Below, piece after piece: positions 1 to 64,000 of a stretch of DNA of 64,000 nt. The stretch covers positions 62,001 to 126,000 of the forward strand of contig JAGBCQ010000001.1 in NCBI GenBank assembly GCA_017937925.1. Direction: 5' to 3'. Position numbers and translations under genes: made by a program. Source of the stretch: Paraprevotella sp. Lineage in GTDB: Bacteria; Bacteroidota; Bacteroidia; Bacteroidales; Bacteroidaceae. The notes under the pieces are model-generated. The model was not told the origin of the DNA, made no database searches, and was given only the letters and a program-made list of their open reading frames with translations. How positions within the stretch are numbered: the first letter of the stretch is position 1; each line of letters opens with the position of its first letter.

Positions 1-3000
1 AGCTTCGTAAGCCTTTGAACGTCCTACGACATCATCGGACTTGATGGTCAAAATCTCTTGCAATACATGAGAAGCGCCAAATGCCTCAATTGCCCAAACC
101 TCCATTTCTCCGAAACGCTGTCCTCCAAATTGTGCTTTACCACCAAGAGGTTGTTGCGTAATCAATGAGTACGGACCGATAGAACGCGCATGCATCTTAT
201 CTTCAACCATGTGTCCTAATTTCAACATATAAGCTACGCCGACTGTTGCCAACTGGTCGAATTTCTCACCGGTTTCACCGTCGTACAACTGGGTTGAACA
301 ATAACGTGGTAAACCAGCCTTATCGGTCCATTCACACAAATCATCTAATGTAGCTCCATCAAAAATAGGAGTAGCAAACTTAACGCCTAATTCCTTACCT
401 GCAGCACCGAGTACAGTCTCGAATATCTGACCGATGTTCATACGAGAAGGCACACCTAACGGATTCAATACAATATCCACCGGTGTTCCGTCTGCCAAGA
501 ATGGCATATCTTCTTGACGAACCACTTTAGATACGATACCTTTATTTCCGTGACGTCCTGCCATCTTATCTCCAACACCAATCTTACGCTTCTTAGCGAT
601 ATAGACTTTTGCCATTTGAATGATTCCTGAAGGCAATTCATCTCCAATTGTTATGGCAAATTTCTTACGCTTCAGCTCTGCATCTAGTTGCTTATATTTC
701 TTCAAGAAGTTTACAATCAACTGGCTTATCAAGTCATTCAAATGCTCATCGTCAGTCCAATTGCTCAATTGGATTCCTGTAAAGTCTAAGTTTTCCAAAG
801 CAGAAGCTGTAAACTTAGCTCCAGAAGCAATTACTTCGCTACCAATATAATCCTTAACGCCTTGTGAAACCTTATCCTTAGTCAACTCCAATAATTTGTC
901 AACAAGAATCGCTTTCAAATCGTCAACCTTGCTATTGAACTCTTCATCAATTTTCGGAAGCAATTGTTTGTCCGCAGCCTTTGCCGCACGTGTCTTGATA
1001 GCACGAGAGAACAACTTCTTGTCAATAACAACACCGCTCAATGAAGGTGATGCCTTTAAAGAAGCATCCTTAACATCACCGGCCTTATCACCGAATATAG
1101 CACGTAGCAACTTTTCTTCAGGAGAAGGGTCTGATTCTCCCTTCGGAGTAATCTTACCAATCATGATATCACCTGGTTGTATGCGAGCACCAACACGAAC
1201 AATACCATTTTCATCCAAATCCTTAGTAGCTTCCTCGCTCACGTTTGGAATATCAGAAGTCAACTCTTCAACTCCACGTTTTGTTTCACGAACCTCCAAT
1301 GAGAATTCTTCAACATGAACTGAAGTCAAGATATCTTCTCTTACCACACGTTCATTAAGCACAATAGCATCCTCGTAATTGTAACCCTTCCAAGGCATGT
1401 AAGCTACAAGCAAATTCTTACCCAATGCTAACTCTCCATCTTGGGTAGAATATCCTTCTGTCAAAATATCACCGGCTTTCACACGCTGACCCTTTTCACA
1501 AATAGGACGCAAGTCTATTGTCATGTTTTGGTTGGTACGACGGAACTTAGGAATACGGTATTCTTTCAATGCAGGTTCGAAACTTACGAACTCTTCTTCT
1601 TCAGTACGGTCGTACAAAATACGAATTGTAGTAGCATCCACATACTCTATAATACCATCGCCCTCAGCTGTAATCATTGTACGCGAATTCTCACAAACTT
1701 GCTTCTCAATACCAGTACCAACAATCGGAGCCTCACTTCTTAACAATGGAACTGCCTGACGCATCATGTTAGAACCCATCAAAGCACGGTGAGCATCATC
1801 ATGCTCAAGGAATGGAATCAAAGAAGCAGCAATTGAAGCAATTTGTTGAGGTGCAACGTCCATCAAATGAACCTCAGATGGAGGAACAACAGGATAATCA
1901 TCATCACGACGACACTTAACTTTCGTACGAATAAATGTTCCGTCTTCATTCAATGGTGCATTACCTTGTCCAATGACTTTGTTTTCTTCTTCCTCTGCCG
2001 TTAAGTACTCAATACCTGTTTCCAATGATAAATCAACTACTCCGTTATTAACCTTACGGTACGGAGTTTCAATGAAACCAAGTTCGTTAATCTTCGCGTA
2101 TACACACAAAGATGAAATCAAACCGATATTAGGTCCTTCAGGAGACTCAATTGGACACAAACGACCATAGTGAGTATAATGTACGTCACGGACCTCAAAA
2201 CCGGCACGTTCACGTGACAAACCTCCAGGACCGAGGGCAGACAAACGACGTTTGTGTGTAACCTCCGCCAATGGATTGGTTTGATCCATAAATTGTGACA
2301 ACGCATTTGTTCCAAAGAAAGTATTGATTACTGAAGAAATTGTCTTCGCATTAATCAAATCTGTTGGAGTAAACACTTCGTTGTCGCGCACGTTCATACG
2401 TTCTCGGATTGTACGACTCATACGCGCCAAACCTATCGCGAACTGATTGCTCAATTGCTCGCCCACTGTTCTAACACGACGGTTGCTCAAGTGATCAATA
2501 TCATCAACAAGCGCCTTTGAATTAATCAATTCAATAAGGTACTTAATGATTTCTATAATATCTTCTTTTGTCAACACGCGTACGTCCATATCAGTAGATA
2601 AATTCAATTTTCTATTGATACGATAACGACCGACCTCACCTAAATCATAACGCTTTTCTGAGAAGAACAAATTATTGATTACTTCTCTTGCGCTTGCATC
2701 ATCAGCTGGATCAGCATTACGTAATTGACGATAAATATGTAATACAGCCTCAGTCTCAGAGTTACTGGGGTCTTTTTGTAAAGTATTAAATATAATTGAA
2801 TAATCTGAAGTGTTTATATCTTCTTTGTGTACCAAGATATACGGAACTCCACACTCCAAGATAGCATCAATATGACTCTCTTCCAGGACGGTCTCTCGGT
2901 CTAGAATCATCTCGTTACGCTCGTTGGATACAACTTCACCGGTATCTTCATCGACAAAATCTTCTACCCAACTTTTCAAAACACGAGCTGCCAATCTCTT

Positions 3001-3714
3001 TCCGATATTCTTCTTCAGATTTGCTTTAGTTGCCTTGACTTCATCTGCCAAGTTGAAAATTTGCAGAATATCCTTATCATTCTCAAAACCGATAGCGCGC
3101 AATAACGTTGTAACAGGTAATTTCTTCTTACGATCAATGTAAGCATACATTACGTTATTGATATCGGTTGCGAACTCAATCCAAGAACCCTTGAACGGAA
3201 TAATTCTAGCGGAGTACAATTGTGTACCATTAGCGTGAATGCTAGAACCAAAGAATACACCAGGTGAACGATGCAATTGTGATACTATAACACGTTCAGC
3301 ACCATTTATAATGAATGTTCCGTTTTCTGTCATATACGGAATTGGGCCTAGGAATACATCCTGAGTCGTAGAATCAAATTCTACATGGTCGGGGTCAGTA
3401 CAATATAACTTCAACTTCGCCTTTAATGGGACACTATATGTAAGCCCACGCTCTAAACACTCTTCAATTGTATAGCGCGGGGGATCAATATAATAATCAA
3501 GAAACTCTAACACGAAGTTGTTACGTGTGTCTGCAATAGGGAAATTCTCTGAGAAGACTTTATAAAGTCCGTCATTCTTACGTTTCTCAGGGGGTGTATC
3601 CAATTGGAGGAAGTCTTTAAATGACTTCAACTGCACATCAAGAAAATCCGGATAAGGCATCGGATTCTTGACCGTTGCAAAGTTTACTCTCTGATTTACA
3701 ATATTAGAGGACAT
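1..3714 (-). CDS. rpoB: RNA polymerase beta subunit (partial)
   Basis: This encodes the catalytic beta subunit of DNA-dependent RNA polymerase. The ATG is at 3714 ([12 protein letters not shown]) and 1238 codons lie in the window. The end runs off the left edge, and roughly 30 residues are probably missing given a usual Bacteroidetes length near 1270. The rifampicin-pocket segment [18 protein letters not shown], followed by [14 protein letters not shown], is seen around 2215-2310 with the residues usual for a sensitive enzyme. The [12 protein letters not shown] loop lies near 545-580 and the switch-region text [19 protein letters not shown] near 105-165. It is the last gene seen in the tuf-secE-nusG-rplKAJL-rpoB series, and rpoC is expected beyond the edge. 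A terminator-like hairpin separates it from rplL. Confidence 0.98.
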
Positions 3715-3754
3715 CTGCGTTGATTTATTTTTACTTATTGATAGTTTTAGACAC

Positions 3755-3792
3755 AAAAAGGTAAAGAACCCTCTACCAGAGGATTCTTTACC
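3755..3792 (-). terminator. Hairpin with U-tract between rplL and rpoB (attenuator or processing site)
   Basis: Read on the minus strand, a 15-bp stem (9 bp, one G-U pair, then 5 bp) closes on a three-base GGT loop and is followed directly by TTTTT. The stem arms are at about 3760-3774 and 3778-3792. It looks like an intrinsic terminator but sits inside the operon. It therefore probably reduces transcription into rpoB, or is a processing site, as is known between rplL and rpoB in Escherichia coli. The partial-termination role is inferred. Confidence 0.75.
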
Positions 3793-3816
3793 GGAAGACC
3801 TGATAACAGGCTAAAA

Positions 3817-4194
3817 TTATTTCAATTCAATTTCTGCACCAGCTTCCTCAAGAGCTTTCTTCAAAGCCTCTGCGTCAGCCTTAGGCATGCCTTCTTTCAA
3901 TACGCTAGGAGCACCATCAACCATCTCCTTAGCTTCCTTCAAACCAAGACCGCAAGATTCCTTAACAGCCTTTACTACTTGCAACTTAGCAGCACCTGCG
4001 CTCTTCAATACTACATCGAAAGAATCTTTCTCAGCAGCAGCTTCTGCGCCAGCAGCTGCAGGACCAGCAGCAACAGCAACAGCTGCAGCAGCAGGCTCAA
4101 TTCCGTACTCATCCTTCAGGATAGTTGCCAACTCATTAACTTCTTTAACTGTCAAATTTACCAATTCTTCAGCAATAGCTTTCAAATCTGCCAT
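3817..4194 (-). CDS. rplL: 50S ribosomal protein L7/L12
   Basis: This is the stalk protein of the large ribosomal subunit, which recruits GTPase factors such as EF-Tu and EF-G. It has 125 residues, a normal length. The N-terminal dimerisation part (about 1-33) is followed by an Ala-rich hinge (about 34-55), and the C-terminal domain contains [19 protein letters not shown] and [15 protein letters not shown]. It lies 37 bp after rplJ in the rplKAJL-rpoB operon. Its ATG at 4194 is the obvious start. Stalk dimers bind the L10 protein encoded just upstream. Confidence 0.98.
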
Positions 4195-4231
4195 TTTATT
4201 CTAATTTTAAATGTTTTAATACTAATTTAAT

Positions 4232-4750
4232 TTATTCGGGTCTCTCACCGAGAGTCTTAAGAACTCCATGAATAGTGTTTCCACCTGATTGTAGAGCAGA
4301 AAGTACGTTCTTGGCTGGTGATTGTAACAAAGCAACAATCTCAGCAATAACCTCGTTCTTACTCTTGATAGCTGTAAGAGCATCTAATTGATCTGCACCA
4401 ACATAGAATCCTTCTTCAGCATAAGCCGCCTTTAATGCCGGCATTCCATCCTTCGCAAAATCTTTTAGCAACTTTGCAGGACCATTAGCGGTATTTGTAA
4501 ACAATACTGCAGTCGTTCCCTTCAAGCAGCCATACAAAGGAGAATAATCAATTTCCGAAGCTTCAAAAGCTTTTTGTAGCAAAGTATTCTTTACTACAAC
4601 CATCTTTGTCTCAGTTTGGAAACATTTTCTTCTCAATTCGCTAGTCTTAGCAGCATTCAAACCTGTTGCATCAACTAAATAGAAATGAGGATACTCCTTC
4701 AAGATTTCACCAAGTTGTACTATAATATTACCTTTATCTTCCTTTCTCAT
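4232..4750 (-). CDS. rplJ: 50S ribosomal protein L10
   Basis: L10 anchors L7/L12 dimers to 23S rRNA at the base of the ribosomal stalk. It has 172 residues, a normal length. Recognisable text includes MRKEDKGNIIVQLGEILKEY at the N-terminus, the RRKCFQTETKMVVVKNTLL segment, and a C-terminal helix that binds L12. It follows rplA after only 15 bp. There is therefore no room here for the long L10 leader seen upstream of rplJ in gamma-proteobacteria, and any autogenous control must act elsewhere. Confidence 0.97.
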   Translation of the reverse strand: MRKEDKGNIIVQLGEILKEYPHFYLVDATGLNAAKTSELRRKCFQTETKMVVVKNTLLQKAFEASEIDYSPLYGCLKGTTAVLFTNTANGPAKLLKDFAKDGMPALKAAYAEEGFYVGADQLDALTAIKSKNEVIAEIVALLQSPAKNVLSALQSGGNTIHGVLKTLGERPE

Positions 4751-4765
4751 GATTTTACTCCTTTA

Positions 4766-5464
4766 TTAGATTTCTTCAACGGCCTTAGGATCGATTTTGA
4801 TTCCGCGACTCATTGTACTTGAAAGATAAATACTCTTAATATAAGTACCCTTAGCTGCAGCTGGCTTCAATTTAATTACTGTAGAAATAAATTCTTTCGC
4901 ATTTTGTGCGATTTGTTCTGCAGTGAAAGAAACTTTACCAATTGAAGTGTGCAAGATACCTGTTTTATCAACTTTAAAGTCAATTTTACCTTGCTTAACT
5001 TCCTTAACAGCCTTGGCAACATCCATTGTCACAGTACCACTCTTTGGATTAGGCATCAATCCACGAGGACCGAGCACACGTCCGAGGGCACCAATCTTTC
5101 CCATTATTGAAGGCATGGTGATGATAACATCAATATCGGTCCATCCTCCCTTGATCTTTTCGATATATTCATCGAGACCAACATAGTCAGCGCCTGCTTC
5201 CTTAGCAGCAGCTTCAGCATCCGGAGTACACAAGCAAAGAACCCTTGTAACCTTACCAGTACCATTAGGAAGAGATACAACACCTCTCACCATTTGATTG
5301 GCTTTACGGGGGTCTACGCCCAAACGTACATCAATATCTACAGAAGCATCAAACTTAGTAGTAGTAATATCTTTTACTAACTGTGAAGCCTCCTTCAAAG
5401 AGTATGCTTTCCCTGCTTCAATCTTGTCAGCGACCAACTTTTGATTTTTTGTCAGTTTACTCAT
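4766..5464 (-). CDS. rplA: 50S ribosomal protein L1
   Basis: L1 forms the mobile L1 stalk that helps release tRNA from the E site, and in many bacteria it represses its own operon by binding mRNA. It has 232 residues, a normal length. The signature region [17 protein letters not shown] is present about two-thirds along, with [19 protein letters not shown] after it. It lies 21 bp after rplK. The ATG at 5464 gives the usual [11 protein letters not shown] start. Confidence 0.98.
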
Positions 5465-5485
5465 TTTAATTGAAGATTTTAATTA

Positions 5486-5923
5486 TTAACCCGGGAAGTC
5501 TCCTTTTACAGTGATACCCATACTTCTTGCTGTTCCTGCAACCAATTTCATCGCAGCTTCTATCGTAAAGCAGTTCAAATCAGGCATCTTATCTTGAGCT
5601 ATCGTACGAACTTGTTCCCAAGTAATCTCGGCAATTTTCTTACGATTAGGCTCAGCTGACCCACCTTTTACTTTTGCAACCTCCATCAACTGTACTGCTA
5701 CAGGAGGAGTCTTAACGATAAAGTCATAAGACTTATCAGTGTAATAAGTGATTACAACCGGAAGTACTTTACCGGCCTTGTCCTGAGTTCTGGCGTTGAA
5801 TGCTTTACAGAAATCCATGATATTGATACCCTTGGAACCCAAAGCAGGACCTACTGGGGGTGATGGATTTGCAGCGCCTCCTTTAATCTGTAATTTGATT
5901 AATCCAGCAACTTCTTTAGCCAT
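5486..5923 (-). CDS. rplK: 50S ribosomal protein L11
   Basis: L11 binds the GTPase-associated region of 23S rRNA. It has 145 residues with the usual start [20 protein letters not shown], the proline-rich [17 protein letters not shown] segment and the C-terminal rRNA-binding domain ending in [10 protein letters not shown]. It lies 56 bp after nusG and heads the rplK-rplA-rplJ-rplL cluster. I see no clear promoter in the 56-bp gap, so it is probably read through from the tRNA-tuf promoter. Confidence 0.98.
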
Positions 5924-5979
5924 TTTCTTATTATTTATTGAGTTTTGATATTAAAAGAACAACACACGTAACAAAAGCG

Positions 5980-6531
5980 TTATTCTTTTTCAACTTGCAT
6001 AAAACCTAATTCCAATGGTGTTTTACGACCAAAGATTTTAACCATAACCTTCAGCTTCTTCTTCTCGTTATTGACTTCTTCGATTACAGCCGAAAAACCA
6101 CTAAATGGTCCCTCTGTTACTTTAACCGTATCGCCAACCAAATATGGGATAAACACTTCTTCTGGAACATCTTGCATTTCATCAACTGAACCTAAAAGAC
6201 GATTTACCTCAACCTGACGCAAAGGAGTTGGGTTTGTATTTGACTCACCCAAGAATCCCAAAACATTCGGTGTATTACGCAAAAGGATGGCAGTTTCACC
6301 AACCAATCTTGCTTCAACCAAAACATAACCCGGTAGATGATTACGCTCCTTTACTACACGTTTACCGTTACGTACTTGAACGACCTTTTCTGTCGGGATA
6401 AGCACTTGAGAGACATTTTTTCCAAATCCGCCTCGATCCAATTTAATCTCGGCATCAATGTACTCTTTCACTTTGCTTTCTTTTCCACTGATGGCACGCA
6501 ATACGTACCATTTCATTTCAATTTCAGCCAT
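5980..6531 (-). CDS. nusG: Transcription termination/antitermination factor NusG
   Basis: NusG binds RNA polymerase at the clamp, affects pausing and Rho termination, and links polymerase to the ribosome. It has 183 residues. The NGN domain starts with MKWYVLRAISGKESKVKEY and the C-terminal KOW domain shows GDTVKVTEGPFSGFSAVIEE. It has no extra domain inserted. It lies 12 bp after secE, the near-universal bacterial secE-nusG-rplK order. Confidence 0.97.
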   Translation of the reverse strand: MAEIEMKWYVLRAISGKESKVKEYIDAEIKLDRGGFGKNVSQVLIPTEKVVQVRNGKRVVKERNHLPGYVLVEARLVGETAILLRNTPNVLGFLGESNTNPTPLRQVEVNRLLGSVDEMQDVPEEVFIPYLVGDTVKVTEGPFSGFSAVIEEVNNEKKKLKVMVKIFGRKTPLELGFMQVEKE

Positions 6532-6543
6532 CTCTCAGTTCTC

Positions 6544-6735
6544 TTAATTAGGATAAATAAACTCCATCGCATTTTGGAAAACGAAATCCATAGCGAAAAT
6601 AACCAATGCAATGAGTAGGGAAGCAGATAATACTACAATTGCAGTGTTAGTAAGTTCTGAAGGACTTGGCCAAGTTGTTTTATGAACAAGTTCATCATAT
6701 GATTCCTTACAATATTTAAAGATTCTCTTTATCAT
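6544..6735 (-). CDS. secE: Preprotein translocase subunit SecE
   Basis: SecE is the small clamp subunit of the SecYEG translocon in the inner membrane. The start chosen is ATG at 6735 (MIKRIFKYCKESYDELVHKT), giving 63 residues. An open frame continues further upstream but would run into the tRNA-Trp gene, so the longer version is rejected. The conserved amphipathic helix (TTWPSPSEL) precedes a single membrane segment at about residues 32-52. It sits directly after tRNA-Trp and before nusG. Confidence 0.95.
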   Translation of the reverse strand: MIKRIFKYCKESYDELVHKTTWPSPSELTNTAIVVLSASLLIALVIFAMDFVFQNAMEFIYPN

Positions 6736-6750
6736 ATTCTTTAATTTTAG

Positions 6751-6823
6751 CACGGGAGGAGAGGCTCGAACTCCCGACACCCGGTTTTGGAGACCGGTGC
6801 TCTACCAACTGAGCTACTCCCGT
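6751..6823 (-). tRNA. tRNA-Trp (CCA anticodon)
   Basis: A full cloverleaf is seen on the minus strand. The acceptor ACGGGAG pairs with CTCCCGT, the D arm is GCTC/GAGC, the anticodon stem CCGGT/ACCGG carries CCA, and the T arm contains TTCGAGC. The discriminator base is G, as usual for tRNA-Trp. No CCA end is encoded. It sits between tuf and secE in the same transcription unit. Confidence 0.96.
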
Positions 6824-6860
6824 AAATGTAAGCCTCCGAAAAGGCTTACAAGATTTTTAT

Positions 6861-8042
6861 TTAGTCAAATACTTCTGTAATCTGACCAGAACCTACTGTA
6901 CGACCACCTTCACGGATAGCGAAACGCAAACCTACGTTCAAAGCAACCGGATAGATCAAATTTACAGTAATTTCCACGTTATCACCAGGCATTACCATTT
7001 CAGTTCCTTCTGGCAAGTGGATTTCACCTGTACAGTCCATTGTACGAAGATAGAACTGAGGACGATACTTGTTACCAAACGGAGTGTGACGTCCACCTTC
7101 TTCTTTCTTCAATACGTAGATTGAAGCCTTGAAACCAGAGTGAGGAGTAATTGAACCCGGATGAGTAATTACCATACCACGTTTAATCTCAGTCTTATCA
7201 ATACCACGGAGCAACAAACCAACATTATCACCAGCTTCACCTTCATCCAACAATTTACGGAACATTTCAACACCAGTAATAACTGACTTCTTATTCTCAC
7301 CCAAACCAAGGATTTGAACTTCGTCACCTACTTTAACAACACCAGTCTCAATACGACCAGTTGCCACTGTACCGCGACCTGTAATTGAGAACACATCTTC
7401 AACAGGCATCAAGAAAGGCTTTTCAACATCGCGAACAGGTTCTTGAATCCATGTATCACAAGCTTCCATCAATTCCATAACCTTATCTTCCCATTGAGCA
7501 ACACCATTCAATGCGCCAAGAGCAGAACCACGGATAATTGGAGTATCTTCCTCAAAATCATAAGCTGATAACAACTCATGCATTTCCATTTCAACCAACT
7601 CCAACATTTCCTCATCGTCAACCATATCACACTTATTCAAGAAAACAACCAAACGTGGAACGTTTACCTGACGAGCCAAAAGGATATGCTCACGAGTTTG
7701 AGGCATCGGACCATCAGTTGCAGCACAAACAATGATAGCACCATCCATCTGAGCAGCACCTGTAACCATGTTTTTAACATAGTCGGCGTGACCCGGACAA
7801 TCCACGTGAGCATAGTGACGATTTGCAGTCTCATACTCTACGTGAGAAGTGTTAATAGTAATACCTCTCTCTTTTTCTTCAGGAGCATTATCAATCTGAT
7901 CGAAAGACTTAACTTCTGAAAGACCCTTTTTTGCCAACACAGTAGTGATAGCAGCTGTCAAAGTAGTCTTACCGTGGTCAACGTGACCGATAGTACCAAT
8001 GTTAACATGCGGCTTGGTACGCTCAAACTTCTCTTTTGCCAT
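6861..8042 (-). CDS. tuf: Elongation factor Tu
   Basis: EF-Tu delivers aminoacyl-tRNA to the ribosome in a GTP-dependent way. It has 393 residues, a normal length. The P-loop GHVDHGKT is near residue 18-25, switch [10 protein letters not shown] near 80, and NKCD and GSALGAL form the guanine-binding motifs. The C-terminal beta barrels include [11 protein letters not shown]. It follows four tRNA genes and precedes tRNA-Trp and secE, so the factor and some of its tRNA ligands share one transcript. No separate promoter is visible in the 68 bp before it. Confidence 0.98.
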
Positions 8043-8110
8043 AGCTTTACTTTATTAGTATTTTTAAAATAATGAATAATCTATTCGTTTCTAAAATCTC
8101 TCTAAAATTG

Positions 8111-8182
<72 letters not shown>

Positions 8183-8190
8183 AAACTTTG

Positions 8191-8263
8191 AGCGGAAAAC
8201 GGGGCTCAAACCCGCGACCCCCAGCTTGGAAGGCTAGTGCTCTATCAACTGAGCTATTTCCGC
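8191..8263 (-). tRNA. tRNA-Gly (TCC anticodon)
   Basis: A cloverleaf is seen on the minus strand. The acceptor GCGGAAA pairs with TTTCCGC, the anticodon stem CTAGC/GCTGG (one G-U pair) carries TCC, and the T arm contains TTTGAGC. The discriminator is T, as usual for tRNA-Gly. It lies 8 bp before tRNA-Thr(GGT). Confidence 0.96.
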
Positions 8264-8290
8264 AAAACGTTAGGGGCACTCCCTAATATG

Positions 8291-8373
8291 TGGGCAAAGA
8301 TGGATTCGAACCACCGAAGGCGTAAGCCAGCAGATTTACAGTCTGCCCCATTTGGCCACTCTGGTATTTGCCC
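8291..8373 (-). tRNA. tRNA-Tyr (GTA anticodon)
   Basis: This is a class II tRNA on the minus strand, with a long variable arm. The acceptor GGGCAAA pairs with TTTGCCC, the anticodon stem GCAGA/TCTGC carries GTA, and the T arm contains TTCGAAT. The discriminator is A. It is the second of four tRNA genes before tuf. Confidence 0.96.
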
Positions 8374-8394
8374 ATCCTGTCATCTCTAACTTTG

Positions 8395-8468
8395 AGCCTC
8401 TTGTCGGATTCGAACCAACGACCCCGAGATTACAAATCACGTGCTCTGGCCAACTGAGCTAAAGAGGC
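8395..8468 (-). tRNA. tRNA-Thr (TGT anticodon)
   Basis: A cloverleaf is seen on the minus strand. The acceptor GCCTCTT pairs with AAGAGGC, the anticodon stem CGTGA/TCTCG (with G-U) has loop TTTGTAA, giving TGT. The T arm contains TTCGAAT. It is the first gene after the promoter at 8512-8542. Confidence 0.96.
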
Positions 8469-8511
8469 AATTGCAGCCACATATCCTACGCAGATATGCT
8501 CGAAACGGCTG

Positions 8512-8542
8512 CAAAGTTAAGTGTATTTATTGAATCCACAAA
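8512..8542 (-). promoter_or_regulatory. Promoter of the tRNA-tuf-secE-nusG operon
   Basis: The minus strand carries TTTG, 19 bases, then TAACTTTG, an exact match to the Bacteroidetes sigma-ABfr consensus (TTTG at -33, TAnnTTTG at -7). Transcription should begin a few bases after 8512, about 40 bases before tRNA-Thr(TGT). Its -33 region TTTTGTGGATTC is identical to that of the rpsU promoter. Confidence 0.85.
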
Positions 8543-8558
8543 AAAAAATCAGTTTTTT

Positions 8559-8864
8559 TTAATGAATCCGTTGTTTTTCCTTGTATTTGGACAGTTGACG
8601 GATCAACGCATCCAAGCATTCATCTACTGCTTCTTCAAATGTGTCGCATACTTTTTCCGCAAAGAACTCGCCATTTAACGCCAAAACCTTTATGGAGGCT
8701 TCTTTATTCATGGCGGTCTCGGGTTTAACGACCTTTAATGACACCTCTACCTTTCTTATTTCTTCATTAAATTTTCCGAACTTGGCAACTTTTTTTTCAA
8801 TAAAATCTTGAAGTTTCTCTGTCGCTTCAAAATGAATAGCCTGAATTCTTACTTCCATAATCAT
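8559..8864 (-). CDS. hpf: Ribosome hibernation promoting factor / RaiA family
   Basis: This is a small protein that binds the 30S decoding region and inactivates ribosomes in slow growth. It has 101 residues, so it is the short form without the C-terminal dimerisation domain of long HPF. The fold signature is visible: VRIQAIHFEATEKLQDFIEK, then KVEVSLKVV, and the acidic end helix DTFEEAVDECLDALIRQL. Two starts are possible, ATG at 8864 or 8858. It lies 5 bp after xerC in a probable rpsU-xerC-hpf unit. An A8/T8 hairpin at about 8541-8560 follows it and may act as a weak terminator. Confidence 0.92.
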   Translation of the reverse strand: MIMEVRIQAIHFEATEKLQDFIEKKVAKFGKFNEEIRKVEVSLKVVKPETAMNKEASIKVLALNGEFFAEKVCDTFEEAVDECLDALIRQLSKYKEKQRIH

Positions 8865-8869
8865 TGCTT

Positions 8870-9748
8870 TTACGCTCTTGGATGAGCTTGGTTATACATT
8901 TTTTTTAACTCCTCAAAAGTGGTATGAGTGTATATCTCAGTGGTTGAAACACTCTCGTGCCCTAATAAATCTTTCAAGGTCTCTAAATCTGCATTATTAT
9001 TTAGCATTGCAGTGGCGAATGTATGACGTAATACATGCGGGCTCCTCTTCTTTAAGGTCGAAACTTTGTTTAAATAATATCGTACTAAGAATCGCACCTT
9101 GTCATTTTTCAATCGGCAACCTAACTCATCAACAAAGAATGCTTCTGACTCTATTCTCAATACTTTTTTTTCATTGAGATACTCTTGAATCATTTTTTGT
9201 AAATGCTCACCGAATGGAATTATCCGCTGTTTATTCCTCTTACCGGTAACCTTTATTTGCAACATCCCCAAATCAACACTTACATCATCTAAACTCGTCA
9301 ATTCAGAAAGGCGAACTCCAGTTTCATAGAATAAACTTATCATTAACCTATCCCTTCTACCTAAGAAGTTTTCTTCAAAGAATCCGCTAGACAATAATCT
9401 ATCCATCTCTTCTTCTCTAAGAAACGCCGGCAACACTTTTTCTTTTTTGGGACCTTTTAAACTCCTTATCGGGTTATATTTAATCCATCCGCATTTTAAC
9501 AGATATTTATAAAATGTTCGCAAAGCGCTCAACCTCCTATTTACTGTAGATGACGTTAGCCCTGAATCTAACATCTTTACAATCCAATTCCTGACAATAT
9601 CTACATCTACCGTCTCCCAAGTCAAGGTTTCATCCAAATCTTTATAAAATAACTCAAACGCCTTCAAGTCATCCTGATACTCCTTTACCGTTCGTTGCGA
9701 ATAATTTCGCTCTAACGTCAAGTATTTCAGAAAAGATCCGGGCCACAT
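8870..9748 (-). CDS. xerC: Tyrosine recombinase XerC/XerD family
   Basis: This is a site-specific recombinase that probably resolves chromosome dimers at dif together with a partner Xer protein. It has 292 residues. The N-terminal core-binding domain (about 1-95) precedes the catalytic domain, where R146 (GVRLSEL), K170 (TGKRNKQ), H238 and R241 (SPHVLRHTFAT), H264 (LLGHES) and Y273 (EIYTH) form the full active site. A second Xer gene lies at 50734-51681. The pair looks like housekeeping XerC and XerD rather than phage integrases. Naming this copy xerC is a judgement. It lies between rpsU and hpf. Confidence 0.9.
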   Translation of the reverse strand: MWPGSFLKYLTLERNYSQRTVKEYQDDLKAFELFYKDLDETLTWETVDVDIVRNWIVKMLDSGLTSSTVNRRLSALRTFYKYLLKCGWIKYNPIRSLKGPKKEKVLPAFLREEEMDRLLSSGFFEENFLGRRDRLMISLFYETGVRLSELTSLDDVSVDLGMLQIKVTGKRNKQRIIPFGEHLQKMIQEYLNEKKVLRIESEAFFVDELGCRLKNDKVRFLVRYYLNKVSTLKKRSPHVLRHTFATAMLNNNADLETLKDLLGHESVSTTEIYTHTTFEELKKMYNQAHPRA

Positions 9749-9813
9749 ATCATGCTTTTTATGGCAACGAATATAGAAAAAAGAAAAATAAGTTCAAAAG
9801 AATTTAAGTATTT

Positions 9814-10005
9814 TTATTCTTCTACGCGTTGCAATTTCTGAACGTATACAGCACGTTCTTTTGCAAGTCTCTTTGTTACTGAAGGTTTATCGAACTGCTG
9901 ACGTCTTCTTAACTCTTTAACAACACCAGTCTTTTCGAATTTTCTCTTGAACTTTTTCAAAGCTCTTTCAATGTTCTCACCTTCTTTTACAGGTACTACA
10001 ATCAT
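9814..10005 (-). CDS. rpsU: 30S ribosomal protein S21
   Basis: S21 is a small basic protein of the 30S subunit. It has 63 residues with the family text MIVVPVKEGENIERALKKFK, then ELRRRQQFDKPSV. A strong promoter lies 53 bp upstream, and xerC and hpf follow on the same strand. In Bacteroidetes, S21 helps occlude the anti-Shine-Dalgarno of 16S rRNA, which fits the lack of Shine-Dalgarno sequences here; that link is from general knowledge. Confidence 0.96.
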   Translation of the reverse strand: MIVVPVKEGENIERALKKFKRKFEKTGVVKELRRRQQFDKPSVTKRLAKERAVYVQKLQRVEE

Positions 10006-10057
10006 GTTTTTTGTTTTAAAAATTAATGAATTAATACTAAAGTCACAAAATGCGGTG

Positions 10058-10088
10058 CAAAATTAAGTAATGTTTTCGAATCCACAAA
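10058..10088 (-). promoter_or_regulatory. Promoter of rpsU-xerC-hpf
   Basis: The minus strand carries TTTG, 19 bases, then TAATTTTG, an exact Bacteroidetes-type promoter. It lies 53 bp before the rpsU start. The block TTTTGTGGATTC at -33 and the stretch around the -7 box are nearly identical to the tRNA-tuf promoter at 8512-8542. Confidence 0.85.
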
Positions 10089-10184
10089 AGAAAATCGCAA
10101 ACTTCTCACCTTTAATGTAACAAGAGCATCCTTTTCTTTTTTTCAAGAATAACTATTAATATTCAAATGTCACGTGATTATTAC

Positions 10185-10216
10185 ACAAAAAAGGGCGAAC
10201 TTTAAAGCTCACCCTT
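10185..10216 (-). terminator. Intrinsic terminator after mdh
   Basis: On the minus strand a 10-bp stem (AAGGGTGAGC with GTTCGCCCTT, two wobble pairs) and a short TTTAA-type loop are followed by TTTTTTG. It lies 24 bp past the mdh stop and ends that single-gene transcript before the rpsU promoter. Confidence 0.85.
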
Positions 10217-10239
10217 ACCTTATTCTTATTATATTATTC

Positions 10240-11232
10240 TTACAAATTAGGATTGATTTTATTCCATTCTGAAATTGCTGGAACAATATTCAATGTTACC
10301 AACTCATCGCGCATCTTGCACAAATGAGCATAACTTGCATCCAACTTTGCAATTTCCTCAGAAGTTCCTTCCGGCATTTTATACGAACAACCATTTGTAT
10401 CAAGAGTTGTATCCATTGCCATCATGATATGATTGTATTTTTCGTTAGAAACATATGTACCTGCAGGATAACGGAATTTCTCACCTCCCATAGCAGAACG
10501 AATCATTTCTACTGATAAATAAGAAGGGCTTTGGAATGAAGAACGGCCACGCAACTTGATGATTGCTGCACCACCTTGAGTTACATCTTTCTTCATTTGT
10601 TCCCATTCTTCTTCAGAAAACTCTGCTGTACCGATAATGTCAGTTAAAGGTTTGCCTGCTATTTTTACAGCACTACCAAACACTGCCATTTGTTCGCCAT
10701 GACCTCCATAAGTCGCACATCCTGTAACTTCGCTTTGCATTACACCAAACTTTTTAGCTAAAGCACTTTGCAAACGAGTAGAATCCAATCCTGCAAGTGT
10801 CGTCACCTGACCGGGTTTCAAACCTGAATAAAGTAAAGTTACCAAGCCTGTCAAATCAGCAGGATTAAAAATTATTACGACATGTTTAACATCCGGACAG
10901 TATGTCTTAATGTTTTTACCCAATTCTTCTGCAATCTTACAATTACCCGCTAACAAATCTTCACGGGTCATACCTTCCTTACGAGGAGCACCACCTGAAG
11001 AAATTATATATTTAGCATCCTTGAAAGCTTCAGCAACATCAGTCGTAGCTGTAATGTTTACATTATCAAAACCACTCTGACGCATCTCTTCAGCCACACC
11101 TTCCGGTGAAAATACATCATACAAACATAAGTTTGAAGTCAAACCCATCATTAAAGCTGATTGAGCCATGTTAGAGCCAATCATTCCGGCTGCGCCGACA
11201 ATAACCAATTTGTCATTCGTCAAAAATTCCAT
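10240..11232 (-). CDS. mdh: Malate dehydrogenase (NAD-dependent)
   Basis: This enzyme interconverts malate and oxaloacetate with NAD(H). In Bacteroidales it serves the reductive branch leading to succinate. It has 330 residues. The Rossmann motif VIVGAAGMIGSNMA is at about 9-22, the substrate arginine loop GGAPRKEGMTREDLL near 80-95, and the proton-relay His is in YGGHGEQMAVFG near 175. It belongs to the longer Bacteroidales malate dehydrogenase type, not the short LDH-like type. It is transcribed alone, with its own promoter (11272-11304) and terminator. Confidence 0.93.
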   Translation of the reverse strand: MEFLTNDKLVIVGAAGMIGSNMAQSALMMGLTSNLCLYDVFSPEGVAEEMRQSGFDNVNITATTDVAEAFKDAKYIISSGGAPRKEGMTREDLLAGNCKIAEELGKNIKTYCPDVKHVVIIFNPADLTGLVTLLYSGLKPGQVTTLAGLDSTRLQSALAKKFGVMQSEVTGCATYGGHGEQMAVFGSAVKIAGKPLTDIIGTAEFSEEEWEQMKKDVTQGGAAIIKLRGRSSFQSPSYLSVEMIRSAMGGEKFRYPAGTYVSNEKYNHIMMAMDTTLDTNGCSYKMPEGTSEEIAKLDASYAHLCKMRDELVTLNIVPAISEWNKINPNL

Positions 11233-11271
11233 AGTGCTTATTATTTAAATAATACGTATTAATCTAAGGAA

Positions 11272-11304
11272 CAAAGATAAGGAAAAAGAAATGAAGTAGG
11301 CAAT
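11272..11304 (-). promoter_or_regulatory. Promoter of mdh
   Basis: On the minus strand ATTG, 21 bases, then TATCTTTG. The -7 box is an exact match to TAnnTTTG and the -33 box has one mismatch. It lies 40 bp before the mdh start. Confidence 0.65.
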
Positions 11305-11418
11305 ACAACCCTACTTTTTTTTCATAAACTAACAAATTGACGCCATCATTAGTTTAGTTTACCACTCACTACAACAAAATATTTTCAATGTTTTATTCCT
11401 TTCAGGGAAATATAATTG

Positions 11419-11426
11419 TATTTTTG
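11419..11426 (+). promoter_or_regulatory. Probable -7 box for the aminopeptidase P gene
   Basis: TATTTTTG matches the Bacteroidetes -7 consensus TAnnTTTG and lies 24 bp before the ATG at 11450. No good TTTG is found at the -33 distance, so the call is tentative. Confidence 0.45.
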
Positions 11427-11449
11427 TAACCATTCTAACACACAATTAC

Positions 11450-13246
11450 ATGAAACAACATATAATAGAAAGAGTCCATTCACTTCGTTCTTATATGAAA
11501 GCACACCAATTGGATGCATTCATATTCCCTAGTACAGACCCTCATTGTGGAGAATATATCCCAGAACATTGGAAAGCTCGCGAATGGATTTCTGGATTCA
11601 ACGGTTCGGCCGGAACAGCAGTAGTAACACTTGACAACGCAGCTTTATGGACAGACTCGAGATACTTTATCGCTGCCGAAGAGCAATTAAAGGGAACGCC
11701 TTTTACATTAATGAAAGACAAATTACCTTCAACCCCAAGTATTACACAGTGGCTCACTCAACAATTACAAGAAAACTGCGTCGTAGGGGTAGATGCATGG
11801 GTCAATGCCACAAACGAAGTATTTCGTCTGAAAGAAGAATTGGGTAAAAACAATATCTTTGTCAATACGGACTTTAACCCCACCGAACAACTTTGGAAAG
11901 AACGCCCAAGCATACCTTTGAATAAAATTGAGATACACCCATTAGTTTATGCCGGTAAAAGCGTAGATAAGAAACTAACGGATATTCGTGCTATTATGCA
12001 TAAAAAACATTGCGACGGCTTCATAATCTCAGCATTGGACGAAATCGCATGGACATTAAACTTGCGAGGAACAGACATTCATTGTAATCCTTTATTCGTT
12101 TCATATCTCTTTATAACCGCAAACAATTGCACCTTATATATAAATAAGGAGAAACTTACATCAGAAATTGAAGAATACCTTAAAGACAATCATGTATGCA
12201 TTAAATCGTACGAAGATATTCTCCGCGAATTACAAGAATTCAAGGGCGAAGGTATCCTTATGGATTTCAACAACACAAACTATAAACTTTACAGCAACGT
12301 CAACCGTGAATGCTGGATTGAGGACAATATCTCTCCTATTGCCTTAATGAGAATAATTAAAAACCCGGCAGAAATCACAGGCTATAAAAATGCGATGATT
12401 CGTGACGGCATTGCAATGGTTAAGTTCTTAAAATGGCTAAAATCGGCTGTAAAAGATGGGGGACAAACTGAAATATCTATTGACAAGAAACTAACAGAGT
12501 TTAGGGCGGAACAAGAAAATTATTGCGACATTAGTTTTGACACTATTGCTGGATACGGAGAACACGGAGCTATCGTCCATTATGAAGCCACTCCTGAAAC
12601 TGACATCGAGCTTCAACCAAAAGGCTTGCTTCTTTTGGACTCTGGCGCACAATATCGAGATGGTACGACCGACATCACCCGAACAATTGCACTCGGGCCG
12701 ACAACAGATGAAGAAACACATAATTACACATTAGTTCTAAAAGGTCATATCTCATTAGCAAGAGTAAAGTTCCCAGAAGGAAGCAGTGGCACACAATTGG
12801 ACATCTGCGCACGCTACGCCATGTGGCAAGAAGGTATCAACTACCTACATGGAACTGGACACGGCGTCGGATCTTATTTATGCGTTCACGAAGGTCCACA
12901 TCAATTACGAATGAATTATATGCCTACCCCCTTAAAAGCAAATATGACTTTAACTAACGAACCCGGGATATACAAAGTCGGGAAACACGGCATAAGAATT
13001 GAAAACACGCAACTTATCATCCCATATATGGAGACTGAATTTGGACGTTTCTTACAATTCGAGCCTCTTACTTTATGTCCTATTGACACTGCCCCCATTG
13101 ACTTTACTATGTTGAACAAAGAAGAAGCGGAGTGGTTAAACAATTACCACCATATTGTTTACGAGCGACTATCGCCCCACCTTGATTACGAACATCGCCA
13201 ATGGTTGGCAGATGCAACAAAACCTATATTTATAAATCATAATTAA
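11450..13246 (+). CDS. pepP: Xaa-Pro aminopeptidase (aminopeptidase P, M24B)
   Basis: This metallopeptidase removes an N-terminal residue that precedes proline. It has 598 residues, the long three-domain type with two creatinase-N-like domains (about 1-300) and a C-terminal pita-bread domain. The dinuclear metal ligands are visible as D397 (LLDSGAQYRDG), D408 (TTDITRT), H471 (GTGHGVGSY), E504 (TNEPGIY) and E518 (RIENTQL). No signal peptide is seen, so it is cytoplasmic. The carbonic-anhydrase-like gene follows after 5 bp and is probably co-transcribed. It is divergent from mdh. Confidence 0.94.
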   Translation: MKQHIIERVHSLRSYMKAHQLDAFIFPSTDPHCGEYIPEHWKAREWISGFNGSAGTAVVTLDNAALWTDSRYFIAAEEQLKGTPFTLMKDKLPSTPSITQWLTQQLQENCVVGVDAWVNATNEVFRLKEELGKNNIFVNTDFNPTEQLWKERPSIPLNKIEIHPLVYAGKSVDKKLTDIRAIMHKKHCDGFIISALDEIAWTLNLRGTDIHCNPLFVSYLFITANNCTLYINKEKLTSEIEEYLKDNHVCIKSYEDILRELQEFKGEGILMDFNNTNYKLYSNVNRECWIEDNISPIALMRIIKNPAEITGYKNAMIRDGIAMVKFLKWLKSAVKDGGQTEISIDKKLTEFRAEQENYCDISFDTIAGYGEHGAIVHYEATPETDIELQPKGLLLLDSGAQYRDGTTDITRTIALGPTTDEETHNYTLVLKGHISLARVKFPEGSSGTQLDICARYAMWQEGINYLHGTGHGVGSYLCVHEGPHQLRMNYMPTPLKANMTLTNEPGIYKVGKHGIRIENTQLIIPYMETEFGRFLQFEPLTLCPIDTAPIDFTMLNKEEAEWLNNYHHIVYERLSPHLDYEHRQWLADATKPIFINHN

Positions 13247-13251
13247 AACAA

Positions 13252-13839
13252 ATGGCACTAATAAAGAAACTCAATGAACTTACTCCGAATTTTGGCAAAC
13301 ATTGTTATTTTTCGGAAGGGGCTGTTATCGTGGGAGATGTAACAATGGGTGATGATTGTACTGTATGGTTCAACGCTGTCATACGTGGTGACGTTCATTT
13401 TATAAAAATTGGCAATAGAGTTAATATTCAAGATGGCTCTTGCTTACACACTCTATACGGCAAAGCACCTATAATTATTGGTGATGATGTAACCATCGGA
13501 CATAATGTAACCCTACATGGTTGCGAAATCAAAAACGGAGCACTTATTGGTATGGGGTCAACTGTTATGGATCATGCCATTGTTGGACAAGGCGCTATTG
13601 TTGCTGCTGGAGCATTAGTTCTTAAAAACACCATTATTGGTGACGGTGAGCTATGGGGTGGCGTGCCTGCCAAATTCATCAAGAAAGTGGATTCTGAACA
13701 AGCCAAGGGACTAAACCAAACATATGCACAACATTACATTATGTATTCCGATTGGTTTAGGACATCAGACGAAAACCCGAACAACACACACTACTGCACT
13801 ACGTCAGAAGAATATGAACGTAAACTCAAAGGCGAATAA
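13252..13839 (+). CDS. Gamma-carbonic anhydrase-like hexapeptide protein
   Basis: This is a left-handed beta-helix trimer of the YrdA/CaiE/gamma-carbonic anhydrase group. It has 195 residues. Hexapeptide repeats of the type [IV]G.D.T fill residues about 15-150. The three zinc-ligand histidines of the family are at the usual places: one in GSCLHTLYG and two in IGHNVTLHGCE. Carbonic anhydrase activity is plausible but not certain, because many relatives lack it. It is 5 bp after pepP. Confidence 0.88.
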   Translation: MALIKKLNELTPNFGKHCYFSEGAVIVGDVTMGDDCTVWFNAVIRGDVHFIKIGNRVNIQDGSCLHTLYGKAPIIIGDDVTIGHNVTLHGCEIKNGALIGMGSTVMDHAIVGQGAIVAAGALVLKNTIIGDGELWGGVPAKFIKKVDSEQAKGLNQTYAQHYIMYSDWFRTSDENPNNTHYCTTSEEYERKLKGE

Positions 13840-13890
13840 CATTCGTAAAAGCATTATAAAAGTAAATCTACCTTTCAATCATCCACAAAC

Positions 13891-13941
13891 ATAACCAATA
13901 AAAACAACGAGCATCGAATGCTCGTTGTTTTTATTGGTTAT
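13891..13941. terminator. Large perfect palindrome, bidirectional terminator
   Basis: Two perfect 24-bp arms (13891-13914 and 13918-13941) flank a three-base CGA loop. The inner arms are GC-containing (CAACGAGCAT) and the outer arms are A/T-rich, giving a T-run on both strands. It lies between the converging carbonic-anhydrase-like gene and waaA and should stop transcription from both sides. Confidence 0.85.
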
Positions 13942-13979
13942 ATCTTGATGTCTTGCTCGAAAACGTATTCAAATTCATT

Positions 13980-15218
13980 TTAATCATTTTTTGACGGGTT
14001 ATTAAAGACTGCTTCATAAACCAAGTTAGAAGCCCCGGAATTATCAAAAATATAATTCCCGGCAATTTGTCCTCTTTCCCTCATGAATTTTTCATCTAGA
14101 AGCAGACGGTCCATTGTTTCAACAAACGTTGCTGAATCTTGAACTTCAAAACAACCACCCAAACTCAATAATGTTTGTGCCTCACGGAATTTCTTATTAT
14201 TAGGTCCTATGATAACCGGAAGTCCATATACGGCAGCTTCTGGCACATTGTGAATTCCCGAGCCAAACCCACCTCCTACATATGCAATCTCGCCATATCT
14301 ATATATAGAAGATAACAAACCAAAGCAATCTATTATCAAACAGTCTGCTTTAGTGATATTCTCTTCGGATACTTGCGTATATCGTATAGAAGGCCGTTGT
14401 AGCTTTCCTTCTATTTCCTTTAAATGACTTTCTTTAATAACATGAGGAGCTATTATCAATTTTAATTCAGGATGTTCATTAAAATAAGGAATAATAAGAT
14501 CCTCATCAGGTCCCCATGAACTTCCTGCCACCATCAACCTTGAAGCTTGTTTAAACTGCTCTACGATGGGTAGTTCTTTTGCCTGTTTTGCTATATCAAG
14601 CACTCTATCAAAACGAGTGTCCCCTACTACTGTTACATTGGAGAAACCTTTTCGCAGCAACAATTCACGTGAAAATTCATTCTGGACAAAGAAGTGTGTA
14701 ATACATTTCAATACGTGCCCATAAGCTTTACCATACCAACGGAAAAACACTTGATTTTCACGAAAAATACTACTTACACTATAAACCGGGATGTTTTTAA
14801 AATGACAAGCGTGCAAATAATTGTTCCAAAACTCATATTTGATAAAGAAAGCCATGCACGGATGAGCCAATCGCAAAAAACTCATAACGTTTCCGGGAGT
14901 ATCAAAAGGCAAATAGCAAATCACGTCCGCGCCTTCATAATTCTTACGCACTTCATATCCTGATGGTGAAAAGAATGTCAACAGAATCTTATACTCAGGA
15001 TGTTCACGTCGCAAGCGTTCCATTAACGGCCGCCCTTGTTCGAATTCTCCCAATGAAGCCGCATGAAACCACACATATTTTTCATCGTCACGAATTTTCT
15101 TCTTCAGTATTCGGAACGTCTGCCATTGTCCTTTCACTATCAATCTTGCTTTCTTATGAAAAGGCGAGACTAATATAATAGCCAAGACATAGAGATAGAG
15201 TGCTAATGAATACGTCAT
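13980..15218 (-). CDS. waaA: 3-deoxy-D-manno-octulosonic acid transferase (Kdo transferase)
   Basis: This GT30 enzyme adds Kdo to lipid A precursor at the inner membrane. It has 412 residues. An N-terminal hydrophobic segment ([17 protein letters not shown]) is followed by [17 protein letters not shown], the family's N-domain signature with the catalytic Glu. The C-domain shows [20 protein letters not shown] and [13 protein letters not shown]. Its start overlaps the gltX stop by 4 bp, so both are in one transcript. Confidence 0.95.
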
Positions 15219-16732
15219 TTTAAAATTTCTATCGCTTTATTGATTCTTCGCAATGTTTCTTCCTTACCCAAAAAAGCAGAAAGTTCATACATATCCGGTC
15301 CCTTACCTGTTCCGACCAATGCTACTCGCCATGGATTCCAAGGTTTCTTTCCGGTAGTTTCCACCCATTTCTCAACAGCCTTTTGCTGACTTTCTACACT
15401 AAAATCATCCAAAGCGCTTAACACTCCTGCCAGCTCTTTCATATCTGCAGAAGTCGTTTCATTCCAATTTTTACGAACGAATTTATCATCATAAGTGTAA
15501 TTCTCCGGTGCAATGAAGAAGAAATCACACAAAGGCCACAAATCCTTTATAAAATTGATTTTCTTCATCTTCATCATCCCAACCACGGCTTCAACTTGCT
15601 CCATTGACGCCCCAATACCATTAGCTCGGAGAATCTCATCAAAAGCCGGTGCCAGTTCTTTGTTGTCTTTCAAAAGAATATACTCTTTATTAAACCACAT
15701 TCCCTTTACATAATCAAAACGGGCTCCAGCTTTACTACATTTGGTAATATCAAACAAACGAATCATTTCGTCCAATGACATAATTTCTTGTTCTGTTCCA
15801 GGATTCCATCCTAACAAAGCCAAGAAATTCAAGACCGCTTCCGGCAAATACCCACTCTCGCGGTATCCCGAAGACACCTCACCGCTTTTAGGATCATGCC
15901 ACTCCAATGGGAATACCGGGAAGCCCAAACGGTCACCATCGCGTTTGCTTAACTTTCCCTTTCCATCCGGTTTTAACAATAGTGGCAAATGAGCAAAAGA
16001 AGGCATCGTATCCTCCCAACCAAATGCTCTGTACAATAAAACATGAAGCGGAGCAGACGGTAACCATTCTTCACCGCGAATAACATGCGTTACTTCCATT
16101 AAATGGTCGTCAACAATATTTGCCAGATGGTAAGTAGGCAATTCATCTGCACTTTTATAAAGCACTTTATCATCCAATATAGACGAATTGATTACTACAT
16201 CCCCTCGAATCATATCATGAACACAAACATCCTCACCAGGTTCTATCTTAAAACGAACCACATATTGATGACCAGAGTCAATCAGTGATTTAACTTCTTC
16301 CTGCGATAATGACAGCGAATTCCTCATCATCAAACGAGTCGATGCATCATACTGGAAGTTTTGTATATCTGCTCGTTTAGCGTCAAGTTCCTCCGGAGTG
16401 TCAAAAGCGATATAGGCTTTTCCTGCGTCCAACAACTGCTGCACATATTTCTTATAAATATCACGGCGTTCTGATTGTCTATAAGGACCGTGTTCACCAC
16501 CAAAGCTAACACCTTCATCAAAATGAATGCCTAACCATTTGAAAGATTCTATTATGTATTCTTCTGCACCCGGCACAAAACGATTGGAATCGGTATCTTC
16601 TATTCGGAAAATAAATTCACCGCCATGTTGACGCGCAAACAAATAGTTATATAACGCCGTACGGACACCTCCAATATGTAAAGCTCCAGTCGGACTTGGA
16701 GCAAAACGAACTCTTACTTTCCTTTCAGCCAT
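15215..16732 (-). CDS. gltX: Glutamyl-tRNA synthetase
   Basis: This class I synthetase charges tRNA-Glu. It has 505 residues. The HIGH-type motif is in [20 protein letters not shown] near residues 8-25, and the KMSKS-type motif is KLSKRDG near 258. The four-residue WNPW region near the C-terminus belongs to the anticodon-binding domain. It is the first gene of the gltX-waaA pair. It is divergent from the 7TM-HD gene, with 94 bp between them. Confidence 0.97.
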
Positions 16733-16826
16733 AATAACAAATGTAAATTTTATGCAAAAATACGATTTTTATTTAAAAGGTCAGTATTTTTTTCGTATTT
16801 TCGTCCAATCGTAAACAAAGAACAAC

Positions 16827-18890
16827 ATGAACAGATATAACAAACAAAAACATCTTAATGTCAAGGATTTGATATATAGATTTATCGTTACCATCATTGC
16901 AATCGCCATTGTTTGCTCATATTTACCAAGAGACGACAGGTATAGTTATCAGTTTGATTTAGATAAACCATGGCGATACAGTCAACTTATTGCGAGTTTT
17001 GACTTCCCCATTTACAAAAGTCCGGAAAGCATCCAAAAAGAGCAAGACAGCATTATGCGTTATTACAAACCATACTTCGCTCTTTACGGAAATATCGGCA
17101 CGGAACAAAGCAACCGAATCAGTGAACTTATAAAAAAAGAATCTCAAGACAAGAACGCATCACGTTTTCTTTCTCAAATAAAAAATATCCTTGACGATAT
17201 TTATCAGAGAGGCATAATAAGTACAGAAGATTTCCAAAGAGCCGAAACCGACAGCATCAGTTTTGTTCGGATTTATTCCGGCAATGAAGCCAAAGAGATA
17301 CATCTCAGCAACATCTACACGCCCAAAACGGCTTACGAGTATCTTATTTCTCAAGTAATAGGAAAGAATGAGTCAGAACGCGGATTGCTAAAGAAATACA
17401 ATTTAAATGATTACATCCAAGCCAACCTTGTCTTTGATAAAACCAAATCGGAAGAGGACAAAAAGAACTTGCTTTCATCGCTTTCATATTCTTCCGGAAT
17501 GGTCATCAGCGGACAAAAGATTATAGACAGAGGGGACATTGTTGATGAAAACACCTATCTAATCTTAACGTCGTTAGAAAAGGAATATTCCAAGCGCCAT
17601 GATGAGATGAAGCAATCACGAATCATGCTTTTAGGGCAAATACTATACGTTAGTATCATTGCATTTTGCTTAATGCTCTTCTTTAGTATGTTCCGTCGAG
17701 ACTACCTAATCAGTAGCCGTAAGATATTTTTCTTAACGATTATCCCCGTCATTTACCCTCTTCTCACATCGTTTTTGATAAAGCACAATCTGTTCAGCGT
17801 ATATATCATACCTTATGCAATGGGGCCTATCTTTATCCGTGTATTCATGGACTCCCGAACTGCCTTTGTGACACATGTATCCACAATCCTTATATGCGCT
17901 GTTACCCTTAAATATCCATACGAGTTCATTGCAACACAAATCATTTCCGGCATGGTCGCCATTTATAGCTTGCGCGAATTATCGCAACGCTCACAGCTTA
18001 TAAGAACGGCATTGTATATTACCATTTCTGCGATTGTCGTATATGCCGGCATAGAGCTTATACACGAACGAGATTTCACACACTTGGATTATAGAATGTA
18101 CGTTTACATTATGCTCAACGGTGTCGCTTTATTGTTTGCTTACCCACTGTTGTTCATCTTGGAAAAAGTGTTTGGATTCACCTCAAATGTAACGCTCGTA
18201 GAACTCTCTAATATCAACAACCAACTACTTAGAAGAATGTCTGAAGTGGCTCCGGGCACTTTCCAACATTCCTTACAAGTAGCCAATCTGGCGACGGCTG
18301 TAGCCAACAAAATCGGAGCGAAAAGTCAGTTAATCAGGACAGGAGCATTGTATCACGACATCGGAAAAATCAACCATCCGGTATATTTCACAGAGAACCA
18401 GAAGAAAATCAATCCGCACGAACGCTTAACAAATGAACAGAGTGCGGGAGTGGTCATCAATCACGTCAAAGAGGGAATAAAATTAGCAGAAAAGCACAAA
18501 CTGCCACAGGTTATCAAAGATTTCATCACGACACATCACGGGTTGGGTAAGACCAAGTTCTTCCTTATTTCATCCATAAACGAGAATCCGAACAAGCCTG
18601 TTGACGAAGCTTTATTTACCTATCCGGGTCCAAATCCTTTCACATTGGAACAAGCTATTCTAATGATGGCCGACGCCGTTGAAGCTGCATCCCGTAGCCT
18701 TAGCGACTACACAGAAGAGAATATAAGCAATTTGGTAGATAAAATCGTGGACACACAAGTCAATGAAGGATTCTTCAAAGATTGCCCCATCACATTCCAG
18801 GATATTACAATAGCGAAAGATGTGTTTAAAGACAAATTAAAAACTGTATATCACACCAGAATCAGTTATCCCGAGTTGAAGAAAGACTAA
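16827..18890 (+). CDS. 7TM-HD family phosphodiesterase (PgpH-like)
   Basis: This is probably a membrane cyclic-di-AMP phosphodiesterase. It has 687 residues. One N-terminal membrane segment (about 19-33) is followed by an extracytoplasmic 7TMR-HDED domain (to about 265). Seven membrane segments follow (about 270-455), then a cytoplasmic HD domain with H481 (FQHSLQVANLA) and H510-D511 (LYHDIGKINHP), and a further H in THHGLGKT. This layout matches PgpH of Listeria. The link to cyclic-di-AMP comes from that family. The gene ends 2 bp before the priA stop on the other strand. Confidence 0.9.
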   Translation: MNRYNKQKHLNVKDLIYRFIVTIIAIAIVCSYLPRDDRYSYQFDLDKPWRYSQLIASFDFPIYKSPESIQKEQDSIMRYYKPYFALYGNIGTEQSNRISELIKKESQDKNASRFLSQIKNILDDIYQRGIISTEDFQRAETDSISFVRIYSGNEAKEIHLSNIYTPKTAYEYLISQVIGKNESERGLLKKYNLNDYIQANLVFDKTKSEEDKKNLLSSLSYSSGMVISGQKIIDRGDIVDENTYLILTSLEKEYSKRHDEMKQSRIMLLGQILYVSIIAFCLMLFFSMFRRDYLISSRKIFFLTIIPVIYPLLTSFLIKHNLFSVYIIPYAMGPIFIRVFMDSRTAFVTHVSTILICAVTLKYPYEFIATQIISGMVAIYSLRELSQRSQLIRTALYITISAIVVYAGIELIHERDFTHLDYRMYVYIMLNGVALLFAYPLLFILEKVFGFTSNVTLVELSNINNQLLRRMSEVAPGTFQHSLQVANLATAVANKIGAKSQLIRTGALYHDIGKINHPVYFTENQKKINPHERLTNEQSAGVVINHVKEGIKLAEKHKLPQVIKDFITTHHGLGKTKFFLISSINENPNKPVDEALFTYPGPNPFTLEQAILMMADAVEAASRSLSDYTEENISNLVDKIVDTQVNEGFFKDCPITFQDITIAKDVFKDKLKTVYHTRISYPELKKD

Positions 18891-18892
18891 TG

Positions 18893-21370
18893 TCACATCG
18901 GGTCAACATCATAATATATCTGTGCGCTACCATAACCTGTACGTTGTAATAAAGTGTCACGCACCGACAACAAACATTGACGCACTTTATCCATTGAGAT
19001 GCCCGGCTCAAGTTTAATAACAATCTTACGGATATATAACAATTGTATTCGTGCTACGGGGGGAACGTCCGGACCAAGAATCCTATGGCCAAACACTGCG
19101 CGTAAACTTTGTCCCATATCCTTTGCCAATCTGTCAAGGACGTCGGAGCGCTTATGTTTCATATACACATATATCAACCGACAGAACGGCGGGAATGCAA
19201 ACAACTGACGTTCCTCTATTTGTTGACAATACAAACCATTATAGTCATGCGATACCACTTGTGCGATAACCGGTAAATCCGGACTTTTTGTTTGCAGAAT
19301 CACTCTGCCCTGCGCCCTACGTCGCCCTGCACGACCGGCCACTTGAGCCATCATTTGATAAGCACGTTCAAAACTTCTAAAATCGGGAACGTTCATCATT
19401 GAATCGGTATTGAGAATACCGACCACCCCTACACGTTCAAAGTCCAGCCCTTTTGTCACCATTTGCGTACCAATTAAAATGTTGGTACGACCTTCTTGGA
19501 AATCGGATATAATACGTTCGTATGCCGAACGGGTACGAGTCGTATCCAAATCCATACGCGCTATCGACGCGTCAGGGAATAAATGTTTAACTACATCCTC
19601 TACTTTTTCCGTTCCAAATCCGTGCTGCACCAACTTCTTTTCCTCGCAAGCCGGACATCGCGCCGGAACATCACTTACAAACCCACAATAATGGCAAGTC
19701 AACTTATTCATGCTCATATGATAAGTCATACTCACATCACATTTAGGGCATCTTGGAGTCCATCCACACGCATGACATTCCAACTGCGGGGCATATCCCC
19801 TTCTGTTTTGAAACAAAATGACTTGCTCCTTGTTTTCCAATGCTCGGCGCATCTCATCAAGCAACCTTGACGAAAAAGGTCCTACCATTCGGCGTTTTCT
19901 ATGCAGTTCCTTAATATCGACAACTTCAACGCATGGCATTTCAACATGACCATAACGCTCCTTCATCTCTACCAGTCCATACTTGTTTGTACGGACATTA
20001 TAATATGTTTCCAATGCCGGTGTGGCTGTTCCTAACAATGTCTTTGCCCCACACATCTTCGCAAGGACCAACGCTACGTTTCTCGCATGATATCGGGGAG
20101 AGGGGTCTTGCTGCTTATACGAATGCTCATGTTCCTCATCCACAATCACCAACCCCAACCTTTGAAATGGGAGAAATACGGAAGAGCGAGCCCCCAAGAC
20201 GACATCATAAGGACTATCAGACATCTGTTTGTTCCAAATTTCGACACGCTCCGCATCCGGAAACTTGGAATGGTACACGACCATACGCCCACCAAAAACG
20301 CGACTAAGGCGCTCGGTCAGTTGCGTGGTCAGAGCTATTTCGGGAACCAAATAAAGCACTTGTTTACCCTCGTCTATCATTTTACGGATAAGATGGATAT
20401 ACACCTCCGTCTTTCCGCTAGAAGTCACACCATGCAACAAGCACACTGATTGGTTTCGGAAACAAGATAATATTTGATTGAAGGCTTGTTGCTGACCGTT
20501 GCTCAATGGACTTAAACCAACGACGTCGGCAACTCCGGTTGTTGACAGGCGCCCTATTTCATACTGATACGACTCGAAGACACCCCTTACAATCAAAGCA
20601 TTGCAAATATTGGTTGTAACACCGGCGGCTTCCATAAGCGAGCGTTTAGGCACCTCCTCCAACAACTGTGAATTTTTCAGCCGCAACGCAGCAACACATC
20701 CTGACATTTCGATATACTTCGTCAGTACAGCAAGTTGTTTGGGAGCGCGCTTTAGTTCGTCCAATAAAGCGCTCAGGATGTTTTCGTCAAAGAACTTCTC
20801 ACAAAGACGTATATGCGTTTCGGTTCGTGGTTTGAAGGTTTGTTTAACCTCCTCCTTCATCACCAACACTCCCTTCGCCAGCAGTCCTTTTACTACACGC
20901 AATGCAGCAAACGCCGCACATTGTTTTTGTATTTTCGACAACGATTGTTCCTGCTCGTGAGCAAATAAAGACACTACTTTTCTTTCATCATCCGACAAAC
21001 CTTCCTCCCCATCATAGTCCGGATTCAGAAGGAGTACACTCTCACTCTCCAACTTCATGCCTGATGGCAGCGCTGCCTTAAAGACCTCTCCGGGCGAACA
21101 AATATAGTATTGCGCTATCCAACGCCAAAAGTCTAACTGCACGGGCAAAAGTACGGGCTTTGAGTCGAGCACCTCCAGCACTTGTTTCACTTCATAGTTT
21201 TCAGGACGATTGTCGTGCAGGGCCACCACCACCGCCGTATATACCTTTTTCTGACCAAAAGGCACCAGCACTCTGCAACCAATAGCCGGCGTACCTTGAA
21301 ATGACGGGGGCAGCTCATACGTATATGTAGCTGTAAGCGGCAAGGGCAATATGACATCAACGTATTTCAT
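18893..21370 (-). CDS. priA: Primosomal protein N' (replication restart helicase PriA)
   Basis: PriA recognises stalled forks and reloads the replisome. The start chosen is ATG at 21370 (MKYVDVILPLPL), giving 825 residues; an in-frame GTG lies just before it. The N-terminal 3'-DNA-binding domain is followed by Walker A GVTSSGKTEVYIH, the DEEHEHSYKQ box, and a zinc-binding insert with paired cysteines (CHACGW, CPKC, CHYCGF, CPAC). The helicase C domain contains GTQMVTKGLDF and VAGRAGRR. It ends in TGA, which shows UGA is a stop codon in this organism. Confidence 0.97.
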   Translation of the reverse strand: MKYVDVILPLPLTATYTYELPPSFQGTPAIGCRVLVPFGQKKVYTAVVVALHDNRPENYEVKQVLEVLDSKPVLLPVQLDFWRWIAQYYICSPGEVFKAALPSGMKLESESVLLLNPDYDGEEGLSDDERKVVSLFAHEQEQSLSKIQKQCAAFAALRVVKGLLAKGVLVMKEEVKQTFKPRTETHIRLCEKFFDENILSALLDELKRAPKQLAVLTKYIEMSGCVAALRLKNSQLLEEVPKRSLMEAAGVTTNICNALIVRGVFESYQYEIGRLSTTGVADVVGLSPLSNGQQQAFNQILSCFRNQSVCLLHGVTSSGKTEVYIHLIRKMIDEGKQVLYLVPEIALTTQLTERLSRVFGGRMVVYHSKFPDAERVEIWNKQMSDSPYDVVLGARSSVFLPFQRLGLVIVDEEHEHSYKQQDPSPRYHARNVALVLAKMCGAKTLLGTATPALETYYNVRTNKYGLVEMKERYGHVEMPCVEVVDIKELHRKRRMVGPFSSRLLDEMRRALENKEQVILFQNRRGYAPQLECHACGWTPRCPKCDVSMTYHMSMNKLTCHYCGFVSDVPARCPACEEKKLVQHGFGTEKVEDVVKHLFPDASIARMDLDTTRTRSAYERIISDFQEGRTNILIGTQMVTKGLDFERVGVVGILNTDSMMNVPDFRSFERAYQMMAQVAGRAGRRRAQGRVILQTKSPDLPVIAQVVSHDYNGLYCQQIEERQLFAFPPFCRLIYVYMKHKRSDVLDRLAKDMGQSLRAVFGHRILGPDVPPVARIQLLYIRKIVIKLEPGISMDKVRQCLLSVRDTLLQRTGYGSAQIYYDVDPM

Positions 21371-21495
21371 CACTTATGAAGTTTACCACACAAATGTACG
21401 ACAAAAGAAGTGAACATACAATTATAGTAAGCCCCAAATGCAAAATCCAACCGCACCATTTTGATTTTTTCTCAGTACATTCTCATCGTGAGTCC

Positions 21496-21589
21496 ATAGA
21501 CGCACACACGTGTGTCTATAGGGACACGCATGTGTATCTATAGGCGCACGCACGTGTATTCATAGGAACACGATAACATTATAGGTACG
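21496..21589. repeat. Tandem array of a 22-bp palindromic repeat (array A)
   Basis: Three units of 22 bp stand head to tail at 21496-21517, 21518-21539 and 21540-21561, each starting ATAG and carrying a self-complementary CACGTGT or CATGTGT core. A shorter fourth unit (21562-21580) and the start of a fifth follow. The array lies in the 370-bp gap between priA and the barrel gene. The rest of that gap holds a terminator (21658-21690) and otherwise nothing I recognise. A related array lies at 38390-38469. Confidence 0.8.
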
Positions 21590-21649
21590 AAAAATCAAAC
21601 CTCACCCATTCTGGGAACAATTATATAAGTGGAAGTAGGAGATAACGAA

Positions 21650-21690
21650 ATAAAAATCTCCGAAAGCGGACTATCAGTACACTTTCGGAG
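21650..21690 (-). terminator. Intrinsic terminator after the barrel-protein gene
   Basis: On the minus strand a perfect 9-bp stem CTCCGAAAG/CTTTCGGAG encloses a 15-base loop and is followed by ATTTTTATTT. It lies 54 bp past the stop codon at 21745. Confidence 0.8.
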
Positions 21691-21744
21691 CTCATCAAAA
21701 TTATACTATGCTTTAAATATTGATTAAAGCGCGTCTAAATCGTG

Positions 21745-22380
21745 TTAAAAGAGGTATGCCAAACGCACTTGGAATGTATTGTTCTTCATGTCGAATGTTT
21801 CGAACGCATCGGCTGCGTTTTTAATCTGACCTGTTTCGCCCAATGCAATATTGTAGGTAAGTCCGACTTGCAAATGGTCCAATGCCGTGATGCCCAATCC
21901 AACATTCCAACTGAATGAGGAGCGCTCCAACGAACCTAAACTTACGCCTTCAAACGACAAATTACGACTACCTAAATACCAACTCCATTGCGGACCGGTT
22001 GAGATATACATTCCCAAAATGCTGCTGAAACCGATATTATATTTCAGATTGACAGGGATTTCTATGTAAGGCAAAGATTTGTTACGACCGGGATAAACTT
22101 CCTGCTCGCCTAAATCATTGGTCGCAGTATATTCCATCTTCATGTATTTCTGAGAATATAGGATGGCGCCATCAACTCCCAATCCTACCACCGGTATTGT
22201 GAATTGAGCCTTTGGGCCGATGAACCATCCGGTGCGATTGTCTGAACCAAACATACCACCGTCGCCGGAAACTTTCATTTTACTTAAGTTCATACCGCCC
22301 TCAAGTCCCCACTTGAATTGCGCGTTTGTGGTCGTTGCGAATGCCACCAAAATAGCCAAGATAGCTGTAATCTTTTTCAT
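21745..22380 (-). CDS. Outer-membrane beta-barrel protein (PorT-like family)
   Basis: This is a secreted barrel of the OMP_b-brl / PorT-like type. The start chosen is ATG at 22380, giving 211 residues; a GTG 9 bp earlier is in frame. A signal peptide MKKITAILAILVAFATTTNA is followed by alternating strands such as FKWGLEGGMNLSKM and a last strand NNTFQVRLAYLF ending in Phe, as BAM substrates do. It sits right after the type IX secretion operon but has its own promoter (22409-22440) and terminator. True PorT identity cannot be decided, because the family is broad. Confidence 0.8.
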   Translation of the reverse strand: MKKITAILAILVAFATTTNAQFKWGLEGGMNLSKMKVSGDGGMFGSDNRTGWFIGPKAQFTIPVVGLGVDGAILYSQKYMKMEYTATNDLGEQEVYPGRNKSLPYIEIPVNLKYNIGFSSILGMYISTGPQWSWYLGSRNLSFEGVSLGSLERSSFSWNVGLGITALDHLQVGLTYNIALGETGQIKNAADAFETFDMKNNTFQVRLAYLF

Positions 22381-22408
22381 AATTTTCACTTTTTAGGTTA
22401 TACGCTAG

Positions 22409-22440
22409 CAAAGATAATAACTGCCTGTATTACTTTCAAC
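22409..22440 (-). promoter_or_regulatory. Promoter of the barrel-protein gene
   Basis: On the minus strand GTTG, 20 bases, then TATCTTTG. The -7 box is exact and the -33 box has one mismatch to TTTG. It separates this gene from the secretion operon upstream. Confidence 0.65.
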
Positions 22441-22459
22441 TTTTGCACCGTTTTTTTAC

Positions 22460-23551
22460 TTATCTGCGCTGACGACACACAGTGACACGCGGTGCTGAGG
22501 ATGAAGATTGTGTTGACTTTTCTTTCTTAGACTTTGACACTTTTGCTTTTTCCTCCTTAGCTGATTCACTCTTTGCTGAAGACGAACGACGGGAACTGCG
22601 AGAAGACTTTGACGCTTTCTCTTCTTTCTTGTTTTCGTCTGCCTCTACCTTCGCTGAATCAACTGCCAACGAATCCTGATGTCCCCAAACGTGTTTTTCA
22701 AAATCCGTCAACTGCTTTTCTATCCGCTTTTGCTCCTTCACCATCGCACTATCGGTTTTACAATAGTTTGCCAAAACCTTTCCTTGCATATTGGTCGTCT
22801 TGTAAATCTTACCTTCGTAGCGATTCATTGAAAAATAATCAGCGGCCGTCATGTTTGTCACATTATTATAGTTGCTTGCCATCATTGTGTGGCGTGCCAA
22901 ATAAGTACTGATGTCGTCATACTTCAACCAGAACAGAGGATATGGAGTTGACTCCCCACCGAAATCATCGCTACGCATAAGGACCGGACAAATAGCCACC
23001 ACTTGAGTGCGGAAGGTTGAGGTTCTCTGATCAAAATATGAACTTTCCTTAATATAATAACGTGTCACCTCAGCCGAAGGTATATCGCTCGCACTAACCT
23101 TTGGACGACCGTTTTGCTCTTCGTAATAAATGTGATGGCGGTTCATCAACTCTTTGATGTCCGTTTTATCGCGAGACGTGAAGGACTCGTTACCATCCAA
23201 CTTATATTCGTAAGCCGTAATCTTTCCTGTCAATAACAAATCAAAAAGATAAGTAAACAAATTAACCTGTCCTGCCGAAGGTTCAACGGGGAAATACAAT
23301 GGCGCATTCTTATCCAATGTCAAATCCAGCTGGCGATAAACATCTCTACGCCAAACCACATCCTCGGGCATATCAATAGAAGCCGGGAATTGAGATGCCG
23401 CTCTATCAAATGTCTTCTCCTTTTTCACATTGCTTTTCTGCGTTCTGCTACGAGCGGGTTGTGCTGCCAACTGCATACAAACGAAAGCACCCAACAGAAC
23501 AAACAATAAACGTTTCATCATCGCTATCTTGTTTATATTCATACTTTTCAT
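22460..23551 (-). CDS. porN: Type IX secretion system component PorN/GldN
   Basis: PorN/GldN is a periplasmic protein that forms the ring at the outer membrane with the PorK/GldK lipoprotein. It has 363 residues from ATG 23551. Starts at 23521 or 23518 (MMKRLLFVLLGAF) would give a more normal signal peptide ending at QLAAQ. The conserved body contains VVWRRDVYRQLDLTLDKNAP and FPVEPSAGQVNLFTYLFDLL. The last 60 or so residues are a low-complexity tail rich in Lys, Ser and Glu. It is the last gene of the porPKLMN cluster, 8 bp after porM. Confidence 0.93.
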   Translation of the reverse strand: MKSMNINKIAMMKRLLFVLLGAFVCMQLAAQPARSRTQKSNVKKEKTFDRAASQFPASIDMPEDVVWRRDVYRQLDLTLDKNAPLYFPVEPSAGQVNLFTYLFDLLLTGKITAYEYKLDGNESFTSRDKTDIKELMNRHHIYYEEQNGRPKVSASDIPSAEVTRYYIKESSYFDQRTSTFRTQVVAICPVLMRSDDFGGESTPYPLFWLKYDDISTYLARHTMMASNYNNVTNMTAADYFSMNRYEGKIYKTTNMQGKVLANYCKTDSAMVKEQKRIEKQLTDFEKHVWGHQDSLAVDSAKVEADENKKEEKASKSSRSSRRSSSAKSESAKEEKAKVSKSKKEKSTQSSSSAPRVTVCRQRR

Positions 23552-23559
23552 ATCCTTGC

Positions 23560-25122
23560 TTAATTGATTATTATTTCCATTGAACCATCCAACGTTCTTT
23601 CTATTCCATCAGGTCCGATGGCTCTGATACGAGATATATAGAAACGTTTTCCTCTACTTAAAGAGCGGAACATATTACGTTGTTGCTCGGTGAAGTTCGC
23701 ACTGTTGGAAACCGCCGGTACGGCATTTCCCATATTATCAAAGAATACAGTTTCAAAACCTTGTACCCTAAACGCAATATTCAAAAGCCCGTCGTCTATC
23801 GCTGCGCCTATTCCCTCAGTTGACATGAGTACTTGTTTTGACAAACGTCCGCCACGGAAACGATTACTACCCCCTTCGGCCGCATATTCAATATATGCTG
23901 TAGGGTCGGGCAACTTGCGCACACGGAAAGTAAACGCTCCCATCTTTTGCATGCGTCCTTCCATATTGGCATTCACTGTTATTACGGCATCTTTTCCTAC
24001 TTCTGCCGGACGGACTATGTATTTTCCCGCACCCCTCGGTTGCAAAGTACCTCCTGTCATTGACGCGACAACTTTATTTGCAGGTACACCCGGAATGGAA
24101 ACGCTCATTGGATTTTCATATCCTGCATACAACACATTCATCAAGTCGGCAGAAACCGTAGCTGACGGTGCGACCACCGTATAAGGCTGTGAGAAATCGC
24201 GACGCACCAAATCTCCACGTCCGTCAACCGTCTCTATATACCCTTTTAAGGTAAAATCACCGGTAGTTCCACAAACCATTTCATACGTTCCGTTCTGAGA
24301 GGCTATTTTCTTACCACCTACATAAATCGTCGGGCGACGTGTCGTATCTACTGCTGCCATGATAATTTGGGCACTGAGTTTACCGCCTTGCACCACCGTT
24401 CGTGAACTAGGAATGACATAAGCATTCAATTCGTTTACACGTAAATCCTTAATGTCAATATTCGCAGTAAGCGTATGCAACACTTCTCCTTCGGCATATC
24501 GCACATCACTCTGCAATTTGGATAGCAATGTTACAGCAGCTGCCACCGGCATATTCTCAAACATATACTCCTGCCAATTCTTGCCCAACGCCAAAGCCTT
24601 ATTTGGAACATCAGTACTCAGGTTGTCTGAAATAATCTTTTTCTGTGTGTCATTGGTCACCATTCCCACAATGCGCTCACGGAAACTGTTTATCGCATTA
24701 TATAGGTTCTCACCCTCACCCCTTCTCGGAGCAAGCATCACGGTTGAAGCGGCTTCCAAATCCTCTTTATTCCTAATATTCCTTACGTCACCATCCTTAC
24801 CGTCAGTTTGTTGAACGATTCTAATTTTCAACTCCTCTGCAAAATTGTAGAGGGAGTCCGAGATTTGCTTGACGTACTGTGCCTTGTCATACCATTCTTT
24901 AACCTTAGTCGGATTCACTTCCATCTGTTCTTGCAAATCCTTATAAAGAGCTTCGTTCGATGCAGACGCATTCGCCGTAGTACGCAACAAACTATCCTCG
25001 ACCAATGAAAAACCATTCAAAACATCTGAGGACACATTCAGAGCCAACATCGCCATCAACACCACATACATGAGGTTGATCATCTTCTGACGTGCGGATG
25101 TCCCGGTTTGCTGAGTTGCCAT
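23560..25122 (-). CDS. porM: Type IX secretion system motor component PorM/GldM
   Basis: PorM/GldM spans the inner membrane once, extends through the periplasm to PorKN, and forms the proton-driven motor with PorL. It has 520 residues. The N-terminal membrane segment is MINLMYVVLMAMLALNVSSDV (residues about 14-34), preceded by a short cytoplasmic part. The periplasmic domains include the conserved ALGKNWQEYMFENMPVAAA and a proline-rich C-terminal region. It lies 25 bp after porL. Confidence 0.95.
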   Translation of the reverse strand: MATQQTGTSARQKMINLMYVVLMAMLALNVSSDVLNGFSLVEDSLLRTTANASASNEALYKDLQEQMEVNPTKVKEWYDKAQYVKQISDSLYNFAEELKIRIVQQTDGKDGDVRNIRNKEDLEAASTVMLAPRRGEGENLYNAINSFRERIVGMVTNDTQKKIISDNLSTDVPNKALALGKNWQEYMFENMPVAAAVTLLSKLQSDVRYAEGEVLHTLTANIDIKDLRVNELNAYVIPSSRTVVQGGKLSAQIIMAAVDTTRRPTIYVGGKKIASQNGTYEMVCGTTGDFTLKGYIETVDGRGDLVRRDFSQPYTVVAPSATVSADLMNVLYAGYENPMSVSIPGVPANKVVASMTGGTLQPRGAGKYIVRPAEVGKDAVITVNANMEGRMQKMGAFTFRVRKLPDPTAYIEYAAEGGSNRFRGGRLSKQVLMSTEGIGAAIDDGLLNIAFRVQGFETVFFDNMGNAVPAVSNSANFTEQQRNMFRSLSRGKRFYISRIRAIGPDGIERTLDGSMEIIIN

Positions 25123-25147
25123 TTTATATTCCTTTTAAACGTTTATA

Positions 25148-26017
25148 TTATAATGAAGAAGGCGTCTGCTTCATATTTATCGTCAGAGCCTTAATCATAC
25201 GGTCGTAGATAGCGTTCAAGTCCTCGATTTGACGAGCCATCTTACGGGTTTGTTCGTTAATCTGATCAATTGTTCCTACTTGAGTACTGATACTCTTCAG
25301 TTGCATTTCGTAAATGGTATTGATACCCGTCAAGGTCCTATTCAAATTCTCCATTTCCTTAGAGTCTTTTGTCATGGACTCTGCTTGCTCTGAAACTCTT
25401 GACAATGTTTCTGTCAACACTTTCAACTCTTCAACATAAGCCTCAGCCGCCTCAGTCATTCCCGGCGTGCATGCCTGACGTGCCGACTCCAAGAACTCTG
25501 CATTAGAAGCATTTATCATATCTGCTAACAATTTCATATCAACTGCCGGCTGAGAAGTGACATTCGGTTGAGATGCGACCGGTTGAGATGCAACAGCCGC
25601 TGCAACTTTGACATTACCTTCATTGGCAACTGTCCCAACGGGTTGGGCAACTCCGCCACCAACATTTCCTATAATTATCGGAGCACCGGTTTGGACCACA
25701 CCTTGTGGAATCACCGTCTGTGCACCTTGCTCTAGCGGTTCATCACTACCAGCAACTTCTACTGCTTGTGTTCCTGACTTTTTATTTTTAAGTTCAGCCG
25801 GACGGTCGAAACCTGAAATAAAGAACACCAACACCTCTGTCCCCATACCAATAAACAACATGGCATTAGCACCGGGTATATGAGTCAATTTGAATAATGC
25901 TCCCAAGATAACAATCGCAGCACCCCAACTATATGCATAATTCAAGAATGTTTGACCTGCCACCGATTCTATCCAATTTTGGATTCGAACTATTATATTC
26001 TTATTATTGTTTGCCAT
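25148..26017 (-). CDS. porL: Type IX secretion system motor component PorL/GldL
   Basis: PorL/GldL is an inner-membrane protein with two membrane segments (about 27-43 and 50-68) and a cytoplasmic C-terminal part. The second segment carries E61 in MGTEVLVFF, matching the buried glutamate needed for proton coupling in relatives. It has 289 residues. After the membrane part comes a Val/Pro/Gln-rich linker with repeated SQP (about 135-160), then a coiled coil near the C-terminus that pairs with PorM. It lies between porK and porM. Confidence 0.94.
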   Translation of the reverse strand: MANNNKNIIVRIQNWIESVAGQTFLNYAYSWGAAIVILGALFKLTHIPGANAMLFIGMGTEVLVFFISGFDRPAELKNKKSGTQAVEVAGSDEPLEQGAQTVIPQGVVQTGAPIIIGNVGGGVAQPVGTVANEGNVKVAAAVASQPVASQPNVTSQPAVDMKLLADMINASNAEFLESARQACTPGMTEAAEAYVEELKVLTETLSRVSEQAESMTKDSKEMENLNRTLTGINTIYEMQLKSISTQVGTIDQINEQTRKMARQIEDLNAIYDRMIKALTINMKQTPSSL

Positions 26018-26035
26018 AATATATTTATTCCTTTA

Positions 26036-27472
26036 TTATTTTCTTCTATTAGTTACTCCCGATACCGAACGCACACAACGGAAACCGATGTATGAGCGTG
26101 GTTGATTTTGATATTCATACGAACGCCATACCGAACGAATCATTGATTCCGGATCTTTCCATGAACCACCACGAACAGACTTCTTCTTCAATCGATATGG
26201 GTCTTCTTTTGCTGCATTATACTTCAATTCCGGATTCATGTCGCTCATATCATTCACTCCGGACTCTGTATAAACCGTACTCGTCCATTCAGCGACATTA
26301 CCGGCCATATCATACAGCCCGTTTGAGTTTGAAGAATAAGTTCCAACCTTAGAAGTAATCAGACTACCATCTTCGGTATAATCTCCTCTATCAGGTTTAA
26401 AGTTAGCATAAAAACATCCTTTCTCGCTCTTTGCCGCCTCATCTTCCCAAGGATACAAACCGCCTTCAGTTCCGCGAGCAGCAAACTCCCACTCTACTTC
26501 TGTCGGTAAACGATAAGGCTGAATTTGCTTGGCTGCAGCACCCAAACCGCGCTTCAAGAAATCTGTTCTCCAATTACAAAAGGCATTGGCCTGTTCCCAA
26601 GTAACTCCTACGACCGGATAATCATTATATGCAGGATTGGAGAAATATTGCAACATATACCGCTCATTCTCGGCATTTGAGAAGTCATTAACCCAGCAAG
26701 TCGTATCCGGATAGATGTTCACGATATAGGTATTCAAGAAATCATGTAGTCCTGACAAAGGTCTGTTAATAGTCTCTCTAACAATACGACCTTCATCATC
26801 TATATAAGCAGTATCTTTGGAAATCATGACCACCTCTTCTGTGTCAACTTTATAATCTGTATTCAACACCCTTTCCTCCGGTGTCAAACGATTTTTACGT
26901 AAAGCTGCCGCCGCATGGTCGAACACCTCAAAACGATAATTCATCTGTTTCGCATCAAGCATTTGTTCACCTGTAATAGGATGAATATAATACACACTTT
27001 CTATTGCACGTAACTCATCCTCATTCGGACGTTTCCATGGAATCGGTTTACTCCAATTCAAATGAGGTGTTACCGGATTCCCGTACTTATCTTCCTCTAT
27101 CTTATACGTTTCGTCTCCACCATATGCCGGATCAGCCAATCTTTCGCGAATAATTGAATCACGTACCCAATGTACAAATTGGCGATATTTGGCATTCGAC
27201 ACTTCGTTCACGTCCATCCAAAAACCATCAACTGAAATTTCTCGCGTAGGAATCACCGTTCCCCACAATGTATCAGTTTGCTCGGTTCCTATTTTTAACG
27301 AACCTTTCTTTACCAAAACCATACCATATGGAGTTGGTTCACTATAAGACATTCCTCCGACTCCTGTCACCTCGCCACCTGCTGTAGATGATGCCGAGCC
27401 TGTACTGAGACACGAACAGAGTAGCAAACTTGCTACCACCGCCATTAACATCCCCATTTTCTTCATATTCAT
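26036..27472 (-). CDS. porK: Type IX secretion system lipoprotein PorK/GldK
   Basis: PorK/GldK is an outer-membrane lipoprotein with a formylglycine-generating-enzyme-like (SUMF1) fold. It builds the periplasmic ring with PorN. It has 478 residues. The lipobox LLLCSC puts the lipidated cysteine at about residue 21. Conserved blocks include ISVDGFWMDVNEVSNAKYRQ, YPVVGVTWEQANAFCNWR, YRLPTEVEWEFAARG and SYIGFRCVRS. It begins 1 bp after porP ends, so translation may be coupled. Confidence 0.95.
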   Translation of the reverse strand: MNMKKMGMLMAVVASLLLCSCLSTGSASSTAGGEVTGVGGMSYSEPTPYGMVLVKKGSLKIGTEQTDTLWGTVIPTREISVDGFWMDVNEVSNAKYRQFVHWVRDSIIRERLADPAYGGDETYKIEEDKYGNPVTPHLNWSKPIPWKRPNEDELRAIESVYYIHPITGEQMLDAKQMNYRFEVFDHAAAALRKNRLTPEERVLNTDYKVDTEEVVMISKDTAYIDDEGRIVRETINRPLSGLHDFLNTYIVNIYPDTTCWVNDFSNAENERYMLQYFSNPAYNDYPVVGVTWEQANAFCNWRTDFLKRGLGAAAKQIQPYRLPTEVEWEFAARGTEGGLYPWEDEAAKSEKGCFYANFKPDRGDYTEDGSLITSKVGTYSSNSNGLYDMAGNVAEWTSTVYTESGVNDMSDMNPELKYNAAKEDPYRLKKKSVRGGSWKDPESMIRSVWRSYEYQNQPRSYIGFRCVRSVSGVTNRRK

Positions 27473-27473
27473 A

Positions 27474-28421
27474 TTATAATATTCTTACGCTTTTATGTTT
27501 ATTCTTTCCTTTTTTAAACAGATTCAACTCTGTTCTGTATCCAATTACAACCTCATGCGTTCCGCTTATTGCACCGATAGCTGAAGTGTACATCTCGTAG
27601 GCATACCCTATATTGACTCCGTAAAACTCACCACCTAAAAGGAAACTTACCGAGTTAGTCGGACTATATGATAGACCTCCGTACATATCAAATTTCGAAC
27701 CGTGGTATGCCAATCGCCCCGTGATATCTGCCCGAAAGCCTACAATATCAGAACGTAGCATTGCCGAAGTATGTATCGTATATAACGGACTTTTTAAACG
27801 AATATTGTATCCACCCATCAAATAAAAAGACGAAGACACTTTCAATTCGTTCACTTCTTCTTCACCAAGACTCACTGTAGGAGAGGTACAATGCATCATT
27901 GAAAATCCCACATACCAAGACTTATGAGCATACTGCAAACCAACATTCATGTCAAATCCTGCTCCATCTACCTCATTAGTTGGAAACGCCGGGTCTCCGG
28001 ATTCACCCAGATCCAACTCACTGCCATCAAAACTCTCGCTTAACATAGCCAAATGTATTCCTCCACTGAGTTTTCCTCCCCACAAAGGCTGATGATAAGC
28101 ATATTGCAAATAGAATTTCTGATGATTGAATAAACCGATTTGGTCTTTCATAAAACCCAGACCGGCACCGTGTCGCGGACTAATAAAGAACAATGGCATA
28201 TCCACATATGCAAACATCACTGAAGGTGCATTCTCGAAACCAGTCATTTGCATACTATACGCTCCATATACATTCAGCATAATATCTTGTCCGGTTGCAG
28301 CGGGATTATAAAAAGGCGTCATAGCCCAATAATTGACAAATGAAGGATCATACTGAGCTTTCGTTCGCATTGAAAAAAAACTCAATATACCTATCATAAA
28401 TATAATAACCCTCTGCCTCAT
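27474..28421 (-). CDS. porP: Type IX secretion system membrane protein PorP/SprF family
   Basis: This is an outer-membrane barrel of the PorP/SprF family that belongs to the type IX secretion locus. It has 315 residues. A signal peptide (MRQRVIIFMIGILSFFSMRTKAQ) precedes the typical start YDPSFVNYWAMTPFYNPAATG, where the YNPA motif is diagnostic. It heads the porP-porK-porL-porM-porN operon in the same order as in Porphyromonas gingivalis. Confidence 0.94.
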   Translation of the reverse strand: MRQRVIIFMIGILSFFSMRTKAQYDPSFVNYWAMTPFYNPAATGQDIMLNVYGAYSMQMTGFENAPSVMFAYVDMPLFFISPRHGAGLGFMKDQIGLFNHQKFYLQYAYHQPLWGGKLSGGIHLAMLSESFDGSELDLGESGDPAFPTNEVDGAGFDMNVGLQYAHKSWYVGFSMMHCTSPTVSLGEEEVNELKVSSSFYLMGGYNIRLKSPLYTIHTSAMLRSDIVGFRADITGRLAYHGSKFDMYGGLSYSPTNSVSFLLGGEFYGVNIGYAYEMYTSAIGAISGTHEVVIGYRTELNLFKKGKNKHKSVRIL

Positions 28422-28431
28422 TCGTTTATTA

Positions 28432-28439
28432 CAAAGATA
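28432..28439 (-). promoter_or_regulatory. Probable -7 box of the porPKLMN operon
   Basis: TATCTTTG on the minus strand matches TAnnTTTG exactly and is 10 bp before the porP ATG, so the mRNA would have almost no leader. No TTTG is found at the -33 distance. Confidence 0.45.
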
Positions 28440-28506
28440 CTATAGAAACACAAAAAACGTCATTTTATTGCCTAACTGTTAAAATAAAATCTTTCGCCGT
28501 TCCATT

Positions 28507-28542
28507 CAAAAAAGGGACGATAAACAAACGTCTATCATCCCT
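28507..28542 (-). terminator. Intrinsic terminator between the DUF2795 gene and porP
   Basis: On the minus strand a 10-bp stem (AGGGATGATA with TATCGTCCCT, one G-U pair) and a 10-base loop are followed by TTTTTTG. It lies 33 bp after the DUF2795 stop and insulates the secretion operon from the genes upstream. Confidence 0.85.
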
Positions 28543-28575
28543 CACTTTTATTTCGCCTTATTATACTTCAACGAA

Positions 28576-28797
28576 TCAATACTCATCCTCGTTAAAAAGG
28601 AAATCTTCTTTTGTTGGATAGTCCGGCCAAACATCTTCAATTGTTTCATAGATTTCGCCTTCATCCTCAATCTCCTGTAAGTTCTCAATTACCTCAAGAG
28701 GAGCTCCTGAACGCATTGCATAATCAATCAATTCTTCTTTTGTTGCGGGCCATGGCGCATCCTCTAACTTTGAAGCCAACTCAAGTGTCCAATACAT
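28576..28797 (-). CDS. DUF2795 domain small protein
   Basis: This is a 73-residue acidic protein of the DUF2795 family, of unknown function, common in Bacteroidales. The body LASKLEDAPWPATKEELIDY is the family signature, followed by an acidic C-terminal tail (EDEGEIYETIEDVWPDYPTK). It has no signal peptide. It stands 64 bp after the cobalamin adenosyltransferase gene and is followed by a terminator. Confidence 0.85.
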   Translation of the reverse strand: MYWTLELASKLEDAPWPATKEELIDYAMRSGAPLEVIENLQEIEDEGEIYETIEDVWPDYPTKEDFLFNEDEY

Positions 28798-28861
28798 AGT
28801 CTAAATCTTTAATAGGTACAACGTTATTAATTTGAGCGCAAAAATAATAATATTTTCAGTA

Positions 28862-29422
28862 TCAGCAACGTTTCTTCCAAATTATTTCTTCTTTACCTTC
28901 ATCGAACAGCAATCTACGTGACAACACAAAGAAATAATCGGACAGACGATTGACGTATTTACACACTACAGGCGATATCGTTTCTGTTGCAGACAATTCT
29001 ATGATACGGCGCTCTGCACGTCTACAAACAGTACGACAAACATGGCAGATAGAAGCCGGCAAAGAGCCTCCGGGTAAACTAAATCCTTTCCATCCGGGTA
29101 GTCCCTCTTCCGTTTCATCTATGTATCGTTCCAATCTAATCACATCATTCTCTTCTATTTGATTCCCTTCCTTGTTTATATTTGACTCTGTACCGGTTGC
29201 CAAATATGCGCCAAGCGTAAACAAGTCACCTTGTATTTCCAAAAGTCGTACACATATTTCCGCTCGTTCTAGAAGTGCCACTAAAAGCCCTATTTGAGCA
29301 TTGAGCTCGTCTATTGTTCCGTATGCCTCTACTCTTAAATCGGCTTTTGAGACCCGTTTACCACCCACTAAACTTGTCATGCCTTCATCGCCACCACGTG
29401 TATATATATGACTCTTTTTCAT
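28862..29422 (-). CDS. ATP:cob(I)alamin adenosyltransferase (PduO type)
   Basis: This enzyme makes adenosylcobalamin from cob(I)alamin and ATP, for enzymes such as methylmalonyl-CoA mutase in propionate metabolism. It has 186 residues. The ATP-binding N-terminal motif IYTRGGDEGMTSLVGG is at about 6-21, followed by RVEAYGTIDELNAQIG. The C-terminal helix has CRRAERRIIEL and VNRLSDYFFVLSR. No cobalamin riboswitch is visible nearby. It lies 12 bp after the methyltransferase-like gene. Confidence 0.94.
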   Translation of the reverse strand: MKKSHIYTRGGDEGMTSLVGGKRVSKADLRVEAYGTIDELNAQIGLLVALLERAEICVRLLEIQGDLFTLGAYLATGTESNINKEGNQIEENDVIRLERYIDETEEGLPGWKGFSLPGGSLPASICHVCRTVCRRAERRIIELSATETISPVVCKYVNRLSDYFFVLSRRLLFDEGKEEIIWKKRC

Positions 29423-29434
29423 CTTAACTATTCT

Positions 29435-30046
29435 TTAATTGAAATTCACTATATAATGTTGCCTTTGTTTAGATGTATCAAAAAAGAGAATTCCAAAATC
29501 GTATAAATCAAAAGAAATTACGACTTTAAAATCTTCTTTTATCAAATTCCACATCGCCAGCACTTGCTTTGACTTATGTATTCCTGATATAATACAGACC
29601 GAATCGTCCGATATAATCTGGGCAATAATCTTCTTCCATAATTCGCACGGTACGTCTTCATTCACTACAATCAATTCTTTGACATCTCTTTTGCTATCGT
29701 TTTTTTGCGTTACATTATGAATATCTTCAACGTAGAGTTGTGCAGACGGACAGCCGCTTGTTATATAATCTTTCCAAACCTCACTGACTTCACCATACAA
29801 TCGTACAACGGATGGATGGACATAATTAGATAATCTAAAAAGGAATTTTCTACATTTTACGGAATGACCTCCCCAGTAATATGCCATGCAGTGATGCCTC
29901 TTTCTCAAATCCCGGAACGCATAATACTCACCCCGTTCATAAATAACATAGGTTATAAAGTTGAAAGCGAAAGGAGAATGAACTCCATATCCTCTTCTAT
30001 GTCTAAAACGTTTCAGCCAAATCCACTTCCTTTTAAGTATTCCCAT
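29435..30046 (-). CDS. Degenerate methyltransferase-like protein
   Basis: I recognise this 203-residue protein as a relative of a Bacteroidetes class I methyltransferase family with an N-terminal (R)HGVHSPF motif. Here it reads YGVHSPFAFNFI (residues 20-31). The C-terminal part, ISGIHKSKQVLAMW then ISFDLYDFGILFFDT and QHYIVNF, also fits. The glycine-rich SAM-binding motif expected around residues 75-95 is missing and reads VRLYGEVSEVWKDYI. It may have lost catalysis. It has a -7-like box at 30072-30079 and precedes the adenosyltransferase gene by 12 bp. Confidence 0.7.
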   Translation of the reverse strand: MGILKRKWIWLKRFRHRRGYGVHSPFAFNFITYVIYERGEYYAFRDLRKRHHCMAYYWGGHSVKCRKFLFRLSNYVHPSVVRLYGEVSEVWKDYITSGCPSAQLYVEDIHNVTQKNDSKRDVKELIVVNEDVPCELWKKIIAQIISDDSVCIISGIHKSKQVLAMWNLIKEDFKVVISFDLYDFGILFFDTSKQRQHYIVNFN

Positions 30047-30071
30047 TACACTTTCTTTTATGTTCTTTAGG

Positions 30072-30079
30072 CAAAGATA
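30072..30079 (-). promoter_or_regulatory. Probable -7 box for the methyltransferase-like gene
   Basis: TATCTTTG on the minus strand matches the Bacteroidetes -7 consensus, 26 bp before the ATG at 30046. The -33 region lacks TTTG. Confidence 0.4.
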
Positions 30080-30148
30080 ATATTTATATGGAAGAAAATT
30101 GATTTAAGTCAAGAAAAACGCTTTTTTCTGCAGATAATATTATTTCTC

Positions 30149-30179
30149 TTTGCCAAACATCAAAAACTCCTTACCTTTG
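30149..30179 (+). promoter_or_regulatory. Consensus promoter upstream of the DUF4954 gene
   Basis: TTTG, 19 bases, then TACCTTTG: an exact Bacteroidetes promoter on the plus strand. Transcription should begin near 30184-30187. A strong terminator follows only about 60 bases later (30223-30246), before the gene at 30338. Confidence 0.8.
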
Positions 30180-30184
30180 CATCG

Positions 30185-30246
30185 TGTTTTTCATAGTATT
30201 AGATTTAAGGTTAACAAAGGTTGGGTCAGAGCGCTGACCCTTTTTT
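30185..30246 (+). ncRNA. Candidate short RNA or attenuated leader
   Basis: This is the stretch between the consensus promoter at 30149-30179 and the terminator at 30223-30246. It would give a transcript of about 60 nt. It contains no convincing coding region. It could be an independent small RNA, or a leader whose terminator controls the DUF4954 gene. This is inference from the promoter-terminator pairing only. Confidence 0.4.
30223..30246 (+). terminator. Intrinsic terminator ahead of the DUF4954 gene
   Basis: A perfect 7-bp stem GGGTCAG/CTGACCC with AGCG loop is followed by six T. It is well formed but no plus-strand gene lies upstream within the window region, so it terminates only the transcript from 30149-30179. 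Confidence 0.85.
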
Positions 30247-30337
30247 ATGCCCAAAAGTGAAAAACGTACCATAAAAAGCAACTTTTTCAAAAAAAAAATG
30301 TTCCTTTACATTGTGAAACAAAAGACTCTTGTATAAA

Positions 30338-32344
30338 ATGGATTCTATATTTGATTCAAATGTCGCATACCGCAGTCTTACAGATGATGAAATACTGCAG
30401 ATGGAACGACAAGGATGCACCGCTGAAGATTGGAGTAAAGTAAAAGTTAATCCTGATTTCTCCGCCGCTTATATTCACCAATCTCATTTCTCCGGTGTGA
30501 ACCACCTCGGAAGTTTCAATAAGTATTATACTTTAAAAAGCGGTATTACACGTCATTCTGGTATTTATCGCTCAACATTACACAATACGGCCATCGGTAA
30601 TGATTGCTTCATATCCGACATCCATGGTGGCATTGCCAATTACAAAATTGAAAAGGAATGCTTCATCAGTAACACGGACACAATCGTTGTAGATAGCGAA
30701 ACGAGTTTCGGTCAAGGTACAGAAGTCGTTGTCCTTAGCGAAACCGGAGGACGTGAAATTATCATTCACGACCAACTATCTTCTCATGAAGCGTATATGC
30801 AAGCCATGTATCGGCATGACAAAAAGCTGAACGAGAAACTCAGGAGCATTGCTTACAAACGAGCAGAAGAAGTAAGTAAGCATTATGGATTTATCGGAAG
30901 CGGTTCTGTCATAACAAGATGCGGCATACTTCGTAATCTATACATCCATTCATTCAGTAAAATCGAAGGCGCTACACGTTTGGAAAATGGAACTATATGC
31001 AGCAGTCTAGAATCGCCATGCTATATCGGTGACAATGTCATCGCACACGATTTCATTTTCCAAAATGGTTGTAAGATTACAGACGGTGCCATGCTTCACA
31101 GATGCTACGTTGGACAAGCCTGTGTTATCGGACATGGGTATTCAGCCTCCGATTCTTTTTTCGGATGTAATTGTCAAGCAGAGAATGGTGAGGCATGCGC
31201 TATCTTTGCCGGTCCATATACCGTTACGCATCACAAGTCCACATTACTTATTGGCGGTATGTTCTCATTCATGAACGCAGGGTCCGGTACCAACCAAAGC
31301 AACCATATGTATAAACTCGGACCTTCGCACCATGGTATTTTGGAGCGCGGATGTAAAACAGCTTCCGGTGCGCACATTTTATGGCCTGCAAAGGTTGGTC
31401 CATTCTCTATGATTATGGGGCATTACAATTGTCATGCAGATACCGGTATATTCCCATTCTCATACATTATTGAACAAAAGAACGAAAATTACCTCATTCC
31501 CGGCATTGCACTTCGCAACATTGGAACATTGCGCGACATCCACAAATGGCCTAAAAGAGACGGGCGCCATCCTGATACTATTCAGCAAGACTTTATTACT
31601 TTTGACGCCTATTCTCCATATACAATCGGACGAATGTTAAAAGGAGTAGCCATCTTAAAAGATATAGACAAGAGTTTAGATGAAGATGAAACAATTACTA
31701 AATGGAATGGGTTGAGTCTCAAACGAAAATCTATCACAAACGGATTGGATCTTTATCGTATGGCAATCAACCGGTTCATCGGAGATAAACTTCTTGAAAA
31801 ACTAAACGAATTATCTCATTTACCGATTGAACAATTGTACGATGCCATGAAACCCTCTGTACCTTATTGTCCCATTTGGATAGATTTGTGCGGACTTCAA
31901 GTTCCCGAATGTGAAGTTGAGCGTCTGGAAAAAGATATTAAAAAAGAAATTATTACCTCTGCCGAGCAACTGAGCGAGCGTTTTGCCCGAATCAGTGAAA
32001 GCTATAATGATTATGTTTGGGCTTGGGTATGGCAACGCTTGTTATTGATGTACCCAAACACCACAAATGAGAATTTTATCAGCACCGTATGCTTCCCTAT
32101 TATCTGTCAATGGGAATCAGCCACATATGCATTGAACGACCGCGCTATAAAAGATGCTCAAAAGGAATTCTCTTCCGATACTTGTGTTGGTTTCGGAACT
32201 GATGGCGATGAGGAAACAAAAATTAAGGATTTTATTGCTGTTCGTGGAAAACTTGAAGAAAATTCATTTGTTAAAGATATTGAGCAAGAAAGAGAACGAA
32301 CCAAAGAAACTGCTGCAAAGTGGATTCAAAAACTGACAACATAA
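30338..32344 (+). CDS. DUF4954 family beta-helix protein
   Basis: This is a large protein of the Bacteroidetes DUF4954 family, function unknown. The start chosen is ATG at 30338 (MDSIFDSNVAYRSLTDDEI), giving 668 residues; a TTG 9 bp earlier is also in frame. Residues about 40-340 show left-handed beta-helix hexapeptides as in sugar nucleotide acyltransferases, for example CYIGDNVIAHDFIFQNGCKI and CVIGHGYSASDSFFGCN. The C-terminal third is helical (WAWVWQRLLLMYP). No membrane or signal segment is seen. Acyltransferase activity is possible but unproven. Confidence 0.85.
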   Translation: MDSIFDSNVAYRSLTDDEILQMERQGCTAEDWSKVKVNPDFSAAYIHQSHFSGVNHLGSFNKYYTLKSGITRHSGIYRSTLHNTAIGNDCFISDIHGGIANYKIEKECFISNTDTIVVDSETSFGQGTEVVVLSETGGREIIIHDQLSSHEAYMQAMYRHDKKLNEKLRSIAYKRAEEVSKHYGFIGSGSVITRCGILRNLYIHSFSKIEGATRLENGTICSSLESPCYIGDNVIAHDFIFQNGCKITDGAMLHRCYVGQACVIGHGYSASDSFFGCNCQAENGEACAIFAGPYTVTHHKSTLLIGGMFSFMNAGSGTNQSNHMYKLGPSHHGILERGCKTASGAHILWPAKVGPFSMIMGHYNCHADTGIFPFSYIIEQKNENYLIPGIALRNIGTLRDIHKWPKRDGRHPDTIQQDFITFDAYSPYTIGRMLKGVAILKDIDKSLDEDETITKWNGLSLKRKSITNGLDLYRMAINRFIGDKLLEKLNELSHLPIEQLYDAMKPSVPYCPIWIDLCGLQVPECEVERLEKDIKKEIITSAEQLSERFARISESYNDYVWAWVWQRLLLMYPNTTNENFISTVCFPIICQWESATYALNDRAIKDAQKEFSSDTCVGFGTDGDEETKIKDFIAVRGKLEENSFVKDIEQERERTKETAAKWIQKLTT

Positions 32345-32350
32345 AGATAA

Positions 32351-32382
32351 AACAATGGGGCAAGAATTCTTGCCCCATTGTT
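32351..32382. terminator. Perfect 32-bp palindrome, bidirectional terminator
   Basis: Two perfect 16-bp arms (AACAATGGGGCAAGAA and its complement) meet with no spacer. It fills the 41-bp gap between the converging DUF4954 and phosphoglucosamine mutase genes. The T-runs outside are broken, so termination strength is uncertain. Confidence 0.7.
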
Positions 32383-32385
32383 ATG

Positions 32386-33774
32386 TCATTTTGCACAACT
32401 GTACACTACATCCATCACCTTCTTACCAATCTCATCAGCGGCTTCCATGCTGTTCGCCTCCGAATAAACTCGAATAATCGGTTCGGTATTACTCTTACGT
32501 AAGTGTACCCATTTGTCCGGGAAATCTATTTTCACACCATCAATATCATTCACTTCCTCATCTTTATATAATTCTTTCACTTTCTGCAAGATTGCGTCAA
32601 CATCCGTTTCCGGTGTCAAATCAATTCTATTCTTGGCAATATAATAAGGTGGATAAGTAGCACGCAGCTCAGAAGTCTTCATTCCCCTCTTGGCCAAATA
32701 AGTCAATATCAAAGCTATTCCCACCAAAGCATCGCGACCATAATGTGCTTCCGGATAAATTACACCTCCATTACCTTCACCGCCAATCACCGCATTGGTA
32801 TCCTTCATTTTTGTTACTACGTTCACTTCACCTACGGCAGCTGCATTATATTCGCATCCATATTTACGAGTTACATCACGCAAAGCACGGGTTGAGCTCA
32901 AATTGGAAACTGTATTTCCCGGTGTGTGTTGCAATACATAATCAGCCACTGTTACCAACGTATATTCTTCACCATACATTGTTCCATCCTCACAGAACAT
33001 GGCTAAACGATCAACATCGGGATCTACAACAAAAGCAATATCATGCTCACCCTTTTGCATCAACTCTTTTATTTCTATCAGGTTCTTCTCTAAGGGTTCC
33101 GGGTTATGACCAAAATCGCCGGTTGGTTCAGTAAACAGACCTGTTACTTGCGCCACCCCCAACTGTTCAAGCAGTTTGGGAAGGATTGTTCCGCCTACAG
33201 AATTAACCGTATCTATTGCTACCTTAAAGCCGGCATTCTTAATGGCCTCAATATCCACTAACTTCAGTTCTTTAACCAAATCTATGTGCTTTTGGTCGTA
33301 CGAATCATCCTCACGGTATTTGCCCAAGTGGTCCACATCAGCATATTCAAAGGCTTCCGCTTCCGCCAATTTCAGGACTTCATTACCTTCCTCTGCATTC
33401 AAAAACTCTCCATTCTCATTCAGCAGTTTTAAGGCATTCCACATTTTGGGATTATGCGAAGCTGTGATAATGATTCCGCCACAAGCTCCTTCCATAGTGA
33501 CAGCCAATTCTGTTGTCGGTGTCGAAGCCAATCCGATATTTACCACATCGAATCCCATACCCATCAACGTGCCACACACAACGTTTTTCACCATCTCGCC
33601 TGAGATTCGTGCGTCACGTCCAACAACTATTTTATTACTATCTTTCGTTGTCGTTTTACGAATTAAAGTCGCATAAGCCGATGTAAATTTTACGATGTCT
33701 AACGGATTTAATGTATCTCCCGCTACTCCACCAATAGTCCCGCGTATTCCGGAAATAGATTTTATAAGTGTCAT
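32386..33774 (-). CDS. glmM: Phosphoglucosamine mutase (alpha-D-phosphohexomutase)
   Basis: This enzyme interconverts glucosamine-6-phosphate and glucosamine-1-phosphate for UDP-GlcNAc synthesis. It has 462 residues. The phosphoserine loop is IIITASHNPKMWNALKLL near residue 100, the metal loop is VDPDVDRLAMF near 240, and the sugar-binding loop is GGEGNGGVIYPEAHYGRDA near 325. The C-terminal phosphate loop is RKSNTEPIIRVYSEA. GlmM is the likely role, but this family also includes phosphomannomutases. A -7-like box is at 33824-33831. Confidence 0.9.
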   Translation of the reverse strand: MTLIKSISGIRGTIGGVAGDTLNPLDIVKFTSAYATLIRKTTTKDSNKIVVGRDARISGEMVKNVVCGTLMGMGFDVVNIGLASTPTTELAVTMEGACGGIIITASHNPKMWNALKLLNENGEFLNAEEGNEVLKLAEAEAFEYADVDHLGKYREDDSYDQKHIDLVKELKLVDIEAIKNAGFKVAIDTVNSVGGTILPKLLEQLGVAQVTGLFTEPTGDFGHNPEPLEKNLIEIKELMQKGEHDIAFVVDPDVDRLAMFCEDGTMYGEEYTLVTVADYVLQHTPGNTVSNLSSTRALRDVTRKYGCEYNAAAVGEVNVVTKMKDTNAVIGGEGNGGVIYPEAHYGRDALVGIALILTYLAKRGMKTSELRATYPPYYIAKNRIDLTPETDVDAILQKVKELYKDEEVNDIDGVKIDFPDKWVHLRKSNTEPIIRVYSEANSMEAADEIGKKVMDVVYSCAK

Positions 33775-33823
33775 AATTAGTTGATTATATCTTTTTCTTT
33801 TGTCTTGAATGAATTTAATGCGA

Positions 33824-33831
33824 CAAAGATA
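33824..33831 (-). promoter_or_regulatory. Probable -7 box of glmM
   Basis: TATCTTTG on the minus strand, 50 bp before the glmM ATG. A GTTG lies about 22 bases upstream, slightly too far for the usual -33 spacing. Confidence 0.45.
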
Positions 33832-33973
33832 AAGATTTCGTTGAAAAAACCGACAACGTTCACGGGATTATCTTCGCAAGTCCATCTGAGAAACAGGACA
33901 ATCTTGAAGAAACAAAGAATCTTAATTTCATAAAAAAACCTAAAAGTTCATACCACGTAACTCCTTTTTTGCC

Positions 33974-33981
33974 TAACTTTG
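33974..33981 (+). promoter_or_regulatory. Probable -7 box of the surface-protein gene
   Basis: TAACTTTG matches TAnnTTTG, 27 bp before the ATG at 34009. No clear -33 TTTG is visible. Confidence 0.5.
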
Positions 33982-34008
33982 CACGCATTCATTAGCAATT
34001 CACGGCAC

Positions 34009-36750
34009 ATGAAGAAAGTATTTTTTACACTTTCCATATTATGTTTATTCGCCATAGTCTTACCATTGCGAATATCGGCTCAGACAGAAAAGGCTACTCC
34101 GGAAGTACTCAGCCAAAAAGTGGCTTTATTTGGTAAAAGCATTCCTCAAGAAAAAGTATTCCTTCACATCGACAATACTTGCTATTTCGTAGGCGACACC
34201 ATCCGATTCAAAGCCTACGTCACACGTTCGGACCGCAACACACTGACGGACTTGAGCAAGATTGTTTATGTTGAGCTGTTCACACCCGACGGTTATTTGG
34301 TGGAACGCCAACAGATAGAGTTACCTGACGGAACAGGACATGGCGCCATTTGCCTGACTGATTCGCTCTACTCGGGTTACTACGAACTCAGAGCCTATAC
34401 CCGATGGATGCTCAATTGGGGACAGTGTCAATTCCCACACTCCCGTTGGACCGAGGATCTGTTTTATAATCGCAAGATGGCGCAGGACTTCTTCCGGGAT
34501 TATGACAAGATTTACTCCCGAGTGTTTCCCGTTTTTGACCAACCGCAAGCTCCGGGCGAATATTTCAAAGACATGACGTTGCGCCCCATGCGTCGATATT
34601 ATAAAAGTCCGAACGGCAAACCGAAATTGGATGTTCGTTTCTACCCAGAAGGAGGTGAATTGGTAGCAGGAACCACTACCCGAATTGCTTTTGAAGCGAA
34701 CACGGACAAGGGAGAACATATAGACGTGGAACTTACCATACGCGACAAGGAGAAGAAGGAAATTACTAAAGCAAAAGTCGTCAACAGAGGACGGGGTTGC
34801 TTCAGTTTGCCCAACGTCTCTGAGAACGGTGACTATGAAGCGACATTCCAATATAAAGGTTATGACTATTCATTCACGCTACCCCAACCCATCAAGGAAG
34901 GATGCGCCTTGAGCATCAGTCAAAACAATGAAACCATCATAGCAAAAATCCAATCATACGGCCTCACTGACGCCACCCCATTAGGACTGCAAGTGATATG
35001 CGGCGGCATTTCAGCGGGATTCTATCCGATAAGCGCAAACAATGGAGTGGCACAAACCATTGAGATTCCTATCAACGGACTCAAAACGGGCGTCAATCAG
35101 TTCACGCTCTTTGATGCCGAAGGACGTATCTACGCCGACCGCCTGTTTTTTGTCAATCGCCATGATTATGATACCAAACGTATAGACATCAGCGGCATCA
35201 AATCCCAATACGAGCCATTTGAGCCTATTGAGCTACAATTAAAATTAAACAACGCTGAAGGTATCGTACCTAATATGTCAGTCAGTGTACGCGACCGTTC
35301 CGGCGACGAACCGACATACGACAACGGCAACATCCTGACAGAGATGCTCCTCAGCAGCGAACTGAAAGGGTTTGTAGAAAATCCCATGTTCTTTTTCGAG
35401 AAGGACGATTCGCTCCGCCGTCAAGCTCTCGACCTGTTGATGATGGTGCAAGGTTGGCGCAGACATTCCTGGCGCGAAATGGCAGGAATAGATAAGTTTA
35501 CGTTGCAATACCTTCCCGAGAAATCACAAACCATTTCAGGTTGCGTCAATAGAATCAACGATTTCCGCATCGTCAGCGGCAGCCATGTCACAGAGGATAA
35601 TTGGGACCCCGGAAGCGGAACCATCATCTGGAAGGAGGACGAGATAGAACGCAATGAGGAATTTGAGAACAGCATAACGGAATCCGATAGCGAGAGCGAA
35701 GCCTACGGCATTGAAAATACGAGCACAAGCAGCGCCATGAGCGAGACTTATAGTAACAGCCAGCAATTCCCGTTCTCATCCGGTTACACCATAAGTAACT
35801 TAAAGGAAGAAGTCAACGTATGGCCTACATTCATTCAAGGCGAACACACTCTCGAACTGATACAAGACACACAGAACGGCACTTTCTATATGCAAACCCC
35901 ATTACTTTACGAAGACTACATCCTCTTTCTCATGGCAGCCGACCTTGACAAAGACAAAGATTATATCATCAAGAAAAAGGAAAAGGATTTCAGGGACGAA
36001 GAGGCAGTTCCGGACTATTTTGTTAAACTCAACCATTTCTATCCCCTATTCCCTAAGCCATATGGGTATTACCAAGATGCTGCATGGAATGAGGCGGAGA
36101 GCGCTTTAGACTCGAAGGGTACTCAGACATCTTTCACCGACCGTCAACTTGCCGCTGTCACGGTGCGTACTAAAAGAAATGGTGTCAGAAAACTCGATTT
36201 GAGCAAACCTGCCATCGTTGTGGATGCCTACGATGCTTTTAATCTCGCTGCCGATTATGGTATGAATACCGGCACTCACAATTGGGTCACCTTCCCCCAA
36301 CAAGTTGCTTTGTGTTACATCGGCGACATGGGAATGGAACGAGAGTTCTTCTTGCAAGTTCGCTACGATGGCAAGCCCCTCAACAACAAGCAAGCAAAGG
36401 AAACCGTCAAGCCCCAATCCATGAACAATGGCACACAAATGGAGGTGCCACCCGTCATCACTTACGGGCGCAGCAAGATGGAAGCCTACCATTATCTGAA
36501 GAACCTTGATAAGCTATACATCTATACCGATTACGCCCCAAGAGAAGTAGGCAGCATAAAATATGATGGTTCCAACCAACCCGACGTTGTCATCGATTTC
36601 CGCCGTTTTGAGGGCGAAGCCTATCAAACGACCTATCGCGACCGCCGGTATTTAATGAAAGGATACAGCGTGTGCGATGATTTCTATAGTCCCGACTACA
36701 GTCAAAAACCGTTGCCCGGCACCAAAGACTACAGACGCACACTGTATTGA
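34009..36750 (+). CDS. Large macroglobulin-like/TonB-plug-like surface protein, ended by an internal UGA
   Basis: This is an exported Bacteroidales protein with an MG2-like N-terminal domain and a TonB-plug-like C-terminal part; its exact function is unknown. The start is ATG 34009 (MKKVFFTLSILCLFAIVLPL), giving a signal peptide that ends at ISAQ; a TTG 30 bp earlier is rejected. The product is 913 residues. The early part has EKVFLHIDNTCYFVGDTIRF and YFKDMTLRPMRRYY; the late part has LAAVTVRTKRNGVRKLDLSK. The frame ends RRTLY-UGA. The same frame goes on for 45 more codons to a TAA at 36886, with sequence typical of this family's C-terminus. The gene therefore appears interrupted by a nonsense codon at a Trp position. 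Confidence 0.85.
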   Translation: MKKVFFTLSILCLFAIVLPLRISAQTEKATPEVLSQKVALFGKSIPQEKVFLHIDNTCYFVGDTIRFKAYVTRSDRNTLTDLSKIVYVELFTPDGYLVERQQIELPDGTGHGAICLTDSLYSGYYELRAYTRWMLNWGQCQFPHSRWTEDLFYNRKMAQDFFRDYDKIYSRVFPVFDQPQAPGEYFKDMTLRPMRRYYKSPNGKPKLDVRFYPEGGELVAGTTTRIAFEANTDKGEHIDVELTIRDKEKKEITKAKVVNRGRGCFSLPNVSENGDYEATFQYKGYDYSFTLPQPIKEGCALSISQNNETIIAKIQSYGLTDATPLGLQVICGGISAGFYPISANNGVAQTIEIPINGLKTGVNQFTLFDAEGRIYADRLFFVNRHDYDTKRIDISGIKSQYEPFEPIELQLKLNNAEGIVPNMSVSVRDRSGDEPTYDNGNILTEMLLSSELKGFVENPMFFFEKDDSLRRQALDLLMMVQGWRRHSWREMAGIDKFTLQYLPEKSQTISGCVNRINDFRIVSGSHVTEDNWDPGSGTIIWKEDEIERNEEFENSITESDSESEAYGIENTSTSSAMSETYSNSQQFPFSSGYTISNLKEEVNVWPTFIQGEHTLELIQDTQNGTFYMQTPLLYEDYILFLMAADLDKDKDYIIKKKEKDFRDEEAVPDYFVKLNHFYPLFPKPYGYYQDAAWNEAESALDSKGTQTSFTDRQLAAVTVRTKRNGVRKLDLSKPAIVVDAYDAFNLAADYGMNTGTHNWVTFPQQVALCYIGDMGMEREFFLQVRYDGKPLNNKQAKETVKPQSMNNGTQMEVPPVITYGRSKMEAYHYLKNLDKLYIYTDYAPREVGSIKYDGSNQPDVVIDFRRFEGEAYQTTYRDRRYLMKGYSVCDDFYSPDYSQKPLPGTKDYRRTLY

Positions 36751-36888
36751 TCGCCCAAAGTTGTATTCGACAGTAACGGAGAAAGCAAAATCAAACTATA
36801 TAACAATAGCAAAACGACCGTCATCAGCGTCAGTGCTGAAGGTATGACACACGACGGACAACTTGTTATTTGGAAAGAAAATCAATAA
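36748..36888 (+). other. In-frame continuation after the UGA of the surface-protein gene
   Basis: The TGA at 36748-36750 is followed in the same frame by 45 sense codons starting SPKVVFDSNGESKIKLYNN and ending at TAA 36886-36888. Relatives of this family end with RTLYWNP.V..D..G...I.FYNN followed by VSAEG, and here VSVSAEGMTHDG is seen. The UGA stands exactly where the conserved Trp is expected (TGG to TGA). It is either a true nonsense mutation, a readthrough site, or a sequencing error. Confidence 0.8.
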
Positions 36889-36916
36889 CACTCACATAAA
36901 ATAAAAAGCAGAGAAT

Positions 36917-38272
36917 ATGAAAAATTATTCATTTATCAGCTCATTTAAAAAGTATGTCAACTCCAGTTTCATACTTATCTTTGTCACAGCCCTTGCGCTC
37001 ATTGTCGCCAACTCTCAATGGGGCGACATCTATCGTTCATGGGCAGAACTTCCCGTGAGTTTCTCTATCGGCAAGTTCAACCTGTTCAGTCACCACGGCA
37101 ACGACCTGACCATGATGGAATTTATCAACGATTTCCTTATGGCCACGTTCTTCTTCTCGGTAGGTTTGGAAATCAAACGCGAGATATTGGTGGGCGAGCT
37201 ATCTTCGCTAAAAAAAGCGATGTTACCAATTATCGCAGCATGCGGCGGTATGATTGTCCCCGTTGTCATATTCTTCCTGTGTTGCCCCGACGACCCTACC
37301 ATGCTACGCGGTTGCGCCATCCCGATGGCTACCGACATTGCTTTCTCACTCGGTGTCCTATCCGTATTCAGCAAACGCGTGCCCATAGGACTTAAAGTGT
37401 TCCTTGCCACATTAGCCGTAGCCGACGATTTGGGTGGCATCCTCGTGATAGCCTTATTCTACTCATCCGAAATTCATGTTAACTATTTGGCACTTTGCGG
37501 AATCTTTGTCCTATTACTCCTATTCGGCAACTTGCGTCACGTCAAGTCTAAAATGTTCTATATCCTGACCGGAATCGGCGTATGGTACTCATTACTCAAT
37601 TCAGGTATTCATGCCACCATAGCCGGTGTCATCACGGCCATGTTCGTCCCCGGACGTCCGGGTGTTACTGCGGTTTATTACGTGCAGTATCTACACACCA
37701 AAATTACCAACTTCCCTATCAACCAAGCCACTACCAATAAAAAAGGTATCACCATACTGTCCAACCATCAAATCAGTTTGCTGAAAAACATAGAATACGC
37801 GTCGGACCGCATTATCAGCCCTTTACAAAGCCTTGAAGACGCCTTGCAAAACCCTATCAATTACTTTGTGGTGCCACTCTTCGCCTTTGCCAATGCCGGC
37901 ATCAACCTAGACGGCATCAGCGTCGCAGGCCTTGTCAACGGTGTGGGATTGGCCATCTTCCTCGGTTTGTTCATTGGAAAATTTGTCGGTGTATTCTCCT
38001 TTTCATGGATTGCCATTAAACTTAAATTGGTACAACTGCCGACAGGTTCAAATTGGAAAAGTTTTGCCAGCGTTTGTATGCTGACCGGCATCGGTTTCAC
38101 AGTCTCACTGTTCATTGCCGACCTTTCTTACCACGGCATCGGAGGAGATGCAGCTTTGCTACTCAATGATGCCAAATTGGGTATTCTCTGCGGTTCGATA
38201 GCTGCCGGTTTAGCAGGTTGGATTTTACTCTATAAATACTTACCGAAAAACGTTTGCACAAAGGAGGAATAG
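36917..38272 (+). CDS. nhaA: Na+/H+ antiporter NhaA
   Basis: NhaA exchanges protons for sodium across the inner membrane and helps control pH and salt. It has 451 residues, a normal length for this family in Bacteroidetes, with about 12 membrane segments. The ATDIAFSLGVLS and VADDLGGILVIALFY motifs contain the paired Asp residues needed for transport. The C-terminal segments include VCMLTGIGFTVSLFIADLS. It starts 28 bp after the interrupted surface-protein frame and could be co-transcribed with it. A terminator follows at 38314-38358. Confidence 0.96.
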   Translation: MKNYSFISSFKKYVNSSFILIFVTALALIVANSQWGDIYRSWAELPVSFSIGKFNLFSHHGNDLTMMEFINDFLMATFFFSVGLEIKREILVGELSSLKKAMLPIIAACGGMIVPVVIFFLCCPDDPTMLRGCAIPMATDIAFSLGVLSVFSKRVPIGLKVFLATLAVADDLGGILVIALFYSSEIHVNYLALCGIFVLLLLFGNLRHVKSKMFYILTGIGVWYSLLNSGIHATIAGVITAMFVPGRPGVTAVYYVQYLHTKITNFPINQATTNKKGITILSNHQISLLKNIEYASDRIISPLQSLEDALQNPINYFVVPLFAFANAGINLDGISVAGLVNGVGLAIFLGLFIGKFVGVFSFSWIAIKLKLVQLPTGSNWKSFASVCMLTGIGFTVSLFIADLSYHGIGGDAALLLNDAKLGILCGSIAAGLAGWILLYKYLPKNVCTKEE

Positions 38273-38313
38273 TAAGTCAAAACGACACACTTAATTAAGA
38301 CATATCATTCATA

Positions 38314-38358
38314 ACGGTGCGATTGGTGAATTTTCAACACTTTCGCACCGTATTTTTA
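38314..38358 (+). terminator. Intrinsic terminator after nhaA
   Basis: A 9-bp perfect stem (ACGGTGCGA at 38314-38322 and TCGCACCGT at 38343-38351) with a 20-base internal part is followed by ATTTTTATT. It lies 41 bp past the nhaA stop. Confidence 0.7.
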
Positions 38359-38389
38359 TTCTCCCGTACGCACACCTTTGTCGTGTCGC

Positions 38390-38469
38390 TATAGGCACAC
38401 GCACGTGACACGTTCGTGTCACATGTGTGATACGTTCGTGTCACGTGCGTGACTCGACCGTGTAACGAC
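38390..38469. repeat. Tandem array of a 22-bp palindromic repeat (array B)
   Basis: Three 22-bp units stand at 38390-38411, 38412-38433 and 38434-38455, followed by a partial unit to 38469. The second and third start GTTCGTGTCAC and carry CACATGTGTGA or CACGTGCGTGA cores. The first unit starts TATAGGCACACGCACGTG and closely resembles the units of array A at 21496-21589. The array lies between the nhaA and metG terminators. The rest of that 325-bp gap shows nothing else. Confidence 0.8.
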
Positions 38470-38530
38470 AAAACAGCAAGTACTTACAAGTAAAAAGGGA
38501 ATCAGAAAAAATCAACTTCTCCGTGTTGAT

Positions 38531-38572
38531 AAAACAAAAAAACGATGCTTAGAACTCCTCTAAGCACCGTTT
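38531..38572 (-). terminator. Intrinsic terminator after metG
   Basis: On the minus strand a 14-bp stem (AAACGGTGCTTAGA with TCTAAGCATCGTTT, one G-U pair) and GGAGT loop are followed by TTTTGTTTT. It lies 26 bp after the metG stop. Confidence 0.88.
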
Positions 38573-38597
38573 AAATGGTATTTAAATACTGATTGAT

Positions 38598-40637
38598 CTA
38601 TCCCACTTCTGAGCCGGGTTTAACCTCTCTGTCCACAGTTACAACGCTAAGCGTCTCGTCGAAGTTTACTGCCGACAGAATCATGCCCTGACTCTCTATG
38701 CCTTTCAATTTGCGTGGCGCAAGGTTGGCTATGAAACAAACTTGTTTGCCCACCAAATCCTCAGGATTATAATATTTTGCTATACCGCTCACGATGGTTC
38801 GGTTTTCCAATCCGTCGGCTATCTTAAAGCACAACAACTTATCAGCCTTTGGCACCTTGGTACATTCAAGCACCGTACCTACACGAATATCCAGTTTCTG
38901 GAAGTCCTCAAATGCGATGTTCTCACGAATCGGGTTCGCCTTGTAACTTGCTTCCTCATTGGCCTTCTTTGTGTCGAGCAACTTCTGCACTTGCGCTTCA
39001 ATAACCTCGTCCTCTATCTTCTCGAACAACAATTCAGGTTTCGCCAACTGATGTCCGGCCTTCAACAGGTCGGTACTGCCCAACTGAGTCCACTCAAAAC
39101 TTTCCATATTCAACATTCGGCGCAATTTCTCGCTGCTGAACGGCAAGAAAGGCTCAAATGCGATAGCAAGGTTGGCAGTGAGTTGCAAAGAGATATAAAT
39201 AATCGTCTTGACACGTTCCGGGTCGGTCTTGACCACCTTCCACGGTTCGCAGTCAGCGATGTACTTGTTTCCGATACGCGCCAAGTTCATAGCCTCTTTC
39301 TGCGCATCACGGAACTTGAACACATCCAACAACTCCTCCACTTTCTGTTTCACGTCCTTGAACTCATTCAGCGTTTCACGGTCATAGTCCGTCAGTTCGC
39401 CACAAACAGGCACTACACCGTCATAGTACTTCTGTGTGAGTTGCAACGCACGATTCACAAAGTTACCATAGACAGCCACCAACTCATTGTTGTTGCGCGC
39501 CTGGAAATCCTTCCATGTAAAGTCGTTATCCTTTGTTTCCGGAGCATTGGCAGTCAGCACGTAGCGCAACACATCTTGTTTGCCGGGGAAATCGCGCAGA
39601 TATTCATGCAACCAAACCGCCCAATTGCGGGATGTTGATATTTTGTCGCCCTCAAGATTCAGGAACTCATTGCTCGGTACGTTGTCGGGGAGGATAAAAC
39701 TACCCTCTGCCTTCAACATTGCAGGGAACACGATGCAATGGAACACGATATTGTCCTTGCCGATGAAATGAACCAAACGGGTTTCCGGGTCTTTCCACCA
39801 CTTCTCCCATGTGTCGGGCAACAACTCACGTGTGTTGCTGATATAACCGATAGGAGCATCGAACCACACATACAACACCTTGCCTTCAGCGCCCTCAACC
39901 GGTACCGGAATACCCCAATCAAGGTCACGACTCACGGCACGTGGTTGCAAGCCCATATCCAACCAGCTCTTGCACTGACCGTACACATTGTTACGCCACT
40001 CTTTGTGGTCTTCCAATATCCACTTGCTCAACCATTCTTCATGCTTATCCAAAGGCAGATACCAATGCTTCGTTTCTCGCATCACGGGAGCAGAACCGCT
40101 GATAGCGCTTTTCGGATTGATTAGGTCAGTGGGCGAAAGCGATGTTCCACACTTCTCACATTGGTCGCCATAAGCTCCCTCTGCATGGCAATGCGGACAT
40201 TCGCCGGTGATATAACGGTCTGCCAAGAAAGTCTGTGCCTCCTCGTCATAATATTGCATGGAGGTCTTCTCTACAAACTCACCCTTTTCATACAACTTAC
40301 GGAAAAAGTCGGAAGCTGTCCGGCGGTGTGTCTCCGAAGTAGTACGACTATACACATCGAACGAGATTCCAAACTCCTTGAATGAATCCTTTATCAACGT
40401 GTGGTAACGATCCACAACATCCTGCGGGGTTATGCCCTCTTTCTTAGCACGGATAGTAATGGGCACACCATGCTCGTCGGAACCGCCAATAAACAACACG
40501 TCCTCCTTTTTCAGACGGAGATAACGCACATAAATATCAGACGGCACATACACTCCGGCCAAGTGTCCTATATGTACCGGACCATTGGCATAGGGTAACG
40601 CCGATGTCACGGTTGTTCTCTTGAATTTCTTTTCCAT
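38598..40637 (-). CDS. metG: Methionyl-tRNA synthetase
   Basis: This class I synthetase charges both initiator and elongator tRNA-Met. It has 679 residues. The HIGH-type motif is [20 protein letters not shown] near residues 15-33. A zinc knuckle follows with CPHC and CEKC near 143-163. The KMSKS-type motif is [11 protein letters not shown] near 335. The C-terminal 110 residues form a tRNA-binding EMAP/Trbp111-like domain ([20 protein letters not shown]), typical of homodimeric MetRS. A -7-like box TAAGTTTG is at 40663-40670. Confidence 0.97.
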
Positions 40638-40662
40638 CAGATTCCTGTTTTTAATTTGAATG

Positions 40663-40670
40663 CAAACTTA
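40663..40670 (-). promoter_or_regulatory. Probable -7 box of metG
   Basis: TAAGTTTG on the minus strand matches TAnnTTTG, 26 bp before the metG ATG. The -33 region does not match well. Confidence 0.4.
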
Positions 40671-40799
40671 CACAAAAATCTCCGAATCCCATGCTCGTTT
40701 CCGAAAAAACGAAAACGGGAACGAAGATTTAAGTACTATTTTCTATTTACTCATGGACTAATATCACTACAAAATCCCATGTTTCACTGATACTTCTAT

Positions 40800-40846
40800 A
40801 AAAAAGAAGGCGTGCAAGAGAGGATAGGACCCAACTTGCACGCCTT
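40800..40846 (-). terminator. Intrinsic terminator after the small-protein gene
   Basis: On the minus strand a perfect 12-bp stem (AAGGCGTGCAAG with CTTGCACGCCTT) and 16-base loop are followed by CTTTTTT. It lies 23 bp after the small-protein stop and ends the GH30 transcript. Confidence 0.88.
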
Positions 40847-40868
40847 TACTAAAATCGATTTACCTATT

Positions 40869-41030
40869 CTACCAAATGCCTTGCCACGGATTAGTATTGA
40901 CGAGTGCATCAGCGCCATCCATAAGCTCGTTGCTGATGACTTGCTCGCTTACCTGAGAGGTTGCTATCATTTGTGTCGGAACTATATCGGCATAAGCAAC
41001 CAATGGAGTCGTATATTTTTTCTTTTTCAT
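40869..41030 (-). CDS. Small 53-residue protein downstream of the GH30 gene
   Basis: An ATG at 41030 opens a 53-codon frame ending in TAG. It starts MKKKKYTTPLVAYADIVPTQ and ends ALVNTNPWQGIW. It resembles short Bacteroidales proteins with a basic MKKKY start, a middle part around an MIA motif and a Trp-ended tail, whose function is unknown. It lies 24 bp after the GH30 stop, on the same strand, and a strong terminator follows 23 bp later, so the pair looks like one transcript. I see no signal peptide of usual type. A longer open frame on the opposite strand covers the same bases and is judged a shadow. Confidence 0.65.
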   Translation of the reverse strand: MKKKKYTTPLVAYADIVPTQMIATSQVSEQVISNELMDGADALVNTNPWQGIW

Positions 41031-41054
41031 AATTGTCGTGATTAATGGGTTATG

Positions 41055-44000
41055 TTATTTGAACAAGACTTTCTTACCGCCTTGTATATAAATGCCTCGC
41101 TTAGGTTGTTCGATACGACGGCCGGAGAGGTCGTATAAAACACCGTTCTCCGCCGGACGAACCAATGTTTCTTCTATAGCCGTCATATCATCCAACTTGA
41201 TAGAAAGCACATTGACCTCGTTCGCAAACATTGAGTTCGGAAGTGACAAATACGCTTTGCCACCGGCTAACGTACTGCTTTCCACAGCTTTTTTGAAACC
41301 TTCTGCGCTCAAGAAGAAATTAGTATTATCGCCCTCAGTCTGATACACCACGGTAGATGTTATAACACCTTTAAGGTAATTGGTAGTAGGAGCCGTTGCC
41401 TCTGCCGGTACTGCAATGCCATATACACCCGGTTCAGCTTTCAAATATACTCCTGTCAATGCCGGTATCACTTCTACCTTACTCAAAGTCACCTCCGCTC
41501 CTGTTGCTGACGATGCCACATAAGCCGTCACCTCACCTTTTGAGAAATCGAGCGGTATATCCGAACAAAATGTTGCCTTACCGGAATCGCCGATGGTTAC
41601 AGGGATTTCAGCTACCAAGCATTTCACATCATCAACATAAGCGAATGAATTCCAACCGGTATCGCCAAAGAAACCTATATTATCTATATTAAAGAATCCA
41701 CTGACGGTACGGTCTAAGTACACGGTTTCTCCATTAAGGTCGGTTATAATGATTCGAACAGCATCTTCCGAACCGATTAAAGTCACTCTACTACGAATCA
41801 AACCGGCATCGTTATTGGCATGATCCCCATTATTGACTGGCATCACAGCACCCATATTTTCTCCATTGACCTTAACTGTAGCGTGAGAAGCGTTCATCGA
41901 GTTGATAGAAACCTTGTCCGTTCCACCGTTTTTGAACCAAATACCTGCATCAACGCTGGCATCCAATGCTACGACCAATTCTATTTTCCATTTTGTTGCT
42001 GTTGAGAATGTTGGGTTATCAAACCATAGAGAAGTTGCTCCTCCGCAACCTACCCACAGCATTTCGGTAGTCACGCCACTTCCTGTTACTCCAAAGTTTC
42101 CTCCTGAAACACCGGTTGTAACACCTCCGTTAAAGTTAATTTCTTTCACTTGATACCAATTTCCGGCAGCGACTTGGGATGAACGCACCGCATTCATCGC
42201 ATACTCCAATTCAGTAGAAAGGTCAGCGAAATGAAGAGGATCTGTCAATGAATCTACCAATGGAGTTTGCTTCTCTATTACAGCCGAAAGTGCCAAACGA
42301 GGCGCTTCCTCATACAATCCATCTACATCCTTAACCATTTCCTGCGCCTCAGCCAACAAAGTTTCGTATGAAGCACGAGCCTCAGCAAGTTTTTGTGCCT
42401 GTTCCGCAGCGGCAGCCTCATCAGCGCCGTAACGATAAAGATGGAAATCAGTCACAGCATACCAGCCCTTTGTTCCACCTCCGGAAGTTGACGCGTAACC
42501 AAGACGGAGATATTGACCTTCGGTAAGTTCGACAGATTCTGTGGTCTGAAGTTCCCATGACAACACATCCCACGAATCATTCTGCTTAACCGGCGATACG
42601 ACTGTTTTTACTAAAGTTCCGTCCGACTCGTATAAAGACAAGTACAGATGTTGGTCGTTAATATTGCCTTCACCGCACACCGAAATACATGTGGCATAAT
42701 ATTCTCCGGCAGGGAGTCCCTTAATCTCCTGATAATTGTCCATAGAAGTAAATTCCGTTGACATACTGTTCAACGCCTGTTGCCCCAAGACCACCATAGC
42801 ATGATAATCTTCAGAGACTGCAACGTTATTGTTCGTCCAACCATCTAGTGAGGCGACAGTAGGATTTACTATAAAGTCGGTGCAGTCTGTTACTTCCTGA
42901 GCAGAAGAAACAATACCTTCTGCCGTTGCGATTGAGTCCACGACAGTTTCCTCGCCTACTACAAAAGTGTTGTAACTAGCTGCCGGCAAGTTCAACGTCA
43001 AATACTTGTCATTATCTATTGCCACTGTAAATGACTTCTCATTATTGGTATCATTTCCGGCCACTACAACATACGTTCCATTAGGTTGACGAGCCGCCAA
43101 AACAAGCGGTTGATGACTTGTCTTATTCAAAATCTGCGTACCGTCACCGATGAAATGACTATAATGTTTGTAAGCATAATACTCAGGAGTGTAGTACGCC
43201 ACGTTCTTATTCAAGTCAAGATGTAACAAGGCATTTTGCCACCAATTCATGAACGGACCACGACCGTTTCCGCCAAGGATAGAATTCCAATTGGTATAGG
43301 TCACGCAACCATTGTTCAGATAATGATGAATCAGCTCAAACGTATGTGTACCGGCTGCCCAATCGAAGGTTCCGCCACCACATTCGCTCTCTGACTGGAT
43401 AAATTCCAAGTCGGGATAACGTTCGCGCATGGTTCCTATTGCATTACGTCCTTCCCATTGAAAAGCGATACCATCGAACATTTCGGACAATTTCTTCCCG
43501 GCATAATCGGCATGTTTACTCTCATAGTTCAACACTACTTCATACACATCCTCCACTGCAGCCGTATTCATCGTACCTAACCAAACTTTAACACCGGGAT
43601 GATGCTCACGCATATAAGGAATCAAATAATCCGCATTGAAACGGGCTGTTGATAATGCCTCCCATGATGTATTGGGGTAATAGTTACAAGTATAAGCTTC
43701 ATTTTGATAGCACAATCCCGTCACAGGAATACCTTCTTCGCCATACGCATTTATAAATTTACTGAAATAAAGCGCATAGGCATTCAAGTAGTCCTCTTCC
43801 ATGATAAATTGCGTAGAGGTATAGGTTGGATAGGTCGTATCCAAACCGTTGCCGTAACCTGCACGGTTGGAATAATGATGACTGTGCTTCATCCATTGCG
43901 GTGGGCTCCATGGCGATGCCCAAAACTTCATGTCAGGATTCTGCTCTTGTGCTTTTTTGATAAAGGGGATGATAAACTGCTTGTCACGTTCTATGGTAAA

Positions 44001-44471
44001 ATGCTCCATCTGGAAGTCTGTCTCTCCAACGGGCATTTCGTCACAGCTATACCATGAACCGGACAAATCAATTCCCTCATTGCGTTCATGATATAAATCG
44101 TAGAAGTTTGCCTGACCGGCATAATCGCTCGCTCCTACCGGAATACGTCCTAAAGCAAAACGCAAATCGCCCGTAGGTGAGAACATATCAATAAAGAAGC
44201 GTTCTTGCGCTTCAGCCGGAATACGTGCTAAAGCATGCCAATCCAATTCATTGAAACAAGTACCCCATGCTTGGAACGTACTTTCCACATCATCGGATTT
44301 GTAAACCACTTGCGGTGTTCCTACTACGGTAGAACTCACAGGCACTCTCTTACCTTGCCACACTGCTTTTGAAGTCGTCGTAAACTGCAAGGCCTTATAA
44401 TTCTGCGCTACCACTTGAATAGAACAAGAAACGCCCAACAGCAACCATAAAAACAAATAATTTCTTTTCAT
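41055..44471 (-). CDS. Secreted GH30 family glycoside hydrolase
   Basis: This is a large secreted beta-glycosidase of family GH30 (glucosylceramidase-like fold). The start chosen is ATG 44471 (MKRNYLFLWLLLGVSCSIQV), which gives a signal peptide ending at VVAQ and 1138 residues; an upstream in-frame start is rejected. In this numbering the acid/base Glu is E258 (CYQNEAYT) and the nucleophile lies in IQSESECGGG (E361 or E363). A beta-sandwich follows the barrel, then two carbohydrate-binding-like domains (about 550-700 and 770-960). The C-terminus YDLSGRRIEQPKRGIYI resembles a type IX secretion sorting tail. The 53-residue protein follows. Confidence 0.88.
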   Translation of the reverse strand: MKRNYLFLWLLLGVSCSIQVVAQNYKALQFTTTSKAVWQGKRVPVSSTVVGTPQVVYKSDDVESTFQAWGTCFNELDWHALARIPAEAQERFFIDMFSPTGDLRFALGRIPVGASDYAGQANFYDLYHERNEGIDLSGSWYSCDEMPVGETDFQMEHFTIERDKQFIIPFIKKAQEQNPDMKFWASPWSPPQWMKHSHHYSNRAGYGNGLDTTYPTYTSTQFIMEEDYLNAYALYFSKFINAYGEEGIPVTGLCYQNEAYTCNYYPNTSWEALSTARFNADYLIPYMREHHPGVKVWLGTMNTAAVEDVYEVVLNYESKHADYAGKKLSEMFDGIAFQWEGRNAIGTMRERYPDLEFIQSESECGGGTFDWAAGTHTFELIHHYLNNGCVTYTNWNSILGGNGRGPFMNWWQNALLHLDLNKNVAYYTPEYYAYKHYSHFIGDGTQILNKTSHQPLVLAARQPNGTYVVVAGNDTNNEKSFTVAIDNDKYLTLNLPAASYNTFVVGEETVVDSIATAEGIVSSAQEVTDCTDFIVNPTVASLDGWTNNNVAVSEDYHAMVVLGQQALNSMSTEFTSMDNYQEIKGLPAGEYYATCISVCGEGNINDQHLYLSLYESDGTLVKTVVSPVKQNDSWDVLSWELQTTESVELTEGQYLRLGYASTSGGGTKGWYAVTDFHLYRYGADEAAAAEQAQKLAEARASYETLLAEAQEMVKDVDGLYEEAPRLALSAVIEKQTPLVDSLTDPLHFADLSTELEYAMNAVRSSQVAAGNWYQVKEINFNGGVTTGVSGGNFGVTGSGVTTEMLWVGCGGATSLWFDNPTFSTATKWKIELVVALDASVDAGIWFKNGGTDKVSINSMNASHATVKVNGENMGAVMPVNNGDHANNDAGLIRSRVTLIGSEDAVRIIITDLNGETVYLDRTVSGFFNIDNIGFFGDTGWNSFAYVDDVKCLVAEIPVTIGDSGKATFCSDIPLDFSKGEVTAYVASSATGAEVTLSKVEVIPALTGVYLKAEPGVYGIAVPAEATAPTTNYLKGVITSTVVYQTEGDNTNFFLSAEGFKKAVESSTLAGGKAYLSLPNSMFANEVNVLSIKLDDMTAIEETLVRPAENGVLYDLSGRRIEQPKRGIYIQGGKKVLFK

Positions 44472-44630
44472 ATCACTACATACATTTAAGGATTTTTCTG
44501 ACAGCAAATTAAAATGAAAAGGATATAAAAAGCAATAGGACATAAGCACAAATCCTACTCGTCAGTATTTTTTCTGACATAAATCAGTTTTTACGGACGG
44601 GAAGAAAAACTAATATAAAAATCCTATCGT

Positions 44631-46289
44631 TTATAAAGAATTTTCAATACTGTTTAATATATCTCCCGCAACACTGCTATCGAATAACCAATGACGCATA
44701 CCTCCATTGATATGTTGCACCTTGCCTGTTCTAAAATTAAATACATATACAGGACGAATTCGCCAAGAGTGATTGTAACGATTCTGCCAATCAAACATAC
44801 AAAATTCCCAATAACCTCCCCTTTCATTCCACCATTCTCCTGTGGTATATCCTTCTTTTTCGCCATACCTATTCAGAACAGCAGGATTACCGTATTGTCC
44901 TGCATTGGAATATACATGATATGGTGCTAAAGCATAATTGATAATATTGCCAAGTGAGACTCTGCACACAATCATTATGGGGTTGTTATCACTTAAACGA
45001 TATGAATCATGAGCATAGGTAATAGCAACCCTCCGCCTTGATGCAAAATAAACACCGATACCGCCCCAACTACTTTGACTTGCAGCAAAAGTTCCTTGCG
45101 TCCATTGAGCGTTTCTCTTTAATTCTTTATTGCGTTCACTACAACTTGTTATCATCTGCCCCGCAGTTAAGTCAGTGCCATGATACATCGTGACAGCCGG
45201 AATAAAAATGTCCACTACCGTCCATACTGCACCCTCAATAATAACTTGTCCACCGTGATAAATAGGATATTTTAAAAAACGATATGGCAACATTACGAGC
45301 CATCTCCACACATCTCCTGCACCTTCATCTTCAGAACAAGGTTGTAACACTTCATACGTTAGGTCGTACAATTCTGTAACTCCATAAACAAAAACATTGT
45401 AACCAATTGCATTGAAGAGCCGTAGCGGGGTTGTGGCAATATATAATAAGAATTGTACAGCTCTGAGAATATTACGCACTGGTTTCTTGTATTCCTCATC
45501 CAACCAACTGGTCTTGAACATATATCGCCAAGGTTCCGTCAAAATGTGTTGCAACCTATTTGACCAAAAAAGCGGAGCCGAAATAACTAAATAAATAAAC
45601 CATAATATATCTGCCCATTCGGCACCTAAACTGTCAATAATTTTGCGTAATCCAATGAATACTCCGAACGAAAGTCCTATCATTCCACCTAATTCGCCAT
45701 TGTCAAATAGCAGATGAAACGCAAGTGCCCCCACAAAATAAAAGAAGCCTAAAAATACCAACATTTCTACAATATCCTTCCAAAAAGCTAAGACCAATAG
45801 AACTATTAGAACAAGGAGAACTATTCTAACAATCTCCCAAATACCTCTGAAAAAATCTACGATAGAATCCCAAATATCAACACTATCATCAGTTATGGTC
45901 ATTTGGGGTGTTTGTGACTTTGGTTCTACGGGATTCTGGTATGTTACATATTGCATTGCCACATAACCTGTCCGGTTATTATAATCAATTTCTCCCCAAT
46001 GCCTTGATTGGCGATAAATGGTTGATTTTACTACAATATAAGAATTGGGATAAAGTTTACCAATTTTTGAATAGCTTGTTCCCGGGCCACTACGCACATT
46101 GAGCGTATTTGTCACACGACAATGGCCTGGATAAGTTTCTGCATTGCAAACTATTGCTTCACCCAAAAACACCGTTACGAATAATGTATAACGGAAGTAA
46201 TTTATCATCCTCTCCATAACCACATTGTTCATGCACCTAAGTGGCACGAATGATAGTAGAATTGCTATAAGGATGATTAGTATAATCAT
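44631..46289 (-). CDS. Membrane protein with SH3b domain and PARP-like ADP-ribosyltransferase domain
   Basis: I find no known name for this 552-residue protein. Starts at 46217 or 46208 (MERMINYFRY) are as likely as 46289, and would give a signal peptide ending near CNA (residue 50). Residues about 55-116 form a bacterial SH3 domain (TNTLNVRSGPGTSYSKIG). Hydrophobic segments lie at about 150-170, 173-196, 202-216 and 227-243. The C-terminal part looks like a PARP-type fold: H370 in MYHGTDL, Y414 in GIGVYFASRRRVAITYA, then PIMIVCRVSLGN, and E495 in GGYWEFCMFD. In PARPs these are the H-Y-E catalytic residues. The domain call is mine, by pattern only. It follows comM by 49 bp on the same strand. 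Confidence 0.7.
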   Translation of the reverse strand: MIILIILIAILLSFVPLRCMNNVVMERMINYFRYTLFVTVFLGEAIVCNAETYPGHCRVTNTLNVRSGPGTSYSKIGKLYPNSYIVVKSTIYRQSRHWGEIDYNNRTGYVAMQYVTYQNPVEPKSQTPQMTITDDSVDIWDSIVDFFRGIWEIVRIVLLVLIVLLVLAFWKDIVEMLVFLGFFYFVGALAFHLLFDNGELGGMIGLSFGVFIGLRKIIDSLGAEWADILWFIYLVISAPLFWSNRLQHILTEPWRYMFKTSWLDEEYKKPVRNILRAVQFLLYIATTPLRLFNAIGYNVFVYGVTELYDLTYEVLQPCSEDEGAGDVWRWLVMLPYRFLKYPIYHGGQVIIEGAVWTVVDIFIPAVTMYHGTDLTAGQMITSCSERNKELKRNAQWTQGTFAASQSSWGGIGVYFASRRRVAITYAHDSYRLSDNNPIMIVCRVSLGNIINYALAPYHVYSNAGQYGNPAVLNRYGEKEGYTTGEWWNERGGYWEFCMFDWQNRYNHSWRIRPVYVFNFRTGKVQHINGGMRHWLFDSSVAGDILNSIENSL

Positions 46290-46338
46290 GTTTTCTCCTA
46301 GAAATTATCAATCAGCATCAACAATGGGAATAGCGCAT

Positions 46339-47886
46339 TTAGGTTCCTCTTTCTGCCCAGTCATCTCTATCTAAGTTCCGATAACCAATAGCTTCTGCCA
46401 AATGATGCGTTTGTATGTTTTCACTTTCCTCCAAATCTGCAATGGTACGGGCTACCTTTAAGATACGGTCGTAGGCTCTAGCGGAGAGTTGCAAACGAGT
46501 CATCGCTGTACGCAACATCTCCGTACTTTGCTCATCAAGTTTAGCAAATTTACGGAGCAGTTGACTATTCATTTGAGCATTACAATGTACCCCCTTGCAA
46601 TCAGCATAACGATTAGCTTGCATCTGTCGAGCGCGAATCACTCTTTCACGAATAGTCGCGCTATTCTCACCGGGTGCTGTGCGTGACATTTCTTCAAAGG
46701 ACAAGGGAGTAATCTCTATCTGCAAATCGATACGGTCAAGTAACGGACCGGAAATTTTATGTAGGTAACGATGAATCTGCCCGGGAGTACAAACACAAGA
46801 CTTTTGAGGATGGTTATAATAACCGCACGGACAAGGATTCATTGAAGCCACAAACATAAAAGAACAAGGATAGGTAACACTATATTTGGCACGGGCGATA
46901 TTGATTTGTCTATCCTCAAGTGGTTGACGCAACACCTCAAGTACCGAGCGAGAAAATTCCGGCAACTCATCACAAAAAAGAACACCACTGTGCGCCAAAC
47001 TGACCTCGCCCGGCTGCGGATTCTGTCCCCCGCCAACAAGGGCGACTTGTGAAATGGTATGATGCGGTGACCTAAACGGACGTTGAGCTATCAAAGAACA
47101 ATCTTGACTTAACTTGCCGGCAACTGAATGGATTTGTGTTGTTTCCAAACTTTCGGAAAGAGACAAAGGAGGAAGAATGGAAGGCAAACGTTTTGCCATC
47201 ATAGACTTTCCACTTCCCGGAGGACCTATCATAATGAGATTATGTCCGCCAGCAGCCGCCACCTCTAATGCTCTCTTAACATGAGCTTGCCCTTTGACAT
47301 CCGCAAAATCAAAGTCAAAATTTGATTGCTGGGCATAAAACTCTGCACGCGTATCCACCTCTGTACATTCCAACACATCCTCACCATTCAAGAACTGAAC
47401 AACTTGATTCATGTGCTTCGCCCCAAAAACTTTCAATTGATTCACTACCGCAGCTTCTCGAACATTTTGTTCCGGAACAATGAGATTTTCAAAACCCATT
47501 TCACGCGCTTTTATAGCAATAGGCAAAGCCCCTTTAACAGGTTGTAAAGTTCCATCTAAACTCAGTTCACCTATCATCATAGTTCGCTCCAAGTTGTCAA
47601 GTTTTACCTTCTCTTCGGTAGCCAATATGCCAATTGCTAATGGCAAATCGTAACCGGCACCTTCCTTACGAATATCTGCCGGTGCCATATTTACCACTAA
47701 TTGTTTCGTAGGGAAACGATAACCACTATTCTCTACGGCTGCCACTATACGCTCATGGCTCTCCTTTACTGCATTATCAGGCAATCCAACCAAGAAAAAC
47801 TTTATTCCCCTTGATGAATTAACCTCAATTGTCACAGGTATAGCCGAAAGTCCTTGCACTGAAGCACTAAATACTTTTACAAGCAT
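46339..47886 (-). CDS. comM: YifB/ComM family Mg-chelatase-like AAA+ ATPase
   Basis: ComM is a hexameric helicase that promotes branch migration during natural transformation in some bacteria. It has 515 residues, a normal length. The N-terminal Lon-protease-like fold (about 1-170) is followed by the AAA+ domain with Walker A MIGPPGSGKSMMAKRLP near 215, and the Walker B-type segment VLFCDELPEFSR. The zinc-like CPCGYYNHPQKSC loop follows. It lies 6 bp after the thioredoxin-like gene. The role in transformation is by family; DNA uptake by this organism is not shown here. Confidence 0.94.
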   Translation of the reverse strand: MLVKVFSASVQGLSAIPVTIEVNSSRGIKFFLVGLPDNAVKESHERIVAAVENSGYRFPTKQLVVNMAPADIRKEGAGYDLPLAIGILATEEKVKLDNLERTMMIGELSLDGTLQPVKGALPIAIKAREMGFENLIVPEQNVREAAVVNQLKVFGAKHMNQVVQFLNGEDVLECTEVDTRAEFYAQQSNFDFDFADVKGQAHVKRALEVAAAGGHNLIMIGPPGSGKSMMAKRLPSILPPLSLSESLETTQIHSVAGKLSQDCSLIAQRPFRSPHHTISQVALVGGGQNPQPGEVSLAHSGVLFCDELPEFSRSVLEVLRQPLEDRQINIARAKYSVTYPCSFMFVASMNPCPCGYYNHPQKSCVCTPGQIHRYLHKISGPLLDRIDLQIEITPLSFEEMSRTAPGENSATIRERVIRARQMQANRYADCKGVHCNAQMNSQLLRKFAKLDEQSTEMLRTAMTRLQLSARAYDRILKVARTIADLEESENIQTHHLAEAIGYRNLDRDDWAERGT

Positions 47887-47892
47887 AAGCGG

Positions 47893-48909
47893 TTATCTTA
47901 AATCTATTATTTTCTTTAATTCCGGTTGGATATCCTTATCGTATGTCGCACCTACTGCTAATACATTTCCTTCACTTCCGACCAATATACAATAAGGAAT
48001 ATTAGGTATATCAAATTGCTGTACAGCTGAACTGTTCCATGACTCAAAATCACAGTAACTCTGCCAAGTAACGCTATCTATCCGCTCAATATTCTCAAAA
48101 GCAGTCTTATTTACATCTAAAGAAATACTCAAGAAGTTCATCTTATCGGGATTGTTCCTCTTCCAACGTTTGATACGGAACATCATTGCTGAGCTTTCAC
48201 TCTCCCATGACGCCCAGAAATTTATCAAAAGCGGTTTACCTCTATATTCAGAGGGCTTAAATAGCGTACTATCTCTCATAATAAGCTCAAAATCAGGAAT
48301 CGTATCGCCCACAACAAGGCGTTTTCCCATTCTCTGCACCTCATCTTGCCATTGCAATAATCGTAAATTGTCTGGTTGAGCTTCACATAACATCCGATAA
48401 TACTCTTCTGCTCTTTCTGCATCTACAGTAGAACTTGCAACTAAAAAGTATTGCTTAAAAAGATAAACACTCACCTTTGAACTTGGGAACTGCTCAATAT
48501 GCTTAGCAGCTGCTTCAAGGATTTCCGATGGACTCTTGTCAATGTTTTCTAAACGAAAAGCTGTCAACTCCTCATTTTCAGGACTTCCGGAAACCTTTAC
48601 CCTTTTAAGATTTCTCGCATCTCCTTCCAACTTTATCACATCACCGGACTTACCAAAAATTACTTGCTCGGAGAAATTAGGATATAACAAGACATAAGTT
48701 GCTTCACCATCTAAATCTGTCTCATAATCAAATTCTCCCAATTCAAGGCGTAGAGTATCCAAACTTTTAGTCCCTCCGTCGTTACTATATAAATAGAATT
48801 CACCCTGCCGCAGGTGCTCAAATTCCCCTTTCAGCCTAAATCGGCCTTCAGTTCCTCCGCAACTCAGCAGGGTGAATGCTATAAATGTATAGAGAATCAA
48901 TTTCTCCAT
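47893..48909 (-). CDS. TlpA-like thioredoxin-fold lipoprotein lacking the CXXC motif
   Basis: This is a 338-residue lipoprotein with lipobox FTLLSC (C17). The N-terminal half (about 20-110) resembles the DUF4369 domain, and the C-terminal third (about 198-338) is a TlpA/AhpC-like thioredoxin fold starting VGDTIPDFELIMRDS. The active-site text reads LINFWASWESESSAMMF, where relatives have WCGPC, so both redox cysteines are replaced (E236 and S239). The cis-Pro region is IPNIPYCILV. It probably is not an oxidoreductase and may have become a binding protein. It lies 13 bp after the TPR lipoprotein gene. Confidence 0.88.
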   Translation of the reverse strand: MEKLILYTFIAFTLLSCGGTEGRFRLKGEFEHLRQGEFYLYSNDGGTKSLDTLRLELGEFDYETDLDGEATYVLLYPNFSEQVIFGKSGDVIKLEGDARNLKRVKVSGSPENEELTAFRLENIDKSPSEILEAAAKHIEQFPSSKVSVYLFKQYFLVASSTVDAERAEEYYRMLCEAQPDNLRLLQWQDEVQRMGKRLVVGDTIPDFELIMRDSTLFKPSEYRGKPLLINFWASWESESSAMMFRIKRWKRNNPDKMNFLSISLDVNKTAFENIERIDSVTWQSYCDFESWNSSAVQQFDIPNIPYCILVGSEGNVLAVGATYDKDIQPELKKIIDLR

Positions 48910-48922
48910 CTAAATAGCGATA

Positions 48923-50608
48923 TTAGAAGCTATCAATAACAGACTTGTATGCTGCAAACTCAAGGTCTTTCTTAGCTCTATTGATCAATGAAGAATCCAA
49001 ACGGAAAGCCTCACGCAAATTGGAGCTAACACCTGCAACGTCTTTTGTGCGTGCTGCTACTACTGCCTTCAAATAAGAAGTGTATGCATCCTTATTGGTA
49101 ACATTCTCTAAAGTAGCCTTTGCAGAAGCATAATCCTTATTCAAGATTTGTGCCAAAGCTGCACTATTAGAAACTACTTCGTTTACAGTGCTTGCAGCTT
49201 GTCCATATGAACCTTTTGCAATATTCAAACATGCCATAGCTTCGTTCAATCCTTCAGCACCTGCAGCCTTACCGACATATGTCTCAGCCGCTGCGACATT
49301 ACCCTTACCTAATTCAATCAATGCCAAGTTAGCGTTTACTGCTGCGGCATTAGAATTGATAGACTTAGCTTTATTAAAGAAACTTTCAGCCGTTGCCATG
49401 TCACCTTTTTGGTATGCTAACAAACCTAAGTTGTTGTAAGCACGGTAATCGTTAGGATAAAGTTCAGTAGTCTTCTTATACCATGCTGCTTTGTCTGTTA
49501 TGAAATCCAAATTAGCACCATATAATAACTCTTCTACGTTCAATTTAGAAGCATCCTCCTTGAATTGTTCTTCAATTTGTACATCGCTGCGTCCGATAAC
49601 TTCATAGTTCAAGGTCAAACGAGCACGACGCAATTCAGGAAGAATTTCATCAGCCAATTCTTTGAATACAGAAGACATATTCTTAATTTGAGCCTCACGT
49701 TCTTCCGGGTCTTTATACATAGACAACACGCGAACAATAACTTCCTTATCCTGAATATTGCTTGCTGCAACCAACTCTTGGAAACCATCCCAGTCCTCAG
49801 CTGTATATTTAGCATCTACTTCTGCTTCCATCTTGATAGCCTTCAACTCTTTTTGAACATATTTTTCAGAGTTGCCTTGACGTTGCTCAGCCAAACGAGT
49901 ATTCAAATCCAATGCGCCATCGGGAGAAGCATAAGCAGAAATCTCAATATTACGCAACGCTTTGGTTTCTTGTTCATCGTTGATTTGCTTCATCATCTTC
50001 ACGAATTCCTTTACATTATTTGAATTCAACTCTGATTTGCGAACAGTTGCTTGTTGAATCAAGAATTTAATGTTAGCTTCTTGTTTTTCAGATATAATAC
50101 GTTGATATGTATCTGCCGCTAAAGAAGGAGTTACCGAAGCCAATGTATTCTTTAATAATTGTGATGTTGAAACCACACCATAACCAACCTTTACTTCAGG
50201 AACTGTAACTGTCTTCTTTCCTACCTTTGCGTCAAATTGCAAATAAAGGTCAGACTGTTGCATAGCCGGTACATAATCAAACACACTCTTCATCGTATAT
50301 GTCCCACCTACCTTGTATGAAATAGTTTGATCATTGCCTTCAACTTTTTCTCCTTGGAATGTTGCGCTCTGACCTTTCACTTCGCCACCTTCATACTTCA
50401 AAACCGGAGTAACTGTTACGACAGCTTTTTTCTTCATATACTTCTCTGGGAACTTACCATCGATAGTTGTAGCCACTTTACCGGCATTAACTTCTAATGG
50501 AGTAGGTGTCACTGTGAAATTATCAGCCGACAAATCGCCTAATTTCTTACATGATGTCAACGCTGCAACCACAGCCATTGATAATACTAAAAAATAATTC
50601 TTGCTCAT
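48923..50608 (-). CDS. TPR and OmpA-like domain lipoprotein
   Basis: This 561-residue lipoprotein has lipobox AALTSC (C20). The middle part contains RNIEISAYASPDGALDLNTR and AEQRQ, which resembles the peptidoglycan-binding OmpA-type domain. C-terminal TPR units begin around residue 380 with NDYRAYNNLGLLAYQKGDMA and continue to about 540. It probably links the outer membrane to the cell wall. Its exact role is unknown to me. It heads a tight run with the thioredoxin-like lipoprotein and comM. A -7-like TATCTTTG lies at 50641-50648. Confidence 0.85.
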   Translation of the reverse strand: MSKNYFLVLSMAVVAALTSCKKLGDLSADNFTVTPTPLEVNAGKVATTIDGKFPEKYMKKKAVVTVTPVLKYEGGEVKGQSATFQGEKVEGNDQTISYKVGGTYTMKSVFDYVPAMQQSDLYLQFDAKVGKKTVTVPEVKVGYGVVSTSQLLKNTLASVTPSLAADTYQRIISEKQEANIKFLIQQATVRKSELNSNNVKEFVKMMKQINDEQETKALRNIEISAYASPDGALDLNTRLAEQRQGNSEKYVQKELKAIKMEAEVDAKYTAEDWDGFQELVAASNIQDKEVIVRVLSMYKDPEEREAQIKNMSSVFKELADEILPELRRARLTLNYEVIGRSDVQIEEQFKEDASKLNVEELLYGANLDFITDKAAWYKKTTELYPNDYRAYNNLGLLAYQKGDMATAESFFNKAKSINSNAAAVNANLALIELGKGNVAAAETYVGKAAGAEGLNEAMACLNIAKGSYGQAASTVNEVVSNSAALAQILNKDYASAKATLENVTNKDAYTSYLKAVVAARTKDVAGVSSNLREAFRLDSSLINRAKKDLEFAAYKSVIDSF

Positions 50609-50640
50609 TTCCTTTTTTATTATTGTTAATATTTGGTGTG

Positions 50641-50648
50641 CAAAGATA
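50641..50648 (-). promoter_or_regulatory. Probable -7 box of the TPR lipoprotein gene
   Basis: TATCTTTG on the minus strand, 33 bp before the ATG at 50608. A TTTG lies 25 bases further, too far for the normal -33 spacing. Confidence 0.45.
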
Positions 50649-50733
50649 CGAATCTTTAGCCGACTATTGTTAACAAATGCTCTAAAATATCACAAAATTA
50701 GACTAAAAAGTATCACAAATACAACGCACTCCA

Positions 50734-51681
50734 TTATTTCTTGATATTACGAGGATGATGAAGTAGAATTTCTTCGCGTAAACGAGTCCTATCTATATGT
50801 GTATAAATCTCTGTAGTTGAAATCCTTTCATGCCCTAATAGGACTTGTATGACACGTAAATTGGCACCGCCCTCCAATAAATGCGTTGCAAATGAATGAC
50901 GAAAAGTATGCGGACTGATACTTTTTATGATGCCTGCTTGCTTGGCTAACTCTTTCACCCAATAAAAAACAGTAATACGAGATAGCGGTTTACCTCGACG
51001 CAAACTCAAAAAAACGTAGTCTTCATAACCTGGCTTTATTTGTATCATATTCCTATCGTAAAACCATTTATGCAATTCATGAACAGCCGTTTTCGAAATA
51101 GGAATCAAACGTTCCTTTCCACCTTTCCCCTTAACACGAATATACTCATCTTCAAGGAACAAATCAGAACATTTCAGTTCACACAACTCACTAACACGCA
51201 GTCCACAACTATATAGCATTTCTATGATGGTCCTATTGCGTTGGCCTTCCGCCATACTTAAATCTATCATTTCTATCATGTTATCTATCTCCGCGACAGA
51301 TAACACTTCAGGCAAGCGCCGACCGATTCTTGGAGATTCTAATAATTCTGTTGCATCTCGTTTGATTTCTTTTTCTAAGCAAAGAAAGCGATAAAAAGAA
51401 CGAATCCCGGAAACTATTCTCGTTATAGAACGTGGTTGGATACCAACATCTAACAATCCTGACATAAAAAGATGTAAATCATCCAGCGTTATCGTTCTAA
51501 AATCCTTATGTTCAAAATCTAAGAATAACAGTAACTTCTCCAGGTCATCAATATAAGCAGACAATGTATTTCCGGAAAGTCCCCTTTCCAATATTAAATA
51601 TTGAACGTACCGATTCAATAACGCTTTTGACACGCCGGCACGCCCTTTCAATAAATCTATCTTTAACACTTTATCTGACAT
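50734..51681 (-). CDS. xerD: Tyrosine recombinase XerD
   Basis: This is a site-specific recombinase for chromosome dimer resolution. The start chosen is ATG 51681 (MSDKVLKIDLLKG), giving 315 residues. A TTG start 21 bp upstream would overlap the -7 box at 51700 and is rejected. The complete active site is R162 (CGLRVSEL), K186 (VKGKGGKER), H258 and R261 (SPHTFRHSFATHLL), H284 (LLGHERI) and Y293 (EIYTHI). A second Xer protein lies at 8870-9748. It is divergent from aroQ, as is common in Bacteroidales. Confidence 0.93.
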   Translation of the reverse strand: MSDKVLKIDLLKGRAGVSKALLNRYVQYLILERGLSGNTLSAYIDDLEKLLLFLDFEHKDFRTITLDDLHLFMSGLLDVGIQPRSITRIVSGIRSFYRFLCLEKEIKRDATELLESPRIGRRLPEVLSVAEIDNMIEMIDLSMAEGQRNRTIIEMLYSCGLRVSELCELKCSDLFLEDEYIRVKGKGGKERLIPISKTAVHELHKWFYDRNMIQIKPGYEDYVFLSLRRGKPLSRITVFYWVKELAKQAGIIKSISPHTFRHSFATHLLEGGANLRVIQVLLGHERISTTEIYTHIDRTRLREEILLHHPRNIKK

Positions 51682-51699
51682 TTGGCATCTTTCTTCCCA

Positions 51700-51730
51700 C
51701 AAAAGTATCTATTTATTATTTTTCAGCAAA
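51700..51730 (-). promoter_or_regulatory. Promoter of xerD
   Basis: On the minus strand TTTG, 19 bases, then TACTTTTG: an exact Bacteroidetes promoter. It lies 18 bp before the ATG at 51681, and its position rules out the longer xerD start. Confidence 0.82.
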
Positions 51731-51815
51731 GACTTATATAGCTATAAAATGCAGAGAAAGAACCCAAACACACAAAATCTTATGAATTTCTACATCACCT
51801 TTCATATCTTTTCCG

Positions 51816-51823
51816 TACTTTTG
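51816..51823 (+). promoter_or_regulatory. Probable -7 box of the aroQ operon
   Basis: TACTTTTG matches TAnnTTTG, 31 bp before the aroQ ATG. The -33 region is A/T-rich without TTTG at the right distance. Confidence 0.5.
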
Positions 51824-51854
51824 TCATACATAATTCATAACTCTAAAAACAAGA

Positions 51855-52283
51855 ATGAGAATACAAATCATCAACGGACCTAATATAAACTTATTAGGGA
51901 AAAGAGAACCTGAGATTTATGGACACGAAACATTCGAAGATTACTTGCAAAAACTGCGAGCGTCGTATCCACAACTTCAAATTGACTATTTCCAAAGCAA
52001 TATAGAAGGAGAACTTATAGACAAAATTCATGAAGTAGGGTTTGACAATGTAGGAGTGATACTAAATGCAGGAGCCTATACGCATACCTCTATAGCACTC
52101 CATGACGCTATTAAGGCAATAACAGCTCCGGTCATAGAAGTTCATATCAGCAACGTTCACAAACGTGAAGAGTTTCGTCACAAGTCTATGATATCTTGCG
52201 CATGCTCCGGTATTATTTGCGGTTTCGGATTAGATTCATATCGTTTGGGAATTGAAGCATTAGTTAACAACGGTTCTATATAA
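51855..52283 (+). CDS. aroQ: 3-dehydroquinate dehydratase, type II
   Basis: This enzyme removes water from 3-dehydroquinate in the shikimate pathway. It has 142 residues, a normal length. The motif IQIINGPNINLLGKREPEIYG contains the N-terminal Asn-Pro and the catalytic Tyr (Y24), VILNAGAYTHTSIALHDAI carries the substrate Asn, and VIEVHISNVHKREEFR contains the catalytic His. It begins a plus-strand run with an O-methyltransferase, rbfA and lolE-like genes. Confidence 0.97.
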   Translation: MRIQIINGPNINLLGKREPEIYGHETFEDYLQKLRASYPQLQIDYFQSNIEGELIDKIHEVGFDNVGVILNAGAYTHTSIALHDAIKAITAPVIEVHISNVHKREEFRHKSMISCACSGIICGFGLDSYRLGIEALVNNGSI

Positions 52284-52301
52284 ATTTAAAATAGGTGAAA
52301 C

Positions 52302-52940
52302 ATGCTTGAAACCGAGCTCCTAGACAATTACATCCGCCAACATATAGACCCTGAGAATGACTACCTTAAGGCTCTATATCGTGATACAAATGTCAAGTTG
52401 TTACGTCCTAGAATGGCATCCGGACATTTACAAGGCAGATTACTTAAAATGCTCGTTAGCATGATTCGTCCTAAAAACATCCTTGAAATAGGAACATACA
52501 GTGGCTATTCTGCTCTGTGCATGGCTGAAGGATTAGAGCCAGACGGGCACTTGTACACTTTTGAAATAAACGATGAACAAGAAGATTTTACACGTCCGTG
52601 GTTAGAAAATTCACCATTCGCGAAACAAATAGATTTTATCATCGGTGACGCACTGGATTTAGTGCCACAAATGAATATTACGTTCGACCTAGCTTTTGTT
52701 GATGGAGACAAACGCAAGTACAATGATTATTATGACATGATTCTTCCACGACTAAGTAAAGGAGGCTACATCATTGCGGACAACACTCTTTGGGATGGTC
52801 ATGTTGTAGAAGAACTACGTCCTAATGACACCCAAACAAAAGGTATTATGGAGTTCAACAACAGAATTGCATCTGACTGCAGAGTAGAGAAAGTAATAAT
52901 TCCACTCCGTGATGGTTTGACACTTATCAGAAAAAAATAA
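52302..52940 (+). CDS. Class I SAM-dependent O-methyltransferase (COMT-like)
   Basis: This has 212 residues and belongs to the catechol-O-methyltransferase-like group (methyltransferase family 3). The SAM motif is ILEIGTYSGYSALCMAEGL near residue 65-83. The metal-binding residues lie in LAFVDGDKRKYNDYYD and ADNTLWDGHV. The natural substrate is not known. It lies 18 bp after aroQ and 9 bp before rbfA. Confidence 0.9.
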   Translation: MLETELLDNYIRQHIDPENDYLKALYRDTNVKLLRPRMASGHLQGRLLKMLVSMIRPKNILEIGTYSGYSALCMAEGLEPDGHLYTFEINDEQEDFTRPWLENSPFAKQIDFIIGDALDLVPQMNITFDLAFVDGDKRKYNDYYDMILPRLSKGGYIIADNTLWDGHVVEELRPNDTQTKGIMEFNNRIASDCRVEKVIIPLRDGLTLIRKK

Positions 52941-52949
52941 ATAAAATAT

Positions 52950-53285
52950 ATGGAAACAACCAGACAAAACAAAATTGCAAGACTTATTCAAAAAGAATTG
53001 AGCGAAATCTTCATGCTACAAACTAAAGGCATGAAAGGGGTACTTGTATCGGTTAGTGCTTGCCGCATCAGTCCCGATTTAAGTGTATGCCGCGCATATC
53101 TTAGTGTATTTCCGAGCGAGCGAAGCGAAGAAATTGTCAAAAACATCAATAACAACATGAAAGCTATTCGCTATGAATTAGGGGGTCGTGTACGTCATCA
53201 ACTACGCATCATTCCTGAGTTGAAATTCTTTGTAGATGACTCATTAGATTATATTGAAAACATTGACAAGCTATTAAAGGAATGA
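52950..53285 (+). CDS. rbfA: Ribosome-binding factor A
   Basis: RbfA helps mature the 30S subunit by acting on the 5' end of 16S rRNA. It has 111 residues. The KH-like fold shows MKGVLVSVSACRISPDLSVC, then AYLSVFP, and RYELGGRVRHQLRIIPELKF. Its TGA stop overlaps the ATG of the next gene (ATGA), so the two are translationally coupled. This is another proof that UGA is a stop here. Confidence 0.95.
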   Translation: METTRQNKIARLIQKELSEIFMLQTKGMKGVLVSVSACRISPDLSVCRAYLSVFPSERSEEIVKNINNNMKAIRYELGGRVRHQLRIIPELKFFVDDSLDYIENIDKLLKE

Positions 53286-54511
53286 ATTTCCCATTCTACA
53301 TCGCTCGCAGATACCTTTTCTCAAAGAAATCGCACAATGCCATTAACATCATTTCTGCAATTTCTGTGTGTGGTGTAGCCATTGCGACAATGGCGCTAGT
53401 ATGTACCATGTCTGTTTTTAATGGATTTCAAGACCTTGTCGCATCTTTTTTTACAACCATTGACCCCGAATTAAAAGTGTCACCGGTTACAGGAAAAACT
53501 ATAGATACCAAGCATCCACTATTACTTGATTTAAAGGAATATCCTGATATATCCGTCTATACCGAAACACTAGAAGAAAATGCACTTGTTGTAGCTAATG
53601 GACGACAGGCTATGATTACGATAAAGGGGGTAGATGACAATTTTGCTGAAGCTACTGATTTGACACAACTTTTATACGGAGAAGGGACATTCATCCTTCA
53701 TGCAGATGTTCTTGAATTTGGAGTTTTAGGAATTCAATTAGCGGCACAACTAGGATTAAATGCTAGTTTCGACACTCCGATACAAGTCTATGCTCCACAA
53801 AAAGGCGAACACATCAACCCCATTAATCCATTATCTGGTTTTAATCAAGACGAATTATATTCGCCAGGTGTTGTATTTGCTGTAAAACAAGCCAAATATG
53901 ATGCAAATTATATCATTACTTCCATTGGATTTGCTCAAAGGCTTTTTGGAAAGAAAGGAGAAGTATCAAGTATAGAATTAAAATTTAAAAAAGGGACGGA
54001 CTTACAAAAGGCGAAGAAAGACATTAAGGAGTTGTTAGGTAATGATTTTGAAGTAAAAGATAGATACGAGCAACAAGAGGATGTTTTCCGCATCATGGAA
54101 GTTGAAAAACTGATAGCTTATTTATTCCTTACATTCATTCTACTTGTTGCTTGTTTCAATATCATCGGTTCTATATCCATGCTTATCATTGAAAAAAGAA
54201 ATGATGTACGCACATTAAGAAACCTTGGTGCTACTGACACACAAATTGTACAGATATTCTTATTTGAAGGACGTATGATTTCCACATTTGGCGCCATTAT
54301 TGGCGTTGCCATCGGACTTATCTTATGCTATTTACAACAAGTCTTTGGTTTCATCAGTTTAGGCGAATCATCCGGAAATTTTGTTATTGATGCTTACCCC
54401 GTAAGCGTTCATCTATGGGATGTTGTTTTAGTCTTTTTTACAGTAATGATTGTGGGATATATCGCCATGTGGTATCCTGTACGAAGCCTCAGCAAAAAAC
54501 TATTGGATTAA
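53282..54511 (+). CDS. LolC/LolE-like ABC transporter permease
   Basis: This is an inner-membrane permease of the lipoprotein-releasing (LolCDE-like, MacB-type) group. It has 409 residues. The start FPFYIARRYLFSKKSHNAIN is typical of LolC/E. One membrane segment lies at about 22-44, a periplasmic domain follows to about 270, and three FtsX segments occupy about 275-405 (YLFLTFILLVACFNIIGSIS, IGVAIGLILCYLQQ, VVLVFFTVMIVGYIAMW). No ATPase (lolD) gene is in the window. It ends 6 bp from the converging murI gene. Confidence 0.9.
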   Translation: MNFPFYIARRYLFSKKSHNAINIISAISVCGVAIATMALVCTMSVFNGFQDLVASFFTTIDPELKVSPVTGKTIDTKHPLLLDLKEYPDISVYTETLEENALVVANGRQAMITIKGVDDNFAEATDLTQLLYGEGTFILHADVLEFGVLGIQLAAQLGLNASFDTPIQVYAPQKGEHINPINPLSGFNQDELYSPGVVFAVKQAKYDANYIITSIGFAQRLFGKKGEVSSIELKFKKGTDLQKAKKDIKELLGNDFEVKDRYEQQEDVFRIMEVEKLIAYLFLTFILLVACFNIIGSISMLIIEKRNDVRTLRNLGATDTQIVQIFLFEGRMISTFGAIIGVAIGLILCYLQQVFGFISLGESSGNFVIDAYPVSVHLWDVVLVFFTVMIVGYIAMWYPVRSLSKKLLD

Positions 54512-54517
54512 AAAATC

Positions 54518-55363
54518 TTACTCCAACACTACACGTTCAGCATCTATACTACTATTAAGGAATATGGAAGCTGACTCTGAAAATTTCTTCGGATTCTCAG
54601 TTGTCAAAAACTTACATGTTCCTCCGTTTGAACATACCGATGCTATATCTTCATGGCGTTCTAAATAGGAGCGCAAACTATTTGCTACATACTCACCTTG
54701 CGAAACAACCTTTACATGATTCGGAGTATATTTCTTTATTTTCTCTATCAGCAACGGATAGTGTGTGCAGCCCAAAATTATTGAATCTATTAAAGGATCC
54801 CTAGTAAGTAGATTTTCAATATGTTTCTTTACGAAATAGTCTGCTCCAGGTGAATCATGCTCATTATTTTCAACTAATGGGACCCACATGGGACAAGGTT
54901 CACCGGTTACAACTATGTCAGGATATAATTTACTTATTTCAAGCGAATATGAATTAGAACTAATCGTACCTGAAGTCGCCAAAATTCCCACGTGTCGACT
55001 TTGCGTTATTTGACCAATACATTCCGTAGTAGGACGAATAATACCAAGTACACGTTTTGTCTTATCCTCCATTAGAGGAAGATCTGTTTGTTGAATTGTT
55101 CGTAAAGCTTTTGCCGATGCCGTATTACATGCTAATATGATTAAATGGCAGCCCATACTAAAAAGTTTTTGAACCGCCTGCAAAGTAAATTCATATACGA
55201 CATCAAAAGAACGCGTGCCATAAGGAGTCCGTGCATTATCGCCTAAATATAAATAGTCATACTCAGGCATAAGTTGACGAATTTGATGTAGGATGGTAAG
55301 TCCACCATATCCGGAATCAAAAACTCCTATTGGTCCCGCCTCTCCTAAATTCATTTTCAACAT
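54518..55363 (-). CDS. murI: Glutamate racemase
   Basis: This enzyme makes D-glutamate for peptidoglycan. It has 281 residues. The first catalytic motif is IGVFDSGYGGLTIL with the catalytic Asp-Ser pair near residue 16-17, and the two catalytic cysteines are in ILACNTASAKAL and ILGCTHYPLL. It follows the third skp/ompH gene by 9 bp, at the end of the envelope run. Confidence 0.96.
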   Translation of the reverse strand: MLKMNLGEAGPIGVFDSGYGGLTILHQIRQLMPEYDYLYLGDNARTPYGTRSFDVVYEFTLQAVQKLFSMGCHLIILACNTASAKALRTIQQTDLPLMEDKTKRVLGIIRPTTECIGQITQSRHVGILATSGTISSNSYSLEISKLYPDIVVTGEPCPMWVPLVENNEHDSPGADYFVKKHIENLLTRDPLIDSIILGCTHYPLLIEKIKKYTPNHVKVVSQGEYVANSLRSYLERHEDIASVCSNGGTCKFLTTENPKKFSESASIFLNSSIDAERVVLE

Positions 55364-55372
55364 GAATTTATA

Positions 55373-55906
55373 TTATGGTATGTTTTGTAATTTTGCTTTT
55401 ACGAAATCCGTAACATCCTCACCCATTGCTGTATTAATAAAGGGGCAAGCATTACCGTCAATATTGATAACAAAAGCCAAACCACGTTCCAAGCCTACTG
55501 TTTGAATCGCTGCATTAAGACGTGCCAACATATCTGCTTGCAGGTCTTTCTCAGCTTGTTCTAATAATGATTGTGCTTCTTGTTTAAATTTAACGCTCTG
55601 AGCCAACAAATCTTGCAACTCGTATTGACGCTTCAAAAGAATATTTTCAGGAAAATCCTTTTGTCCTTGCAAGAACTCTGCATACTTTCTTTGAAACTCA
55701 GCTTCGCTACGTTGCGTTTCCTTTTCATATTTTGCTTTTAAGTCTGCCAACTTCTGTTGAGCAGTTTGGTATTCAGGCATCTCTTGGAAAAGAGTATTAT
55801 AACTCAAAAAACCGAACTTTAAGGATTGAACTTCTTGAGCATTAACTACCTGCGCTAACAAAGAAATAACAATCAACGCCAACCATTTATTAACTCGCTT
55901 TATCAT
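55373..55906 (-). CDS. OmpH/Skp family periplasmic chaperone, copy 3
   Basis: This is a 177-residue exported protein of the OmpH/Skp family, which holds unfolded outer-membrane proteins. A signal peptide ends at VNAQ (about residue 24). A helical coiled-coil arm (about 55-125) follows, with the C-terminal strand around LARLNAAIQTVGLERGLAFV. It is 9 bp before murI and is separated from the other two copies by a terminator, and a -7 box TATCTTTG lies at 55939-55946. It probably forms its own unit with murI. Confidence 0.9.
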   Translation of the reverse strand: MIKRVNKWLALIVISLLAQVVNAQEVQSLKFGFLSYNTLFQEMPEYQTAQQKLADLKAKYEKETQRSEAEFQRKYAEFLQGQKDFPENILLKRQYELQDLLAQSVKFKQEAQSLLEQAEKDLQADMLARLNAAIQTVGLERGLAFVINIDGNACPFINTAMGEDVTDFVKAKLQNIP

Positions 55907-55938
55907 ATTACCATTATGTTTTTTAGTGTTTTACAAAA

Positions 55939-55946
55939 CAAAGATA
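55939..55946 (-). promoter_or_regulatory. Probable -7 box of the skp copy 3-murI unit
   Basis: TATCTTTG on the minus strand, 33 bp before the ATG at 55906. The -33 region lacks TTTG. Confidence 0.45.
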
Positions 55947-56012
55947 TTTATTTTTATGAACACTTTGATAAAAACACTACTATTTTTTCCGAATTAGGGT
56001 TAAAAGCACAAA

Positions 56013-56040
56013 AAAACTCACTGAAATATCAGTGAGTTTT
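56013..56040 (-). terminator. Terminator between skp copies 2 and 3
   Basis: A perfect 12-bp stem AAAACTCACTGA/TCAGTGAGTTTT with a 4-base loop. On the minus strand the T-run extends to TTTTTTT. It lies 18 bp after the copy 2 stop and separates it from copy 3. Confidence 0.85.
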
Positions 56041-56058
56041 ATCTTATATATTCTTTTA

Positions 56059-56556
56059 TTATTGTAATCCTAATTTGGCTTTAATTTGCGTCGTTACATC
56101 TGTACTTAATGTTGTACTAATATAAGGAACTCCTGCAGATACATCCATAATATACACATATCCGCCCTCATCACCGACTGTCTTTATCGCGGCAAGCATT
56201 TTTTCTGAAATTGCCTGCATCTTTTGTTGAGATGTCTCTTGCAATGATTTTTGGTCATCTTGATAACGCTGTTGAATACGTGCTTCCATGTCTTGAATTT
56301 CCGTTATTCTGCGTTGCTTTACATTATCTAAAAGACTAGCTTGTTCCTTTTGGAAGTCAGCATATTTTCTCTGCAACTCATCTTGCATACGTTTCAAATC
56401 ATTCTCATATTGGGTTTGAAGTTGTTGAATTTCATTTTGTGCAGTAGTGTACTCCGGCATAGCCTGAATGATGTCTGCTGAATTAAAATGACCAAACTTC
56501 TGTGCAAAGATACTCATAGGAATGAGTAACAATGCCATTAAAATTACTTTCTTCAT
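56059..56556 (-). CDS. OmpH/Skp family periplasmic chaperone, copy 2
   Basis: An OmpH/Skp family protein. The start chosen is ATG 56556 (MKKVILMALLLIPMSIFAQ), giving 165 residues and a clear signal peptide; an in-frame start 33 bp earlier is rejected. The FGHFNSADIIQAMPEYTTAQ start of the mature protein is typical. A Gln-rich coiled coil (about 40-115) follows. It lies between copies 1 and 3, 52 bp after copy 1. It is followed by a terminator. Confidence 0.92.
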   Translation of the reverse strand: MKKVILMALLLIPMSIFAQKFGHFNSADIIQAMPEYTTAQNEIQQLQTQYENDLKRMQDELQRKYADFQKEQASLLDNVKQRRITEIQDMEARIQQRYQDDQKSLQETSQQKMQAISEKMLAAIKTVGDEGGYVYIMDVSAGVPYISTTLSTDVTTQIKAKLGLQ

Positions 56557-56608
56557 CTTATATTTATATTTAATTATTAATACTAGCAATCATGCAAATG
56601 TACGAAGG

Positions 56609-57124
56609 TTAATTGGAATATCCTAATTTTGAAAGAACTTCGTTACTAATATCTACTTTGGGCGAAGCAAAAATAATACTTGTATCCGACGCTCGGTCTA
56701 AAATTAAGGAATATCCCTTACTCTCAGAAATAGCCTTTACTGCATTATAAATTTCATCTTGTATCGGAGCCATTAAACTCTCTCGTTTTTTAAACAATTC
56801 GCCTTCCGGTCCGAAATACTTTTTCTTAAGTTCTGCAGCTTCTTTCTCTTTGGCTACAATTTCTTCTTCTTTCTTTGTCTTTTGCTCAGCACTTAAAAAA
56901 ACGGCTTCGCTTTGATAATTTTTATAAAGCGTTTGTGCTTCTTCTGTCAGTGCTTCAACTTCTGCTTGCCACTTTTTAGAAACCTGATTCAATTGTTCAC
57001 TCGCTCGTTCGTAAGCAGGAATGTTTTTTAATATATATTCCATATCTACTAAAGCAAATTTTTGTGCCATAGAATGTGTGCCCATCATGACGAACAAACA
57101 CATTAACATAAAAAACTTCTTCAT
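56609..57124 (-). CDS. OmpH/Skp family periplasmic chaperone, copy 1
   Basis: An OmpH/Skp family protein of 171 residues next to bamA. A signal peptide (MKKFFMLMCLFVMMGTHSMA) is followed by KFALVDMEYILKNIPAYERA and a charged coiled coil with many Lys and Glu (about 50-125). It lies 17 bp after bamA and probably helps barrel proteins reach BamA. Skp next to bamA is a common order in many Gram-negative bacteria. Confidence 0.93.
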   Translation of the reverse strand: MKKFFMLMCLFVMMGTHSMAQKFALVDMEYILKNIPAYERASEQLNQVSKKWQAEVEALTEEAQTLYKNYQSEAVFLSAEQKTKKEEEIVAKEKEAAELKKKYFGPEGELFKKRESLMAPIQDEIYNAVKAISESKGYSLILDRASDTSIIFASPKVDISNEVLSKLGYSN

Positions 57125-57141
57125 TTTTACCTCCTTTTTTA

Positions 57142-59778
57142 TTAGAATTCTTGTCCTAAAATAAAATGGAATTGACTTCCACCATATTGTTTAGAACCAA
57201 ATACTTCGTCAAATCCGTATGCCCAATCTATACCTAATAGACCTACCATCGGCAAGAAGATTCTCACACCCAGACCGGCAGAACGCTTCATGTCAAACGG
57301 ATTAAAATCCTTCACATTCGTCCATGCGTTACCCGCCTCCAGGAATGCCAAAGCATAAATATTGGTTGAGTTTTGCAGAAGTAACGGATAACGTAATTCC
57401 AATGTAAATCGGTCATACGCATAACCGGTATATCCATTAGGCGTCAAAGCTCCATTGTCATATCCACGCAAAGCGATAGTCTCAGTTGCATAAGTTGTAG
57501 AATAACCTGACATACCATCACCACCTACATAATAGGTTTCAAAAGGTGACTTCTTATGTTTGTTGTAAGCTCCTAACAATCCGAATTCAACTCTTGCCAT
57601 CAAGACCGGACATTTCACGACATTGCTCAAAGCAATATATGTACGCAGTTTAAATTTCCACTTATGATATTCAATCCATTTATACTTCTCTTGCATTTCC
57701 TTGTCATAACTTGAACTTTGATAGTTGTTTGCAAGATTTTCATAATCAACCTTATCAAATAATGAATAAGGAGGTGTCAAACCTACTGACAACAAGAATT
57801 CCGAACCACGACGCGGGTATATCGGATTATCTGTAGAATTACGAGATAAGGATAAGTTCAACGATATATTGTTACATGAACCATTGGATATAAGGAAATA
57901 ATCCCAATTCTTCAATATATATCGTTGGTACGACAAATCTGCAGAGAAATGGAAGTAATCATCAGGCCAACGCAAACGTTTTCCCCAACCTAACGATACA
58001 CCCAATAATTTTACATAAGAGTCGGGATCAAGGAAGTTCTCATAATAATTGGAACCACTTGTTCCGTATCCATACATATAATTGTAATAACTATTGTAAT
58101 AAGAAGAATTATAATAGTTGTCGCTAACGTCTGTCTGTTTAGAGAAGAATGCTGAAAAGGATAAAGAATTGGGGCGTTTGCCTCCAAACCATGGATTCAC
58201 ATAATTGATACTATATGATTGATAATACGTACCGTTCGTTTGTCCGCTGATACTAAACGTTTCACCATTTCCTTGAGGCAAAATTCCACGACGTAATCCG
58301 CCTTTAGTAAACAGATTCGCCAAACAGAAATTAGAAAATTTCAAACCTATTTTTCCAATAACTCCGGTTTGTCCATAACCCAATGAAAATTCAATTTGGT
58401 CATTAGATTTTGACACCAATCCCCAATCAATATCTACAGTTCCGTTAGACGGAGAAGGCTGAACATTAGGATTTATTTGCTCCGGATCAAAATGTCCCAT
58501 TGAAGCAATCTCACGGTATGAACGTTCTAACGCTTCTTTACTAAACAAATCACCCGGTTTCATTCTTAATTCACGACGAACAACACTTTCATAAACTCTG
58601 TCGTTTCCACTTATTCCAATATGTCGTATTGTAGCCTGCGGTCCTTCTGATATACGCATTTCTAAATCCACAGAGTCACCATCAATATTAATTTCTACCG
58701 GCTTCAAGTCATAGAAGACATAACCATTGTTATAATACAAATTACCAATTGCGTCTTCATCTGTTGTCGTACGGTCTGCTAATAACTTCTGATTATAAAC
58801 ATCGCCTCGTTTCATACGCAACAAACGATTCAATTGGTCGGTAGAGTATATCGTATTGCCGACCCACTCTATATTACGCACATAATACTTTTGCCCCTCT
58901 TCAACTTTTAAATAAATATCAACGGTCTTTTCATCATGTGGCGTCACGCTGTCAACTAAAATCACAGCGTCACGATAACCTAATTCGTTGTATTTAGAAA
59001 TCAAGTTAGCTTTATCTTCTTCATATTTTTCTTCTATAAACTTCTTCGCACGGAACCAACTTGCAACACGCCCTTTCTCGTTCGTTTTCTTAAACACACC
59101 AGGTATAAACAATGTACCTTTAATCTTTTTAGTACTTAACGCTTTATTCCCCTCTATTGTAATTGAGTTTATCTTGACTTTATCTTTCTTGTCTATTATC
59201 ACATCCACGATAATCTTATCGGGAGCTGTCACATCATCACGTTGTAAGATTTCTATTTCGGCATTCTTATACCCTTTCTCGTCAAAATATTTTTTTATCA
59301 AAAACTCCGCCCTATCAATCATGTTTGGTGTCAACTGATTGTCTTTTAACAATCCGATACGTTCCTCTAGGTCCTCTCTTTCGCCCTTCTTAACACCATG
59401 GTAATTAATTTGCGACACTCTTGGACGTTGCGTCAATCTTATTCGTAAATAAGCATTATCCCCAACAATACTATCCATTTCTATCGCAACATTTGAAAAT
59501 AATCCGTTTTTCCAAAAACGTTTTATGGCATCCGTCACTTCATCTCCCGGGATACTAATTTTCTGGCCTACCGTTAAACCTGACAAGCCGATTAACATAT
59601 AGTCATCATAATTATTCGCACCTTCAACGGCTATATCTGCTATAGTATAGACTCTTGGCAGACGAGAATATTCTATGGTTGGATGAACTTTTACCTCCTT
59701 TAGTGCTTGAGCGGTAAGACGAATACTACCCAAACACATCACTACTAATATAAGACAAATAGTCTTTATTCTTTTCAT
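57142..59778 (-). CDS. bamA: Outer membrane protein assembly factor BamA
   Basis: BamA is the central barrel of the BAM complex that inserts outer-membrane proteins. It has 878 residues. A signal peptide is followed by five POTRA domains (about 40-440), with motifs such as YKNAEIEILQRD and the fourth or fifth repeat ISGNDRVYESVVRRELRMKPGD. The C-terminal barrel (about 470-878) includes RGYDNGALTPNGYTGYAYDR and ends with FHFILGQEF, a Phe-terminated strand. Tyr/Ser/Asn-rich loops lie at about 540-590. It lies 9 bp after uppS. Confidence 0.96.
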   Translation of the reverse strand: MKRIKTICLILVVMCLGSIRLTAQALKEVKVHPTIEYSRLPRVYTIADIAVEGANNYDDYMLIGLSGLTVGQKISIPGDEVTDAIKRFWKNGLFSNVAIEMDSIVGDNAYLRIRLTQRPRVSQINYHGVKKGEREDLEERIGLLKDNQLTPNMIDRAEFLIKKYFDEKGYKNAEIEILQRDDVTAPDKIIVDVIIDKKDKVKINSITIEGNKALSTKKIKGTLFIPGVFKKTNEKGRVASWFRAKKFIEEKYEEDKANLISKYNELGYRDAVILVDSVTPHDEKTVDIYLKVEEGQKYYVRNIEWVGNTIYSTDQLNRLLRMKRGDVYNQKLLADRTTTDEDAIGNLYYNNGYVFYDLKPVEINIDGDSVDLEMRISEGPQATIRHIGISGNDRVYESVVRRELRMKPGDLFSKEALERSYREIASMGHFDPEQINPNVQPSPSNGTVDIDWGLVSKSNDQIEFSLGYGQTGVIGKIGLKFSNFCLANLFTKGGLRRGILPQGNGETFSISGQTNGTYYQSYSINYVNPWFGGKRPNSLSFSAFFSKQTDVSDNYYNSSYYNSYYNYMYGYGTSGSNYYENFLDPDSYVKLLGVSLGWGKRLRWPDDYFHFSADLSYQRYILKNWDYFLISNGSCNNISLNLSLSRNSTDNPIYPRRGSEFLLSVGLTPPYSLFDKVDYENLANNYQSSSYDKEMQEKYKWIEYHKWKFKLRTYIALSNVVKCPVLMARVEFGLLGAYNKHKKSPFETYYVGGDGMSGYSTTYATETIALRGYDNGALTPNGYTGYAYDRFTLELRYPLLLQNSTNIYALAFLEAGNAWTNVKDFNPFDMKRSAGLGVRIFLPMVGLLGIDWAYGFDEVFGSKQYGGSQFHFILGQEF

Positions 59779-59787
59779 TATTAATTC

Positions 59788-60528
59788 TTATTTTACAACC
59801 ACTTGTTCACTGGTTTTACCAAAACGTCGCTCTCTTGCCTGATAATCACTTATTGCCTTACGCAATTCTTGTTCATCAAAATCAGGCCAATATGTATAAC
59901 AAAAATAAAATTCGGTGTATGCACACTGCCATAATAAATAGTTACTTATTCTATATTCTCCACCTGTTCTAATCAGTAAATCCGGATCCGGCATAAACGA
60001 TGTCGTCAAGTGTTCACTTATTGTTGAGTCTGTAATACATTCGGGATTGAGAGAACCGTCCTTAACCTTTTCTGCGATTCGTTGCACCGCATGGGTCAGT
60101 TCCCATCTAGAAGAATAGCTTAAAGCTATCACCATAGTCATTTTATCAAAGGAAGCAGTACGTTTCATACATTCTTCCAATCTCCTCTTTACCAAATCCG
60201 GAATACGTGTCATATCTCCTATAACACGGAATCTTACTTGATTTTTTATAAAAATTTCATCTTCCAAATGGTCTAATATCAAGCCCATCAAAGCTGCAAT
60301 TTCAGGTTCCGGTCGATTCCAATTCTCTGTCGAGAACGTATATAGAGTAAGATACTTAACACCTAAACGGACTGCTTCTTCCGTTACCTTACGCACGGTC
60401 TCTACGCCCTGCTGATGACCAGCCGTACGTGGTAAACCTTTAGCCTTAGCCCAGCGTCCGTTTCCATCCATAATAATTGCGATATGAGATGGGATGTGTT
60501 CCATATCTAAATCCTGATTAATAGACAT
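59788..60528 (-). CDS. uppS: Undecaprenyl pyrophosphate synthase (isoprenyl transferase)
   Basis: This enzyme makes the C55 lipid carrier used for peptidoglycan and surface glycans. It has 246 residues from ATG 60528. A start at 60504 ([20 protein letters not shown]) would avoid the 11-bp overlap with porG. The catalytic Asp is in [20 protein letters not shown], and the C-terminal [15 protein letters not shown] and YTEFYF motifs are present. It lies between porG and bamA. Confidence 0.96.
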
Positions 60529-61246
60529 ATTTTATATTATTACAATTTATACATTTAGGGAACAAGTCATACGTCACAGACAACATCGTAAACGAATAAC
60601 AGTCCTTATTCTTAAATCCCGCACTTTGCACTCCATAAGGATCATTCAAAATCACCCCATTCGTGTTTGAAACATCTAATCCGTCTGTTGTCGTAAATCG
60701 CACACTCCATTCTAGACCAATGTTCCATCGATGTTTTAATTTAAACTTCACTCCCACTCCTACCGGTATGTTAAATCCCACATTGGTGTCAACCGGCTTT
60801 GGTGCTATTGTCAGTCCTGCACCAAGCAACATATAAGGAGTTATTCTACTATATCCCTCAAAACCACGTCCTATACCGTAACCCCAGAAATTAAATTCAA
60901 ATTGGGCTCCAAAGTCTATAACATTACGCTTAAAGGATGCATAACCGGGTTCTCCTCCGGATATATTTTCACTATTTGCATCTTTTGGAAAGTAGGTATC
61001 GGTTTCTCCGGATATATGACCGATTGCAAGATTTCCTTTTATCGCCATTCGAGGATTAAAAATATATCGTGCAACAACACTTCCCATCGCACCAAGATGC
61101 GCAAAAGGTTTGCTATTGGCATCCCCTAAATAAAAGCTACCGCCAACACCACCTCCTAATTCCATACGATAAATTTCATCTTGCGACATGCCATTCTGTA
61201 TATGACAAGTCAACAAAAGTATCAATATCGTACGAAGTAATTTCAT
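60518..61246 (-). CDS. porG: Type IX secretion outer-membrane protein PorG (DUF6089)
   Basis: PorG is an outer-membrane barrel that contacts the PorK-PorN ring of the type IX secretion system. The start chosen is ATG 61246 ([20 protein letters not shown]), giving 242 residues; a TTG start 24 bp earlier is rejected. The mature part opens with [20 protein letters not shown] and ends with strands around [13 protein letters not shown]. The place directly before uppS and bamA is the same as for PorG in Porphyromonas gingivalis, which supports the name. It follows the DUF6242 gene closely. Confidence 0.88.
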
Positions 61247-61256
61247 CAGCCTATTT

Positions 61257-62597
61257 TTATCTGTGTGCAAAACCGAATTTATTCAATCGACCTTTCCACA
61301 CTTCATCATTCGTTACAAACCAAATATAATTATCCGAATCTACGGCAACGCCATAAATTAAATTCTGCTTAACAACATTTATCGGGAATGAGTATCTACT
61401 ATTCGTTTTCCACGTTATGCCATTATCAATACTTACTAATACCTGACCTTCTGCTGATTGCTCACGTTGCCCGAACAAAAGTAGTTCATCATTATAATGA
61501 ATCAACGCTGACGATGCCATTCGCGGACAAGTAAATCGATTGTCCGGAGAATCATTAAAATAAGTCCAATTCGGGACATCTCTACGGCTCCACACCATTG
61601 AGACCTTATCACCGGGATACAATAATATATCCCTATTTCCTAAAACAATGGTCCGCTCTACACCATTCTCTTGGAGAAAAGACACCGCTGAAATATTATG
61701 AGACGGGAGATATTCCAAATCCGAATCACCAGCTTCACTAACCCATGTCTCACCATCTATAGAACTCCAAAAGCCCTGTTCTGATAGGGCATAAAGAGTG
61801 GTATTATCCGCTGACAATAGTTTTACATTTTGTTCCATTTCTACCGACATCCAATCACGTCCATCGTCAGATACAAGCACACCACCATTCGTCGTATTCA
61901 TATAGAGACGATTTTGGAATGGGACAATTGTAGAAATATCTCCTAAAGAGCAACCGTTTAAAACACACTCGTTCCATGTCGGCATTCCATTTTTCTCGTT
62001 TACATACGCACAAACATTTCCTTCTTTTTGGGCATATACCCAAATTTCATCGTTCCACGACAAGACCTTCAATGTTTCAGCCGTACTCCACGCCGTTGAC
62101 TCTGACAACTTATTCCAAACAAAGGCATCTCCATCTTGTTGGTGTACATTTAACTTCATTGCATAATCTCGCCACAAAGACCAATCTGATGTATAAACTC
62201 TGAATACTAACGGAGTTGTGAAATCTATTGAATCTGAAATTGAAAAATCTCTCCAACCATCTATTTCGTCAGCCTTGCGATATACAACCGTTCCTGAAGA
62301 TTCTATTGAAACCAGCATGGCATCAACAATGCTATTCGTCATCAATGAGTCCTTATTTTCTATGGTGCCTGCCAACTGGTCAATAGCCATGGGGTAATAG
62401 GCGGCATTATACGACACCATATAAGTCGTATCTTTTCCCGATGTCGTTTTGGTGTTTATCTGTCTTTTTACATAACCCAATGTAAAGCTACTGATATAAC
62501 AATCTGTCGTCATTATATTCTCATCATCTTCTTTACATGATGAAATCATACAGAATGTCAATACTATTATCAACCAAGACAATATGTTTTTATTCAT
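61257..62597 (-). CDS. DUF6242 domain lipoprotein
   Basis: A 446-residue lipoprotein with lipobox CMISSC (C21). Residues about 30-150 match the DUF6242 N-terminal beta domain (CYISSFTLGYVKRQINTKT). The rest resembles a beta-propeller of sialidase/photosystem-assembly type, with repeats such as VSDDGRDWMSVE, SSIDGETWVSEA and VSIDNGITWKTN, the SxDxGxTW pattern. Its role is unknown. It heads the operon with porG, uppS, bamA and skp, so a function in outer-membrane assembly or type IX secretion is a fair guess. Confidence 0.85.
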   Translation of the reverse strand: MNKNILSWLIIVLTFCMISSCKEDDENIMTTDCYISSFTLGYVKRQINTKTTSGKDTTYMVSYNAAYYPMAIDQLAGTIENKDSLMTNSIVDAMLVSIESSGTVVYRKADEIDGWRDFSISDSIDFTTPLVFRVYTSDWSLWRDYAMKLNVHQQDGDAFVWNKLSESTAWSTAETLKVLSWNDEIWVYAQKEGNVCAYVNEKNGMPTWNECVLNGCSLGDISTIVPFQNRLYMNTTNGGVLVSDDGRDWMSVEMEQNVKLLSADNTTLYALSEQGFWSSIDGETWVSEAGDSDLEYLPSHNISAVSFLQENGVERTIVLGNRDILLYPGDKVSMVWSRRDVPNWTYFNDSPDNRFTCPRMASSALIHYNDELLLFGQREQSAEGQVLVSIDNGITWKTNSRYSFPINVVKQNLIYGVAVDSDNYIWFVTNDEVWKGRLNKFGFAHR

Positions 62598-62627
62598 AAA
62601 AATATCAATACATTATTTATCAAGTTA

Positions 62628-62658
62628 CAAAAGTACGTACATTTTTTACTTCTGCGAA
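62628..62658 (-). promoter_or_regulatory. Possible promoter of the DUF6242-porG-uppS-bamA operon
   Basis: On the minus strand TTCG, 19 bases, then TACTTTTG. The -7 box is exact, the -33 box has one mismatch. It lies 31 bp before the ATG at 62597. Confidence 0.55.
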
Positions 62659-62709
62659 ACCAAAAACGTTGAATTATGCAAAAAATCAATAAATAAAGAC
62701 TATTTTTGC

Positions 62710-63801
62710 TTAAAGATAACGTGACAAATGCTCTTTATAGCGATTTAATCGGACGGAAATAATATTGTTCTCATCTATTTTAGATTCCGAAGTTATCCCT
62801 TCATTGGGTATTTGCGGTGCTTGCACTCCTTCTTTCAAAAAAGAGTTTGAACTTTCAACCCGAACTTCATCCCACAAATTGTTACCAATAAATGCCCCCA
62901 AAACATTGGCTCCACCTTCCACCAACAGAGATTGAATGTTTAATTCGTATAAATCGTTTAATATTTTCTGCATATTATCCGCCACACAGTCTATCCTAAT
63001 AACCTTAACATTTGAAGCACCTTCATAGGCAACATCAATAGCAGTTTTATCAACATAGACTCTTGTTGGTAAACCATCAGTAAAAAGACGTAAATCTTTT
63101 GGCAAACGCCCGGTTCCATCTAATACAATCCTCAAAGGTTGGTTTCCAGCCCACAACCGATTTGTCAATGATGGATTATCCAAAACAGCGGTATTAGCAC
63201 CAACTAGGATTGCTTGATGTGTAGCTCTGGCTTGATGCATCCACGCCATTGACTGTGGCGTGGAAAAGGTGTACGCACCACTCCCATGTTGTTCTCTCTT
63301 CAAGTCCATAAAACCATCTATGGATTGCGCCCATTTCAAGGTAATATAAGGGCGTTTTAATAAGTGAAACGTTAAAAACCTTCTATTTAAATCCAAACAT
63401 TCATTCTCCAAAACACCGACCTTGACATCGATTCCCGCAGCTCGTATTTTCTCTATGCCTCTGCCGGAGACCTCCGAAAAGGGGTCCACACAACCTACAA
63501 CCACCCTTGCAATCTTTTTCTCAATAATCAAATCAGCACATGGTGGCGTCTTGCCATAATGTGAACAAGGTTCTAAACTTACATAAATCGTACTATCTTT
63601 CAATTGTGCCGGGTCTTTTACTGAACGTATGGCATTAACCTCTGCATGCGCCTCACCACAACGTACATGATATCCTTCCCCGATAATTCGTCCATTATGA
63701 ACGATTACCGCCCCCACCATTGGATTAGGAGCTGCGCCATAGATACCATTACTTGCCAAACGCAAACAACGATTCATGTATTTTTCATCTTCTGTCATCA
63801 T
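62710..63801 (-). CDS. ribD: Bifunctional riboflavin deaminase-reductase
   Basis: RibD performs the deamination and side-chain reduction of pyrimidine intermediates in riboflavin synthesis. The start chosen is ATG 63801 (MMTEDEKYMNRCLRLAS), giving 363 residues; ATG 63798 is also possible and a TTG 9 bp earlier is rejected. The zinc deaminase motifs are CGEAHAEVNAI and LEPCSHYGKTPPCADLI (about 50-90). The reductase half begins near residue 150 with RPYITLKWAQSIDGFMD and contains LLVEGGANVLGAFI. It is divergent from prmC. Confidence 0.95.
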   Translation of the reverse strand: MMTEDEKYMNRCLRLASNGIYGAAPNPMVGAVIVHNGRIIGEGYHVRCGEAHAEVNAIRSVKDPAQLKDSTIYVSLEPCSHYGKTPPCADLIIEKKIARVVVGCVDPFSEVSGRGIEKIRAAGIDVKVGVLENECLDLNRRFLTFHLLKRPYITLKWAQSIDGFMDLKREQHGSGAYTFSTPQSMAWMHQARATHQAILVGANTAVLDNPSLTNRLWAGNQPLRIVLDGTGRLPKDLRLFTDGLPTRVYVDKTAIDVAYEGASNVKVIRIDCVADNMQKILNDLYELNIQSLLVEGGANVLGAFIGNNLWDEVRVESSNSFLKEGVQAPQIPNEGITSESKIDENNIISVRLNRYKEHLSRYL

Positions 63802-63820
63802 ACAATTCAATAAAATTGTC

Positions 63821-63828
63821 TATTTTTG
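63821..63828 (+). promoter_or_regulatory. Probable -7 box of prmC
   Basis: TATTTTTG matches TAnnTTTG, only 7 bp before the ATG at 63836. The mRNA would have almost no leader, or translation may start at the second ATG (63848). Confidence 0.4.
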
Positions 63829-63835
63829 CCCTATA

Positions 63836-64000
63836 ATGTCAATATCAATGAACATCGTCCATTACATCACCCAACAACTACTTGAGGACTATTCCGCTAG
63901 GGAAGCCAAAGCCATTAGTAGATACATATTAGAAACCCTTTATGGAATCTCTCAATTAGATATCTGTATGGACAAAGTTAGAAAATTCTCTTTAGAAGAA
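63836..64000 (+). CDS. prmC: Release factor glutamine methyltransferase (partial, N-terminal)
   Basis: The first 55 codons are in the window, and the rest lies beyond the right edge. The text DYSAREAKAISRYILETLYG then LDICMD matches the N-terminal helical domain of PrmC/HemK, which methylates the GGQ glutamine of release factors. It is divergent from ribD, an arrangement known in Bacteroidales. An alternative start is ATG 63848. The catalytic NPPY motif lies outside the window, so the call rests on the N-terminal part only. Confidence 0.75.
   Translation, partial: MSISMNIVHYITQQLLEDYSAREAKAISRYILETLYGISQLDICMDKVRKFSLEE

Follow-up and report, generated by a model that had tools for sequence, protein, structure and literature searches.

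The window, i.e. the whole stretch of 64,000 nucleotides of Paraprevotella sp. DNA that was analysed, carries on its minus strand a gene encoding an SH3b domain, several hydrophobic segments and a PARP-like ADP-ribosyltransferase (ART) domain. Its open reading frame has 552 codons and an ATG start, and with the stop codon it occupies exactly the coordinates assigned to it in the first-pass annotation (Table 1). Its neighbours, likewise on the minus strand, are comM (46339-47886), which it follows at 49 bp, and a large gene with a GTG start (41055-44549), which it precedes by 81 bp; the genes were named by eye. The sequence AGGAGA is found close 5' of the first ATG of the gene. The N-terminus of the homologue at locus L004 starts at approximately residue 25 of the window protein in the alignment, and because homologues such as this one begin there, the true start, followed by a signal-peptide-like stretch, may be M25 or M28. 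A scan for promoter-like and terminator-like sites returned 14 of the former against a shuffle mean of 7.6 and zero of the latter, which gave nothing usable.

Table 1. Features of the SH3b/ART gene in the window
Feature	Coordinates	Strand	Basis
Whole gene, SH3b + membrane segments + PARP-like ART	44631..46289	-	552 codons plus stop
Signal-peptide-like stretch ahead of SH3b, residues 28-50	46140..46208	-	Aligned with L004 and L006 N-termini; putative cleavage after IVCNA, by eye
SH3b domain (SH3_3), residues 62-115	45945..46106	-	Pfam E 6.8e-10; PDB SH3b chains 2krs, 2kq8; pLDDT ~80-85
Three hydrophobic segments, proposed membrane-crossing, residues 150-221	45627..45842	-	Hydropathy of window protein and L002-L006; loop charges; borders by eye
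Conserved proline-broken hydrophobic/amphipathic segments, residues 226-366	45192..45614	-	Invariant columns over 12 sequences
PARP-like ADP-ribosyltransferase domain, residues 361-552	44634..45209	-	Pfam PARP; alignment A5; PDB profile search
H370 codon, motif YHGT	45180..45182	-	Invariant 12/12
Y414 codon, motif GxGxYF	45048..45050	-	Invariant 12/12
E495 codon, motif WE[FY]CxxD	44805..44807	-	Invariant 12/12

The SH3b domain proposed earlier for the N-terminal part is confirmed by the Pfam family SH3_3 (PF08239), which matches with 39.4 bits against a cut-off of 27. In NCBIfam the better matches of the window protein are SH3b-containing wall-binding proteins, all far under their cut-offs; in PHROGs they are an amidase, over the SH3b part (E 4e-7), and one unknown family (E 1.3e-4), the rest being at chance level. 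The hydropathy peaks (overlaps merged) fall on residues 2-20, 150-168, 200-221, 217-246 and 349-367, and a further one (437-455) lies inside the ART domain. Those at 2-20 and 150-168 are strong (mean Kyte-Doolittle value of 2.88 for 150-168), while those at ~200-246 and 349-367 are weaker. The earlier count of at least four membrane segments is fair by these peaks, the number of segments truly crossing the membrane being uncertain.

The membrane core and the ART domain form a constant unit across the 13 loci of the family described below. The SH3b domain is found in nine of them (in L070 just under the Pfam cut-off) and was not found by Pfam in L002, L003, L005 and L069; SH3b sensing is therefore not essential to the family. 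Four members (L002, L003, L068 and L069) carry an additional C-terminal hydrophobic segment. Invariant positions of the membrane part, as compared over 12 proteins, include P239, N244, P253-R255, T287-R290, N293-A294, Y297-N298, R337, W356, D360 and P364. A proline-broken unit may be repeated in this part of the protein (window 45192-45614; ISAPLFWSN, ATTPLRLFN, MLPYRFLKY): in a test of three pairs of blocks, picked by eye, 0, 1 and 7 of 60 shuffles scored at least as high as the real sequence, which sets the repeat only partly apart from shuffled sequence. Loop 196-202 is acidic (0 K+R, 2 D+E) and stretch 243-272 is basic (6 K+R, 4 D+E); stretch 290-330 is acidic as well (2 K+R, 7 D+E) and does not fit a simple positive-inside reading. 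The loop charges thus lean only weakly to an ART domain on the cytosolic side. The location of NAD+ is the stronger argument: NAD+ is cytosolic, and because of this the ART domain would be placed at the cytosolic face.

The C-terminal part had been read as a PARP-type domain with H370, Y414 and E495 in the catalytic positions, and these residues with their spacings of 44 and 81 are exact in the window protein. The comparison with the Pfam PARP family (PF00644) that the first-pass annotation had proposed as a check gave a PARP match on residues 409-457, with E of 3.7e-4 and 20.5 bits, under the curated cut-off of 26.7. The same family matches all 13 loci (E 2e-6 to 0.011), and its curated cut-off is passed by three of them: L004 (27.9 bits), L006 (27.8 bits) and L070 (as L097, 27.6 bits); the L004 and L006 proteins differ in 8 of 521 residues. 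H370, Y414 and E495 are invariant in the 12 aligned members, whose identity to the window domain is as low as 39%. The alignment omits L012, a copy split over two frames in which all three motifs are present. Because the family matches in all 13 members and the triad is invariant in 12 of 12, the PARP match in the window protein is above chance, and the PARP-type reading of the C-terminus is supported. Within the family the triad is spaced by 36-47 (H-Y) and 71-81 (Y-E) residues, and the Y-E distance is 79-81 for the seven members found first and 71-81 for the five added afterwards; in four fetched bacterial PARPs the spacings are 34 and 82.

A search of 177,635 PDB sequences with the 12-row profile (A5) placed PARP4 first, with an E of 0.016 that is not significant alone. 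PARPs make up 9 of the 16 sequences with E <= 10, with PARP13, PARP10 and PARP2 further down; the other seven are four NAD-hydrolase or plant resistance-protein chains, which we take to be TIR proteins, MCP hydrolase in two forms and a sulfatase. The result depends on the rows of the profile: with 7 rows the best sequence was PARP13 (ZC3HAV1, E 0.21), and with 6 rows there were zero PARPs. Searches of the PDB by phmmer gave zero matches for the ART domain of L004, and for the whole window protein SH3b chains only and no PARP. The AlphaFold models, both made from 6 input sequences (window, L002-L006), are too poor to read a fold or pocket, the mean pLDDT being 47.3 for the full length and 32.7 for the ART domain alone; the SH3b part alone is fair.

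Profile-profile comparison by hhalign was made with several groups of proteins. The bacterial PARP set comprised four (L042-L045) of the five proteins over the PF00644 cut-off; the fifth, L046 (33.5 bits), was omitted, its frame having been missed by the motif filter. A protein above this cut-off is encoded by 5 of the 345 genomes scanned from the phylum and by none of the 247 from the order. Against the four bacterial PARPs the probability was 1.7% with 7 rows and 3.2% with 12 rows, both alignments being shallow; of 60 column shuffles, 2 reached as high a score. When the alignment was forced, the H and Y motifs could at best be paired, but not the E motif. KptA-like proteins gave 4.3% and 5.9%. 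The sole standout was a group of short proteins with an HGT motif, at 73.6% (7 rows) and 79.9% (12 rows) over the H and Y motifs only. These proteins (L033, L035, L039 and L040), from the order of the window, are stand-alone frames of ~190-220 aa with HGT and GxG[VI]YF motifs and weak PARP matches, and theirs is the best profile similarity to the ART domain of the window. The pattern E[FY]..[FY]D arose in 110 (window), 46 (L011) and 204 (L004) of 100,000 shuffles; little weight is given to this test because the pattern was chosen after seeing the sequence. Weighing the family-wide PARP matches and the invariant triad along with these null results, we consider it very probable that the C-terminal part is a true H-Y-E ART domain, and probable that the PARP-like domain is enzymatically active.

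The family comprises 13 loci, found in named Bacteroidales or in genomes of the order of the window: the window, L002-L006, L011, L012 and L068-L072, with L004 and L006 counted as separate. The scan of GTDB contigs gave five relatives (L002-L006), all of them from metagenome assemblies, under the labels Bacteroidales, Bacteroidaceae, Prevotellaceae or Prevotella. L003-L005 are labelled as coming from the digestive tract of goat or yak, and L006 is RUG11335, a name whose prefix presumably denotes a rumen genome. L011 and L012 were added from the order, in which 3 of 393 genomes match, the window's own included; L068-L072 were added by the genome searches. At family level 37 of 399 genomes match the profile, and the match covers the ART domain in eight of them, namely the own genome, G1139, G992, G869, G1153, G834, G1002 and G1148; G1139 and G992 encode proteins identical to those of L004 and L006. 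In G990 the match spans 35 C-terminal positions only, and in the remaining 28 genomes it is confined to the N-terminal SH3b and the first membrane part. Within the genus the own genome is the only one of 18 to match, with no match in the 17 others, and the phylum sample likewise returned only the own genome (1 of 395). No family match was found in the viral contigs, plasmids or phages searched. Since the genome of the window is 78.6% complete, absences in it are weak. The copy at L012 (L012:7116-8463, in G141) consists of two overlapping frames of 376 and 89 codons, for which a frameshift in the gene or a fault of the assembly may account; its pieces were searched separately, unjoined.

The gene had been described as part of a run of core genes, which does not agree with the comparison within the genus: comM is present in 18 of 18 genomes, and the ART gene is absent from its flank (up to 1.5 kb) in all 17 others. 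In 5 of these 17 metG directly follows comM. The comM-metG interval (window 38598-47886) is a variable site, occupied here by the ART gene and a large gene of secreted type. At some other loci, too, the surroundings look housekeeping-like by eye, with acetate kinase at L012, aroE at L005, and the ruvB/coaD and dxr/rimM regions at L095 and L098. Predicted genes of at least 80 aa around the 13 loci were compared by BLASTP, to which L072 adds little because its contig has only one other such frame. The comparison showed neither a neighbour shared throughout the family nor an immunity gene or antidote, in agreement with the earlier remark that an adjacent partner is not obvious. Thus the ART gene is accessory in its behaviour, found at varying sites and with no fixed partner, as follows from the differing loci, the lack of a common neighbour and its absence beside comM in the 17 genomes.

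The surroundings of L004 and L006 are nearly identical, with eight genes common around the locus, the ART gene included. Two genes lie upstream of the ART locus in L004 (L004:365-5127): one has matches to nSTAND1, TIR and hexapeptide families, the other encodes a TIR-methyltransferase. In L006 two other genes stand in their place, despite the near-identical ART protein. At L005 a sulfatase-family gene with a long hydrophobic N-terminus (L005:7263-9221) shares four bases with the end of the ART gene, and a gene 5 kb from the ART gene weakly matches (29%) a large gene near the ART gene of L098. Other neighbours in common are AAA+ genes (~35% identity) and an HD-like ORF, both in L002 and L003. 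The AAA+ genes near the ART genes of L002 and L004 differ in type, for which reason the AAA+ gene was rejected as a family partner; those of L003 and L006 are linked to them by BLAST. The HD-like ORF overlaps the ART gene in L002 and L003 but in no further one of the 13 loci by tblastn, and was rejected on this ground. The Pfam HD family matches this ORF in L003 with 20.6 bits, under the cut-off of 22, and does not match it in L002. Homologues of the ORF occur in 7 of 61 relatives, one of them strong and full-length and none with an ART match; the genome of the window contains none. An ADP-ribosyl glycohydrolase (PF03747) is encoded in each of the three genomes tested and a macrodomain in one of the three, neither near the ART gene.

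By comparison of coding sequences, the gene is under purifying selection, because dN is low relative to dS in the pairs L002/L003 (dN 0.085, dS 2.6, near saturation) and L004/L006 (dN 0.007, dS 0.046, with the ART part unchanged). In all five pairs compared the membrane part has a higher dN than the ART part; for the other three pairs dS was saturated and not computable.

Taken together, we hold with modest confidence that the protein is an ADP-ribosyltransferase of the PARP (H-Y-E) type that is tethered to the membrane rather than secreted, is oriented to the cytosol and, upon envelope disturbance, acts on the cell that makes it. This reading is built on the domain content, the conserved putative catalytic residues, the constant membrane-ART unit and the neighbourhoods with no common partner; from these we infer topology, sensing, activity, target and outcome. 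The N-terminus would be exported, which would bring the SH3b domain into the periplasm, probably in touch with the cell wall. The hydrophobic segments would hold the protein in the inner membrane with the catalytic domain at the cytosolic face. A change in the membrane or wall could then be relayed via the conserved membrane core, so that the catalytic domain is released or positioned and adds ADP-ribose to a target in the same cell. The outcome may be regulation or self-limitation in defence.

It is conceivable, and suggested here tentatively, that the protein works as a transmembrane ADP-ribosylation receptor, in which the periplasmic wall-binding domain and the membrane core switch the cytosolic PARP-type enzyme on and off, and the state of the envelope is written as ADP-ribose marks on the cell's own molecules. 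The members devoid of SH3b would then sense via the membrane core itself. If this is true, transmembrane signalling would be added to the possible roles of bacterial PARPs, and a single gene with no partner seen would make a compact system in which to study how ADP-ribosylation might be controlled by envelope signals.

Somewhat less likely is a role in defence, where damage of the envelope by a phage or competitor would trigger the same enzyme and ADP-ribosylation would halt the cell (abortive infection), as with other ART defence effectors. The sporadic accessory distribution at family, order and phylum level fits such a role, as do the nSTAND1-TIR and TIR-methyltransferase genes of L004; moreover, an ART seen with no antidote gene would be expected to be tightly gated. 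However, the window protein matched 0 PADLOC families at E <= 10, and the TIR genes do not recur, L006 sharing the eight genes with L004 but lacking both of them. The neighbourhoods that look housekeeping-like by eye (window, L005, L012, L095 and L098) also speak against defence.

That the domain is merely ART-like and serves as an NAD+ hydrolase, a sensor of NAD+ or ADP-ribose, or a pseudoenzyme, with no transferase activity, appears unlikely. Eight residues after the PARP tyrosine a serine contacts and holds nicotinamide, and this position is Ser in PARP4, PARP13 and the four bacterial PARPs and Ala (Ala422) in all 12 members of the family; the weak overall similarity and the failure of the profile-profile comparison point in the same direction. 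On the other side stand the retention of H, Y and E in all 12 members at such low identities and the lower dN of the ART part in the five pairs. That the protein is delivered as a toxin, by contact or by secretion, and poisons neighbouring cells with its ART is very improbable: passages of PMC3482391 describe PARP-like ART domains as tips of polymorphic toxins, but the Pfam, NCBIfam and PHROGs scans found no delivery or processing domain in the window protein, the C-terminus is constant rather than variable, and the ART shares its chain with several conserved membrane segments. The contact toxin considered in the first-pass annotation is unlikely because neither a delivery domain nor an immunity gene was seen.

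Proteins with a similar N-terminal part occur in the family of the window. Nine of ten inspected loci with N-terminal-only matches encode, by eye, a signal-like start, SH3b and hydrophobic segments, followed by varied C-termini. Like the window protein, the proteins of L102-L110 have these elements in the same order; unlike it, they lack the ART domain and differ in their C-termini. The minus-strand gene L100:6589-8741 combines WD40 repeats with a hydrophobic segment and a start that looks TIR-like by eye. The gene after it is separate and encodes a signal-like start, SH3b and two hydrophobic segments. The product of this second gene matches the N-terminal part of the family profile with E of 7e-35, far better than the next SH3b-only protein (4e-12); the sensor module of the family may exist here as a protein on its own, next to another possible consumer of NAD.

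CmdTAC has a chaperone and an antitoxin partner; in contrast, the window family has membrane segments, and no such partner was seen. What the family would have in common with CmdTAC and other ART defence effectors, as portrayed in PMC11618068, is an ADP-ribosyltransferase used within the cell. The Tox-ART-PARP polymorphic toxins also contain a PARP-like H-Y-E ART, as the toxin domain, and are secreted and known chiefly from Actinobacteria according to the relevant part of PMC3482391, whereas in the window family no delivery domain or immunity gene was seen. PARP16/ARTD15 of animals is another membrane-anchored PARP, with a cytosolic catalytic domain (passages of PMC3372510). In PARP16 a single C-terminal anchor follows the catalytic domain, while in the window protein SH3b comes first, then several segments and then the ART; the likeness is one of membrane anchoring and would not imply common ancestry.

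A further comparison is with the bacterial PARPs. The part of PMC4245714 devoted to them counts 28, mostly WGR-PARP, in WGR-PARP, PARP_reg and PARP-only forms; together with passages of PMC5966428 it portrays them as mostly WGR-linked and scattered by horizontal transfer. The latter passages name WGR, PARP_reg and PARP_cat as the domains; they also mention a single protein whose N-terminal tail of 350 residues is unassigned. Section 3.5 of PMC4245714 and the passages of PMC5966428 make no mention of SH3b or a membrane part, and the best-ranked titles and abstracts, mostly from outside subscription journals, describe no bacterial protein joining SH3b, membrane segments and a PARP-like ART. WGR and PARP_reg are absent from the 10 families matched (E <= 1) by the 12 proteins of set A6. 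The window family resembles the bacterial PARPs (WGR-PARP and WGR-PARP_reg-PARP, e.g. Herpetosiphon aurantiacus and Clostridioides difficile CD160) in the Pfam PARP match, the H-Y-E triad, the Tyr-Glu spacing of ~80 and the sporadic distribution, and differs from them in having no WGR or PARP_reg match, in the membrane segments, in the SH3b domain of most members, in the very weak similarity and in the replacement of Ser by Ala at the eighth position after the tyrosine.
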